Shown here: one piece after another, positions 1 to 64,000 of the stretch
Numbering within the stretch: position 1 is the first letter of the stretch
Layout of the letters: each line of letters begins with the position of its first letter
Source: Utricularia gibba
Taxonomy: Eukaryota; Streptophyta; Magnoliopsida; Lamiales; Lentibulariaceae
Assembly: GCA_002189035.1 (NCBI GenBank)
Contig: NEEC01000007.1
Coordinates: 2,666,001 to 2,730,000 of the forward strand
DNA: 64,000 nucleotides
Direction: 5' to 3'
Made by a program: the position numbers and the translations under genes
The notes under the pieces: generated by a model
Seen by the model: only the letters and a program-made list of their open reading frames with translations
Databases searched by the model: none
Told to the model about the DNA's origin: nothing

Positions 1-121
1 TCATGTTTTTCTATGCATAATGATTTGTATAGTATGAGGTGAGCATTTTCTGGAATGAAGAAGCTTGTGGGGTTTTTGTTTTTCATACTTGGACATCTGT
101 TTCTTTCATGAATACTTCCAG

Positions 122-787
122 GCACTCGCTTATTATCCCCAAAAGGCACTTCCCTTCACTAGATGCCACTCCTCCTCCGGTATCTTTTCTCTGCCATGGT
201 TCTCTCTCAATGATATCAGAACCTTCCTGATGAATCTGTGCATACTTCGCTCTGTAGATGATCGCAGCAATGTTTTCGAAAGTCCCTTTGATTAGCAACG
301 CCATCATGAAAGCCACTGGCTGCGGTATGTTTGCCTACATCTACTGCTTTCCTCCTCCCCCTCTCCACTGATGTTTACCCCCATGATGCAGATTCATTCA
401 ACTTGCTCGTCAACAATGGCGTTGCTTCTGGGCAAGTTGTATTCCATGTAATCTCCATCAAACTCTTTCCAGAAAGATGCAAAGAAGCTATATAAATATA
501 CCCCACCTGCTTTACTGATTCTGGTTTCAACTCTTTCCAAGTTCAGACTCACATTCACATAATTCCCAGAAAGGCAGGGGACTGTCTATGGACTTCCGCG
601 GTAGGTGCACCAACCAGACTCTGCAACTTGAAAGACTCAAAAGTTGCTGACTTTGTGATGCATCCTGTAGAGTCTACGGAGGCGGCAGCTGAGGCTGGAG
701 CCTCAAGGCTCGCAGCTTGCAAGATCCATTCGGGAGAATCTGTCCACCTTAGAGGAGTGTGAAGATGGAAAGAATCAAAGCATCTAG
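122..787 (+). CDS. HIT-family nucleotide hydrolase (HINT3-like adenylylsulfatase), 3' part
   Basis: This is the 3' part of a gene that starts left of the window. Five exons join in frame: 122-179, 258-324, 392-447, 547-600 and 671-787 (TAG at 785-787). They encode HSLIIPKRHFPSLDATPPP, then a segment ending KATGC, then DSFNLLVNNGVASGQVVFH, then THIHIIPRKAGDCLWTS, then a basic tail starting SLRRRQLRLEP. The histidine triad H-T-H-I-H spans the junction of the third and fourth exons; the middle histidine is expected to be the nucleophile that forms a nucleotidyl intermediate. In the plant HINT3 group the known activity is hydrolysis or phosphorolysis of adenosine 5'-phosphosulfate, so that substrate is family inference. 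The last exon fits the family only if a 70-bp intron (601-670) is removed. Reading through it also stays open to 762, so intron retention would give a different tail. The N-terminus is not visible. Confidence 0.85.
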
Positions 788-1155
788 CGTCATGAGCAGA
801 GATCAAGAGTCTGTCTTGTAGATAAGGAAGGGGCTTTATTTTCTGTCATATGAAGCTGTTCTTCTTCGCCATGTTGATGATCATGAGCGGCAGTTGTACA
901 CTGAAACTGAAAGCACTTCTGCTCTTTTACGTGAGTTGCTGTGATCATTTTCTCATGATCTACGATGACCTCCCAGGGGCACGTTCCAAGAGATGGAACC
1001 AGCAACCAGCTAAAGGATCCATCTAGTGTATATCATCAGAAAAGGTTGGAAGGGCAATAACGTCATCTCACAACATATGAGCAAAGGGTGTAAGGGTAAA
1101 ATGGTCCATAGAGCAAAAGGTGCTTGTCATTTTATAATTCTATATATTTCTAATC

Positions 1156-1507
1156 ATGATAATTCACACTAATGTATAATATATTGTTTCGAAACTCATT
1201 TCGAGTCAATTGTATTGATCCATAAAAGCGCGTTCATTGAATGAAAACTTGGTATTAGAAAACTCGAGATGATGTGATTTGAGATTTGAATTTTTATATA
1301 AATTTCATTTTCGAATTGTGATAATTCACGCGATGTATAATATATTGTTTAGAAACTTGAGTCAATCATACATAAAAGTCCATCTATTTGATGAAGACTT
1401 GATATTTGAAAGATGAGTTTATTTTAGTCTACTCTTATCATAAAATAGTTAAAAAACTCGAGATAATGTGATTTGAGACTCAAATTTTGATATAAACCTC
1501 ATTTTCG
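1156..1507. repeat. Imperfect direct duplication, AT-rich
   Basis: Two diverged copies lie side by side, about 1156-1316 and 1318-1507. Both begin with a GATAATTCAC word followed by ATGTATAATATATTGTTT, and both end with an AAAACTCGAGAT-ATGTGATTTGAG word followed by CATTTTCG. The second copy carries an extra insertion in the middle. There is no coding potential. It lies downstream of the HIT gene and may be an old duplicated transposon fragment. Confidence 0.5.
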
Positions 1508-1791
1508 GTTTCTAACACACATTTTAGGGTTAATATATGGACTTTTACCTAATAGATTTATTAAATTAATAAAAATATGTATAAAAAAATCGTCAACCGT
1601 TTTCAAGTTCAATTGTGATTAAATTTAATGAGAATTATTTTTAATAACGATTTTTTTAGATGTGATAAAAAAATTTAAAATTAAGTCGTCGGCAGTTCAA
1701 TCCTGTTGTTTTTCAGGCGGTTTTGAATCTTCACCTCGGCCTCCTCCCTGGGGATTCTTGATCTTGAATCAAGCGGTAGAGCACAGCGATC

Positions 1792-3666
1792 ATGGGCGGC
1801 GATGGTATAAGTGCATCTTCTTTAGCTGGTAGTGGCGTTTTTTTTAACTTCATAAGAAGCTTTATTTTCCTAGACTTGTGTTGTGTGGACGTACTTTATA
1901 CAAAAATTCGTCATTTTGTGATCACGAGAATGAGTTCTTTGTCTTGCAGTTAACTACGCACTTGATAGCGATGTTTCCAGGTGCTTTTATGTAGTTCACG
2001 TGCAGTCGCTTTCTGATCACTTTGAATTTTCGCTTATTTTCTGGTATGGTTCTTGCGGCTTAGTGATGGCAAGTGCGGATTACTGAAGGATGAGTTTTCC
2101 GGTACTGGGCACCTTGATGCATTACTTTCTGAAGCTGGAGAGAGGCAGAGCGCAAAAGTTTACGCTGAAGTTATGAGGACCTACGAGGATCTTCAATTTA
2201 GAATTGAATCTTTGGACGAGACTAGAAAGAAGATTTTAAGGTATGCTTCATTTTTTCTAACCATTTTGGTTGTAAAACATGCGGTGTTAATGCATTTGAC
2301 TAGAGTTTCTGAAATTGAGCTGGTGCCAGTTTGGTTATTTAACATGTGACTACAAACTTCTCGTTGCATCTTTCAGCTACAAGCCTGGTTTATGGGCTAA
2401 TAACTCAGGCAATGTAGATTTCAGTCAGTCCCACAACTTGGATTGCACTACATTTCTAGTTATTGGGCCAAGAGGATCTGGGAAAAGCAGCCCTATCAAT
2501 ACAATTTCTCGAGTTCTTGATTTGGATGTTTCTGTATCAGGAAAAGCACAAGTGTCATGTATATACCACGACCTTTTTCTTGTTTCAAAGTGAGTCCATT
2601 GGCATCAAACTCCCTTACTTTTGGTCATTATTTATGCAGGTAACTCTTCAGAAGATGGAACTTGTTTCCTATATGAGTACAGGTTCCCGAAAGGTTCAGG
2701 CTCTTTCTGTTTATATGACACCCGTAGTTTGTCAGATGATTTGCATGAGAATGAAAAAATGCTTCAACGTTGGATGAGACAAGGTGTTCGCCATGGGGAA
2801 CTGGTTCAGAGGTTTTACTTAGACATATATTTGATCAGCTAGCTTTGTACACGATAGCAAAGTAAAATTTCTGTATTTTCCAGGAAATCTGATGATGTGC
2901 ATTTAAAGGCTCGCATGAAGCAGAAGGCTCGCAGGGGCTGGTCTTACCGTAAGTCCCGAGCTGTAAATTTCGTCATTTTCGTTGTAAATGGTCTATCCGT
3001 GCTAGAATCAATGATGAGCCCCAGTGGTACCAAGAAACAGTACGCAGTGAAGATATCTGCAGATTTTCACAATGCAATGCTGTCATTCCAAGGTACCAAC
3101 ACAACTCAGTGTTGGTATCCCTCCTGCAAGCCAGATTTTTGATGTAATGCTCTTGTCCTCTTTCTTTTGTTCTCAGTGTCGCTGTTGTGCTCTCAGATGA
3201 TAAGCCTGTTGTTGTTGTAACTCATGGAGATCTTCTTCCGCTTGCTGCACGTGCAAGAATCCGTATTTTCCTGGGGAATTTGCTCGGTATCCCTCCTGCA
3301 AGCCAGATTTTTGATGTCCCAGGTACACAACACAACTCATTCAGGCTTCATCCATAACTGCCAACATTCCCTCCCCTGAATGATTACTCTTCCATGGCTC
3401 GCTCAGATAGTGATGATCCAGCCACCACCATGGCCGTTCTTGATATGTTAACATACAGCCTTGAACACGCTGATAGATATCTGTACTCCCAAACCCCCCA
3501 TGCACTAGCCAGATTGCGGATCATGCTATCCTCTGCAGACCATGCTATCCTATGGTGTGTTTTTGTGGTTACGATGATGGCGATCATGTACAAGATAAAT
3601 CCCCTGTCCACTGAATCCGAAATGGATGTCGATTGGCACAGAATTCGCCATCTGTGGTCGGACTAG
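1792..3666 (+). CDS. P-loop NTPase-like protein with C-terminal membrane anchor (uncharacterised)
   Basis: Eight exons can be joined in frame: 1792-1804, 1950-1980, 2064-2240, 2377-2558, 2640-2811, 2884-3092, 3197-3322 and 3407-3666. They encode about 389 residues starting MGGDVNYALDSDVS. A Walker A motif, GPRGSGKSS, lies near residues 104-112. FCLYDTRSLSDD near 160 is in the position of a Walker B/G3 element. VVVVTHGDLL resembles a G4-type (T/N)KxD region, with HGD in place of KxD. A hydrophobic stretch, AILWCVFVVTMMAIMYKI, about 40 residues from the end should be a single tail-anchor-like transmembrane helix. The layout suggests a GTPase-like domain facing the cytosol on a membrane. I recognise the fold but not the named family, and nucleotide hydrolysis is inference. 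The seventh exon must use the acceptor at 3196 to keep frame, because the nearer AG at 3176 would break it. Confidence 0.75.
3114..3317 (+). repeat. Exact 32-bp exon fragment repeated in the preceding intron
   Basis: The 32 bases at 3286-3317, which form the 3' end of the seventh exon of the P-loop gene, occur identically at 3114-3145 inside the intron before that exon. A second shared word, GGTAC..AACACAACTCA, flanks both copies (near 3093 and 3323) but on opposite sides. This points to a local duplication or rearrangement rather than chance. Confidence 0.8.
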
Positions 3667-3776
3667 ATGAAGCTTCGGTTAGCATGTTGTTGCAATGGCA
3701 AAGCAGGAAAGACATGTGCCACTGTAAATAGAACCCCAAGAAAACTGAGTCTCAAGCATCCGCTTGTAGCAGCTGC

Positions 3777-3824
3777 AAAGTCCTCTGTTCTGGATGTTAC
3801 AAAGTCCTCTGTTCTGGATGTTAC
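3777..3824 (+). repeat. 24-bp perfect tandem duplication
   Basis: The unit AAAGTCCTCTGTTCTGGATG followed by TTAC occurs twice without mismatch. It lies about 110 bp after the stop of the P-loop gene, so it is probably in that gene's 3' UTR. The unit length is a multiple of three, so a small ORF at 3667-3879 stays open across it, but nothing else supports coding. Confidence 0.9.
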
Positions 3825-4253
3825 AAACACCTCCGGATGCTTGTATAAGTTTTTGAGCATCCTAGTGACGTTGCAATAATGTTTGGATCACTAAGCATAA
3901 CAAGTAAATTCTATGAATATAAAAATTTGTTTGGTGCAGTTTCAAAAAATAATTTTAAATAATTGATTTTAGAATCATTTCAGTTTTTTTTTGGAGTAAG
4001 GGTACTCCAACTTCTAAAAGAATTAAATTATTTTGCTATTTCAAACTTATGTGAAACATAAATAGCACGTATTTTATTTGATAATCACTTCTAAAAGTGC
4101 TTTAATTGAATCTGGAGCTTCACAAAACAGACCTTAAGAGAAAAGCTACGAAAACCGAATTTTGGAGTTCTTTTTTCACTGGCAATGTTGTATAATGCAG
4201 AATGCAGGGGATCAGAACGAGGATGAGGACGTTTTTGGGATTGTAGTATGGGG

Positions 4254-5928
4254 TAGAGGTGGGTTCGGTTCGAACCGGAACCGTGGTTTGAACCGAAACC
4301 GTCAATTCCGATTCCGGTTCGATTCCAGGAGGTGGATGTCCGTACGGTTTCGGTTACATACAGTTTCGGTTTGGTTCGGCAAATTTGGAACCGTGGAACC
4401 GACGGTTCCGACCTGTGTGTGAACCGTACTGTTCACGGTTCCAAACCGAAATCGTCGGTTCGGAACCGAAAAAAATTTACAAAAAACATAAAAAAATTAA
4501 AAAATTAGAAAAAAATTAAAAAAAATAAATAAATGTATATTATTTCAGACACTTTTTTCAAACACCCATACGATGGAAGTGAGTGCCTGGAAAATCTTCT
4601 GAAACACCCATTACCAGACACAATGACAATAGATGTGGATGCCTGGAAAATGATCTCAGGCGCCCTCATAACACTCTTACATGAGGCATGAGCAAATGCG
4701 GGTGGCTAGGGAATGGTCTCTATCTTTCAAATATTCTTCCCGGATACTCACAAGCCAATGTGGGTGTCTGAAAAAATGTAATTTTATTTTATATGTTTTC
4801 AATTATTAATAATTTTATCACTTTAATAATTGATTACTTTTTTTTCTAGTAGACAATTATGTTGTTGTTAATGTTAAATTCGTTGAATTCTCATATGCAT
4901 CGTGTGAAATATGCTCTAGTGAATAGTGATCCTTTAAATTCATTTTGGAGGCATGTATAATGATTTCTAAGGGTGCCTCTAATGCCTCGGCAACGTGAGC
5001 CTCAGAATTAGGGTTGTCGTTCAAGGTCGTCCAGACACTTTGATCCATTATTGAGGGTGTCTGGTATCTTCTCTGGAATCTGAACACCCTTAACGATGAC
5101 AACATGTACTTTAGAATTAGGGCTGCTGTTAGAGATTGTCCAGGCAATTTGATCCGTTATTGTGGGTGACTGAGATTTTCTCTAGAGGCTGGATACTCTT
5201 AACGAATATTAAGAGACATGAAATATATGATATTAATTTTGAAAATATAATGTATTTAATCATTCTTATTTTTTGTTTCCAAAATATATGAAATAGATGA
5301 TGTTTTTATTTTAATTTGAAAAATACATAATACTTACAAAAGATTATTTAAAACAACTATATAAACATCTTCATTTTAAAAAAATAAATATATAAATAAT
5401 AATTCCATTCATTTTATATGATTTGTAATCTTGTTGTATTTGTTTTAAAAAAATTAATTTTATCAAATATATATTCAAATGTTAATAATTTAATTATTTA
5501 TTTCATTTATTTAAGTCACAAATTATATTGATTTTAATTATACTTTATTGAGATATTTTATCAAATCATTAAAGTTATAGTTTTTTATAAATTAATATAG
5601 TATATTACATAATATATCTAGTTAAATATAAAAATTAATATTGTTAAATATATTGTTTGATAATATTTAAATATAAAAAAATTAATAATTATTACAAATT
5701 TCATTGTCAATTATAATGATTTATATGGGTGTCTGGAAAACACCTACAAATAGTAATCGATCGGTTCCAGTTCCGGTTACGGTTCGATTCGCGAATCTCG
5801 ATTCGGTTCAAAGTTTCATCCGTACGGTTCTGAACCAAAACCGAAACCGTTGTCTACAGTGAATCGCGGTTTTGAAACCGTTCGGTTCCTAACCGAAACC
5901 GTAGGGTTCGGAAACGAACCCACCTCTA
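4254..5928. mobile_element. Non-autonomous hAT-superfamily DNA transposon with intact ends
   Basis: The left end reads TAGAGGTGGGTTCG and the right end CGAACCCACCTCTA, a perfect 14-bp terminal inverted repeat. The flanks carry the same 8 bases, GTATGGGG, at 4246-4253 and 5929-5936. An 8-bp target duplication and TIRs starting TAGAG (YARNG) are diagnostic of hAT elements. The outer ~200 bp on each side is packed with GGTTCGGTT/CCGAACC words in both orientations, which are candidate subterminal transposase-binding sites. The interior is AT-rich, contains a 109-bp tandem repeat and has no transposase ORF, so the element depends on a transposase in trans. The clean TSD and unbroken TIR suggest a fairly recent insertion. 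A neighbouring gene effect cannot be judged from sequence. Confidence 0.9.
5002..5205. repeat. Internal 109-bp tandem duplication within the hAT element
   Basis: Copies at about 5002-5096 and 5111-5205 share TAGAATTAGGG, GTCCAG, TTTGATCC and TCTTAACGA-type words in the same order and at the same spacing. The copies differ at roughly a quarter of positions, so the duplication predates the present insertion. Confidence 0.7.
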
Positions 5929-6083
5929 GTATGGGGAAGCGTTTTGCCGACAATGGAGGCATTTGCCTTCACTGTGTTGTGTACAAAACAAAAACTAAGC
6001 CAAAAAGGAGTTGGTTCCTCCTATATGATATTGAAAAATAGGAAGAAAAGTGAGAAAACGACCTCCGTTTAGGAATCATATGG

Positions 6084-6923
6084 CTATGGAGTAGGATGCA
6101 CAACGGTTATGTGCCTGAGTGGGTTAGAGACGTTGACACCACCGGCGTGTTGGACGAACCCCGCCGGAGAAAAGGAGCACCCATGGCACTCACACATGAT
6201 GCTCACCTCGTTCCGAGTGTACTTGCACAGAAACCCTTTAACTGTTTTCCCATTGGGACCATTCCCCGTGGCTGAAACACAAGGAATGTAAGTTGCAGTA
6301 GAAACAATGTTGCTTCCCCCTTGTTGTTTGGTGCTTTGGGGGGCCTCTTGACGATTCTCTTCAACGATGGAGGAGAAGCTGACTGATCTGGATCACTCTT
6401 GATACCAGATTTCCGAATGCTGGACTCCGATTCTCGACTGGAAATCGTAGCGTTAAGGGTGTGATCAAAGCCATTGGGTGCAACCAGAGAAGCATCTGCA
6501 CAAGTTGAAGGAATGTCACATTAGTAAAGGCACACTAGCATCCAAGTATGCATTGAAACTACGAGAAAGGTTGTCTGAATCCTTCCTATAAGACAATCAA
6601 AACACATTCATTCGTTCTCAGGTGTCTGACAAAGCCTCCATATCCCACATCTTCAGAAAGAAACCCCAACTGTGAATGGGAATTAGAGCAAGAGGGAATA
6701 TGATTCAGTCACCTCTGTGTTCTATTTTCACATAATGAGGACCCCATGGCTCGTTCAAATCAACCACATTACTCCTCCCAACCAGGAAGCGCAATGCAGC
6801 TTCACCATTTGAATCATTCATTGCTGCTGTGGTTGATGTTCTTCTTCGTTTTGCATAACTTCCTCCAACAGATAACTCGAGGCACAGTTGGATCTCGTCT
6901 TCTTCGCAGCGCCCCTCCATCAT
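6084..6923 (-). pseudogene. NINJA/AFP-family transcriptional co-repressor adaptor, frame broken
   Basis: Family members link TOPLESS co-repressors to JAZ or ABI5 regulators in jasmonate and ABA signalling. Exon 1 starts at the double Met near 6923 (MMEGRCEEDEIQLCLELSVGG) and carries an EAR-like core, LCLELS. It ends near 6714 at a GTGACT donor. Exon 2 begins near 6497 (DASLVAPNGFDH) and continues without an intron to the stop at 6084-6086. The diagnostic C-terminal domain is clear: [18 protein letters not shown], then [19 protein letters not shown], then NPLRHITVV. However, that domain lies in a different frame from the start of exon 2. The two frames would join if one more C were present in the C6 tract (G6 on the + strand, 6338-6343). 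As written, translation ends near 6203 and lacks the domain. This is either a real null allele or pseudogene, or an indel error. The family call is firm; the functional state is not. Confidence 0.75.
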
Positions 6924-7012
6924 CTTCCGAATGCAAATCACCAAGGTAAATTGTGTGTTGGTTGCGGGACGGCAGGAGGGAGTTAGGTTTTTCAAGGAGG
7001 GGGTGGGGTGTG

Positions 7013-7024
7013 CGCCACGTGGCG
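7013..7024. promoter_or_regulatory. G-box/ABRE palindrome upstream of the NINJA/AFP gene
   Basis: The 12-bp perfect palindrome CGCCACGTGGCG contains the G-box CACGTG. It lies about 90 bp upstream of the candidate start codon of the minus-strand NINJA/AFP gene. Such sites are bound by bZIP factors (ABI5/ABF) and bHLH factors (MYC2, PIF). AFP genes are known to be ABA-inducible, which fits, but binding here is inference. Confidence 0.65.
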
Positions 7025-7084
7025 TTGGGAACGTCTGCTTCCGAGAATAACGGTGCCCACAGAAAAATCTTGACCTGGGAAGAC

Positions 7085-7094
7085 GACACGTGTC
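7085..7094. promoter_or_regulatory. Second G-box/ABRE palindrome
   Basis: GACACGTGTC is a perfect 10-bp palindrome with a CACGTG core. It lies 60 bp distal to the first G-box and about 165 bp from the candidate start of the minus-strand gene. Paired ABREs are the classical arrangement needed for a strong ABA response. Confidence 0.6.
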
Positions 7095-7806
7095 CTGCTG
7101 TGGTTCACGGCGGGGAGACCACCGTCAGAGAGATTACGCGTGGCAGACGGTTGTGGGGGTGACACCTGTCAGTCGCCGTGTCGTAAATGCATTCCAAGAA
7201 ACGGGTGGACATTCAATAGTCACACCAAAGGAAACTATTCCTTCCATAAATAGATGGACACCACCAAATTCACGTGCAAACCTGTCACTATCACTATTTA
7301 TTATTGATTATATGTTTTCATTTATTACAAATATCGTGAACCATTGAAATTATTTGATGGATCTCTGTCGGATCCATTACATTTTTTCTGACACAATTAT
7401 ATTTAAAATATATTACAAATATTCTAAATTTAATAGACCATGGTGCAATCCCATAGAATCAGTGACGGAATATAATAAAAACTGAAAACCCGCATCGTAA
7501 AATGACATCAGCGAGACTGGGGATGTGGAAAATGGGCTCTGCAATAAAATGGGCTTATGCAATTAGGGGTTTTGGGCCACGGGAATCTTCTTGTCCTCTT
7601 TATCTCGTCGGCTTCCGTTTTCTGGAGAACGTGTTTCGCCGCAGCTGGTGGTGATTCCGCAGGTGAGTCGGATTTTTCTGCCTTTGTGTTTTTCCATGTT
7701 TTGATGATTGATTTGCATAGACGATTGAATTTCTTCATCTGCTTCTATTATGGTAAAGATTCGCCTCTTGTTTTTACTCAGGTGAAAGGGATTTGGCGTC
7801 GGTGCC

Positions 7807-8649
7807 ATGCATCTCACACTTGAGTTCGGGTAATGTTTAGTGCTTTGGACGCCATATTTTTGTACTTCACACTTTCCTTCAAGAGCTTGAAAATTGAGTT
7901 TGATTTAATTCGGTCAGCTTGAGGAACTCGAACATAAATTCTTTTGATGGTTGATTTTATTTTTCTCCCCTTTGTTTGAGTAAGACCCCGTTAGCAGGTT
8001 CAAATGCTTTTGTCCGCGTCTCAGATAGAGCCACCTTCAACCTCATTTGGCCAAGTTTTAAAAATGCCGATGCCAATTACGCTGCATCTAGTTTCTTTCA
8101 ATGAATCGAACTTGCAAATGGGAAGGGGATATGCTAGCCTACCCTCTTTCATTGCAATTGTGTGCCATGGTTTTATGTACATTTCTGAATTCCGTCACTG
8201 CATTCCAGCGGAGGACTTGAACTTCTTTGCAAGTCTGTTAAAATCCATGACGTGAATGTTGAACCACCAGACAGCGAAGAAAAGGTCAGTTTTTTTCTAC
8301 AGGGACTGCTTGTTGTCTTTATAAGGAAGCACTTAATCTATTTGATAAAACCTCCTTTTTTCAACAGCTAACCATGAAGCACTTGCTGTCATGGGTGCGA
8401 ACAAACTTGATCGACGAAAGGCCAGAGATGTTCATGAAAGGTGATAGCGTGTAAGTAACTCATTCCCTGGCTCAAGCAATTGACATGAAATTCGACTTCA
8501 ACATCCCTTATCTTTCTTCTTGGTGTTGCAGGAGGCCTGGAGTTCTTGTTCTGGTAAATGACTCTGATTGGGAACTGAGTGGACAACTTGAGACTGTGCT
8601 GGAAGACAATGATGTTGTAGTCTTCATATCAACCTTGCACGGCGGATGA
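7807..8649 (+). CDS. URM1: Ubiquitin-related modifier 1 (tRNA thiolation sulfur carrier)
   Basis: Four exons (7807-7829, 8209-8284, 8368-8450, 8532-8649) encode about 99 residues, the normal URM1 length. The protein starts [15 protein letters not shown] and ends FISTLHGG followed directly by TGA. The C-terminal diglycine is the site that is adenylated and thiocarboxylated by the E1-like MOCS3/CNX5 enzyme. The thiocarboxylate then donates sulfur to the wobble uridine of cytosolic tRNAs through the CTU1/CTU2 complex. The protein can also be conjugated to lysines as a ubiquitin-like tag. Conserved segments include [15 protein letters not shown] and [14 protein letters not shown]. All splice phases close in frame and no residue of the GG tail is missing, so this copy looks functional. 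It is divergent from the NINJA/AFP gene across about 880 bp. Confidence 0.95.
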
Positions 8650-8802
8650 GACACCTGAGAGAAGCATGTGCTGTCCATGGCTGCGATACAACAGACTCAG
8701 CATACAAAGGTCAGTCCGCTATGCAACTCTTCAGCTGCGTATTGTAGTGATGCAGTCTTTGGAGACTTTCCAACCTTGTTAATACGATTCAGTTTGAAAT
8801 CA

Positions 8803-9312
8803 ATGTATGTTTAAGCTTGAGTATAACATTACATGTAGCTTATGTCGACTCTAGATGTTGTGAAATGACTTGAGAGTTATAAGATAGATGAGAACCCTCG
8901 GCAACATGACTTGAGAGTTATGTTGACTCTAGACGTTGTGAAATCACTTAATTTTAACGTTATTTTACTTATTTCGTGAATTATAAGTGGGGGTGATGCC
9001 CCTCTTTTTGCACCTGGTCATGTTTCGATGCATGAGAGTTTGCTTAATAATTTATTATTTTAATTTTTTTAAAATGTAAATATTATAAAATATTTTTGAT
9101 ATTACAATAAACGAAAAGATATTGTAAGATAATGAAAATAATGATGTGGATCAAAGTTTCATTAATGCAGAAATGTATTCTTATGTGTGTAATTGATTCA
9201 TTTATACAAATTATGATGATGCAATTTTTGTAATTTTTTCGACTTTTTTAACACCATACAATTTTAAAACCGTGCATGTTTAAGCATGAATACAGCATTA
9301 CACGAGCTTTTT
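8803..9312. repeat. Dispersed direct repeats downstream of URM1
   Basis: A ~38-bp segment containing ATGTTTAAGCTTGAGTATAA followed by CATTACATGTAGCTT (from 8803) recurs with mismatches from about 9275. Between them, GACTCTAGA-GTTGTGAAAT occurs at 8847 and 8924, and GACTTGAGAGTTAT at 8867 and 8908. These are short degenerate repeats in AT-rich noncoding DNA after URM1. No coding signal is seen from 8650 to 9620. Confidence 0.5.
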
Positions 9313-9619
9313 AATCTTCGATTTACTCCTAAAATCGAATCTTTCTAATTGATTCAGTCGCGAGAAGTTTACTGAATCCAATCATTTTGGTGGAGTAAAA
9401 ACATAGTAACCATGTGATATTCATAACTAAAAATGCATTATTTACCGAACAGAAACATTTTGGTCTTGCTCGCTTTGTGTGTGTCCAGCGAATTTACCTT
9501 CTGGGTAAAGAAAAAATGATTTACCTTTTTTATATTTGTTTCCGTACAAGCAGACACAAATAGGGTTCTTTCGGAGCTCCAAAAGGGTACCCATCAAAGA
9601 TGCAATATTCATATTTTAA

Positions 9620-11121
9620 TCAATTTAGGGTTTTATTTAGTAAGGTGAAATTAGGCAATTTTTAACAGTCGCACTCCTCAATCCTGATGATTGTCGCAGT
9701 GAACTGTAATGGTAAAAAAAGATGAAATAATCGAAAAAAAAAAGAATTTGAGATTGAGAAATTGATTTCACGAAGAGCAACGAAGACGAAGAAGCCTGTA
9801 AACAAAACAAGCAAAATTTGCTAGTTCCCTTGCAGAAGGGCACCACAGTATTCATTCGAACTCCTCGAGCGGGAATGTTTTGATTGTTGTTTCACCGGAA
9901 CATGTGGCTCCGTTTGCTCTCAGTTGATGTGATTATTGCATCATAAACGATAACCCTAGGTGGTGGTCGTGGAGTTTTTATGCTTAATTTCTGGCCCAGC
10001 TTGGAATAAGCAGCATTTTTCGCAAGCCCTAGAATTGGTGAGGAATCAGGTACTTGAAACCCTAGTATGCGCATTTGTTGATTGAGAAACGGGTGTGATT
10101 CTTTGAAGGGTTTTTCGGATGCGTTGGTGTGGTTTCCACTTACATTTGCGTAATAGGATATCCGCAATGGGCTATTACGCTCATGTGCCACGGTGAGACG
10201 AGTGGTCATGGTGGAATGGTTTATGTTGAGTTTGTTTAGTTGTGAAAACCGGGGTTTTTTTGTTCTGTTTTTCCTTTTTCGTAATTTTTGGTTATATATG
10301 TATGGATAGTCCTAGGTGGTCGAACAGTAAAGGGAGCAAAAGTCGATATTTATGGGAGTATGTACAGTTAAGTTTTTTTTGTGTTTATGATTTGTTTAAC
10401 CAGCTTTGGTACGTGGAAACTGGTTTTGCTGTTTTTGTATGCCAGTGCATCCGTAGAAGCTTTTGCATGTAATAAGATTGTAATTTTGCATTGCTCCAAG
10501 CTTCTTATCTGTAAGTGATATGAACCAGTGAATTCCTGAAAGGGCTGCTGAGACTAGGACAAGTGGGAACCTTTGATGGTGTTTCCCTAGTTTTTGGCAT
10601 ACTGGTGGCAAAATAGCTGCATGTAGTGCCTGTTTCATGCTTTCTGCTTACCGAATAGATGCTTATCTGGTCAGATTGTGTATTGACTACCCAATGATCG
10701 GTGTTATATAGAGATTTGGTTGATTTTTTTGAGGGAGAAATCAGCAATTTTAGCATTCAACATTTAGTGATGGATATCCATCATGAAACGCAGTTTTGAT
10801 TGCTCAAATCTTACTCTTGTACCGTTCTCTTGATGGATAATTTGTGCAAAACCTGAGTTTATCGTTTTTGGAGTAATGTCGGAAGCCAGGTTCTGCTACC
10901 CTATGCTGGATTTTTTTTTTCTAGTTTTGTCAGAACCGTCTGTATTGAAAATTCATGCAAGTGAAATATTTATGAACATGAATGTCAAGAGCAGTGAGCA
11001 TGACCCCCTGGGAGAAGAAGCATTGAATAACTTTCATTAAAAATGCAGTTCATGATGAAGATCTTTTACCCTTTGTAGCTCCATTAATGGTGGAGGTCAT
11101 ATATGGCTGTTGAAGTGGGGA
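9620..11121 (+). promoter_or_regulatory. Promoter and long 5' leader region of EAF1
   Basis: This stretch lies between the URM1 3' region and the EAF1 start codon. Small ORFs occur on both strands but none shows conserved motifs. GC content rises above the neighbouring AT-rich gap, as expected for a transcribed leader. EAF1 genes in other plants have long 5' UTRs with an intron, so much of this may be leader. I could not place the transcription start. Confidence 0.4.
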
Positions 11122-14100
11122 ATGAATGGATGTGCATCATCATTTAGTGTAGTCAATGCCGAAGATCATTCTATGGGAGGAGTTGTTGAAGGTGGAATTG
11201 GGATTGGTATTGCTGATGACACTTCTCCCAGGAAAGTAGTTATCGACAAGGTTCAAGCAGAACTTAGGTAAAAATATTTTGTTCATAAAATTTTATGTCC
11301 CACTCCAAACATTTTCTTCAGGGTTTCCCAGGTTCAGATAACTGACGCCATTCTTCTTATTTTTTCTTTTCAGTCAAAAGTATAGAGCTCGTGATGAAAC
11401 CAAGCAAGAATTGGAATTTCTTGAGAAGGTGTTGTGCACATATATATATATATATATATATATATTATGATTTCTGATTTCATGTTTTGTTTTGGGATCT
11501 GGATTTCGTTTCTTTTATTTCAGGGCGGAAACCTCTTAGACTACAAGCTTCAGGATGTTGCTTCAGCTAGTTTTCTGTCAACTTCAGTTGCTGATCAACA
11601 GAATGATCGGCTAGTGACCAAGTAATTCCCTTGACCACTGGTTTGGCGACATCCAATATATTTATTTTTTTCTATTTGAAGTAGCTTTATTTTAAATATT
11701 TACGTCTGTAGCTCTTTTATCCTATTATTTTTTAATTTCTTCCGAAACAATGTAGTGATGCAAAAGGTAGTTCTGCATTTGTCTCGTCATCCCATGGAGA
11801 TTCTGTTGAAGCAAGTGGTGAACCTGCGATGGTTCCTTCAGAAGTCAATAGCGCTGACAATCTCATATATTTTGATGCTGAAACTGAGTTTTCTGAAGGT
11901 GGTCGAAGTTTGTCCCATCCTTGCAGGACTGGCGTACCACTAGAACCATCATTGAGCATAAATGAACCACGGAAACATGGTGATTCGGCTGCACTTACTC
12001 TACCGAGGAAGGCATACAAAAGGCGGTATAGGTCATGCCCTAGTCGTGATGGTGTTAGATCTAGCACAATGAACGTGGATCCTGCTGATGAGGTTTTATC
12101 TAATCAGCTCGGCCCTAGGGATGTAAAAGATTTGGAGTCCGAGGGGGAGAAACAAGATACGAAGGCTGCTTTGCCAAGTTCTTTAAGTCCAGTTGAGGGT
12201 TGCTTGTTAAAGAGTGAAACTTCTGGTGAACTGCTTCTTAGTGATTTGGATCGTTCAAGGTGTCTTGAATCTGTGAAAAATTCTGTAGAATGTTCTAGTC
12301 AGCCCGTTCAGCCAGATTATACTTCTTCCAGTAACCTTTTGCATGAGAAACTGCACCAAGAACAACAGTATAGTGCTCCTAGAAGTCCCAAGGGAATGGG
12401 CTCTGATGGACTACAAGGAATTGAAGTGATGGAAATGAAAAGTCTCTCAGTTAGTGATAGCCGGCTGTCTTTGACCTCAAGAAGATTTGATGATCAGATG
12501 ACTGCAGGTTTCGAGAAGACAATGGAACTTGACAAGCGTGCTGTTGTCCTAAAAAGTGATCCTAATGCTTTATGTATGATAGACAGTGGAAGAAGTCATA
12601 CAAATGAAACAGGCACACCTTTAAACAATATTGACTCTTCCGTGAGCAATAAATGTCAAATTTTATCCAGTGAGGCATCTGTAATGGATCTTCACAAATC
12701 TCTGACTTCGAAGAAAGGTCATGAAGAAAGTGAGAATTTAAGACTTTTTAAACAGGAGAAGCATCGTGGCCCTCAGAGTATTCTGAAGAATGGTGTGTCA
12801 CTTCAATCAATTGAAGGCTCAGCACAAAGCATATCAAAATCTAGCAAGATGCTAGAACATGTGACTGTTGAGAAACTGTGCACCAGCCACTCAGATGTGT
12901 CAGATCCCAGTAGAAAGCATGATGATTCTTTGTTAGAGAATCCAAACGCACGTAATGAAACATCTTGTAGCAGGAACGGTGATTCTGTCGATGCCAATTA
13001 TTCAAACTCCAAGCATTCAGGATTTTCAAATACGAATTCCAGTGTTGTGAATCAACTGAAAACTTCCGTATGTGATTCAAAGTTGGCAGAAAATATTGAT
13101 GAGAATTCAGTTTTGGAAGAGGCACAACTCATTGAGGTTATAATCAACAAGTTTTTCCTTTTTCTTTATTCACAGTGATTTTTGACTATCTGTAATTTCT
13201 ACTGGCTCAAAATATGTTATGCAATTTCTCAATAGGCAAGAAGAAAAAAATTTGTGGAGCTCTCTATGGTCACATTGCCAACAAAGATTCAATGGAGATC
13301 ACATTGGGGTTATGTGCTTGAAGAAATGGCATGGCTATCAAATGATTTTGCACAGGTTTTTGAAATTGTTATTTTTTATTCTGCATGTGATTTGCCTTGT
13401 AGTTCATTCACTTGGAATATTTGGGTGAATCAAAGCTGCGTGTTTTTACACGTTGAGTCAATTCCATCTGAATAGCTTATCTTTACCATGTAATTAGGAG
13501 CGTATGTGGAAAATAACTGCAGCAGCTAATACATCCTTCAAAGCTGCTGTTGCTTGCCGAATGAAGAAAGAAACCAAAAACACTGGAATGGATGCTAAAA
13601 TAGTTGCTCGTACCATAGCAAAAGCTGTCTTGGAATTCTGGAACTCTGTTGTTGTGCAGGTGTGCATGGGATGCTACTATTATCTTTTTCTTGCATTTCT
13701 TGAACAATTGGTACTTTGAAGCGTACTTCCTTTTGCGTAAATTTTCTGGTGTCACATTGGTGTATTCATTTATCATTTATGCATACTATATGTTCTCCAT
13801 CATACAGTTGATTCTAACATGTCTACTAGACTGGATCTGACAAAGTTGAGTCCTTTACTATATACATTTATTATTAAAAGTAAACATAAAGCAATTTTTC
13901 TGTTTTTGCAGGGGACAGATGAACTGATTCAGCAAAAAAACCACAGGAATAACAACCCTATTAGAGCGTATGCCACCAGGCTCATTGTATCTCATAAACA
14001 ATGCAATCTATTTTATTCAGAAGATTCACCTGTAAAACGAGATAGCGCTTCTGATTGGGAACTTCCAGACATCCCAGAAGACAATATCCCTTATGTATTG

Positions 14101-17100
14101 TTCATTTCTGAGTACCTCAAATATCTATATGATTTTCTTATGTCTAAGTCAAAGAAAAATGTTCCACTTCTTATACTTATTTTATTCTTAAGCAGGAAGA
14201 ACAGAATTTCTATACAGTGGTTCCTGGAACGATGGAAGCCTATAGAGCTTCAGTTACATCCCACGTGGCTCACATTGAGGTAATGTGGTACTTCTCATCT
14301 GTTTCCTGTTACTGTACTGTATTTGCTTCTTTAGTCATGAAATTACGACTAAAGATTGGCTAAGAGCAAGGAATTATAGGTCCTCAGGGCCTGAAGATTG
14401 GCTCATTTAATGATGTGAACCTTAATTTTGGTCAAGTTTGTTTTTGTGATATGAAAGACAATTTCCTGTTTACTTTTTTTTTTTATAAAATTGTATTGGT
14501 AAGTTTCAACCCTAATATGAGACGTTCCTTGGTGTCAAATTTTCATTTTTATTTCTAATTTCACAGAGAACTGGAAGCTATGTGCAAGAGGAATCAGAGG
14601 CTTCTGCTTGTGATGGAGTAGTTGGTCAGTATCATTGAATCTTATGTATTTTCAAGGATGCGGTTCCTGTTTATGAGAATGATATTTCTGCAGATTTTGA
14701 ATCTCAAGATCATTTATACAATCAGAATGAAGGAGAAGCTAGAACCTTTGACTTGGCAGAGGCATTTGAAAGCAATATGTCTTCTAGATGTGGTAGAAAG
14801 AAGTTGAAACGCCTGAAACATGGGCATGGCATTGGATCATATGAAGTGACTTCTTTGCAACATTGTGATGTCAAATTAGTGAAACGTGAGCCAGGTTCAT
14901 TAGCAAAAAGGCCTGGTGGCAATCTTAATGTATCATTTCCAACAAAACGTGTCCGAACTGCTACCAGAAGAGTTATCAGCCCATTTAGTGCAGGACCATC
15001 TCGATCCTTTCAGTTGCAAAATAAAGCAGATGCATCGAGTGGAGATACAAGTTCACTTCAAGATGAACACAGTACACTACGTGCTGGTTTGGTTTATTCT
15101 AATGCATTGGATGCTGATTCTCTCCGGGATTATGAGAAACAGGCACTTGCTGAATCTGCAGAAGTATCAATGATGCCAAAAAAGAAGAAAACTAAGCATA
15201 TGGTATTTTGAAACTTTCACCAACTCTGTTTACTGGTTGAATTTCAGGTGGTAATTTCTTTTTTTGGTGGTTTTTTTTATGACAGAGCGATGACTACGAT
15301 TCACGATGGCAAGCTGACTCTAGTTTCCATGAGGAGCAGGTGAATCATTCCTTAACGCATTTCATCAGTGCATTAGGGAGTTTAATATTGTTGGAACTGA
15401 AGTGTTTTTCATAATGCGCGTGATCCTTTATCTGCTCAAACTTGTAATATTATTGAAATCTAAACTTTTACTCAGGAAAATACTCAGTGGAAAAATATTT
15501 TGAATACAAAAAACGTAGTTTTTGTACTTTCATCCTGTCAGCCCTTCTGAACTGTAAATACTCTTGCATTGTAGAGGAATCGCTTTAGAAGGAGCTCTGA
15601 GGCTCGTCTGCTGGAATCAAATGGAAATGGTGATAACACTTTGTTTTCCATCTGACTTATTCAAGTTTTCAATTTGTGCTGTTTTCCAGAGCATCCTAAC
15701 CTTTTACATGTCTATGGGAAGGTTTATTTGGTCAACCAATGACAAAGAAGCCCAAGGTTTTGCGACAATCAAGGGATCACTCTTTTGATAATCCCATTCA
15801 ATCTGGTATGGCCCTTCCTTCTCCGGTGGCCTCACAGTTCAGCAATATGCAAAATCGAAATACATTTGTAAAGATTCATGCTGGTCGAGATCATGCAAGG
15901 AAAGTTAAAGGCCCCAAGGTCATATATTTTTGCTTTATAGTTTGGAAATTTCAGATTCTTAACTCAATAGCTCCTAGATTTTACATTTCTTCTTCATTTT
16001 TACTTTCAGAATCCTACTGGACAGGCAGGATCTGGGAGTCCATGGTCTATCTTTGAGGATCAGGTAAATTACTTTAAATGCTCTTGTTTGTAGCATGTAG
16101 GTATATTTTTCTGACATGGCTTGCAGTTGTTTTCCAACTTTGAGAGTCAAGGTCTTGCTCATTTATCAGTATCCCTTTTAGGCACTTGTTGTCTTGGTGC
16201 ATGACCATGGACCCAACTGGGAGCTTATTAGTGACGCATTTAATAGCGCTTTGTATTTTAAGGTAGCGTTTTTTCTGAACCGTCTATTTTCTTTGTCTAA
16301 GCAGCATTCGCTCTTATGTGTTTTACGCTATTTTTTTTTATGAAATTAGTGTATATTTCGCAATGCTGAAGAATGCAAGGAGCGACATCATGCATTGATG
16401 GACAGAAGTTATTGTGATGGAGCAGATAGTGCTGAAGACTCTGGGCCACCACAGCCTTACCCATCTGCATTACCAGGGATTCCCAAGGTCAAAATACCGT
16501 TTATTTTATTACCCGTCAGCTTGATTGGTTTGGTGATGAATTCTCTTATAATTTCACATGGTTTGTGAGTAGCCTGTCCGGGATCAACCCCATTCCCTGT
16601 CATCAGTTTTTAGTTCCTTCTTTTCAGGGAAGTGCTCGACAGTTGTTTCAGCGTTTGCTTGGCCCCATTGAAGAAGATACACTGCATTCTCATTTTGAGA
16701 AAATAATAACAATTGGGCAAAAACTTCTAGTTCGTAGGAGTCAGGTATCCTCGTGTTAATTGTTGACATCTTTTGTCATTTTATTAATTGAATTTAAAAT
16801 AATCCATTTTTTTCTCGAAATCAAGCTTTCTGAGTCTATAACCATTGGGGATTCTAACTTCTCCAAATATCCGCTTTTTCCTTTTTAATGTTTCAATACA
16901 TCGTAACTGCTTTGGAAGTATATAATGCTTCTTTTTGCTCGGTTTTATTTGTTGGGGATTCTGTATGATGCGTGCTCATGCTTAGGAAACCTGGGAACAC
17001 GAAGTACCGTAATCAGATCACGCACTATTAAGAAAATGAACACATTTTCCATTTCGCTAAATGGTGATTGATTTATTTTCTTTCCACAATTGGCTGGTTG

Positions 17101-19314
17101 ACAGTTATGATATAAAGCACCGAATGATCTTGTTTGATCTAATTGTTGTTCACTCTTCTTATCTTCAAGTGACCATTATTTTAATTTAGTAACACGATTT
17201 ATTCACTGATTACCAGGATCCGAAGCAACTCCTCCAACCTCACAGCTCTCATTCAGCTGCTCTTTCCCAAGTCTTTCCAAATAACTTGAACAGAGGATCC
17301 ATTCTTACGTAAGACATTGGGATGCATTATCCAAAGTTGAAATTTTTGTTAGGTAAGTTGCCTGTTGAAATTGTCTCCGTGTTCCCTTGAAGGCCCCTTG
17401 ATCTGTGTGACGTAGTTCGAGGCCCTGATGTTTTTCCAACTGGAATGCAAGTAGTAAATACTGCTGGATCGGCTGGTACAAATCAGGGTATGAACAACCC
17501 ATTGGTTCCATCATCTGCTGGTTCTGCATTGCAAGGATCCTCAAATATGACACCTGGGACTAGTTTTTCGTCTCCTGGATTCACCAATTCATCTGCTAGG
17601 TAACGAAACATAATTACCTCAGTAACCAACTGCGTCAATTCTAACAGAACAGTGTTTTCTTGCCTCTGGTAGAGATGGTAGGCATGTAATCCCTAGATGC
17701 GGATCATTGTCAGCTGATGATCAGCAGAAAATTCAGCACTACAATCAAATGGTTCCAGGCAGAACCGTATCACAAGCTACTGTCCCTGCTTTAGGTGCCG
17801 TCGCTGGGAATGGTCGTCGTATTAACGCCAGTGGCAGCGCTATGGGTGTGATGGGCAATGGAAATAAAAGTTTCCCGATGGCAAGACCTGGCTTACCAGG
17901 AACTTCAACATCTTTGGTGAGTTCTGCGACTGTGGCACCACCTACAGTTCCACCAAACATGCAAGCTGGATTTGTCACAGGCCATGGAAGCTCCATGCCA
18001 AGATCTAATGATGCCTCGCAGTTGATGCGGGTATGCCATTTGACCCTCCCTCCATTTCTCGGTTCTCCATTTAGTTGATGCGTGCGCATGAAAACCTCAC
18101 TGTCCTTTTATTGTTGGCAGAAGTTTAATATGTTATGTTTCCCTGTTGTTGTAGCCTGGTTTAGGTCAGGATTCTCCAAGGCAAATCGTGAGCGGAAGTG
18201 GCCAAGGGGTGCCTCGCCCTCGGGTGTAACTTCCCCTCTTCCTATCCAGACAGCCGCTAGTCCTGTTTCACCATACCCCAGCAACCACCAGACAACCCTT
18301 CCAATGTCTCCACACCGGCCCCAAATTCAACATGCATATTTTGAAGGACAAGCAAATCGGCTTGGGAAAGAGCGGCAGCTACATCAGCGTATGGTGCTTC
18401 AACAGCCACAACAACAGTTTGCTGCTAATTCCTCCGTGAGACCTGTGCAGCCAAAGCCTCAGCATCCCTTGCCATCTCCTATCCAGACTGGTTCACAACC
18501 TCAGCCCCCCCAAAATTTACCAGCTAGTCTTTCTTCAGTACCAACATCTTCATTGCTTTCAAGCCCACAGTATCAACAGAAACATCAACCGGCTGCTTTG
18601 GGAGTTGCACAGAATACACAAAGTGGCGGAAATGTGCTAGCAAATCATACTGGCAAGCAACAAGGCAGACAGCATCACTTGCCACAATCCAGTAGGCATC
18701 ATCCTCAACGGCAACAGTTGCAAGCTGTGCAGCAAGTGAAGGTATCAAAGGGTGGTGGCACTGGGAACGTTATACCGCACCCTGTTGATTCCTCCGTTAC
18801 AAATGGAATTACTGAAAGTCCAATCATACAGCCTCCGGATAAGCGAGAAGCTGGTTCTCAATTGATGCAAAATCAGAGCTTAAATGCTGGTTCAACACTG
18901 AGTAGTATGCAGCCTACCAGGTTGAGTGACACGCTCCATCAGCAGAAAGTTTATTCCAGCCAGGGTAATTCTGGTACGAAACATATTCAGACTTCGAAGT
19001 CTGACAATGGTAGTCAGGACCAGGCTTCACCGGTAGCTGTTCTAGCTGTAAATGATGGTCAGCAGTCATGTTCTCCTGTGGTTGGGACAACATCAGATGG
19101 CATATTGAACAATCAGGGTTCCACAGTGCCCTTGTCTTCTAACTCGCATGATGCAGTGTCTCAAGATGGCCAGAGACCGACTGCTGTCAAGCATGATGCT
19201 AATGAACAATGGCAGCAGAATCCTTCCCAGCCAGGGCAAAAACAACAGAGCCAGCTTCTCCAAGCAGGCAATGGTAACCTGCACGGTAGGCCTAGCGACC
19301 CTGGATTGGGTTGA
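11122..19314 (+). CDS. EAF1: EAF1/VID21-type scaffold of the NuA4 histone acetyltransferase complex (HSA and SANT domains)
   Basis: About 20 exons encode a protein of roughly 1,750 residues. The start MNGCASSFSVVNAEDHSMGG and the following TSPRKVVIDKVQAEL and QELEFLEKGGN match the conserved plant EAF1 N-terminus. Exon 4 (11756-13136) is long and low in complexity. The HSA domain follows at about 13236-13660 (RRKKFVELSMV, QWRSHWGYVLEEMAWL, ERMWKITAAA, AKAVLEFWNS); it is the surface that binds actin-related proteins. A SANT/Myb-like domain lies near 16180-16480 (WSIFEDQ, LVHDHGPNWELISDAFN, NAEECKERHHAL). The C-terminus from 17400 on is Gln/Pro/Ser-rich and probably disordered. EAF1 assembles NuA4 for H4/H2A.Z acetylation and affects flowering in Arabidopsis. 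One apparent frame break occurs near 18212-18229. It can be avoided by another splice acceptor, which would change about 20 to 30 residues. Confidence 0.92.
11439..11465. repeat. (TA)n microsatellite in EAF1 intron 2
   Basis: About 13 AT dinucleotides lie a few bases after the intron 2 donor site. It is a candidate polymorphic marker with no coding effect. Confidence 0.95.
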
Positions 19315-20032
19315 TCTGCAGCTGACCCATTGCGGAGCACCAGGCAATATTAGACTTATCACTCGTTCGCGACACCATTGCACAGGTTTGTTCTCTGCCA
19401 CAACACTTTCAGCTCTACTTCTCTAAACTGATCCTGTAGTAAATCCAGCAGCCTGATATTTCCTCAACTCACCTCATGCTTTCATGGCTGGACACGGAAA
19501 GAAGGATGGTGTCCCTTAGACTACATTTTTGGCAATGGAAGTACAGTAGCAGCAGGTACGTAGGAGGTAGGTGTACAGAATGGAGTCAAATCATTTGGCG
19601 GCTTGCTCACCCTTCCACCAACTCCCACTCCCACTCGCCATCCATCATGTTTGGTGCATGCTTTCCTTAACTGATTGGGAGGGAGCTTGTACAGAGTAGC
19701 CATCGATTGTCGTGGCCAAAAGCTGTAGAAAATTTTGTGAATATTATTTAGTTGTTAGCATTCAACCTTCCACTCTGTGGTGTACTGTGTCCCCATTCCC
19801 CAGTATGTCTGTTGGGAACCCACACGATGGCCCCCCTCCCTCTTGTCACCAGCACCAAGTGTACATCCAAGGGTTATTTTTTTATTTTCTTGATGGAGCA
19901 ATGTTTGATCTACAGAAAACACTTCAAGATGGAGATACTTGTGGGTTGAGATCGAAAACAATTGTAATAAACTGTATCTGAACTCAAAATAGATCCGGCC
20001 AAGTCACCGAGCACTAGAGGTGTGCAAAGGCA
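19315..20032. other. Convergent intergenic region between EAF1 and DnaJ
   Basis: This 0.7 kb holds the 3' UTR of EAF1 and that of the minus-strand DnaJ gene. AATAAA-like AT-rich words occur near 19966. No conserved ORF or structured RNA is visible. Confidence 0.5.
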
Positions 20033-21930
20033 TCACTGCTGGGCACACTGAACCCTCTGGGCGCCGCCGTGCATGTCGTCGTCCTCGTCCTCGTCATACG
20101 CCTCCCGTTGCTGACTGGCCTTCCGCTTCATCTCCTCTTCCATGTTGACATCGTGAAGAGTGCATTCTTCGCACTCGTCGATCTCCATATCCGTCAGCCG
20201 AGGCTTCTGCGGCAGGACTTTTCCTAGAGCCGTCACCTGATCCGGGGAGAGAGCATCAGGGAACTCCACAGTGAAATGAATGTACAGCTTGCCCTTCATG
20301 AATGGCCTCTGATACATTGGCATTCCTTCATCATTGATCGCCTTGTAAGAATCTGCATGATGCGAGCACATCATTAAGAAGCCATAAAAACTACCGTATG
20401 TATTCTGTTGTAGAAAAGATAAAAAAAAATACTCACTAGGCTTCACGACTTCTCCAGGAAGAGATTTTATGAGCAGTTGCCTGCCATCCAAGTGGGTCAA
20501 AACAAATTGGAAGCCACATAAAGACTCTGTCAGTGAGAGGGTGTGCTCTACAAAGAGATCATCACCCTTCCTCTTGAATTTGGGGTGATCCTTCTCAAGA
20601 AGGACGAAGACAATATCTCCGGTGGCAGTATCCGGCTGTAGAAGGAAAACATGGGTTCATTAGCATGCCTTTCATAAGTGAGCATCAAACACACACACAA
20701 CAGATTGATCGTCATACCGCCTCATCAGCCTCTCCAGGGAATGTGATCTTCTGACCATTCTGCATTCCTTTCTCCACATGGACCTCCAAAACCTTCTTCT
20801 CCTGGACCACTTTCTCAGCCTTGCACTGAGTGCAACGATCCTTATCTTTAATGGTTTCACCTGTTCCCTTACACTCACTGCAAGGGTGCTGCATTTGCTG
20901 TATCATTCCAGGTCCAATTTGCCGAATCGTAACCTTCATTCCACTTCCTTGACAACCATAACAACTCGATGAAGCTCCAGATTTTGACCCCTTACTGCAA
21001 TGCAGAAACCCAAGTTAGAAACAGACAAATACGCTCTTAACTGGTAAGAAGTAAGGAATACACACCCGTTGCATTTTCTGCAAATAACATTTCGGGATAA
21101 AGATAGTTTCTTTGTTGTTCCAAGGTAGACATTCTCCAAAGAAACTTTCAGTTGATGCACGACGTCCTCTCCTCTCCTCTGCCTTCGTCCCCTGCTGCTA
21201 CCACCACCTGAGAAACAGACAACCGCAAAACTATTGACGAAGAACGAGACAGCATAAAAAAGCCAGCTTTGCAACACCTAGCCGCTCTGTAAAGGTGAGT
21301 TCACGTAGTCACTACAGACCATAAACGAACCAAGGCTCATCCGCATGATATAGTTTATTACAACTACACACAAAACAGCATTTCATAACAAAGGCTAAAA
21401 CATTTTTTATTATTTCTTACCACTACAACCTATAGCAGCCCAGAAACTTTCACATAGCTGAGTTCAAAATCAGATATCATAATGCAGCCAGTCTCACCTC
21501 CAAAAGGACTACCACCAAAAAAGGATGAGAAGATGTCGAATGGATCATGCATTCCTGCACCACCACCCATCCCTTCCTTGAGCCCATCTTCGCCATACTT
21601 ATCATAGATACTACGTTTATCAGGATCACTCAGAACCTCATACGCTTGGGAAATCTCCTTAAACTGCAAAGTACAACATCGTATTCAATACTTCGGATTC
21701 ACACAAACCACCATCGAATATTAAAGACAACCAAACTAAACGCAAAAAAAAAAAAAAAAAAATCGATTCAGTAAATGGAAGAGTACTTTCTCAGGGTCAC
21801 CCCCTTTGTCAGGATGATTCTTTATAGCAGCTTTCTTGTACGCTTTCTTCAGATCATCGGCAGACGCCGATTTGGGCACACCAAGAACTTCATAGTAACG
21901 GGAATTATCACTTTTCTTCGAAGAAAACAT
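20033..21930 (-). CDS. Type I (DNAJA) J-domain co-chaperone with CaaX farnesylation motif
   Basis: The start is the Met of [20 protein letters not shown] (21928-21930); an upstream in-frame ATG adds five residues that the family lacks. Domains in order: J domain with the HPD motif ([13 protein letters not shown]), which stimulates Hsp70 ATPase; a Gly/Phe linker ([21 protein letters not shown]); a four-repeat zinc domain ([41 protein letters not shown]); a substrate-binding beta-sandwich ([28 protein letters not shown]); and an acidic tail ending CAQQ. The CAQQ end is a CaaX box for farnesyl transfer and membrane association, as in Arabidopsis ATJ2/ATJ3. The fourth zinc motif has Ala where most relatives have Gly (CxxCKGE), but both cysteines are kept. 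Six or so exons are present. One intron contains a run of 19 A (21744-21762, + strand). The gene looks intact. Confidence 0.95.
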
Positions 21931-22574
21931 CTTGAACTCCACCAAATCCCAAGCGCCGTATCGATCTAAACCGGATTACAATCCCCTAACAACGATTGGA
22001 TACCAAAACCTAATACGAATCGTATCTGACTATCGATTCACGAACTTGCGAACGGACAATGAAGACACGGCGACGCCGATCGGGTTTGAAGGGTCTCCTT
22101 CGGCAGCTGTGCCCCATATGTAGCAACAAGAAAGCATGTATTGACCGTTGATCAAGATAGACGGCCTGGATTTCTCTTCTAGATTGTTCTTCCCCACCCA
22201 GGTGCGACCCGTATTGACCTTTTCTTTGCCAACAAGAAAAATAATATATAAATAATATTTTTTATTAAAACAACATTTTTCTCCCCTATTAATAATTACA
22301 AATATAGATACATTTTCTTTCCTTGTTCCAGAAGAGCTTATTAGTACAGTGCAGGATGCATCATGCCTTAGAGATGGAATCACTTAAGCATCAATCCAGC
22401 ATCTGAATCAAGAACACAAAAAACAATGCCGAAATCGTCTTGGTCGTGTCGAATTCGAGATTGAAGATTCGGTATATGGAACTCAATGGATTCATAACAC
22501 TCTGGAATACTATCAACATCAACAAAATGGAACAGAACTCAAATGTTGATCAGGGAACCAGACAAAATTCTTGA

Positions 22575-24266
22575 TTACTTGTGCTGTTGCTTCTTCCATA
22601 GTACTCCAAACCTTTTCAGCAGATTCCCATTTCTTTTCTTATGCATCTCTTCATCCCCATAAGTTAACTTTACAGGGCTGTTGATTTTCCCACCAAGCAC
22701 CCCATCACTCTCTGCAGCCACTATTGAGGCAGCTACCTCTGCAGCTTTTCTCCATTGTTCTGACTGCATCTTAAGCTTCCTCAACTCACATTCCATCTCT
22801 GAGTTCCCCCTTACGAGGGTTTCTAGTTCCTGCATCAGCCACTCGGACTCTTTTTTGTTCTTTTCTATTTCAGCAGCAGCTTCCCTCTCTATTTTGAACT
22901 CACTCATTTTCTTGAGGCGTGACTTCAGCGCTGTGCTTTCTGTTGTTGCATTCTCCAATTCCATCTCTTTGACTGTCAAATGAGCTTTGAGGGATTCTGT
23001 TTCTACCTTCAGATTGTTCAGTTCCATCTCCATTTCAAGCTTACGATGGCCTGAGCTTTTGCTATTAAGCTGCATTACAAGCATTGCATTCCTCTCTTGG
23101 GAGGACTGCAGTCGTGTTTCCATGTCCATTAGATTTTCTGTAAGCTGATCCGCTTCGTTTTTTGATCTTCTAATCTCCGCTTCCAGCTCACCCTGCCTCT
23201 GCTTCGATGCAGAATTCATGATTTTAATGATTTCAACGGCATCTTGTGTCTCCTCCTCTTTGCGGATTAGCTCTTCATCATATCGGATGCAAGCAGCCTC
23301 TAGAGCAGATTTCAATCCTTCAAGTTCAAGCTTCAAACAAGCAATATCCATTTCATTTAGCATCTCCTCATCTAATCTAAGCTCATTTTGATCCAAGTAT
23401 CGCTCTTCAAGACATTTAACATGAGCTCTTGAATGTGTGAGCTCGGAAGCAAGGACCTCACAGGCTTCTGAAGCTTCACAACTTCGTGCATTAAGTATCT
23501 CAGTCATTACTTTTGCCTCCACCAGTTGCAGTAGTGTTCCATCAATGGCTTCTAAGGCCAGACCTTCAGATCGCTTAGCTTCACTTGTCTTAATCTTTAG
23601 CTCTTCCAAAACCGAACAAGCATCCTGCAGCTCCATCTTCAGCTCATGGAGCTGCTTCTGCTGCGATTCAAACTGCTTCTTACGTGCTGCTTCGAATACA
23701 GCTTGCGATTCCAGCTGCTCTCTGAGAAGCTTGATCTCATCCATTGCAGAAACCAAGGCAACAGACTCCAAAACTTGCTTCTGAGAATCCTCCAACTTCT
23801 TGGACAGTGCCGAGAGCTTCTTCCTTGACTCCTCTGCATCTTTTTGTGCTTCCTTTTTCAGTGATTCTGCAGAGATCAACTGATCCTTCACAATATCAAG
23901 TTTGTTTTCCAGTTGAAAAATATGCGACTCCATTTCTGTAACTCTGATGGGACCTTTATCCTGAAAATTCTTCACAAAACCAAATTCACTTCAGTGGTTT
24001 CCAAACAGAGGACATGAAAAGATTGAGCAACATAATACCTCACTGAGTCTCCGTGTTGGCAAACCACAATCAGAGAGCCTAGCCGTTCTCTCTTTGGATG
24101 ATTTGCCAGCAAGATTCAATGACGATACTGTAGGATCTAAGTATCTTGGGCTCGTCTTAACAAGATGAAGTAAACCACTAGAACCACCTTGAGGAGGATC
24201 CTTGAGAAGCATCTCTGAAGAACCAGGCTTTACAGAAATCCTTTTAACTGGCTTTGAAGATTTCAT
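22575..24266 (-). CDS. ICR/RIP-type coiled-coil ROP GTPase effector
   Basis: Two coding exons (24266-24039 and 23960-22575) encode 537 residues. The N-terminal 76 residues are basic and Ser-rich (MKSSKPVKRISVKPGSS, RLSDCGLPTRRLSE). From about residue 80 to 500 the protein is nearly continuous heptad-repeat coiled coil rich in Glu, Lys and Leu. The C-terminus, GNLLKRFGVLWKKQQHK, closely resembles the GVLWKK tail shared by Interactor of Constitutive active ROPs proteins. In that family the C-terminal region binds activated ROP/RAC GTPases, and the proteins act as scaffolds for exocytosis, microtubule ordering and polarity. Microtubule binding by the basic N-terminus is inference. A non-coding 5' exon upstream of 24267 is likely because an intron-like stretch precedes the start. 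WEB-family coiled-coil proteins are the main alternative, but the tail favours ICR. Confidence 0.85.
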
Positions 24267-25290
24267 TCTGCAACAAATAAAGGCATGATAAATCTTGCAA
24301 ATACCCTACAAGGGATTCACATTTGAGTTACCAAAACGACAATAAACTAAATCAATGGACAGAACTACAAAGAGATTCCAATACAGACACGGGGAAATGC
24401 ACATTTCAAAGAGATTTAGAGCTAATGAGAAGAGGCACTTGATGCATTCATTCTTGCAAGTAAACCAAAAACTACCTCGCTTCAGGGCTCTCCATGTTTC
24501 ACTTAACTCGCGCAAGGCAAGGCTTCACCTTTGAGTACACCACTTCAGACCCAGAAGTTTAAACACAAAAAGAGTTACTTTTACTGCAGTTAAATGAGCA
24601 AAAGAACTGAAACAAGCCATACATTCCCATCTCAAAGGAACGTTGCAAGATCCAGAAATGTATGTATGTTATTCGAACAAGATCCGCGACCCGTGAAGCC
24701 TCCTGCTATTATCTTTTAACAGCGGGTCTGAAATGTATTGTCCCTACCCAGAAATAATGCAGGAGCAGCAATCACGTGCTAGGCTCCATGAAAAGCCAAG
24801 CCGAGCCACGCTTGAAAAGATGCCGCCTTCCATTTGCAATACCAGTCACCACAACAGAAAAAGTTGTGAGCAACAGAGCAAGAAATGGGGAAACTCCCCT
24901 CCCCCTTTGTTCCACTTATCTGGTTTCTACTTCCTCTATCCCACTTGCACGGCCCGATTGCTGATGGCCCATGACATCAAAGTCCAAAACCATGTACACC
25001 CTTCTTCTTCTTCCTCAAATGATACTTGGTATCGTCAAGTGTCGCCATTCCAAACCTACATCCACTCAATTCATCACTAGCAGCCAATACACCTCGTGGA
25101 CCCCAAAATGTATGGTTCCAAGAAACGAACAGAGTCGCCCGCCACCGTGCTCCAATCCGTAAACCCCGCCCGCTAGCAAGTTTCATACCTGCTGAACACA
25201 GTGGAGAAGTCGGCGTCTGGGGGCTGAGTCGTGAACTCACGCGCCACCCTGCCCCTCCCATCTCCACTCTCAGTGCAACGGAATAACCTC
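24267..25290 (-). promoter_or_regulatory. 5' leader and promoter region of the ICR gene
   Basis: This 1 kb upstream of the minus-strand ICR start has mixed composition and then becomes GC- and CT-rich on the + strand near 25120-25280. ORFs here overlap on both strands and show no conserved motif, so I treat it as leader and promoter DNA. Confidence 0.4.
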
Positions 25291-25352
25291 GTCGTCATGT
25301 ACCATTATCCCTCTCACACTCTCATCAACCAAAAAAAACCACCTTTTTTGTA

Positions 25353-25406
25353 ATTTTTATTTTTTTAATCGAAAAAAGTATATTTTTTCGAAAAATAAAA
25401 ATTAAA
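25353..25406. repeat. AT-rich imperfect hairpin
   Basis: The arms AATTTTTATTTTTTTAATCG plus AAAAAA and TTTTTTCGAAAAATAAAAATT are near reverse complements around a 5-base loop. The stem could form a cruciform or be the remnant of a MITE. Confidence 0.6.
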
Positions 25407-28081
25407 AAAACTGGTTTTGAAAAATTATAATAAAAAAAATCCCGAATAAGAAAATGCAAACAAAAGGTGTTGTGAATGGGCGCATATTAAAATACAAAGG
25501 GCATGCGGTATGCAGTGGCTGTGGTTGGTAGGGGAAATGTAATGCAAATGATTCTGCATTTCATTTAATGCGTGGTGACGTTTCAGGGACACGGTTTCGG
25601 ATTGGGTCAAATTTAAGATTCCCTTCTCCTTTTTTAAAAAATATAAAAATTGTAAAAATCTGCAGTGTATCCACTACGGTTTGGGATTGCACGTGTGCGT
25701 CCACACCCTAGGTACTGTGTGGAATTTAAAGCAAAATCTGCAGTGTTAGATTTTGGTCCTAAGGTGCTTGCAATGAAACCTAGTAGTTACATGTTGAAAA
25801 TGTGCTACCACATTCATCAAATTCAAAGGTTTTCATTAGGTAATTAGGGGATCGTCCACAACAAGTTCATGATTGATCATTCATGTTGTGTAAGTATGAA
25901 ATTCAAATATTATCTAAAAATCATAAACCGATAAAGTTAATGATATAAATTTTCAAAAAGTAATTTTAAGTGCTTTAGTAATATACTATTTTTCTCTCTA
26001 TGAAGTCTTAAGTATTATTCTGTAAAATTTTTGAAACATATTTTTATTTTTCAAAATTATTTTTAAAAAATATAAATAATAAATAAAAGTAATCAATTCA
26101 TTAATTTTTCAAAAATAATTTTTGTAGTATAATTTTAAAAGTATTTTTTTTATATAATTACTTTTACAATTAAAAATATTCTATAATAAAATTATTTTTA
26201 TTTTTGAAAAGTATAAATAGATTTTAAAAATTTTTCAGAATATGTTGGGAACATATTGCTGCTATTTAAGGAACAAAAGGAGGCTTGTTGACTCCATAAT
26301 ATCCAATTACAAACTCTCCTTAGTGTAAAATTATTAAACTCATGAAGTTTTTATTGAATTCATCAAAAGAGTTTAATTACAACTACTTGATTTAATACAG
26401 AACAAACAAAAAGACTGATTTTTGGTCATCTGAAAAAATTCTCGTGCATCATTCATCTTGATAACATCTTATTTTATATTTTTTAATATTTTATTTACAT
26501 TTGCACATATTATTTAAAAATTTAAATCTCCCATTAAAAAAAACTTCTTGAAAAGCATAAGTCATATGGAGCCTCCATGTTAAATCTACTCATCAAGCCT
26601 ATACATCATCAATAATAATAGATCAATTGGCCCAGTTTGCATGTTGCAATTTTTACATCAATTATAGATCACAAGTAAAAGAATAATTCATGTCATCTCT
26701 ATCCAATGGAAGGAGAATCAGGTTGGCATCATGCTTGAAAATGAGAGATTAAATCTACATTGCTATCAGTCCAGAATCCTTCTTACTCATGCGCTCTGGT
26801 GTCCTGTTCATTGCAAGAAAGAAAGTTAGATTCTCAAACCATTTAAGGAGCATGGAGCAACATGGGGTCCTTTAATGGAATCAAACCAGGTTCAATTTGT
26901 CATAAATTCCTCCAAATCATTGTGTATGACATTGAAAACTCCAAAAATCACTACATCTCTAAGGCATCTTGATCATTTATTGTAAAAATATTTTCTTTCT
27001 AGTATAAGCACAACATCTTGTCTCTCTTACTTTCCATGCTAATCAATCACAAGCTTAGCATCTAATTTGATTATTTGTGAAAAGAAGTTAAATGAATGAA
27101 TTTGAGTGGTTTTTACAATAAGACAAAATTATTAGATTCAAATATGCTGGAAAATATTGTAACCATAATATTAGATGAAATCATAATATGTGGATGAGAT
27201 CAAATATGCTTGCTTCATAACAGATGGAAATTAATTCATTTATATATAAAAAATAATTATACTCTCATCATTTTTTCAATATAAATAAAAAATAAGGATA
27301 AATACATAAAACGAGTGTAAAAAATATATATATATATCTTAACCTTCAAATTGGAAGATGAAATTTTAATATATCTATTAACATTTTTCATTTAATACAT
27401 TACAACCATAAGTATAAATAGGAGCAAATCTTGTTATACATTTGCATCTTTTAAGTAGATGTGTATTGGAACACATGAAAGCATTCGTGAACTATTCATG
27501 CAATGATAAATGTCCTCCAATACATCAATGCAACACACTGCAAGAGGAACACTTGTATGCCTCTTTTTAATTGTTTTGCATTTGAAACATGTAATCTAAA
27601 GTAGCAACATTTTTCTATATTCATATGTGCGACTTTTGGGTTCTTATCAAGGTGTATTAGAAAATTAATCATCCTTCTTAGAATGCTTAAAAAAGTAGAC
27701 ATCGTATATGTAATAAATTGATCATAATATATACGAGAAAAAGATAAGATGGCCATTTTTCTAAATAACTCTTTATTATCAAACAAAAGAAGGGAGCTTG
27801 AATAAAAGGTTAATGTAATAAACACGATGATGGTGATGTGATATTCATTGGTCTAGTCATCTTATCTTATGAATTAATTATATAGTATAGTATTGTGATT
27901 ATCTTATTATTGACAGTACTACGTCTACACGACCATTGCTTTGATTATAATAAATTTTTTGCTTCGTTCTATAAAATGTATCTCGTTTTTTATACCTATT
28001 TTTTCATTGTTGAACAAGAGTAGAGTAGTTCATCATACGATAATAAGTAGTAGGCGTTGGATTGGGAATCATTTCCGATAG

Positions 28082-28096
28082 CCCCCCCCCCCCCCC
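28082..28096 (+). repeat. Homopolymer run of 15 C
   Basis: Fifteen consecutive C lie in otherwise AT-rich DNA. Such runs are rare in plant intergenic DNA and are prone to sequencing-length error. Confidence 0.95.
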
Positions 28097-29505
28097 GTGG
28101 AGAGAACACATTAACATGGCTTGAAAATGAAGCACCCGCCGTCGAGTTAGGTGCAAACCCTAGGCGATCATTCAATTCCATCTTAGTGCGGTTGCTCGGA
28201 AGTAAATGCCAATCGCGACACTTCATAACACACATTTTGTTGCATGGAGTCAAACTAAGGGTTTGTCATTGTTATCCACATGGTACACCCATTAAAGAAA
28301 TATATCATTTTATTTAATTTTAATTTACATATGTTTCTTACCCACAATTAAAAAAACACAACATCACATAAAACTAAAATTATTTCAATCTTTTTTTATT
28401 TTTTTTTCAGAGAGATGCACACTACGTTGCTTCATTTTTTAAAAACTATTCTGTAGCACGAACTATTTATAATAATGATTTGATTACAATTCAATTCATT
28501 TTAAAATATAAAAAAATAAACCACGATCCAATCATAATTCAATTGCAGTTGAACCCTAATTAGAAAACAATCGAATCATTCAAATTTTATTTTATTTTTT
28601 AAAAACAGTGGTTTACATTTTTTTATTGAAATTATTTTATTTAATATGAACGTTTGGTAATAAGTTTTAAATTTCAAATTTTTTTGAATAATTTTAAATG
28701 CCCAACATATTTTTATTGAAAAAAAAGTTAGTTTTACGTTAAATCTTGGACATATTTTTATTTAAAATGTAGAGTCATATGTCTGATAGGGAAATTCCAT
28801 ATTAATTATAAATAAAAGAGTGAACATGTTTAAATAAAAGTATCTCATAATTTTATATGTTATTTTCTCCAAAAGAAAATAACGTAAAATTATAAGAATT
28901 GAATATCATAAGTATACAATATTGTATAAAAAAAAGGATGAATTGTTAAAATAAATCTGTCAATCAAATGTATTTTAAATATATTTTATCTTAAACTATA
29001 TAATTACGATTTTAAACCATCAACTAATCATCACATGGCTCATTAATCACCTTCGGCGCTCTTCTAAACAAACATCAATCACATGTTATGTTTATTTGGT
29101 ATTTTTAATTAACCAAACAGACGGCCAGCTTAGCAGCTCTATACGAAATATTTACATTTTTTTAGCATATGGTCCCTGAACAGTGAAGAAATTATATTTT
29201 AAGCTGGGCCTATACCTAGTTGGTCCCTCTACTTTTTATCTGAATTTTTTATTTTTATTTTCGTGAATGTACTAATAAAAAAGAGGGTGAAGTTACCGTC
29301 ATCGACCCGGCCGAGCTGAAATCAAACCGGGTTTGGTAAAGCCACGGACTGAAAAATTAGATTTTAATTGTGGGGAAATTAAAAGTTAAAACCTGGAAAT
29401 TGGGGAAAAAATGGGTATGAATTGTGAAAAGACGTGTTTATCCTCAACTGTAATCTTTATATTTCACCCTAACAGAGGAGGCGGTGTGTGTGTGTCTGTG
29501 TGGGA

Positions 29506-30569
29506 ATGGAGTCGAGTGTTATAACTGCAACGCTGACGCAGTTGCAGCAGTCGCCGGTGACGAGCCCGTGCGCCGCCTGCAAGGTACTCCGGAGGCGGTG
29601 CTTGCAGAACTGCGTCTTGGCGCCGTATTTTCCGCCGGATGATTCGATCAAGTTTGCCTCCGCCCATCGCGTCTTTGGAGCCAGCAATATCATCAAGCTC
29701 CTGCAGGTGAGGCTCCCTCGTTCTGCTTTGATCCGATGCCGAGCCAGGGTGGTGATCGTAGGTACACTTGAGACCCCACCCGGTCCCCTCCCATCTCTCC
29801 ATCGGCATTGTAGCTCCCCCCTCCCATTCTCCTCATTTTGAACTTAGAATTGAAAGTCAGAACTCAGAGAGTGTAGTGATCACCATGAACCATCAGGAAT
29901 CACAACCAGTTTCATCTGTGTTTCATCATATTAACCAAAAACTCAATCCCGCACAACTAATGGATTCTTATCATCACTCAGATAGTTTTGTAAACTTGTT
30001 TTCAGTGTGAAATACTTGTGATTCCACCAAACCCTAGTTTTCTGTGACTTTTTTGCTGATAAATGAGTAAACCAACCGTGTTTCTGCTACAAATTCAAGA
30101 AAAAAAGTCGATTCACTTCGCATCATACACTTAAGATTTTGGTGTTAAAATATCAGAAGAAATGCCTGCTGGAAGTGCTTTTTATTCTTTCGAGAATAGA
30201 ATCTGTTGCATGATGCTTTGGATAGTATATTATGGTTCCAATTTTCTTCCACAGGAGCTCCCGGAGAGGCAACGAGCGGATGCGGTGAGCAGCATGGTAT
30301 ACGAGGCCAACGCCCGGCTGCGCGACCCGGTGTACGGCTGCGCAGGCGCGATTTACCAGCTTCAACAGCAGATCAACGAGCTCCAGGCTCAGCTCGCAAA
30401 ATCTCGAGCCGAGATGAACGCGTTGCGACTCCAATACGCGACCCTCGCCTCCTCCTTGTTCCTCCAGCCGCCGCATTCGCAGCCGCTCTTCGCCGGCGAC
30501 TATACCTCCGGAGGACATCCGCATTCGCTGGGGACTCCCTTCGAGTATTATTCCAGTTTTATGGGGTGA
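29506..30569 (+). CDS. Class I LOB-domain transcription factor (LBD1/LBD11-like)
   Basis: Two exons (29506-29706 and 30255-30569) encode 171 residues. The LOB domain fills residues 20-120. It begins with the zinc-binding C-x2-C-x6-C-x3-C block (CAACKVLRRRCLQNC), continues through the GAS block (FASAHRVFGASNIIKLLQ, RADAVSSMVYEANAR, RDPVYGCAGAI), and ends in the leucine-zipper-like QLQQQINELQAQLAKSRAE. A complete zipper marks class I. The single intron after LLQ is the conserved LBD intron position. An upstream in-frame ATG at 29488 would add six Cys/Val residues not typical of the family, so the ATG at 29506 is preferred. LBD1 and LBD11 relatives act in cambium and organ-boundary development; that role is family inference. 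The tail after the domain is short and Ser/Pro-rich. Confidence 0.95.
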
Positions 30570-30699
30570 GCGTTCACTTGCTGCAGGAAACACAGGTTTC
30601 CAAAGTAGCGGAACATGCGCTCTCTCTCGTCATGTTCCTAATCTTTTTCAACGTGCTCATAATATTCTTTTTTATTTATTTATTTTCTCAAATAATAAC

Positions 30700-31245
30700 C
30701 TGGTGTTGTTTTAAAAACGGGTTAAATCAATTATATCTTTTAGTTATGATTTTCAGTTACTTTTTTTAGAATGAGTCCAACTGGATTCACTAATTTTAAA
30801 TTATATTTATCAAAATATTAGAATATAATTATAAAATTATAATTTAATTCATTAAAATATTGAAAATATAAAAAAATAAAAATTATGTACTTAAAATTGA
30901 TATAATTACATTAAAAAAATTTATCAAAATCATATTGATAGGCTCATATCTTATTCAAATAATCTATAATTCAAATACAAATGAGTATTTTTTTAATATC
31001 AATACAAATACATATATAAAAATATAATTATTAAGATTTATTATATATATATATATATATCAAATATTAACATATTTTATATTTTTTTCGTAACCATTTG
31101 TATAAGATAACAATAATAATTAAAAAAAAATAAAAAAAATAAAAGTAAAAAAATAGAATTGGATTCACTACATTAAAATATCGATCCGATCTAACACGAT
31201 CTGACCATGGGTCAAACCCATGTTTTTAAAACATTGATTCTATTT
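30700..31245. mobile_element. Possible degraded MITE-like element
   Basis: An AT-rich block begins near 30703 with TGTTTTAAAAACGGGTTAAA. It ends near 31240 with GGGTCAAACCCATGTTTTTAAAACA. The second is roughly the reverse complement of the first, as in the common plant elements with TTTTAAAAC-GGGTT ends. I could not find a target-site duplication, so the boundaries are approximate and this is tentative. There are no ORFs of note, and an (AT)n run lies at about 31042-31061. Confidence 0.3.
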
Positions 31246-31678
31246 GAAGTTCTAATTTTATTAATGTTTAATTTAGGATTAAGTATATTATATAATTTAA
31301 AAGATCTAACGAATTCCATCATATTATACTCATTAGCCAATATTTTCGTCAAATTTAATAAAATTCAAATTTATTAATACGATTTGATTCAATAATTTTT
31401 ATAAAAAATAGAATAAATTTGAAATTTTAAAGTATAAAATTGTAAAAAAATTATTTTTCTTTTTTATAAGATTTTGTTGAATCCAATTCTTAAAATGAGT
31501 AAACTAGATCCATATTTCAGGTATTCGGGTTTAAGATGGGTGGGTCTCACTCTAATTTCGAAAGGTTCCTTGGGCACCGAACCCTAGTTTGTGTAGCCTT
31601 TAGCGGGAAAATATATAGTAGAATCGCGCGCTTGAAATTCAACACTTTGGGAGTGGATCGGATCGACGAGAGGGGAAG

Positions 31679-33053
31679 ATGGCGGAGAAGGAGCACGAGG
31701 CAGCGGAGCCGGAGGCACTGCCGAGGACTGTCGTGCGCCGTCTAGTGAAGGAGAAGTTGTCGCAACTCTCCTCCGATACCGAGATATCTCTTCTTCGGGA
31801 TTCTCTCTCGGCATTCTCTGAAAGCGCGCGAGTGTTCATCCACTACCTCTCCGCTACGTAAGCTGTCCCAAATGTCACTTACTTTTGCCTGGTTAAATTG
31901 ATTTGGGCGTATAAACGTTAAAATGTCGCGTGGTATTTTGGCTAACAAGAATTGAGAATTGCAGTTCTGTTGTCGCTTGATCAAGAATGTGATGGTGATT
32001 TTTTATTAACGTGGTTTTCTATGCGCGCTGCGTCTATTAGGGGTAGGGGCGTTGAATATGCAAAAAACAAATCAAGATTTCTTCTTTGGTAAATTCTTAA
32101 CTTAATGGTCTGAGGCAATTAGTTCGAGCGTGCTTGTTCAGGCTTTCTATGCTGAAGGTGCTGGAATGGGTATTGCAATGAGAGCCATTGTCATTATTCC
32201 GCAGCTTTTACTCTGTAGGAATGAGTGTAGCTGCTGTGAATTTCTAAGTCCTGGGGTTTCTGCTGCATATTTGGAGATAAATAGCATGTATTAGGTGTGA
32301 TCTTGATTGCTTAGGCTCATTTCTGCTTATTTTTAAGAGGGGATTTTCTATGGATAAAACAACGTACGCTCAATGTTTTAAAGAATTATATTTGCATGTC
32401 AAAATGCAGTGCACACGACATATGCAAGGAGTCAAACAGGCAAATTATCAATGCTGAAGATGTATTTAAGGCATTAGAAGAGATAGAATTTCCAGAATTC
32501 ATTGGCCCTCTCAAAGTTGCACTTGAAGGTACCCGTCCCAACTCTCTACTTCATTGGGTGTTTTTTTTCCAGGTTTTGTTTATCCTATTTGAGATCTAGT
32601 AGGCATAGCTCCTCCAATTTCCTTATCAGATTCATCTAGATCTTGCGGTTGTCTGTTGTGATAGCTGTAGATCTTAGAGATTATCTGCTTCGTTGATAAC
32701 GATGGGCTTATGATAGGGGATGATCTGCACTACGTATTTGTATGATAAATGAACAACATGAAATTCATCTGTATTCCATCTGAAGCCTTAATCAAACTTT
32801 TTGAGTCATTTGTCTCTCTTAATATGGTTCACATGTTTTCCCATCGCCAAGCTTCAAAGCTTCCAACATGGATTTGATTTAACCAGTTTTGTTATGTGTA
32901 ACAGACTTTAGACAGAAGAATTCAGATAAGAAGGTAGCAACTTCATCGGCAAAGCTCAAAGACGGAAGGCAAGCAAAGAGGAAAGAGTCACCTGCCAAAA
33001 CTGAAGCTCAGAGAAGCCGAAAAAGGCATGATGCTGAAGACAATGAAGAATAG
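31679..33053 (+). CDS. Histone-fold subunit of DNA polymerase epsilon (POLE3/DPB4-like, NF-YB11 type)
   Basis: Three exons (31679-31857, 32410-32528, 32905-33053) encode 148 residues. The histone fold occupies about residues 15-105: LPRTVVRRLVKEKL (helix 1), SLLRDSLSAFSESARVFIHYLSATA (helix 2), then RQIINAEDVFKALEEIEF (helix 3). The sequence matches the POLE3/Dpb4 branch rather than trimer-forming NF-YB, because the alpha-C segment is followed by a basic, lysine-rich tail (KRKESPAKTEAQRSRKR) ending DAEDNEE. The partner is expected to be the POLE4/DPB3-like NF-YC10 protein. Together they bind double-stranded DNA in the leading-strand polymerase and help chromatin inheritance. Heat-stress roles have been described for related Arabidopsis complexes; that is background, not visible here. 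The gene looks complete and is convergent with the methyltransferase gene. Confidence 0.92.
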
Positions 33054-33405
33054 GACTATGAAGATGATACCAAGGTTACCCCTTGTGCAATATGACTCCT
33101 TAGACACTATAGCTTAACTTGGGCTAGATTTTCAAGCGCCTGGACACTGGTTCCTACTCTTTGTTCTTTTGGTCATCCGATTCATCTATTTGGGGACCAA
33201 TTTTTTTGCGAAAGTTGATCTGAAAAATAAAGAACAAAGCATCATCATGTGAACAGCGACCCTGCATTACAGGAATGGTTGCCCTTACTAGTTACCAACA
33301 ATGTACAAAACTAGCAAAAGGTGTTTTGACGTCATGTTCTCTCACAAACTATGAATACTGCATTAGCCTCATGGAGCAGAGTCGAAATCGTGCGTTTCTA
33401 GACAT

Positions 33406-35150
33406 TCATGCGACGCCAACTATGTATGCATTCCAAGAATCTTGCTGCATGAAGCTCGTAGCTTCTTCATACTTGGAATCATGTCCAGTGGATAATCCTG
33501 CCGTGCACTTAATGTCTTCACTATCCGGCATCTTGCGTACCCACACATGAACTGAGCGAAATCCGGCCTCTTCTAAGCAATCCTTTACTTCAGGCAATGA
33601 CCATCTGGTATGAATGGAGTGGTGAGAATGAACTCGTGGAAGATGCTTCTAAAATGAAGAAACTATGGACAGATTTGAGGTGCTTACAGTCTCCAGGTGT
33701 AGCTGAATGCATGCTTCAGCTTTTTCTGCTGCTTGTGGAGATGGAAATGGAGACTGATTCTTGTTTTCCTATTGATGATGTCGAATTCAGCTTGCTCCCA
33801 TGTATACTGGCGAGAGGAAGCAGTGCATGAGTGAGATAAAAAACAATTTGACCGATGAAAGAACTTCTGTTTTGCAGAACCGGAAGCAGTATTGAAAACT
33901 AATGTAAAAGAGAGCAGCAACACTAACATACCGTGAAGCTTGTGAATTTCCTCTGCAGTGTCAAAGGGCTCTCTGAAGATGTGCCTCCATACAAGTCCAT
34001 CACAAATATACCACCTTTCTTGCTGAGGGATGCTAGCGCATTCTTGAAGTACAAGATCAGCTCTTTCCGTGAATGCAGACAACAGCAGCTGTAGTTAAAG
34101 GCACACACTATATCTCGATCTGGGAGCTCAGTATTCTTCAATGACTCACGAGAAGTTCTTTCAGTGTCCACTGAATCGTCCACGGTGTCTCCATTGGGAA
34201 CGTTGACTAGTTTACTTAGAAGAGGTTGCAGCACATCTCCATGGAATAGAGATATTCTAGAGTGGACATCAGTCTGAATTCTGTTAAAATTGTTTGCCAT
34301 GCTCCAGTTGAGTGCATCGGCATCCAAATCTAGGCCGACAGCAGTTCGCCTAGGATCACTACGCACCCAAGCCACACTGTCACATACAAAAATGCGAAAA
34401 TCTTCAATATCAACGCCAGGAAAGAATTGGCAACTGGTGAGAGATCATTATTTCTAGAATCAAGAAAACCAAAGGATATGTGCATACCACAAACCAAAAA
34501 ATTCTGGCAGCATAGGCCTTCACCATGCAGTGAACACAGATGCCAAGAACCATAAAATTTGTTCACTTAAACAAATAGATGCCAAGGACACAACAAGTTC
34601 AAGCTGATATAAATGCGGATGCAGAATGAACTGAAATTACCACGAGAGTCGGAAAGGAAATAAAATACGCAGCTGCAGCATTCAAAGTACCTCAACAGAG
34701 CAGTGCCACAAAAATCCTCTTGGAGATGGAGAGGTATCCTTCCACCCACGTACATCAGAAAGAACTTCAGCAGATAGCTAATGTCCCCTTTTGGAGACTA
34801 AATAAATGCACACATAACCCAATAAGATTCATACGATAATAAAAAGAAATAACTACTTTGATGAATCATATGAAAGCCATAAAGGGATGCGGGCCTGCTC
34901 TCACCTGCACGGATTGTTGGTAAAGAGAGAATTTGGAAGGCATATCGGCATCGCATTCTGTCTCCGTATTAAGTTCATTCTCTTCCTTGGATTCCTCGTC
35001 ATCGGAGCCAGAAACAGTCTCTTCTTGACCACATGAAGTTTGTGAGGTTGACATACAATCCAGCATCGCTTCTTCATTCTCCACGAAACCGTAGGAGCTT
35101 CTTTTATCCCTGCGGTGGCTGTGGCTCGCCTTTTTCCCGTGCTTCCCCAT
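33406..35150 (-). CDS. Class I SAM-dependent methyltransferase-like protein
   Basis: Five exons (35150-34905, 34797-34691, 34376-33932, 33806-33688, 33604-33406) close in frame to give 371 residues. The first 80 residues are low-complexity: basic MGKHGKKASHSHRRDKR, then acidic Ser/Glu-rich. The catalytic fold begins near IPLHLQEDFCGTALL and AWVRSDPRRTAVGLDLDADAL, where the Asp-rich turn is motif I/post I for SAM binding. The sequence DIVCAFNYSCCCLHSRKEL lies in the position of motif IV, and KGGIFVMDLYGG corresponds to the following strand. The substrate is unknown; the conserved QEDFCGTA segment is typical of an uncharacterised plant and bacterial methyltransferase group. A Ser-rich linker (NVPNGDTVDDSVDTERTS) interrupts the domain and is probably a loop. 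No transit peptide is obvious. Confidence 0.85.
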
Positions 35151-35658
35151 TTCCCCGCGACACGGCGCCGGCGGGTACCAGAGCGGTTTCTAGAGTTCGG
35201 CGGGCAAATGCCTCGGGGTCAAATGGGCTCTGATTTAAAAGCCGTACCCCCGTAATGGCCCATATTTATTGGGTCCACGCCACGGACCAATAAAGGCCCA
35301 TAATGGGTGGGTCTTTAGGCTCATTAGTATACCGGTTTGATTACTTGGTGATACCTAATTGAGTCCTCTTTAATATTTTTTCCATAATCCAATTTGGGTT
35401 TTGAGATTGAATGATTTATTAGTTCAGTATTCCTCTTATTTGAATATATTTCTCAACAGATTTTTGAGATTTAAAATTTTTACTTCAAAATTCTTTTTAT
35501 TTAAATACGTTATTCAATTTGATTCATATGAGTTAGGATTCTACTCTACGGATGGCTGCAATCCATCTTCTAGAATTTGTTGAAGAAACCAAGGGCTTGT
35601 CAAATAATAATTTGGGGAGATCCTTCGATCCATATATCTCTATGTTACAGAAAAACAA

Positions 35659-38239
35659 TCATGGAGCTCGGTCTTCTTCCTCCGCATGTGGGGGCTCAGA
35701 TCTGCGGGTCGCACAGAGCCATGTTCTCAGTGACTCCTCCCCAACATTGTCGGCCATGGGCACATGCCAGGAATTTTCAGATTCCTGGAATGTAGAAGGA
35801 GATAATTCTGAGCTTTGTCCTAAAAACTCGTGCTTGGTGTGATTCAAGTTCATGTTTTTACGTGGTGAAAGGCGTACCTGAATGACGATGGAGTATGCCG
35901 GTGGCATTACAAGGTTCAGTTCCCCTTTTGAAGCTGTGTACCGGACCTGCATTGCACCATTGAACATAATATCAGAATCAACTGATGCGCAAAGGCTTCT
36001 GCCCAAGTGTTGATAAACAAGCGTGGATCAGATGGATGTTATCAAGAATATCTACATTGGCTCATTACTAGACGGTCAAACTACACTGTGAAAGGGAATG
36101 CAAGACTTTACCTGGTGTCTTTCTTTCCAGCGGAGGAAAAAATTGCTGCCAAGAAGCTCGAATATATGATCTCTCATTTCATCATTCGTTACAAGCAAGC
36201 ACTTGAGTTTCACAGCAGCATAGAGCCAGTACCTGAGTGATGGTCAATGTTTCAAAATATTTCTAAGATACACATGGGTTGTCTTCACAAATGGACTGCC
36301 TCAAGTTATATGTGATTCCTGATATTTAACTTTTTTTAAAGGAATTGCACAGATCAATTCAGTAATCAAAATCAAACCGTAACATGAATCATAACAGAAA
36401 TCAACAAGGAAAGGCATTGCGCAAGTATACCAATCATCATTTGATCCATAAGGTGTTCCATATAGCACACCTTGGTCAATCCAATTTTCGATCATCTCAC
36501 GTTTAGAGGCATCTTCAAGAAGTGAGCGGACACGCTTATTGTGCAATACAACGAGGGGCCATTTCTTGGTCTTATTATAGACTTGATTCACAACAGCTTC
36601 CACCTGCTCTAAATTCCAAAAGAAACCAGATGAGCCATTTCTACATTCAATTTACCAAAAGAAACAAATTTTACTCAAAATTATCCATAACCTGTGAAAG
36701 ACTGAATCCACCATCTGCATGGTTTTGATTGAAAAGTCCAATATTTGCTCCATCTATCACGGCTTCATATTCAGAGTGCTGTTCGATCCACTCCTTCAAT
36801 GTTTAAACATATCGGATTGATGGAACATGACAAATTTAAGATGACTTGTATTACAGAATCACAAATGGACAGATTAGACCAAAATTCCATCATACAAAAG
36901 TGGGACCAGCTCTCAGAATTGAAGATTTAAAACAAGATCAAATAACGGAGAAATGAACAAATAATTAAGGAACACAAAATATGTACAAACCTGGAATTCC
37001 CTGAAATTTGTTTTAGCTTCTCTGACTGTTGCTAATGAAGCAATTGACTGTGCAAAGTTTTCAGTTTCTTCTCTTTTAATATCAGCACATACCAAATAAT
37101 TGTCACAGGCACAACATCTTCCATCAGATTTAACATTTGATCTACATGTAACCCATTCGCCTCTTCCCACCCATCCAAGCCCATGCCATCCATCTCCGTT
37201 TTTCATCAAAGCTTCCTTTATTTGATCCGAATCTAACAAGACACCGACTTCAGCTGCTTTTTTGCTTTTGAACCACCTCTCCATAATCTCCATGGTAGAC
37301 GCTCTAACCCCTCTTAATGTCCTCAATTTATGCAAAAACTCATACACCTTGTTTTCCCTTTCAGTATCCACGCTCACCTTTGAAATTAAGAGGTTCATCA
37401 TGAATATTTTCAAGCCCAAAACACTCATAAAAGTGTTTTCTCTTTCATGTTAGTGACCAAGTACAGGGAGCTGTAGGGAACAGATTAAAATGTCTAACTA
37501 GATTCTTTAAATAGTGTGATTGAAATATATAACAAAAAATTGCAGTGGAGAATGACAAGATTCTCATTATAGACGGCAAGTAGATTTTGTACACCAAGTG
37601 CAATAAACTTCGGCTTTTATAGGCTCAATGCACCTCACACATGAAAAGAATCATGGTATCAGCACGAAAAAAAAAATCGTATGCTTTTGTGACTTGGGAT
37701 AAAAAAACGAGAGGAATTGTAACCTCTAGCAAGGCAGCAAGCGCGGATTCATCTAATTCCAGCTCCATCAATGCAGCGCTCTCCTCAACTTGATAGGCTT
37801 TTTCCGCCTGGCCACTTTTGCAATAAAACATCAGTGCAGGTATAAAAGTCCTCAATTTTGGCAAAACCCCATAATCTTTAACGCTCTTAGCTAGCTGAAA
37901 TGCATAGTCGCCGTCGCCATTAGCCGCCGCCAGCCTTGCAGCAGATGTCAGCGTAGCCTCGTTAAGCTTCAAGTTACCATCAGCATGTACATTAAACAAC
38001 TTTAATCCAAAATCAATCGCCCTCCGACACAGTTCCGGATCCTCCAGAGAGTTAGAGCAGATATAAAGGAAGGAATTAAGGTTGTTGATAGTGAGGGTAG
38101 GGAAGCTAGCGGACTCATAAAGAGAAATGGCGGCGGCGAGGTCCTTTGACTTGGAGCAGTGATCAAGGGCTTCCCGGAATTGAGCCTCCGGTGACAGCTT
38201 CCGCTTCTTAGGCCGTCGTGCTACTCCATTTCCGTTCAT
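35659..38239 (-). CDS. PRORP: Protein-only RNase P (PRORP2/PRORP3-like, nuclear type)
   Basis: Seven exons (38239-37724, 37377-36991, 36793-36692, 36603-36431, 36232-36112, 35946-35878, 35784-35659) encode 497 residues. The start MNGNGVARRPKKRKLSPEAQ carries a nuclear localisation signal (RRPKKRK) and no organellar transit peptide, which places it with the nuclear PRORP2/3 forms. Exon 1 holds PPR repeats (FLYICSN, FIPALMFYCKSGQAEKAYQV) that bind the tRNA elbow. A zinc-binding linker (CCACDNYLVCADI) follows. The NYN metallonuclease domain has its aspartates in YEAVIDGANIGLFNQN, in LLVTNDEMRDHIFELL and around GSNDDWYWLYAA. The conserved PPAYSIVIQ and SWHVPM end segments complete the zinc site. 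The reaction is endonucleolytic removal of pre-tRNA 5' leaders. All catalytic acids appear present, so this copy should be active. Confidence 0.95.
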
Positions 38240-38876
38240 GGCTTTGAGAAATCACCAGAATCAATGGAACGCTAACCTGCTCTCGCAGCAAAAAAACAGG
38301 TTTCTTCCACTAGGGAAGAAAACAGGTTGTATCCCTAAACGGATCTTCTCCAGAATATTTTTTTTCAAAAAGGGGAAATGACTAAAATAGGTTTCGTCGA
38401 AAAAGCCACATGGGCTCGGGGAAATCATTAATGGGCCTGAGGCACGTGGGGCTTGGCCCAATTACTAATTTAAGAAACCGAGCAAGTCGGCATTCGACAC
38501 TCGTCTCCGCTTGCGTACTGCAACCATCAGCTGGCGTGAAGCAAGATTTCTTAGTCTCTGGTACTCCTTCCTTTTACAATTTTTTTTGTATTGATTCCAT
38601 GCTATTTGCACTTATCCAGGGTTGTGGTACTCAGAATTTGAGTGTTTCGTGCAAAATCTATTTCAGAAATTCTATCGCGGTATGAGTTTAGGCTTATTTC
38701 TGCAGTGGATTGGGGATTCTTTTGGAAATTTTAGCAGCTTTGTTTGTATGGGTTCTCTTGAGAAAGCTGGTGAATTCTGTAGGAGGAAGTATTGTGGGAG
38801 CATTATAGATTTCGCGTGATCTTGTATTTTATTATTCTATTTTCTATTCAGATTGGAGAGACTGGAAATCTACCTG
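38240..38876. promoter_or_regulatory. Shared divergent promoter region of PRORP and DRB1
   Basis: The PRORP start codon (-) and the first DRB1 coding exon (+) are head to head with about 640 bp between them. A noncoding first exon of DRB1 probably starts near 38480 and ends near 38560. The true intergenic gap may therefore be only about 250 bp, which fits a bidirectional promoter. No TATA box is clear on either side. Confidence 0.45.
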
Positions 38877-40289
38877 ATGGAAGCAGGTCAGGTTGTTGAT
38901 GGCTATATTTGGTATGAAAACGGAGCATCATATGGCCTAGCCGGCCTTGCTTTGCCTCCTGCAAGGTTAGAACATTCCGCTAGTGTTGGGCATCAAGCAG
39001 GGCCGGCTGTATATCATAATAAAAATGCCGTGGCGGTCGTACCAGATCAACGAAAGAGTGATTCACCTGCAAGTAATGGTCTTGAATGTTTTTGTTATGC
39101 TAGTTTTGCAGAATTTAATGTTGAAAGTTCTTGAACTTTTTATTATGGGATGTGTAATGTAGTCTTATGCATTTCCTAATCCCTGTATCATCCATAGTTT
39201 TATGGTTTTACACGCGCTTTTTGCTTGTTGGTGAATGAAGTGACTGGAAACTTATTTTGATGCGATCCTGCTCATGAGATTGACACATTCATAGATCAAC
39301 AGGTGTATTCCACTGTTATGTCTTCAAGAGTCGGTTGCAAGAGTATTGCCAGAAGGCAGGACTCAAAACTCCCGTATATGAAACAATAAAGCAAGGCCCT
39401 TCTCATGAGCCCATTTTCAGATCAACTGTTACTTTAGGCGATACTACTTATCATTCCTTGCCTGGATTTTTCAATCGCAAGGCAGCAGAGCAGTCAGCAG
39501 CTGAAGTTGCTCTAGTAGAACTTGCCAAGTCTGGTCTTCTGCAAGGGAAATCTCAACCTGTGGTAGCTGTCTCTGATCTTGCTTCTTTTCAAATATTTCT
39601 TGATGCTTGTTTCTCTCAGCTTCGCTGTTCTCTTGAATTGTTACATTAATTATTCTTGTATTGAATTTCAGCAAGAAACAGGTTTATGCAAAAACTTGCT
39701 GCAAGAATATGCTCAGAAGATGAACTTTGCTGCTCCTGTATATGAGTGTCATAGAAATGAGAAACAAGGCCGACCTCCAATGCATCACTGCGTGGTCGAA
39801 ATCGGAGGCACTAAGTACATCGGAACTTCAGCAATGACAAAGAAAGAGGCAGAGATTAAAGCTGCACGCACTGCATTGCTAGCCATACAATCTGCTTCTC
39901 TCATCTCCCAAGATCAGTTACTGAACTCCATGTACACAGTCATTCCACAGAAAAAGAGAGCAGCCCATCAAGGTCTCAGCACTCAGGAGACAGCATCTCC
40001 ATTGAAGCCAAAGAAACGCCCCTTCAAGAAGTATCAGCATAGGAAGCGGCTTGCAAGGAAACGGGTTTCATCAAATGATCTGGTCCCATTAGAGGCTGGG
40101 GCAAGTATTCAGTCAGGAACAACACCTGGTTTCGATGCCGCTGGTGGCACCAAGACTTTTACAGATACTCCTGTAGGAAGAGAAGCCGATTCTATATATG
40201 ATATGCAGGATAAAATGCATTGTGCTTCTCTATCCCAGGAAACAAGTCATGGAGATCAAGGACCTGCTGAAACAGCCATCAGAATCTGA
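38877..40289 (+). CDS. DRB1: Double-stranded RNA-binding protein DRB1/HYL1, microRNA biogenesis
   Basis: Three coding exons (38877-39072, 39303-39562, 39672-40289) give 357 residues. The first dsRBD starts at VFKSRLQEYCQKAG and ends RKAAEQSAAEVALVELAKSG. The second starts ETGLCKNLLQEYAQKM and ends TKKEAEIKAARTALLAIQS. Both keep the helix-1 and KKxAE-type helix-2 features, and the SLPGFFNRKAAEQSAAEVAL and ETGLCKNLLQEYAQK blocks closely match HYL1. A bipartite basic stretch (KPKKRPFKKYQHRKRLARKR) is a nuclear signal. HYL1 partners with DICER-LIKE 1 and SERRATE to place cuts in pri-miRNA. The first 65 residues (MEAGQVVDGYIWYENG...) have no counterpart in HYL1, and the codon joining them (A|GT) closes in frame. 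Their coding status is uncertain, and translation might start elsewhere. The C-terminal tail lacks the repeats of the Arabidopsis protein. Confidence 0.88.
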
Positions 40290-41314
40290 AGCTGATAGCT
40301 TGAAATCAAAACTATGGGCGAGACGAGGTATGTGAATCAACATTGTTTGAGCCAGTTAGTAGTCATTTGATGATTTTCAAGAACAATGCTTGCGTACTCA
40401 TCTAATCAACAGATTTGGGGTTACTTCCAGACACACACTACTGACTCCACTATGCCAGTCTTAGTGCAATGCATTCAACTAATGTCATGACATCGAATAC
40501 TGGATTCGCAAGGCCAAATAACTTCCATGGAATCACCATCCGTTTCATCACCAAGAGCAGGTTGTGTCGCCTGCTTCCACAGGCTCTAACACGAAAACAT
40601 TTTTTCTGTCCCAAAAATAGATATTTTATATATGTATAATGTAATTAAAGTGATAAAAGATAATAGAATGTAAAAATTACATTGTATGACTTTTTGTATA
40701 AAAACTTTTGTTTTCTTGACTAATGTCAAGTTAGATTATTATAAGGTATTTTTGAAAACTAATCATCTTAATATTCTATTTCACACATTAGCACAAAAGT
40801 TTTACATATAGGATGATTATTTTTCAAAATCATCCTTATTATATAGTCATTTGTTGATATACATGTATCTAAAAATGAAGCTCATGTATTCTTATGATTG
40901 ATGTTGTACAAATACTTGCATATTAGTTTTTAAAAATATTTTTTTTATAAATTCAATAAATAAATAAAATAACTTTTTATTGATCATGTTACCATAATAA
41001 TTTAAAATTATGTTATGATTTATATAAAAATATAAAATCAAAGGGATAATTACGTTTGTAAATGAATATTTTTTAAATGGGGCACTACACGGTATGAATT
41101 TCTAAGGTTTTTAAAATTGGCTCGATTGATCCTAATTACAATACCTGACACTGTTAATTACTTTTGTGCTATTGCAAATTCTTCTGCAGCCTGGTGGAGA
41201 AGGATCCGACCCGGTCGATGACGGCGGTGCTGTGGACTAGAATGAAGTTTGGCGTTAATCTACACCACCCCGGTACCATCAGGTAGCCATTCCTTGTGGC
41301 CATATTTTGATAAT
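40290..41314. other. Intergenic region between DRB1 and GCP1
   Basis: This 1 kb contains the DRB1 3' UTR and, from about 40620 to 41100, AT-rich DNA with no coding signal. The last 150 bp before the GCP1 ATG at 41315 should be its promoter and leader. Confidence 0.45.
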
Positions 41315-44161
41315 ATGGCGTCTGTGGTGTGCAACTTCTCTTCTACCGTTTGTCGCCTAACCGTTTGCGGCGGCAACCCGTTGCTTTCCACGCTACTGAA
41401 AACTTCGCCAAAATCCCAGCGCTTCTTTACCGTCGCAATTCCCATATCACCATTTCTCCATGCCTCGCTGAGTAATCATCGTTCCAGGCGCTTTTCTGCT
41501 TTCCCGAAAGCTTATACCCAGATTAGCGAGGAGTTAGTAGTTTTAGGTATTGAGACGAGCTGTGACGATACTGCTGCAGCGGTGGTAAGTGGCGTTGCCG
41601 GGGTTATTGTATATATACTCTGCGTTCACGGCCTGTTCTGATTGAGTACTTTCGCAGGTTCGGGGAAATGGTGAAATTCTTAGTCAAGTTGTCTGCTCCC
41701 AGGTATTTCTAATGATGACAGTGGGAACCAGTACTGTTATTGGCAATCGCAAAAGATCTTATTTTTTGCAATGTAGCACGGACCGCTTTTTTTCATTCAT
41801 TTGTGTTGGCGGACTATAATCGATTATTTGGCCGGTTTAGTGACTGAATGGATAATCTGCAGTGTTGCAAATCCACCCACATATCGTATTAGTTTCACTT
41901 CCGTCATGCTTGCCTTGCCAAAGAATTTGATTTAGTAAATCTGCGTAAAATGTTTTTTTTTTTTTATCAATGTATGTCCCATTTCACAATCCCAAGGCAG
42001 ATCTGCTCGTACGTTATGGAGGTGTTGCTCCTAAGATGGCAGAAGAAGCACATTCATTGGTGATTGATCAAGTACAGACTCGTTGCTGATGCATCAAGTT
42101 TCCATTTTTCTGCATGATTTCACATTTTAGGTGTTGTCTCTGAAGGTAGTGCAAGAGGCTCTTGACAAAGCGAAAATGGAAGCACAAGACCTGTCTGCGG
42201 TAGCTGTTACAATTGGTCCTGGTTTAAGCCTCTGTTTACGTGGTAAGTGTTTCAGCTTTGTTCTTCTCTAGTTCCTAAGTATGCATAATACGACATCCTG
42301 GTTCAATTTTTTTACTTTCAATGATGGAATATTGCAAATGACTCCTTTCAAGTTGCAGTGCCATGTTGCCTGAATGTATCAAGACCATTATTGACAGTCT
42401 GCCTCAGTTGGTGTTAGGAAAGCTCGGAAAATCGCTGGCTTGAATGTTTTACCCATTGTTGGTGTTCATCATATGGAAGCCCATGCCTTGGTTGCAAGGT
42501 TATTAAAGCTTTCTTAGAATCATGGATTGGTTTTTCTTTCATCTAGCTTGGTTAAAGGAATCTTCCATGTACCATTTGTGCATACAAATGCATTTAGGCT
42601 AGTGCAGAGAGAGTTGCAGTTTCCTTTCTTGGCGTTGCTTGTCTCAGGTATGAGCTATCCTTTGAAGTGAATTATTTACTCCAATGATGGCTGCATTTCT
42701 TAATAGTCGTCATTTTCTGGCCAAATAATTCCCCTTGTAGAATATGTATGCTTTCTACAGATACATTTTTCATCAGTAATGTTTTTAGCAAACAAATTTG
42801 TATTCAGGAGGCCACAATCTCCTTATTCTTGCACGCGAGCTTGGCCACTATATACAACTTGGAACCACAATTGACGATGCCATTGGTGAGGCGTATGATA
42901 AGACAGCAAAATGGCTTGGTCTTGATATGAGTAAAAGCGGAGGCCCTGCAGTGGAAGAGCTGGCACAAGAGGGTGATGAGCAATCCATTAATTTCAAGGC
43001 CAGTGTTCTTCTCGAACTTCCCTTTTTTTATTTAATTTTAGTTTTAATATCCTAGATTTTTTTGCTCAAGGTGTTTTGTGGTCTCAGGTCCCTATGAAAC
43101 AACATAAAGACTGCAACTTTTCATATGCAGGACTCAAGACTCAAGTTAAGCTGGCGATCGAGTCAAAAAATATGTATTCTCTCTTTATAACTCTGTACAA
43201 CATATTCTCCAAGTTTCTTTTCTGTGAAAAGATGTCTCCTGATCATTCATTCTATTGGTGATAGTGATGCTGGGATTCCTATTGCATCATCCACCGTCGA
43301 GGATCGTAAGGCTCGTGCTGATATAGCTGCCTCTTTCCAGGTTATTTTTTATTCATCATGATTTCTTTCTACGATATTGTCTTTTGGTCTCTATTTCTTA
43401 GTATTCATGTTCTTGTACAGAGAGTGGCTGTACTCCATTTAGAAGATAAGTGTTCACGAGCAATTGAATGGGCATTGAAGTTGGAACCCTCCATAAAACA
43501 CATGGTGCATGAAATATATCTCCTTGCATTTTCCTTTGATTACACACTCTGGTATTTAATTTTCTATGCACAGGTTGTATCAGGTGGTGTTGCATCCAAC
43601 AAGTATGTAAGAACTCAGCTTACAAAGATTGCTGAGAAAAATCAACTTCAACTTGTGTGCCCTCCTCCTCACCTTTGCACGGACAATGGTGTGTCTGCTT
43701 TTTCTTATCAAACCCTGATGTGTAGATCAGAAACACCTTCATGCGTCTTTTTAGAGAATCATGCAGTTCCTGTCAGCAGAAAGAAAACACTTTGTGCAAC
43801 TCTTTCTGTCAACTTGTTGTTGGCTCATTACCTCGTGATGGCTGCCTTCATCTGATGACAGGAGTGATGATTGCATGGACGGGTATGGAGCATTTCAAGA
43901 TGGGGCGATGTGATCCTCCACCGCCTGCTTGCGAACCTGAAGATGCTGTGGTATGTATCTCTCTCATTTGCTTCATGAAAACCAGGCCGGCCAGATTTAT
44001 GCTGGGAAGCTTAGTTGTGTGGTGAATGCATGAATTAGCTTGATCTGCGACCACGATGGCCGCTGGGAGAGGAGTACGCCGAGGGGAGGAGCAATGCTCG
44101 TTCGCTGAAAACTGCAAGAATTCATCCTTCACTTACATCCCTAATTCAGCAGCCTCACTAG
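41315..44161 (+). CDS. GCP1: Organellar tRNA N6-threonylcarbamoyladenosine transferase (TsaD/Qri7/OSGEPL1 type)
   Basis: About 11 exons encode a protein of roughly 470 residues. An N-terminal extension of about 75 residues, rich in Ser, Arg and Leu with few acids, looks like a mitochondrial targeting sequence. The mature part begins [17 protein letters not shown]. Key segments follow in order: [34 protein letters not shown] (the HMEAH metal-binding motif), [67 protein letters not shown] and [13 protein letters not shown]. The end [15 protein letters not shown] then HPSLTSL fits plant GCP1. The enzyme transfers threonylcarbamoyl from TC-AMP to A37 of ANN-reading tRNAs. All motifs are intact. 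The ATG at 41315 was chosen as the first that leads into the targeting sequence; no ATG in frame upstream is better. TAG is at 44159-44161. Confidence 0.93.
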
Positions 44162-45831
44162 TCCACAGACAACGTTTCTGGTAATCAATCTTTTTCCCCA
44201 AGAAACATCTGAAATGTGTATATCGATCACGGTGCAAATATCCACATAGCATGATGCTTAGAGGTTGGGTTGTTGTATTGGTTTGCCACAAACAATTCGT
44301 TGAAGGCAAGAATAGGGAATCTAAGCAGGCCAACAATGATCCCATGGCGTCTCTCACTGCACTGGAAAGGGGGCTTCAGAAAGCAAGAAGAACGATGGTT
44401 TCAGTTGCAACCAGAAACCACTAAACAGAAGTGCAAGCATGAGACAAAAACCACCCAAAACGACAATGAAGAAGGAGAACACATTTCTACCTAGAGCAAG
44501 GGTTAGGTTAAATTGAAAAAAGCACATATGGAAATGCAACATGAAAACGAGAACAAGGAAAAAGACAAACAACAAATGCCGATTTTCACCTGTTCGAAAG
44601 GCGGATTCCGGCGGGACCGGGATTCGCAACTAGCAAGGGCGGGGAGCGAAGCTTGTGTCCATTGGTAGACTGAAGCTATAATGTTGTAGCCAGAAGAGTC
44701 AATTATAGGAAACTTCCTGTTGCAAGACATGTAACCAGCCAAAACAATCCATACTTTCATTTAAGGATCAGTGAAGCATTTGGAAAAGCAAATGATGGCT
44801 CGGCTGGACTATCATTTGATTCACTCTCATGAACATGATGATGGTACGATGTTGGACTATGACACCATCTCCAACAACTTTTATGTAAGTGTGGCACTAA
44901 GTAGTATAGTTTTGATTTCGGATTTCCGTAAAATGGACACCAAAAAATAGAAATAATTTATTTACGTGAATAATTATAAAGAAAATGAAAATTTAGTAAC
45001 TTTTTTTTAAAAAAAATATAGTAAAAATGATGTGCCATTCCAAATTTTCGAAAATGATTGGAGATCTCCTGAGAATATTGGATATGATGTTATGGAATTT
45101 GAACCTTTGACATGCTTTTCCTTGCAAGGGCTGCTTGCATCCGATGATGGTTACGACAATGAATGCATCTCTGCTACATCTCTTGGAACAATTGAAATAC
45201 TGACTTGTAATCCCATTCAGAGCCATGCCCTGACCTCTCTTGCCAAATCTGTGGAATGCGGATACACAGCCACTTTTCACCATGGGTGGAAACCTCAATC
45301 GATGAAGCCACATGGAAATGTGGGTGCTGTCGTAAATAAAGAGATATCTGAGCTTTTAGACAGTGGAAAGTAAGCTTTTTAGACAGGTATAAAAGATGCT
45401 GTGAGTGGTGTCTGGTTCATTTATTCGATTGGTTGTTCTAGGGATCTCTTACTGATCTCCTTCCAAACATGGTATGCTTGCTTTGCTTTATACTTGTTCT
45501 GTGTAACCCTCTGCTTCTACGGTTGCTCACTGAGTGCACACGATTTTTTTTTTTTTTTTTTTTTTTTTTTGCACTTTGATTATACTATTGCAAGGTTTGC
45601 GGTGATCTATCATACAGAAAAAACTCATTTTGACCATCAAAAGGGAGATAAAGCGGCAAGCAAAACATCCTGTTTGAACCAGTGATGAACATCATCACTT
45701 TCTGTTTCCAGTTCACAAAAACAGAAAAATGTATTCCTACATTTCTCACTCTCCCCATAACTCATCTGGTTCAAACAATTGTTATCTCAGAGAAGATTCT
45801 CTTGAACATATGGAAGCAGCAAATAAGCCAC
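44162..45831. other. Convergent region between GCP1 and RING gene, with an unrecognised ORF
   Basis: The region holds 3' UTRs and noncoding DNA. At 45032-45373 (+) there is an open frame of 113 codons (QIFENDWRSPENIGYDVME...) with protein-like composition, but I recognise no domain and see no clear splice partners. A 27-base T run lies at 45544-45570. Nothing else stands out. Confidence 0.35.
45544..45570 (+). repeat. Homopolymer run of 27 T
   Basis: Twenty-seven consecutive T. On the minus strand this is a poly(A) run, which could be the tail of an old retroposed sequence inserted in minus orientation, though no source gene is recognisable beside it. Confidence 0.9.
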
Positions 45832-48497
45832 TCAACTAGTCTGAAAGGTGTCGAGCACGGGAAAACTGCATATTGGGCACTTCCCGGTGCACTGGACAAG
45901 CTCCTCTGCACATCTTGAACAGGTGCACATATGCCCACATCTGCAAGGATGAGGACATAAGAAGTCATTTGGGTGGCGTGACCACATGGAGGCATGTGTT
46001 TCTAGTGAAACAAATCCACATATGAGTACGATATTGGTGCTGTTTTTACAGCAAGCGCTTTTGTCCTCAAATGGTTGGAGTACCTGTACAGTAAGGAATT
46101 GATGCTGCCATCGCGGCATACACAGCAAATACCTCTCCTTAGACAGTCCCAGTTGGAGTCTTCATCTTTTGTATCTCGAGTGGATTCATCTGCATTTTTC
46201 ACAGGAGAAGTGTTAAAAAAAAAAAGAAACTATATGGAGTTTTGCGAGTAAGTTGATAACTTGCCTATGCTTGTGATTAAGTGGTTTGAAACGGAAACCT
46301 CTTGTTGCATGGAGCGTTGCAGCTCACTTTGCATGTCCAGGCAATCTTCAAGCATATTTTGGATGGTGTTCATCTTCTCCTGAAGCCGAGCCATTTCGAT
46401 TCTCAAATCATTAACTACAACCCAATCCTGTCATAAGCGTGCAGAAATAGGTTGTAAGTTGGGAACAATGACACAAGATGGGGCTCACGAGATCAAGTAA
46501 CACCACCATAGTTTGTTGGTTTGAGAAGTGATGCCGCGGCTCCTCATCCTGGAAACAATCCAGCAAAGGAAAAACTGCGTTGAAAAAGGCTGACGCTTGG
46601 TCCTCATTTTCTTCACTTGTGTTCTGGTTGGCCATCATCAAGGAAGGCGATGAACTGTCCAATTCCAAATCACTAGAAAAAAGGCCTTGCCCTTGCACCC
46701 GAGCTTGCAAAATCCTGTTTAAACGCTCACCGAAAGCACCCTGTACAAGATTTGATACTCGTTTCCTGCACCGAGAAAGAGATATGAGAGTCTACTGAAG
46801 AACAAATCTTTGCCTTCGTTTTTTTTTTCAGATTGCACACCTGCTGCAAAGCTCTCTCAGTTCTGTATATCGATCAATATCCTCTGAACCGCAGTGAACT
46901 GAAACAGAGGTTCTCGAGGATTCACAATTTTCCATGGAAGGCGATGACATCCAACTGTTGATAGATCCCTGAAAATCCTGATTTGGCCATTGTCCTCCCA
47001 ATTCCACTGCTTGAGCACCATTATCAGAAGTTTCGCACAGCCACTGATTAGTCAGCTCCTCTGGAGTTCGGCCTTCTGTTCCCTGGATCTCATTCAAGTG
47101 TGATGAAGATCCCAGCGAATCACAGTGTTCAAACATTATCCCTTCCAAGTCTGTAGGGCGATTAATATCATTAGAACATTCATGATGATCATCGCAGGTT
47201 GCACCCCGAGTGTGTAGTGACGTTTCAATGAAAGGATTGAGTTCCCCCTCCTCAACATCCAAAACAGGCAAGTTCCCAACATGCACACTCTTAACATCTA
47301 CAGACAATTTTTGAACGCTTGAATGCCACTGGTAACCCTCTTCATGAAGTGAAGAAACATGATGATCTTCATCAGATACAGAATGATTTCCTGTTGATAC
47401 CATTTCCTTGCATCTCGCTTCTGACTCACAGATGTTTTCATCGCCAGACAATGAATTCTGTTCACTATTGTTGGTCAAAGCCATGGGACTTTTGGTCAAG
47501 AATTCTCCCCTGCATTGCAACAATAATAGAAGCACTTAGCCGATGCAACAAGGACCAACAGTCTGTAATGATACATGCATTGCATAAAAGTGAAATACCT
47601 GAGGCCAGTAACTGTACGCCTTTGTTTTAGCATACCAAGTTCCATGAGAGCAACGGAAGATGGCTTCTTCTCGGGTATCACCTTTTCGTTTCTCAAGAAC
47701 CTCCCTCGAAGAAAAGCCTGAACTATGGAAAATGGGAATGTTAGAACAATCCAATATATTCTTCAACACACGAGCAAGGCTAACATTACCTGAATGCGAT
47801 TGCGATGAGGAAACCCCGAGACCGGCTTTCGCTCCAACAGAGCCATGAGATCTCCTTTCCTCTCCAGCTGAGCCCTCTGGAGAAGATCTGATAGAGTCTG
47901 TCTTCCACAAATTCTTCTAATGGGCCTTTGTGCACGCATTCGATTTCTTACCTGGTCAATTTGCAAATAGGCTCCTGAATCTCTATATCCAACTGCTTCT
48001 CTCTCATTTCTTCGTTGGGTGCATATCTTCCCCCCATCTTTGAAAACCTTCACTCTTTCTCCCCCATTCTGACAATGCCACTGTGAAATAGTTCGGCAAA
48101 AACCATCAGATGAATTAACAACACGTCCATTTGTCATCCATTCTTGAAAAACTTGCCTAACTCTGTCCTTTCCAATCCGTCCCACATCACTCGATTCCGA
48201 GAAATAGCTTAAATTATCCTCATGCTCAGTCTCTGAACCTCCAGCACATTGAATCTCAATGCCATCTGTATCTTCTGATGTAAAACGAGCCCCATCAGAA
48301 CTTGAACCATCCATTCCACTCTTAAAGCTCCCTGTATCGTCTACCACAAACTCCGGCCCTCTTTTTGAGCGGCACGATCTTGGAGTTTTTGGTGTATCGT
48401 CGTCCTGTCGACTTGATGATACGGGAGAATCATAGCGAAACTCCCCAACCGAAGAAAGGCTATAACATGAAAAGTTGTGGAAGCCCGCAACTGCCAT
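45832..48497 (-). CDS. RING-HC domain protein, probable E3 ubiquitin ligase
   Basis: About seven exons encode roughly 700 residues. The start [20 protein letters not shown] lies just after an acceptor-like TTTCAG, suggesting a 5' UTR intron; a longer in-frame start at 48524 would fall in that intron. Most of the protein is Ser/Glu-rich and likely disordered, with basic patches ([24 protein letters not shown] and [15 protein letters not shown]). Near the C-terminus, [20 protein letters not shown] and [13 protein letters not shown] form a coiled coil. The final 60 residues form the [24 protein letters not shown] followed by [11 protein letters not shown] and CPICSFPV. This is the C3HC4 pattern with CGHxCxC, as in MULAN/IAP-type RINGs. 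Its activity would be transfer of ubiquitin from an E2; the substrate is unknown. It matches a plant-specific RING group I cannot name more exactly. Confidence 0.88.
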
Positions 48498-50628
48498 TTC
48501 TGAAAGTTTTACATCATCAAACAAAAATCTATAGAACCATTCCGATCAATCATTTCCTGCCTCTGCAAGAAGATCTTGGGGATTATAATGCTTGTAATGA
48601 GCGGTCAAATAAGAAATCAAGAGAAACCTGCAAAAGCTAAAGATCTATAAAGAAAAAGGCAAAAGGAGATAAGATCCATTTTCTGCGAACCAATGATAAG
48701 TTACCTATTAGACAGACAGAAGCCAGAGCAACAGTGCACTCCACAAACGCAGGGCTTCGCCTTTCAAACACAGAACAACCAAAACACACAGAAAACTGAT
48801 GAAAGCACGGTTCTTTCTTCAGCCCCGGTTCCTTTTCTATTCCATTTCAACCAAAGAAAACAACATTTCACTAAAAGTCAAAAAAAGAATCAAAATCTGA
48901 ATTAAGAATGCATTAAAATAATACAATGATCGAACTGCACCTTTCTGATAATTACTGCGCATCAATTTGACGATTAAGGGCGACGCAAAAACATGAGGTG
49001 GGTGTGGGAGCAAGTGGGTGGCACCTATTTTTTGAGAAATTCAATAGGAATGAGTAGAAGACAACGAACGTCAACGCCACGCTGTTGATTCAATACACCA
49101 TACTCACTCAACTCAACTTCTTTGAAACCTCACTGTAACTATATATAATCAAGTTCTCCCTTTCTTTGTGCTTTTTTTTTTTCTTTTTTTCCACACAACA
49201 GTCTTACCACTACACCACTACACTGTTCAAAACCGCAATCAATGACTCCCTACACCTTTTTTTTTTAAAAAAGGCTCGGAAACATGGTGTGTACTGTGTA
49301 GTGTACAGCAAAGGTTCCCTCAAAAACATACACATTATCTTAAGTTGATGGGATAAGTTATTGAGATTCTTTTCCATGCAAAGACTAACGATCTTTTTAA
49401 GGAAAACTAAAGTCTGCAATTCCCTAAGTATCTCAGCCAAGGAAATTGCGGCAACAAAGAAGAAAGTTGGTCCCGCATATCGCAGTTGAGATCAAAAGCC
49501 ATAGATGTACTTGACCTTGGCATCTTCGCCAACAAAGCAAATCGTACACCCTTACCGGCGGCACGGTGGATCAGAACTTCTGACGCCGGGGCCGATCGAG
49601 TGTCGAAACCGTCGGTAACCCGTAACCCTACACTGGTCGATTCTGGTGGCCGCGAATAGATTAGCATGTGGGATTTGGTGCACTGCACCCGTTTCCATAC
49701 TAAAAAAAACACATGAGAGACCACCACGATGAGCGGATGGGTGGACTAAGTGGTAATTTCACACCCTCTCTCGTGTCGAAAATTAAATATCCCAGTCGGC
49801 GGGGCCCATACCTCAATTTTGGAAACATTGCTTCAGTGCTGGGAAAACATGGGGAGGGGCACTTTGGGCAAAAAAAGTGATTGTCACGCCTGCGTTTTAC
49901 AATCCATCCCACGTACCCAATAATTAATTCATATTTTAAAGTCACTCGTTCGTTAATTATTAAAAAAATTGAATAATACATACATATATATGTATATATT
50001 GATCTATCAATTATAGGTACTGTTCTGTTTTCATAATTATTTAAAGTGATTCTATTTAATTTCTAATGATTTTAATCTTTAATAGTCATGTAGAAAAATC
50101 AAAAAAATCAAAATTTATGATTAACTTCATAAATAATTAAATTTATTGAATATATGTTTTATTAATTAAATAAGAAGTTAAGTAAAAAATTCTAATATTC
50201 ATTTTATCTATTCTAAAAATTAAATATACTAAATTTATAATATAATTTTACACTATTTCACAAAACAGTTTTATAATTTAAAAACTGATCATATTCATAT
50301 AATTTAAAAAATGATTATATTTTACATAATTTGCTGACGTACATAATGTACTTGTGCATGTTGCAGTGGGCAAGTGTGCCATGTGGGTACACATCACTCC
50401 ATTGGGTGTCCGATAATTTAGAGAAAATGGTTACCTTTATATTAAATCTATTTAATAATCAATATTAATGCATTATCTTACTGTTTAATGCAAAAAAATA
50501 CTCAATTCCAAAACCGCTTCCTCTGTCTATATATTTGGAAAATTTAAGTTAAATTTTAAAAATATATTTTTTATTATTTTTATTACAAAAATGATCATTT
50601 AAAAATTGAACTGTAGATTGTATAGTTT
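48498..50628. other. Leader of the RING gene and AT-rich intergenic DNA
   Basis: The first ~600 bp are probably promoter and noncoding exon for the minus-strand RING gene. A more GC-rich stretch at 49400-49730 contains an open frame on the minus strand with no recognisable motif. From 49900 to 50600 the DNA is very AT-rich. A word near 50146 (TTGAATATATGTTTTATTAA) recurs near 52062, suggesting related AT-rich repeats on both sides of the solo LTR. Confidence 0.4.
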
Positions 50629-51155
50629 TGATAGGGGATACATCGGTCAGGCATAATTTGATTCTAAAAGGCTGCCAAAAGAGATTCTGAAGGGATAACG
50701 CAAATCGTCAGATTGATATCTATCAGAAATCTAATAAATATGGCCGCATGACACAGTCTGAAAAGCGGACGAATTACGGCATGACAGACGACCAATATCT
50801 GAAAAGCGAGATTGCATAGTAGAAGCACAAAATAGCCGATATTTGCAGACGCCAGCATTCGGATAGATCGAGCTCTTCTATAAATAGAAGAAATCATGAC
50901 GGAGAGATGATTGGACTCGAAGGACTCTTCAACTTGTATTCTCTTCTTCATCAACTTCATCTAGTGGAAATCTATTTCGGTGAGTTCCGACAGCTCCGTG
51001 GTTTTCCCGTTCTCCGACGATTTCCACATAAAAAATCTTCGCCTGTTTTTATTTCACCAAAACCTATCACGAAAAACATCACTTAGCACGACATTTCAGA
51101 TCATACCTATCACCTAAAATTGGCCTCCCATCCGATACCGATTTTACCCATAACA
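50629..51155 (+). mobile_element. Solo LTR of a retrotransposon with 5-bp target duplication
   Basis: The 527-bp segment starts TGATAGGGG and ends ACCCATAACA, giving the canonical TG...CA termini. Both flanks carry AGTTT (50624-50628 and 51156-51160), a 5-bp target-site duplication as made by LTR retrotransposon integrase. Inside, on the + strand, a TATA box (CTATAAATAG at 50878-50887) is followed by a pyrimidine-rich CTTCTTCATCAACTTC stretch, the usual U3/R layout. No primer-binding site, polypurine tract or gag-pol ORF is present on either side, so the internal part was lost by LTR-LTR recombination. Copia and Gypsy cannot be separated from the LTR alone. It is clearly less AT-rich than its surroundings. 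Confidence 0.88.
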
Positions 51156-54053
51156 AGTTTAATTGTGATTCATTTTTTCTATTTCAAAAATATCCTAATT
51201 TAATTCAATTTTTATTATGAACGTTTCGGGATTCAAAACAATTTAATCAAAATTCTTTAAACACTTATATATATTATTAAATGTTTTTTTCTTTTTATTA
51301 TTTATATCAGGGAAATAATGCGTATCACAGTTGTTTCTTTTATAAAGATAAAAAAGGCTCCCAATGTCTCGTGTTGGATCACATTATCCTTAATAAGCAA
51401 TTAATTTATATTATTTTTTGGGTTTTATTCCAACATGATTCGGCAAAGCGACCCGAATCCACTCTGAGGTAGGGCCCATTCTTTAGAATCAATCGCACGG
51501 TAAGTATTTTGAGGAAATACTTGTTCATTACAAGAAACATTTTTCTATTTATAAATAACTATTTTAAAAAATATTATATATATAATCATTTGTATTATTC
51601 CCAATGATTGATATCATAAAAAAATTAATCAAAATTATTTGTTTGTATACATATGCAATAAAATGTGAAATACATTATTTGATTGTCATTTTCGTTTTTT
51701 GTTATGGAGAATGTTGAAGATTATAGAGAGGTATATTGATTTTCAGAAAATAATTCTTTAAATTTCGTGGCTGAACTAAATATGATTTATTCTACAAATT
51801 ATATTTTTGCATTGATGATGTAAAAGGAGGCTTTTTTAAAAAAAATTAAAAATAATATTCCTATGTACACGTATACTTTGTTAATTATAAATAAATTTGC
51901 ATTTAATTAATATCTTATTTGTATATTTAGTGCTTAGGTTCAGTAAAATAATTTAAAAAAAAATTATCTACAATATGTATTAGAAAGATTTTAGTAATAT
52001 ATGTTTTTAATAATTAAATAATTATTAATATTACACGTATATATTTAATTAATATCTTGAATATATGTTTTAGTAATTAAATAAAATATTAATTAGAGAA
52101 ATTATATTATTCAATTTGTATATATTATAAAAGTAAATTTATATGATAATATTAAAATATATGATTATTTAATATATTAAAATTTATAAATATATATTTT
52201 ATTTTATTAAATTTTATATTTTTCTATAAACAGTTTTGTAATCTTGTACTCTCAAAATTGATTTTATTTTACATAATTTAAAATAAAACTTAAATGTTAG
52301 ATCACATGGTGCATAAGAGCTTTTAGAAAATTAAACCTTTAATGTTATGTGTATGTGTGATAAAAGTGAATATTTTTAATAACATGGGGAGGTAAAGCAT
52401 GGATGCATCCATGAATAAAGGTTGAGAGTAGATGGGGTTTGTTGGATCTAAATAAATAAAACAAATGCACCCAACCACATAATTTATCTTTCACTTTTTT
52501 GTGGTTGGATTTAATTTAATTAGCCCATCAACTGCTACTACTACTACTCATGATAAATTTTTCAGTGCTTTTTATTTGTATTTTTCCTATTGGTGGAATG
52601 AGGGTGGACCCACCTCCCTTTTCGCTCTTTCTTTTTTTTATTTTATAATGTGTCTTGTCCCCAAGGCAAAGCATGTGGATGGATAAGTGTGGGAGGGTCC
52701 CACTCTCCACCTACTCCTCTTCAACCTTTTTTTTTTTTGTTTTGATTTTTTTTTGAATATGAAATGTGTTTGTCACACAGGATGACAGGAATGGGCAAAC
52801 TGTAGAGGCGAAAGTGAGCGATGAATTGAATTTAAAATAATGTATTTAAATATGGGTTGTATTAAAATAAATATATATAATGTAATCATAATTAAAAATA
52901 TAATGTCATCATAATTATAAATATATTATATTTTTATAAATATATATTTAAAATATTATTATATTATTGGACGCAATGGGTCGCCTACTAAGTTCAACTC
53001 TATTGATATGGTAAACCGATAGAGAAGTAGGTGAAAATCTCCACATCAACTTCAGTTTAGTGATAAATTATTCCCACCTTCTGATGGAAAGGTTGTGGTA
53101 AAAATGACATGAAATTATTTTGGTGAAATTTTCTTCATGAAGAAATGTGGGTAAAAGAAATTGTGAAATCTAGTCAAATGCATTATATTTGGTGAAAAAA
53201 CGAAGATTGTTGAAAATAAAGTGATGGAATGCTTGGTATATAGTAAAAAAGAGAGAAATATAATATGAAATTATGATAAATGATAAAATATTAAAAGTTG
53301 ATATGGTTGCCCTAAAAACTTTAATCATCCAATGTCACATAATGCAAGGAAGCTCAAGCAACCAGCATTACTTTAATATTTAAGGTTTAGAAATTTATAG
53401 ATAACTAGAGATTGAAACTCTCATGTGCCTAAAACTTGGTGATCATGTGAGCGGGGATATCTTTGTTAGGAGTGCGTGCACAAGATGATGACGGCGAGTT
53501 CTTGCGCTTCACTGGTGGAAATGGACATGGACCTTTTTTTTCATCTTTTGATGGACTTTTCCTGGTGGGGGACAGGACAAGAGTAGGAAGAAGGCAAACA
53601 CATGACACCTCCCTACATGTGTCAGATTAAGCCTTTGCCAGTCTGATATCCGATGCTGTCTGTTTTTTCTCCAAGTTCATCTGGTAATTGTGCCCGATGT
53701 GTATGGCTGATCCACAAGTTTGGGAAACTTTTCCATGTTCATGGTCGAGAGCAACCACAGTCTGGAAAACTGATCTTTGAGAAGCCAACAAGCAATATGA
53801 ATGCAGCAGACTTTACTCCACGTAAAGGATGGGATGCATCCCAACTGTAAAGTTCGAGTGACATGAAAATGGAAATGAGAACATGGAGTTGGGGATCGAC
53901 CAAATGCCTCATCAGCTGCACAAGTATGAACTGCCATGTTCGTCATCTTGGCAGGTCGACTGCCGGCTCTTCTTCCTCGTAGAGAAGGTTGGGCGATCTG
54001 GATGCAGATATTGGAGTTGCCAATGAATTTCATGTGTCAAAAGCATCAAAGTG
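51156..54053. other. AT-rich gene-free region
   Basis: Nearly 3 kb of AT-rich DNA with no ORF of interest. From about 53450 the composition becomes more balanced, and open frames occur on both strands at 53650-54030. These adjoin the stop of the OTU gene and are best read as its 3' UTR and downstream flank. Confidence 0.45.
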
Positions 54054-55994
54054 TCATGAGAACAGGGTAGCACCTCCTTCTGGGTATATTGAGTTGTAAT
54101 GCACTTCTGCCCAGAAACTCAAGAAAATAACTGCACCACTAAACAAATGAGGATAAAAAAATGGTAATGGGAGGGTAACTAGATCGCATTACCTCGTTCT
54201 GACTTTTGAATGTTGGGTAGAATTTCAATGTAGCATGTATCCTTGAATGAAGTTATCACCAGTATCTTTACACCATACTGGATCAAGCCAAAGATGAGCA
54301 TGGATCAACAACACTCCATGTGCAGAATCGTAAGTTTGAAGGTATGAAATCGCCTTGTTCAGGTTCATGGATGGAGAAACAGGTTTTCCCAAGGAAAAAT
54401 ATACTAGGAAACAGAAAAAAAAAAAAAAAAGAAGAAACATACAGAATCAGCGGCAGCTTGTAGAGTGACATGATCTCCCCATTCCCCACTCCTAGTAAGG
54501 AGCCAGTCCTTAAATGTGGAGTGAAAAAAAGAAAAGAGCACGGAAAAGAGTAATTAAAGAAGGGTGGGCTTGGAAGTGATTCAGTTTCAGCTCTAATTGG
54601 GTGTGATAGTGAAGAATGTGAAAGGCTTCTTCGTAGATTCTGAGCTGAAGCTGAATCACTCTCAAACACGTAATAACTTCTGATAATCTCACCTGGACAT
54701 CTTCTTGATGTATTGTTCATAAGCCATTGGCACATACCCCTCGTATACATCAGATTGTAACCTGAGCTGGAAATCGGATTGTGCAGCATTGCAAAAATTA
54801 GTTCTTGCAATGCAATGAATTTTTCTTGAGATAAAACAGATGTGATAAACGCAAGAAATCCACCAACTTGATTCACTATTTGCTGCCTAACAAATTTGTG
54901 GTGCTCAGGAGTGCGATAAAATTGATCTGAAAGAGCTCGAAACTGCATGAAAACAAAAAGATGTGAAATATTTAGTTGAGGCAGTGCAAGTAACATAAGT
55001 GGTGAAAGACATTGAAATGTAAAAAATCAACCTGGCAGTTGCCATCCCCTTGAACTTTGAATTCTACAAGCTCATAGACCTGTAATCTGCACAACATACC
55101 CCATGAAAGAGTTGGCTCTTGTACTAGGATTCCATATTGGGTCTTCTACACAGCATGATAATGAATTAAAATACAGTGCATCACAAGCGGTTTATAACTA
55201 ACCCTTTTTCCAGACAGAAAGATGATTCTGTGGGTGTAAGATTATTATTTGTTTATAAAAAACGAAGTTTGTAATTCCATGTAAAAAACTTCTTAAAATG
55301 TGGTAGAAATTATTACCTATCAAGAAGCCTTTGGTGATCAAGGGTGGCTTCATCAATTGAAGGTATCTCCCCATTGATCTTGGGAATGTGCTGAAATGAT
55401 GAACAATCATGTTTTTTTTTTTTTGAACTTATCATGTTGGAAGCCGAATGATAGAACTAATCAAACAAACAGGGCGCTGTAAACTCACTGGTATGGGAAC
55501 CATCTGGTTCAGTCTTTTGCCCACTTCACCATCCAATGAATATTCATCCATCAGCTCCAACGATTGTGACTGATCACCTCCATGATACATTTCATCTCTA
55601 GGTGTAGAGCATGATCCGGAAATTTCCAGGTCTTCATGATGATTCTCATTTCCTGCAAGTTCTCACAAAATATATGAATATCCAGCAAATTCTTGAAGCC
55701 AGAATAGGGAAGAAGCATCACACCATTGATATAATAACTAAAGTTCCCTTGAGAGTGTAGAAACCAATCATCGGTGCAAAACGAAGTTTCTGCATTTTCA
55801 GCAACCGAAAGTTGGGAGAACTGTTCATGAAGACAACTCATAGGAAGGTCATCGTTCCCCATGTAACTACATTCACCATCATATTGGTATCCCTTCATGT
55901 ACTGCCCTGCATATCCATAGTTTGGATACGGATCACCATCAAAAAGCTGAAGTCCCCAACGAACAACATCCGGATCTTCCTCATATGTAATCAT
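54054..55994 (-). CDS. OTU-domain deubiquitinase, plant OTU9-OTU12 group
   Basis: Nine exons can be joined in frame to give about 307 residues. The N-terminal MITYEEDPDVVRWGLQLFDG matches the conserved start of the plant group. The middle is acidic (ELMDEYSLDGEVGKRLNQM) followed by HIPKINGEIPSIDEATLDHQ. The OTU fold runs from YELVEFKVQGDGNCQFRALSDQ to WAEVHYNSIYP. The catalytic triad is visible: Asp184 and Cys187 in DGNC, and His293 in AEVHYNS. VYEGYVPMAYEQYIKKM and EWGDHVTLQAAADSYGVKI complete the domain. The protein is expected to cleave isopeptide bonds of ubiquitin chains. The best end is TGA at 54054-54056, after PEGGATLFS. The last OTU exon (VIFLSFWAEVHYNSI) uses an acceptor at about 54138. 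All key residues are present, so the gene looks functional. Confidence 0.92.
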
Positions 55995-58200
55995 ATCGCG
56001 TTACAAGGAATATGAATGTAGTTGGCTCCAAGATCCAAGAAGACCAACTCCAAAAGCTGAAAACAAAAAACCCAAATCATGATCATGACAAAAGTCACCA
56101 AACCATGATCACTCATTATAACTCTTGTCTGCTTTAATCACAGCAACCCCATAGAACAAGAACAGAAGTTCCTGGAACATTCCCGTAAAATGTGGAAACA
56201 CAGTAGCAAAATGACACTTCTCACACCAGAAAAAGAAATCCCATCACTTGTCACAAAATATGCAGACGCACAACGGAAGACTTTAGCAATCTATTAGTGA
56301 ATTTGGCAACAGAAAAAAAGGAACTGCATTTGGAGAGCAATGCAATGATATCACCTACCCCAAAAAACGCGAAAACCCAGCGGGCGTGGGAGAATGTGGT
56401 TGGTTGGCACTGACCGGCGGAGGCAACAGAACAGAAATGAGGGCCGGTGGAAATGTATAGCGAATATTGTGGGAGGTGGGGTTCATGTTCACGAGGAGGA
56501 GAATTTGGGGGATGAGGAGAGAATTAGGGAATGGGACTGATGGAGCGGACAAAGGAATTGGAATCTGACTGCGGGTAAGGCATTCTACGCTAGTTGTTGT
56601 TGTCCAACTGACGGCGATTCCTTTACTTTGTACCTTTTCACCACTCCAATTGTCCTTTTCCCCTCGGCCTTCCTGCTGCTCTCTCTGCCGGCTTCTTCAT
56701 CACCCAAAAATTCTTATTCCTCATCATATATACCACATGCCTCTGCAACCACCAGCACCGGCACCGGCTACCATCTGATCTTATTCTCTGTAAAAGCGTC
56801 ACATTTCTTATCATTTTCTCTGTAAATTGAAGATAAGTCGTGCTGACAGTCGCAGTACACCCGGTAAAACAAATAAAAAACTAATAAATGTCAAAATTAA
56901 TAAAATTTCATTTTAACAGACAATATATATTAAAATTATTTATAATTAAATAATTATATGTTATTGGACTATAATTAAAAATATATTTAATATATAATCC
57001 ATAAATATGTATATATATATATATACATTTAAAATATTATTATATTTGATAATATATGTTTAAAATAAATAAAATATAATTTGTTTGATTAAAAAAACTG
57101 TTGTAATGAGTTTACATTATTTTATTGGTTTGATATATGTCAAACAAGTATTAGAGTGTTCAAAGTAAGATTACACTCTACATACATTAGTATAAGATAA
57201 CATCATAAGATTTCGGTATTAGACTTGAGTATAAATTTGTTCACATACATGTTTAATTTTTCGGAATTGTAAAAAGTAATTAATTATTCTTGTCCAATAA
57301 TAAGAGTATTTATTATATGTTAAAAATAGATAGAAATTATACTGATCCAGCAATCTATGTTTCCAACTGGGATATATAACCTAGACTATTTTTATAATGG
57401 TTCCGGGTGAATCGGTCCACTCGTTTATTAAAAATATATATATATGAAATATTATTGTATAAATTATATATTAAATTTTTAATAAAAATTAAGATATGAA
57501 TATAATATAAAAATAATGTTAATATAAAATTAATGAAATGAAATAAACATATTAAAACAAAATGATAAAAATAACATAAATTTTAATGAAATAAATAATA
57601 ATAATGATTTAATAATTTTGTAGATCATCCGACCCATTCTTTTTCCGGTTATTGGTTCACCCGGTTCAACCGGCCTAGTAACCGGTGGGTTAAAAACGTA
57701 GCCAACAATACTGCAAATATATTTTAGTAGTATCGATTGAGTATCAAGCTCGAGGCTGCTAAGGGCAGGACACACGGAAAAAAAAACAGAAAGAGCATAG
57801 GTATAGAGTGGACACACGTACACAATAGGATGTTAATAAAATGGGGCATTGGATTGGATTTCATGCTGGAATTGAATGCCTTTGTGGGCTACGTAGTACC
57901 GGGATGCCAAAAACCAACAAACTCATAGTAGCCATTACAAGGCCGACTCCATTGTCTTACATGAACTTGCCAGAGGGTTCAGCTCCTCGCAGGAGAGTGG
58001 ATCCAGTCTTTTGAACCACTTGGTGGGTGATCTTGGTTTTTACAAGGACTTGTTCGCTTTTTGCATCCGCCCTGTGGATCATCTGGTTGGAATAGAGGTA
58101 TGTGAGGGAATAGATGAAAGTATAGGTGTTAATCCACAAGATTGTGTTTGTGGGAGATGTGGACTGACCTGGTAGTGTTTGGTCTGGTTTTTTCAGAAGA
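55995..58200. other. Divergent intergenic region between OTU and UXT genes
   Basis: The first 600 bp form the OTU leader and promoter, which is GC-richer near 56350-56580. From about 56850 to 57700 the sequence is very AT-rich with (AT)n runs. At 57395-57700 an AT-rich core is bounded by GGTTCCGGGTGAATCGGTCC on the left and GGTTCACCCGGTTCAACCGG on the right, possibly a small degraded inverted-repeat element. The last 250 bp look like leader of the UXT gene. Confidence 0.4.
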
Positions 58201-59875
58201 TGTGGAAGACCACAGGGATCAAGTTTGGGGTTGTTGGTGCACTGTTTCTCTCTGTTGCATCTTCTGTGTCACTGGTCATATGTAACAAGGCGCTGATGAG
58301 CAATCTTGGGTTTCAGTTTGGTAAGAAGTTTTGAACCTCTTCTGATGCTTCTCTTGAACAATTCATTAGCTTTGACAGATAAACATCTTGAACAGAAATG
58401 AAATATCCTACTTGTGGAACCTTCATTCCCTAGCTTGTTCCTATTGGTTCATAGCTGCTTTGATGCCTTTGTATCTCTGTTGAATGTAAATCTCATGATC
58501 GTTAGTTGCCACAGTTGTGTTCATTGCCTGCCACTTGAACTATCTGTCCCCTGAACCTCTTCTAAGATCTGTTGCACTTAAAGTATAAACTGAAAATGGT
58601 GTTGCTACTTCTCAGCCACAACACTTAGTAGTTGGCACCTGATAGTGACTTACTGCACACTGCATGCGGCAAAGCAGTTGAAGCTTTTCGAAAACCAATC
58701 CATCGACATGAAAACGATCGTCTTCTTTGGCATCTTGAATGGCGCTTCCATTGGACTTCTCAACCTCAGTTTGGGATTCAATTCCATTGGCTTCTACCAG
58801 GTTCACATTCTGATAATTTTTTCTTGCACAGAGCGCCCTTTGTGCTGATCTCAATCTCTTGCAGATGACAAAGCTTGCCATTATACCATTCACTGTCCTC
58901 CTGGAAACATTTTTCTTGAAGAAACAATTCAGGTAACTGGAGAGCCTTCTGTGGTTTCAAGAAGCCTGAAATACGAAACATTCTAGAATTGTACTCCATG
59001 CAGCGTGAAGATCAAAGCTTCACTATTTGTGCTTCTGTTTGGAGTTGGGTTTGCTTCTGTCACTGATCTTCAGCTCAACTTTGTTGGCACGATCGTATCT
59101 CTTTTTGCCATCATCACAACATGTGTCGGTCAAATTGTGCGTATCATTTATTCTACTCAGGATTATTCCTTCTCCCCCTTCTGAAAGAAATTTCACAATG
59201 TATGTATCTTGGTTTCAGCTGACCAACACAATACAGAAGAAGCTTGGTGTCTCCTCAACGCAATTGTTATACCAATCAGCTCCATTTCAAGCTGCGGCTC
59301 TTTTCTTAACTGGTCCGTTTGTCGATCAGTTTCTGACAAAAAAGAATGTCTTCTCCTACACATACTCTCCTCTTATCTTGGTAAGGTCCCTCATCAATGA
59401 AAGGAAATGAATTCTTGAGATAACTCACATGTTTTGGATTCAGGGATTCATCGCTCTGTCTTGCTCCATAGCAGTGATTGTGAACTTTGCCACGTTCTTG
59501 GTGATTGGGAAAACTTCCGCAGTCACATTCCAAGTACTCGGCCACCTAAAAACATGCCTTGTTCTTGCTTTTGGGTACACCCTCCTTCACGATCCTTTCA
59601 ATGAAAGGAACATCATGGGTATACTCATTGCCATTGTTGGGATGGGCATGTACTCCTACTTCTGCAACAAGGAGACCAAGAAGAAGCAAATCATCGACAT
59701 TTCAATGTCACAGGTAAAACTCCACAGCATCACTACAGATAATATACATTTGGAAATTAAAGACATTTTCTAACTCTAGCATTTGCTTGCGTGTGTATTT
59801 TTTCAGAATAAAGATGGAGATACAGCTCCATTTCTGGACAGTCAAATTGAGAAATCAAAGGATTCTGGTGTCTAA
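58201..59875 (+). CDS. UXT: UDP-xylose transporter (UXT) of the nucleotide-sugar transporter family
   Basis: Seven exons encode about 335 residues with roughly ten hydrophobic helices, as expected for a Golgi or ER nucleotide-sugar/triose-phosphate translocator. The start MWKTTGIKFGVVGALFL follows an acceptor (TTTTCAG) directly, so an upstream coding exon of a few residues is possible. Diagnostic UXT blocks are VASSVSLVICNKALMSNLGF, TLSSWHLIVTYCTLH, NLSLGFNSIGFYQMTKLAII, NTIQKKLGVSSTQLLYQSAP and QVLGHLKTCLVLAFGYTLL. The cytosolic tail is hydrophilic (ETKKKQIIDISMSQNKDG) and ends KSKDSGV. The known function is import of cytosolic UDP-xylose into the Golgi in exchange for UMP, for xylan and xyloglucan synthesis. 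The gene is intact; the donor and acceptor phases of all exons match. Confidence 0.93.
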
Positions 59876-60209
59876 ACGACATCAGTCTCACCAAATACTG
59901 ATTGCTCTATCAAATTCAAGAAGCAATAAAAAACAGAAAATTATTAAAACGAAAGATCCCTAAAACTGGAGCAAGTTCCAAGGAGATTGTAATGCAATTA
60001 TCTCAAATTGTACATCTCTCTTTAACAGAATAAGCTGGAAGTAGGTAATATAATGAATAGAAAAATTACCAATGACTGGGAAATTTCCAGGGCAGAAAGG
60101 GGTGCACAAGAAGCCGATGGAAGGATCATCAGCAATCTTCTTGATCCCTCACGCAGGGTACAGCCTCCTTTTTGCCTCAAAGCTGGAAATGGCACAACAA
60201 CCTCGGTGG
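59876..60209. other. Convergent gap between UXT and PPR genes
   Basis: Only 334 bp separate the two stop codons. The sequence is the two 3' UTRs back to back, with an AATAAA-like signal near 59925. The short plus-strand ORF across the PPR stop is a shadow. Confidence 0.5.
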
Positions 60210-62249
60210 TTACCAGAAGTCACTACAAGAACATTGTCCATTACTGAAGTGATGAAATCTCTTCATGTCTCTTACAATAATTTCCCTTTTTGTTATTACA
60301 GACATATATTTTATTGTTTCATGGCAGTCTTCACAGACTCTCAGATTCTTTGTGATCCGCAGTTTGGTTCCTGGTTTCGTGTTTAAAATGCCAAAAGCGA
60401 TAGCCAGTCTTTCACTGTGATTCCACAACATGTTTACTTTCACATACTCATCTACATTGTGTAACACAGATTCCGTCCGTGCTATGTAACCCATGGTCTT
60501 CACTTTATGCTTCAGTTTCTCAAGGACCGGCTCAAGTTCAATGTACCGAGGATGACTTGTATCCTCAGCGAGGAAGGTGTGGAGCCTCCCCTGAAGTTCT
60601 ATGACACTGAACCCAGGCTCCTTTCTGATCCCTGCGGCTTTCATATCTTGTCTTATTTCCAAAACTTTGTCCCATTTCCTTGCAGCAGCAAAGAAGTTGG
60701 AAGCAAGAGTATAAATTCCAGGACTAAGAGGGTTTAGTTCTAGAACTTTCCTGGCTGCAAGCTCCCCTACACAAAACTTCTTGTTGTTCAAACAGCCTGA
60801 AAGCAGAGCAACCCAAGCAGGGAGTCCCGGTTCACATTCCATTGTTCCAATCAAATCATGGGCTTTTTCAACTTGTCCTGCTCTAGCTAAAAGATCTATC
60901 ACACTAACATAATGTTTTTGCATTGGTTCTATTTTGTAGTCCTCAACCATGATGTTAAACCAGCATTGTCCTTCCTCAACCATCTTTGAATGGCTTAAAG
61001 CTGACAGAAGGGAGGCAAAAGTTGCATGATCTGGTTTTATTCCCGATTCAATCATTTGTAGAAAAAGAGAAAGAGCTTCTTCACCTTGCCCATGGATCCC
61101 GTAACTAGCAATAATCGTATTCAAAAGTACAATGTCCCTTGAGTTCATCCGATCGTATACCACACGAGCATCAGAAAGCAGTCCACACTTAGCATACATA
61201 TCTATAAGTGCAGTCCCGAGAACTTCATTCAAATCTAAGTTTCTAGCAACATACCCGTGTATCTCCTTGCCCAATAATGTTAATCCAACTTGAGAGCACG
61301 CTTGTAGAGCACTGATAACTCGAGCTTCATCTAGCCGGAACCCGTGATACTGCATATCAATTAATAGTTCAAGTGCTTTTATAGGGTATCCATTTTGAAC
61401 ACAACCAGAAACCAAAGCACCCCAAGAAACCTCATTCTTGTGACTCATATACTGAAAAACTGTAGAAGCATATTGTAGTTTGGCATTCTTGGAGTACATA
61501 TCTAAAAGGCTAGTTTGCAACATAATATTCATAGGATAGCACATTCTAATGATATACCCATGGACTGAAGAAGCCACTTTCATGTCCCCAGCATGTGCAC
61601 AAGCTTGTAAAACTGCCAAGATAACAACTGCATCACTTTCTACTCCCTCCTCCAGCATCCTTCTATAAAATTCCACAGCTTCGTTCGGCCTCCCGAACTT
61701 CACGAATCCTGTGATCATCACGGTCCAAGAAACCACATCACGCTTACTCATCCCCTCAAATACATCCATCGCCTTCCTCATTTGCCCACACTTTGCATAG
61801 AAACTCAACATTGAGCAGGATACAAAAGCATCATCCCCATAACCGCAATCAACAGCACTTTTCCAAACATCCTCAGCTGATTCAACGTCCAACAAAGTTG
61901 TGCAGGCATTAATCGCCACGGTAAAAGTCGTGCTGTCAGGCCTTGTAGTTCCATCCCCCATTTCTTTATATAGATTCAAAACTTGACGAGGCGCATTCCC
62001 TCTGGAGAGCCCAACCAGCAATGAATTCCAAGAGCTGACATATCTAACAGACAGATCGTCGAAAACTTGGTGGGCGAGATCAATATTACTCGTCCTGGCA
62101 TACGAAGCGATTAATAGCGAGCTGGAGTTTCCCTTTGGAAAAATACCATTTTTTATGATCGCAGCGTGGATGCTTGAAATGGCTGCTGCATCAGGGCAAG
62201 CCGATAGTAAACACTTCAAATCATTGAGAAACCTTTTTCGCCCAAGCAT
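60210..62249 (-). CDS. DYW-class pentatricopeptide repeat protein (organellar RNA editing factor)
   Basis: A single uninterrupted exon encodes 679 residues. The PLS-type PPR array spans about residues 10-490 (for example FVSCSMLSFYAKCGQMRKAM, RDVVSWTVMITGFVKFGRP, LGTALIDMYAKCGLLSDARV). It is followed by E and E+ regions (PGIYTLASNFFAAARKWDKV, GIRKEPGFSVIEL) and a DYW domain. The cytidine deaminase zinc motif is visible as HSERLAIAFG (HxE) and CEDCHETIK (CxxCH). The last residues are CSCSDFW instead of the consensus CSCGDYW. Such proteins bind one or a few organellar transcripts and convert C to U. The closest family member I recall is the mitochondrial protein encoded by At3g25060, but orthology is not proven here. 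The absence of introns is normal for the class. A clear N-terminal targeting sequence is short (MLGRKRFLNDLKCLL). Confidence 0.93.
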   Translation of the reverse strand: MLGRKRFLNDLKCLLSACPDAAAISSIHAAIIKNGIFPKGNSSSLLIASYARTSNIDLAHQVFDDLSVRYVSSWNSLLVGLSRGNAPRQVLNLYKEMGDGTTRPDSTTFTVAINACTTLLDVESAEDVWKSAVDCGYGDDAFVSCSMLSFYAKCGQMRKAMDVFEGMSKRDVVSWTVMITGFVKFGRPNEAVEFYRRMLEEGVESDAVVILAVLQACAHAGDMKVASSVHGYIIRMCYPMNIMLQTSLLDMYSKNAKLQYASTVFQYMSHKNEVSWGALVSGCVQNGYPIKALELLIDMQYHGFRLDEARVISALQACSQVGLTLLGKEIHGYVARNLDLNEVLGTALIDMYAKCGLLSDARVVYDRMNSRDIVLLNTIIASYGIHGQGEEALSLFLQMIESGIKPDHATFASLLSALSHSKMVEEGQCWFNIMVEDYKIEPMQKHYVSVIDLLARAGQVEKAHDLIGTMECEPGLPAWVALLSGCLNNKKFCVGELAARKVLELNPLSPGIYTLASNFFAAARKWDKVLEIRQDMKAAGIRKEPGFSVIELQGRLHTFLAEDTSHPRYIELEPVLEKLKHKVKTMGYIARTESVLHNVDEYVKVNMLWNHSERLAIAFGILNTKPGTKLRITKNLRVCEDCHETIKYMSVITKREIIVRDMKRFHHFSNGQCSCSDFW

Positions 62250-62579
62250 TTCTAGCGACCCACTCTCGATTCCTGCTCATGGTCTGAACAATAAACATCA
62301 TGATTTCGTTTCCTGCTTATTTCGGCAGCCGGCAAAATAACCATGAATACTAGATAGCTCGTGCAATACCTGGTTCAAGCAGCTTACCACGGGGGCAAGC
62401 TCTGTAGAAAGCACGGACCAGGTAGGCGCCGAAAGCGCATCCGTAATTGGGTCGTCTGGCAAGGACACACCCAAATCCAGGCTCTCGAAAAGAAGGGGAT
62501 TGTGTTTGGGCTCGCCACGGACGTTGCAGCCCACATCAGCAGGCCACGTAGATGACAAAAAGGTCAATTAAGCCCATTC

Positions 62580-62960
62580 TCATGGCTTGGACACAAGTCC
62601 AAGTTTTAGAGTTTGTTTAATAGTTGTATATAGTTTAATTATGTATGTATATATTTAATTGTATATAATATTTAATATTCAATAATAGACGCTTGAGTAT
62701 ATAAGTAGTATATAGATATATATATACATATAATATAATATATATATAGATTCTACTTTCTTCATTTATGTATATCACTTTATATATTCAAAAAATATAT
62801 ATATAAATAATATAATTATACGATATTAATATACACATATTAATAAATCAAATAATGATATATGTATAAATTTGAATATAAATCTTTTATATCCAACTAT
62901 CAAGAATCATTAATGATCATACACACTCATCACCATAATCTCAAAAGTGAAATACTCTAA
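62580..62960. repeat. AT-rich low-complexity stretch
   Basis: A 380-bp stretch of TATA/ATATAT-rich low-complexity DNA lies between the PPR leader and the PUR5 3' flank. It contains several imperfect (TA)n runs and no coding signal. No conserved motif marks it as a promoter. Confidence 0.6.
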
Positions 62961-63168
62961 GTTTGGTTTTCATATGGTTACTCATTGATATACACATTTG
63001 CATATAGTATAGTTTGGTTTCGAATTTTCAATACTCGATTCAATTGCAAATTTTCGCCATTTCTTGCCTCTAAATGGACTCCAAACTCAAAATCTGTAGG
63101 CACATTATGCTGAATCTCCACTGCTACAACAAAAAAGTCAAGCTCAGCAGTAAGAGCAGAGCGCCATC

Positions 63169-64000
63169 CTAAGCATAGATCACTCCACTGCCCTCCACAA
63201 CCTCTCCAATGCGGTAGCTTTTCCAACGCTCATCTTCAAGTATCCGTCGCCCTGCTTCTTTATCCACCACCAGAACCATTCCAATCCCCATGTTAAAAGT
63301 GCGTCTCATCTCATCAATCCTGACGTTCCCAGCCTATACACATAGCGTTCCAGAGTGAAGATTTTGATGTTGTTTCAAGGAAGAACTGGCCAGGAGTCTG
63401 CGTGTAGCAGTATAAACAAGCCATCTCACCTCCTGAATCCAGTTGAAGATGGGAAGAACGGGCCAGGAGTCTGTGTATATCAGAGCACCGAGGCCATCTG
63501 GGAATACGCGGGGTATATTATCAGTGAAGCCTCCACCGGTGATGTGAGCTATCCCCTTTACGCCGCCGCCGTTTACGATATCCAGAACCTGTGATCCCGA
63601 AGAAAATAGCTACGGCTCTGACTCAGGAAATGAAGCTGGTGGATGAAGGCTTACTTGGTTGACGTATATGATAGTTGGTGCCATTAGAGCTTCAGTCAAA
63701 GTAAGGGATGATCCTGGTAGAGACTGGTTTAGACTATGGCCGCTTTTCTCTATGACCCTGAGAATGAAAGAATCATCATAAGAAAAGCAAGGATTTACTG
63801 GTTCAAAAACAGTGCATTATCTGCTGGATGAAACCTTCTAACTAAAGAGAATCCATTGGAATGAACCCCACTTGATGGGAGTCCAATAATGGCATCTCCA
63901 ACTTCAATGTTTTTTCCATCAATTACACAGTCCTTCTTCACAATGCCAACTGCAAAGCCACTGAGATCATACTCTCCCTCTGCGTAAAAACCAGGCATCT
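63169..64000 (-). CDS. PUR5: Phosphoribosylformylglycinamidine cyclo-ligase (AIR synthetase), 3' part
   Basis: This is the C-terminal part of a gene that continues beyond the window. In gene order it encodes [19 protein letters not shown], then [20 protein letters not shown], then [13 protein letters not shown] and [15 protein letters not shown]. Next come [18 protein letters not shown] and FNWIQE. It ends [33 protein letters not shown] and [12 protein letters not shown] with TAG at 63169-63171. These are the AIRS C-domain motifs. The enzyme closes the imidazole ring of AIR with ATP hydrolysis, step 5 of purine synthesis, and is plastid-located in plants; the transit peptide would lie outside the window. 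Four exons are seen and their phases close. [16 protein letters not shown] and the GGG-FTDN loop, both linked to ligand binding, are intact. No operon-like link to the PPR gene exists. Confidence 0.95.

Follow-up and report, generated by a model that had tools for sequence, protein, structure and literature searches.

A hAT element with perfect ends in the window

The window analysed here, a 64-kb stretch of Utricularia gibba DNA, contains a transposable element of 1,675 bp close to its left end. The features of the locus are listed below in window positions.

4246-4253, no strand: left copy of the target site duplication (TSD), GTATGGGG, read directly
4254-5928: non-autonomous hAT element, 1,675 bp, with 14-bp terminal inverted repeats (TIRs) and an 8-bp TSD
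4254-4267, plus strand: 5' TIR TAGAGGTGGGTTCG, read directly, in keeping with the TIR pattern of plant hAT elements, with 61 exact copies in the 100 Mb searched
4254-4840, plus strand: 5' end kept from the full-length element, some 580 bp, colinear with the C375, C304 and C2 copies at 80-88% identity
4266-4470, no strand: 5' subterminal CGGTT/AACCG array, 17 words per 220 bp, opening with the palindrome CGGTTCGAACCG at 4266-4277
4825-4850, no strand: internal-deletion junction, where the 5' block reads out and the 3' block reads in
4830-5928, plus strand: 3' end kept from the full-length element, some 1,090 bp, 85-86% identical to the C414, C375, C304 and C3 copies
4991-5096 and 5100-5205: two direct repeats of 106 bp within the retained 3' block, 75% alike
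5760-5914, no strand: 3' subterminal CGGTT/AACCG array, 12 words per 220 bp
5915-5928, minus strand: 3' TIR TAGAGGTGGGTTCG, the inverted counterpart of the 5' TIR
5929-5936, no strand: right copy of the TSD, GTATGGGG, read directly

The two TIRs were identical at 14/14 positions, and at 17/18 when extended. The window contains 88 inverted 14-mer pairs spaced by 100-15,000 bp, and of these only the pair bounding this element has a perfect repeat of 8 bp on either side. The perfect TIRs and TSD described in an earlier note on this DNA were thus read again directly; the range given there, 4246-5936, does hold the element but comprises the element proper plus both TSD copies. The left flank at 3946-4137 is a dispersed repeat, resembling many other genomic sites at 67-79% identity. 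Further GGGTGTCTGG/CACCCAT words were seen inside the element, and full-length copies have them too in the retained 3' block.

Subterminal arrays are a family-wide feature

Counts of the words CGGTT/AACCG reached 17 in the first 220 bp of the element and 12 in its final 220 bp. The rest of the window averaged 0.18 such words per 220 bp and never exceeded 4. This agrees with the arrays of about 200 bp noticed previously at each end. An alignment of family ends (15 5' ends and 15 3' ends) revealed the same type of array throughout, with a variable number of units and fixed landmarks: next to most 5' TIRs, on their inner side, lies the palindrome GGTTCGAACC, and many 3' TIRs have its counterpart GGTTC-C/G-GAACC. 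The earlier note had regarded the tight cluster of palindromic words as unusual. Palindromes do occur, though in small number (CGGTTCGAACCG at 4266; CGGTTCGGAACCG at 4456, of odd length with one central base; GGTTCTGAACC at 5826), and the array is shared across the family in the layout typical of hAT ends.

In maize Ac, end regions of about 200 bp carry AAACGG hexamers that the transposase binds cooperatively and that are required for transposition (PMC3260210). BED and Hermes-type domains of hAT transposases bind subterminal repeats, and Hermes-type regions also recognise TIRs (PMC8097297). By analogy, the CGGTT/AACCG words would be putative transposase-binding sites. The dense subterminal array is an ordinary hAT feature, and its layout matches that of known hAT ends (PMC3260210, PMC8097297).

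Copies sharing the ends

Genome comparisons covered 100 Mb of the genome, in an assembly that may be incomplete. The 14-mer TIR TAGAGGTGGGTTCG was found at 61 exact sites, whereas the reversed control gave 0, and DNA matches to the whole element amounted to 80 pieces. The earlier note would have abandoned its reading if no other copies shared the ends; these 61 perfect sites dispose of that objection. At nine other copies with paired ends, the TSDs were 6-8/8 identical and the target sequences differed from copy to copy, which marks them as independent insertions that each generated an 8-bp TSD.

Seven of the 61 TIR sites had a common flank, TAATACAGGATACACATGGG, directly before the hAT 5' end; these seven ends seem to have multiplied within another repeat and not by their own transposition. 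Several contig pairs carried the same matches at the same spacing (C199/C414:474355, C41/C451:3877412, C16/C451:2497935 and C66/C451:3421299). They appear to be alternative haplotypes or duplicates kept in the assembly, by which the copy counts are slightly inflated.

When the flanks of the window element were joined and used to search the 100 Mb for an empty site, the matches were the two filled flanks alone, with no empty paralogue. Beyond these, the left flank recurred as a dispersed repeat with 73-78% identity, and a section of the right flank had a single further match at 85%; neither spans an empty site. A literature search with the exact end sequences found no hAT paper containing such strings.

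hAT transposase sequence in larger relatives sharing the ends

Matches from genome-wide Pfam searches with the hAT dimerisation domain, the hAT RNase-H-like fold and the BED finger were compared with the positions of the end matches. A number of relatives of about 8 kb had both ends in common with the window element and carried hAT transposase sequence (PF05699/PF14372). The coding relatives were as follows.

C375:567238-575240, about 8.0 kb: matching ends and hAT domains
C451:4119096-about 4127500: perfect TIR at 4119096 (5' end), PF05699 at E 2e-23 and PF14372 at E 2e-8
C304:604153-612377, 8.2 kb: TSD 7/8 identical
C304:438363-452135, 13.8 kb: TSD GTCTCAGA, 8/8 identical

In the C451 copy, whose 5' TIR is identical to that of the window element, the PF05699 and PF14372 matches fell within an open stretch of 330 aa, and the C-terminal part of the transposase matched the Hermes transposase (E 5e-14). 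The BED finger (PF02892) scored above the cut-off at C213:3333288 and C304:442779, just upstream of family transposase matches, and went unscored in the broken C375 and C451 copies. These domains bear out the hAT identity and the non-autonomy that had been proposed for the window element.

Every transposase copy found was broken: the 100 Mb searched yielded neither an intact transposase nor an autonomous copy, though an intact one may lie elsewhere. In the C451 copy the region upstream of the 330-aa stretch was split over several frames, and an insert of 1.55 kb (about positions 2005-3575 of the copy) separated the N-terminal from the catalytic regions. This insert has the short duplication AGGGGGTG at its edges, is absent from C375, and is a nested transposon. 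The C375 and C328 transposases contained stops or frame changes. The search proposed in the earlier note, for the TIR, for full-length copies and for an autonomous copy with a hATC domain, recovered the TIR sites, the relatives of about 8 kb and same-ended elements with PF05699, but only with broken transposases.

The element arose by internal deletion

In comparison with the C375 copy, element bases 1-595 matched the 5' end and bases 577-1675 the 3' end, and about 6.3 kb, comprising the transposase and other sequence, was missing. In the relatives, the retained 5' block (4254-4840) lies upstream of the transposase gene. The crossover falls in a T-rich stretch of some 20 bp, where microhomology is limited to a few bases at most. 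Because larger relatives have the same ends together with transposase sequence, the window element is an internal-deletion derivative, in the manner of Ds from Ac.

Short derivatives with differing junctions were frequent in the family (the C2, C4, C413, C505 and C317 copies): C2 joins element position 572 to 755, and C4 joins about 619 to 1225. These different junctions indicate that short forms arose repeatedly. The junction of the window element itself had no second copy among the copies examined. One candidate, C413:1359852-1361521, had appeared to share it in one continuous alignment and was rejected, since its sequence around element position 580-660 is unrelated or 5'-proximal.

We are highly confident that the best explanation is a non-autonomous plant hAT element, derived through internal deletion from a multi-gene hAT parent of at least about 8 kb, mobilised in trans, and inserted here by cut-and-paste. 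This reading builds on established parts, namely the ends, the TSD, the larger relatives that combine these ends with transposase sequence, and the deletion structure. Among DNA transposons, internal-deletion derivatives are usually ascribed to repair that was interrupted after excision. The parent, with several genes and a length of at least about 8 kb, would have lost its interior in this way and kept its TIRs together with some 200 bp of subterminal repeats at either end; a transposase of the family would have moved the short copy in trans, and its cut-and-paste insertion at this locus would have created the 8-bp duplication GTATGGGG. We infer the step in trans for this copy, since the 100 Mb searched yielded no intact autonomous copy. 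As every family transposase copy found is broken, the window element is probably immobile now.

Alternatively, a full-length element may have inserted here and a host deletion may then have removed its interior, so that the short form never moved. In the 100 Mb searched no sibling shares the junction, so movement after the deletion is presumed and the interior may instead have been lost in place; the junction is private to the window copy, and about 4.6% private changes leave time for such an event at the locus. Against this, both ends are intact, the loss is essentially that of the gene region, and short derivatives are a usual product of the family. We consider deletion in place an unlikely course of events, yet one to be weighed seriously beside deletion before insertion.

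Sequence divergence does not point to a recent insertion

Over the 3' block common to the copies, the window copy lay at distances of 0.097-0.168 from every other copy and had a terminal branch of 0.088; its nearest relatives were about 10% different. At 33 of 725 sites where the other copies agree, the window copy had a private change, and 22 of these 33 were C>T or G>A. Such a bias would fit an element that is silenced and methylated at its cytosines. Part of the divergence of the window copy may predate its insertion.

With 4.6% change per site, an 8-bp TSD would remain perfect with a probability of 47%, so TSD identity alone is uninformative on age. Identity of the TSD and the TIR pair together limits change after insertion to at most about 6.6% per site (95% upper bound), a figure that is optimistic because the copy was picked for its perfect ends.

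The earlier note had taken the insertion to be recent, and mobilisable if an autonomous partner exists. The perfect TSD and perfect 14-bp TIRs, better than those of most copies, and the largely intact subterminal words speak for a recent, currently mobilisable insertion. Against it stand the distance of about 10% to the nearest relatives, the terminal branch, the private changes with their excess of C>T/G>A, and the broken state of all transposases found in the 100 Mb searched, while the TSD and TIRs permit the change calculated above. We therefore judge such an insertion very unlikely. Partners with matching ends do exist, but with broken genes only, and a recent insertion is neither shown nor needed. 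A perfect TSD and TIR pair gives no ground for the word recent without a comparison of copies.

PF04195 open reading frames in the parent family

The full-length relatives had one or two ORFs matching PF04195 (Transposase_28; 'putative gypsy type transposon') downstream of the hAT transposase, at the following sites.

C375:570153-570542
C328:33917-34305
C304:446136 and 449885
C414:472897 and 470281
C1:4840848 and 4837140
C213:3036184 and 3039907

Within 12 kb of family transposases, 24 PF04195 matches were observed against 3.3 expected under random placement (at most 8 in 200 trials). The ORFs were on the transposase strand in 22/24 cases and lay 0.7-2.2 kb downstream, with several copies having them again at 4.5-5.9 kb. 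The first PF04195 ORF was largely open in 20 copies; its uncorrected pN/pS was 0.55 in frame versus 0.62 and 0.79 in the shifted frames, and the same comparison gave 0.53 for the transposase and 0.59-0.75 for a non-coding block. A general tie between PF04195 and hAT elements was considered and rejected: PF04195 outside the family lay near other hAT sequences 12 times against a mean of 6.2 expected (maximum 12 in 200 trials), a proximity about as expected by chance, and the other hAT families of this genome display no clear link to it.

The simplest reading is that a retrotransposon-type gene was captured ancestrally, before the family spread, and its products could be accessory proteins. A fuller proposal, which we regard as unlikely, makes the parent family a hAT lineage with its own extra PF04195 genes, acquired before its expansion and possibly accessory, from which the window element derives.

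Relation to known hAT systems

The window element and its family show the marks of the hAT superfamily. The TSD is identical at 8/8 positions, the short TIR is of the (T/C)A(A/G)NG / [T/C]AGNGNNG type (TAGAGGTG...), as in the plant hAT pattern [T/C]AGNGNNG (PMC6027215), and same-ended elements, the C451 copy and others, carry the dimerisation domain and the RNase-H-like fold, with the N-terminal BED zinc finger present in the family at the two sites given above. A chance inverted repeat or an element of another superfamily (CACTA, Mutator, PIF/Harbinger) has virtually no chance of being correct: nothing was found in its favour, 8-bp TSDs recur across the copies, and it is already refuted by the linked transposases, whose domains are hAT.

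The resemblance to maize Ac/Ds is close in organisation. The window element is Ds-like in that both ends are colinear with a larger coding relative and the interior is missing; Ds-del and Ds2 have likewise lost internal sequence but preserve their TIRs and, at either end, some 200 bp of subterminal repeats, with 8-bp TSDs and a C-terminal hAT dimerisation domain in the autonomous partner (PMC3260210). It is not Ac/Ds proper, since the TIR (TAGAGGTGGGTTCG versus the 11-bp Ac TIR) and the subterminal word (CGGTT/AACCG versus the AAACGG hexamer) differ. Ac is 4.6 kb long with one gene, whereas the full-length relatives here are 8 kb or more and have PF04195 ORFs in addition, and, unlike the maize system, this family has yielded no intact autonomous copy in the 100 Mb searched. 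Plant hAT families in Repbase, compared here by description, share the TIR pattern and also have -N forms produced by internal deletion (PMC6027215). Hermes, the house fly hAT with solved structures, is matched by the C-terminus of the family transposase but is a distant relative only, with different ends.

The window element is thus an ordinary hAT deletion derivative, belonging to a further plant hAT family of a known type, and it documents one more such family with deletion derivatives. hAT elements normally encode one protein. Gene capture has been called rare in hAT elements (PMC3260210), and on both counts the PF04195-bearing parent elements are the part of this family that specialists might follow.
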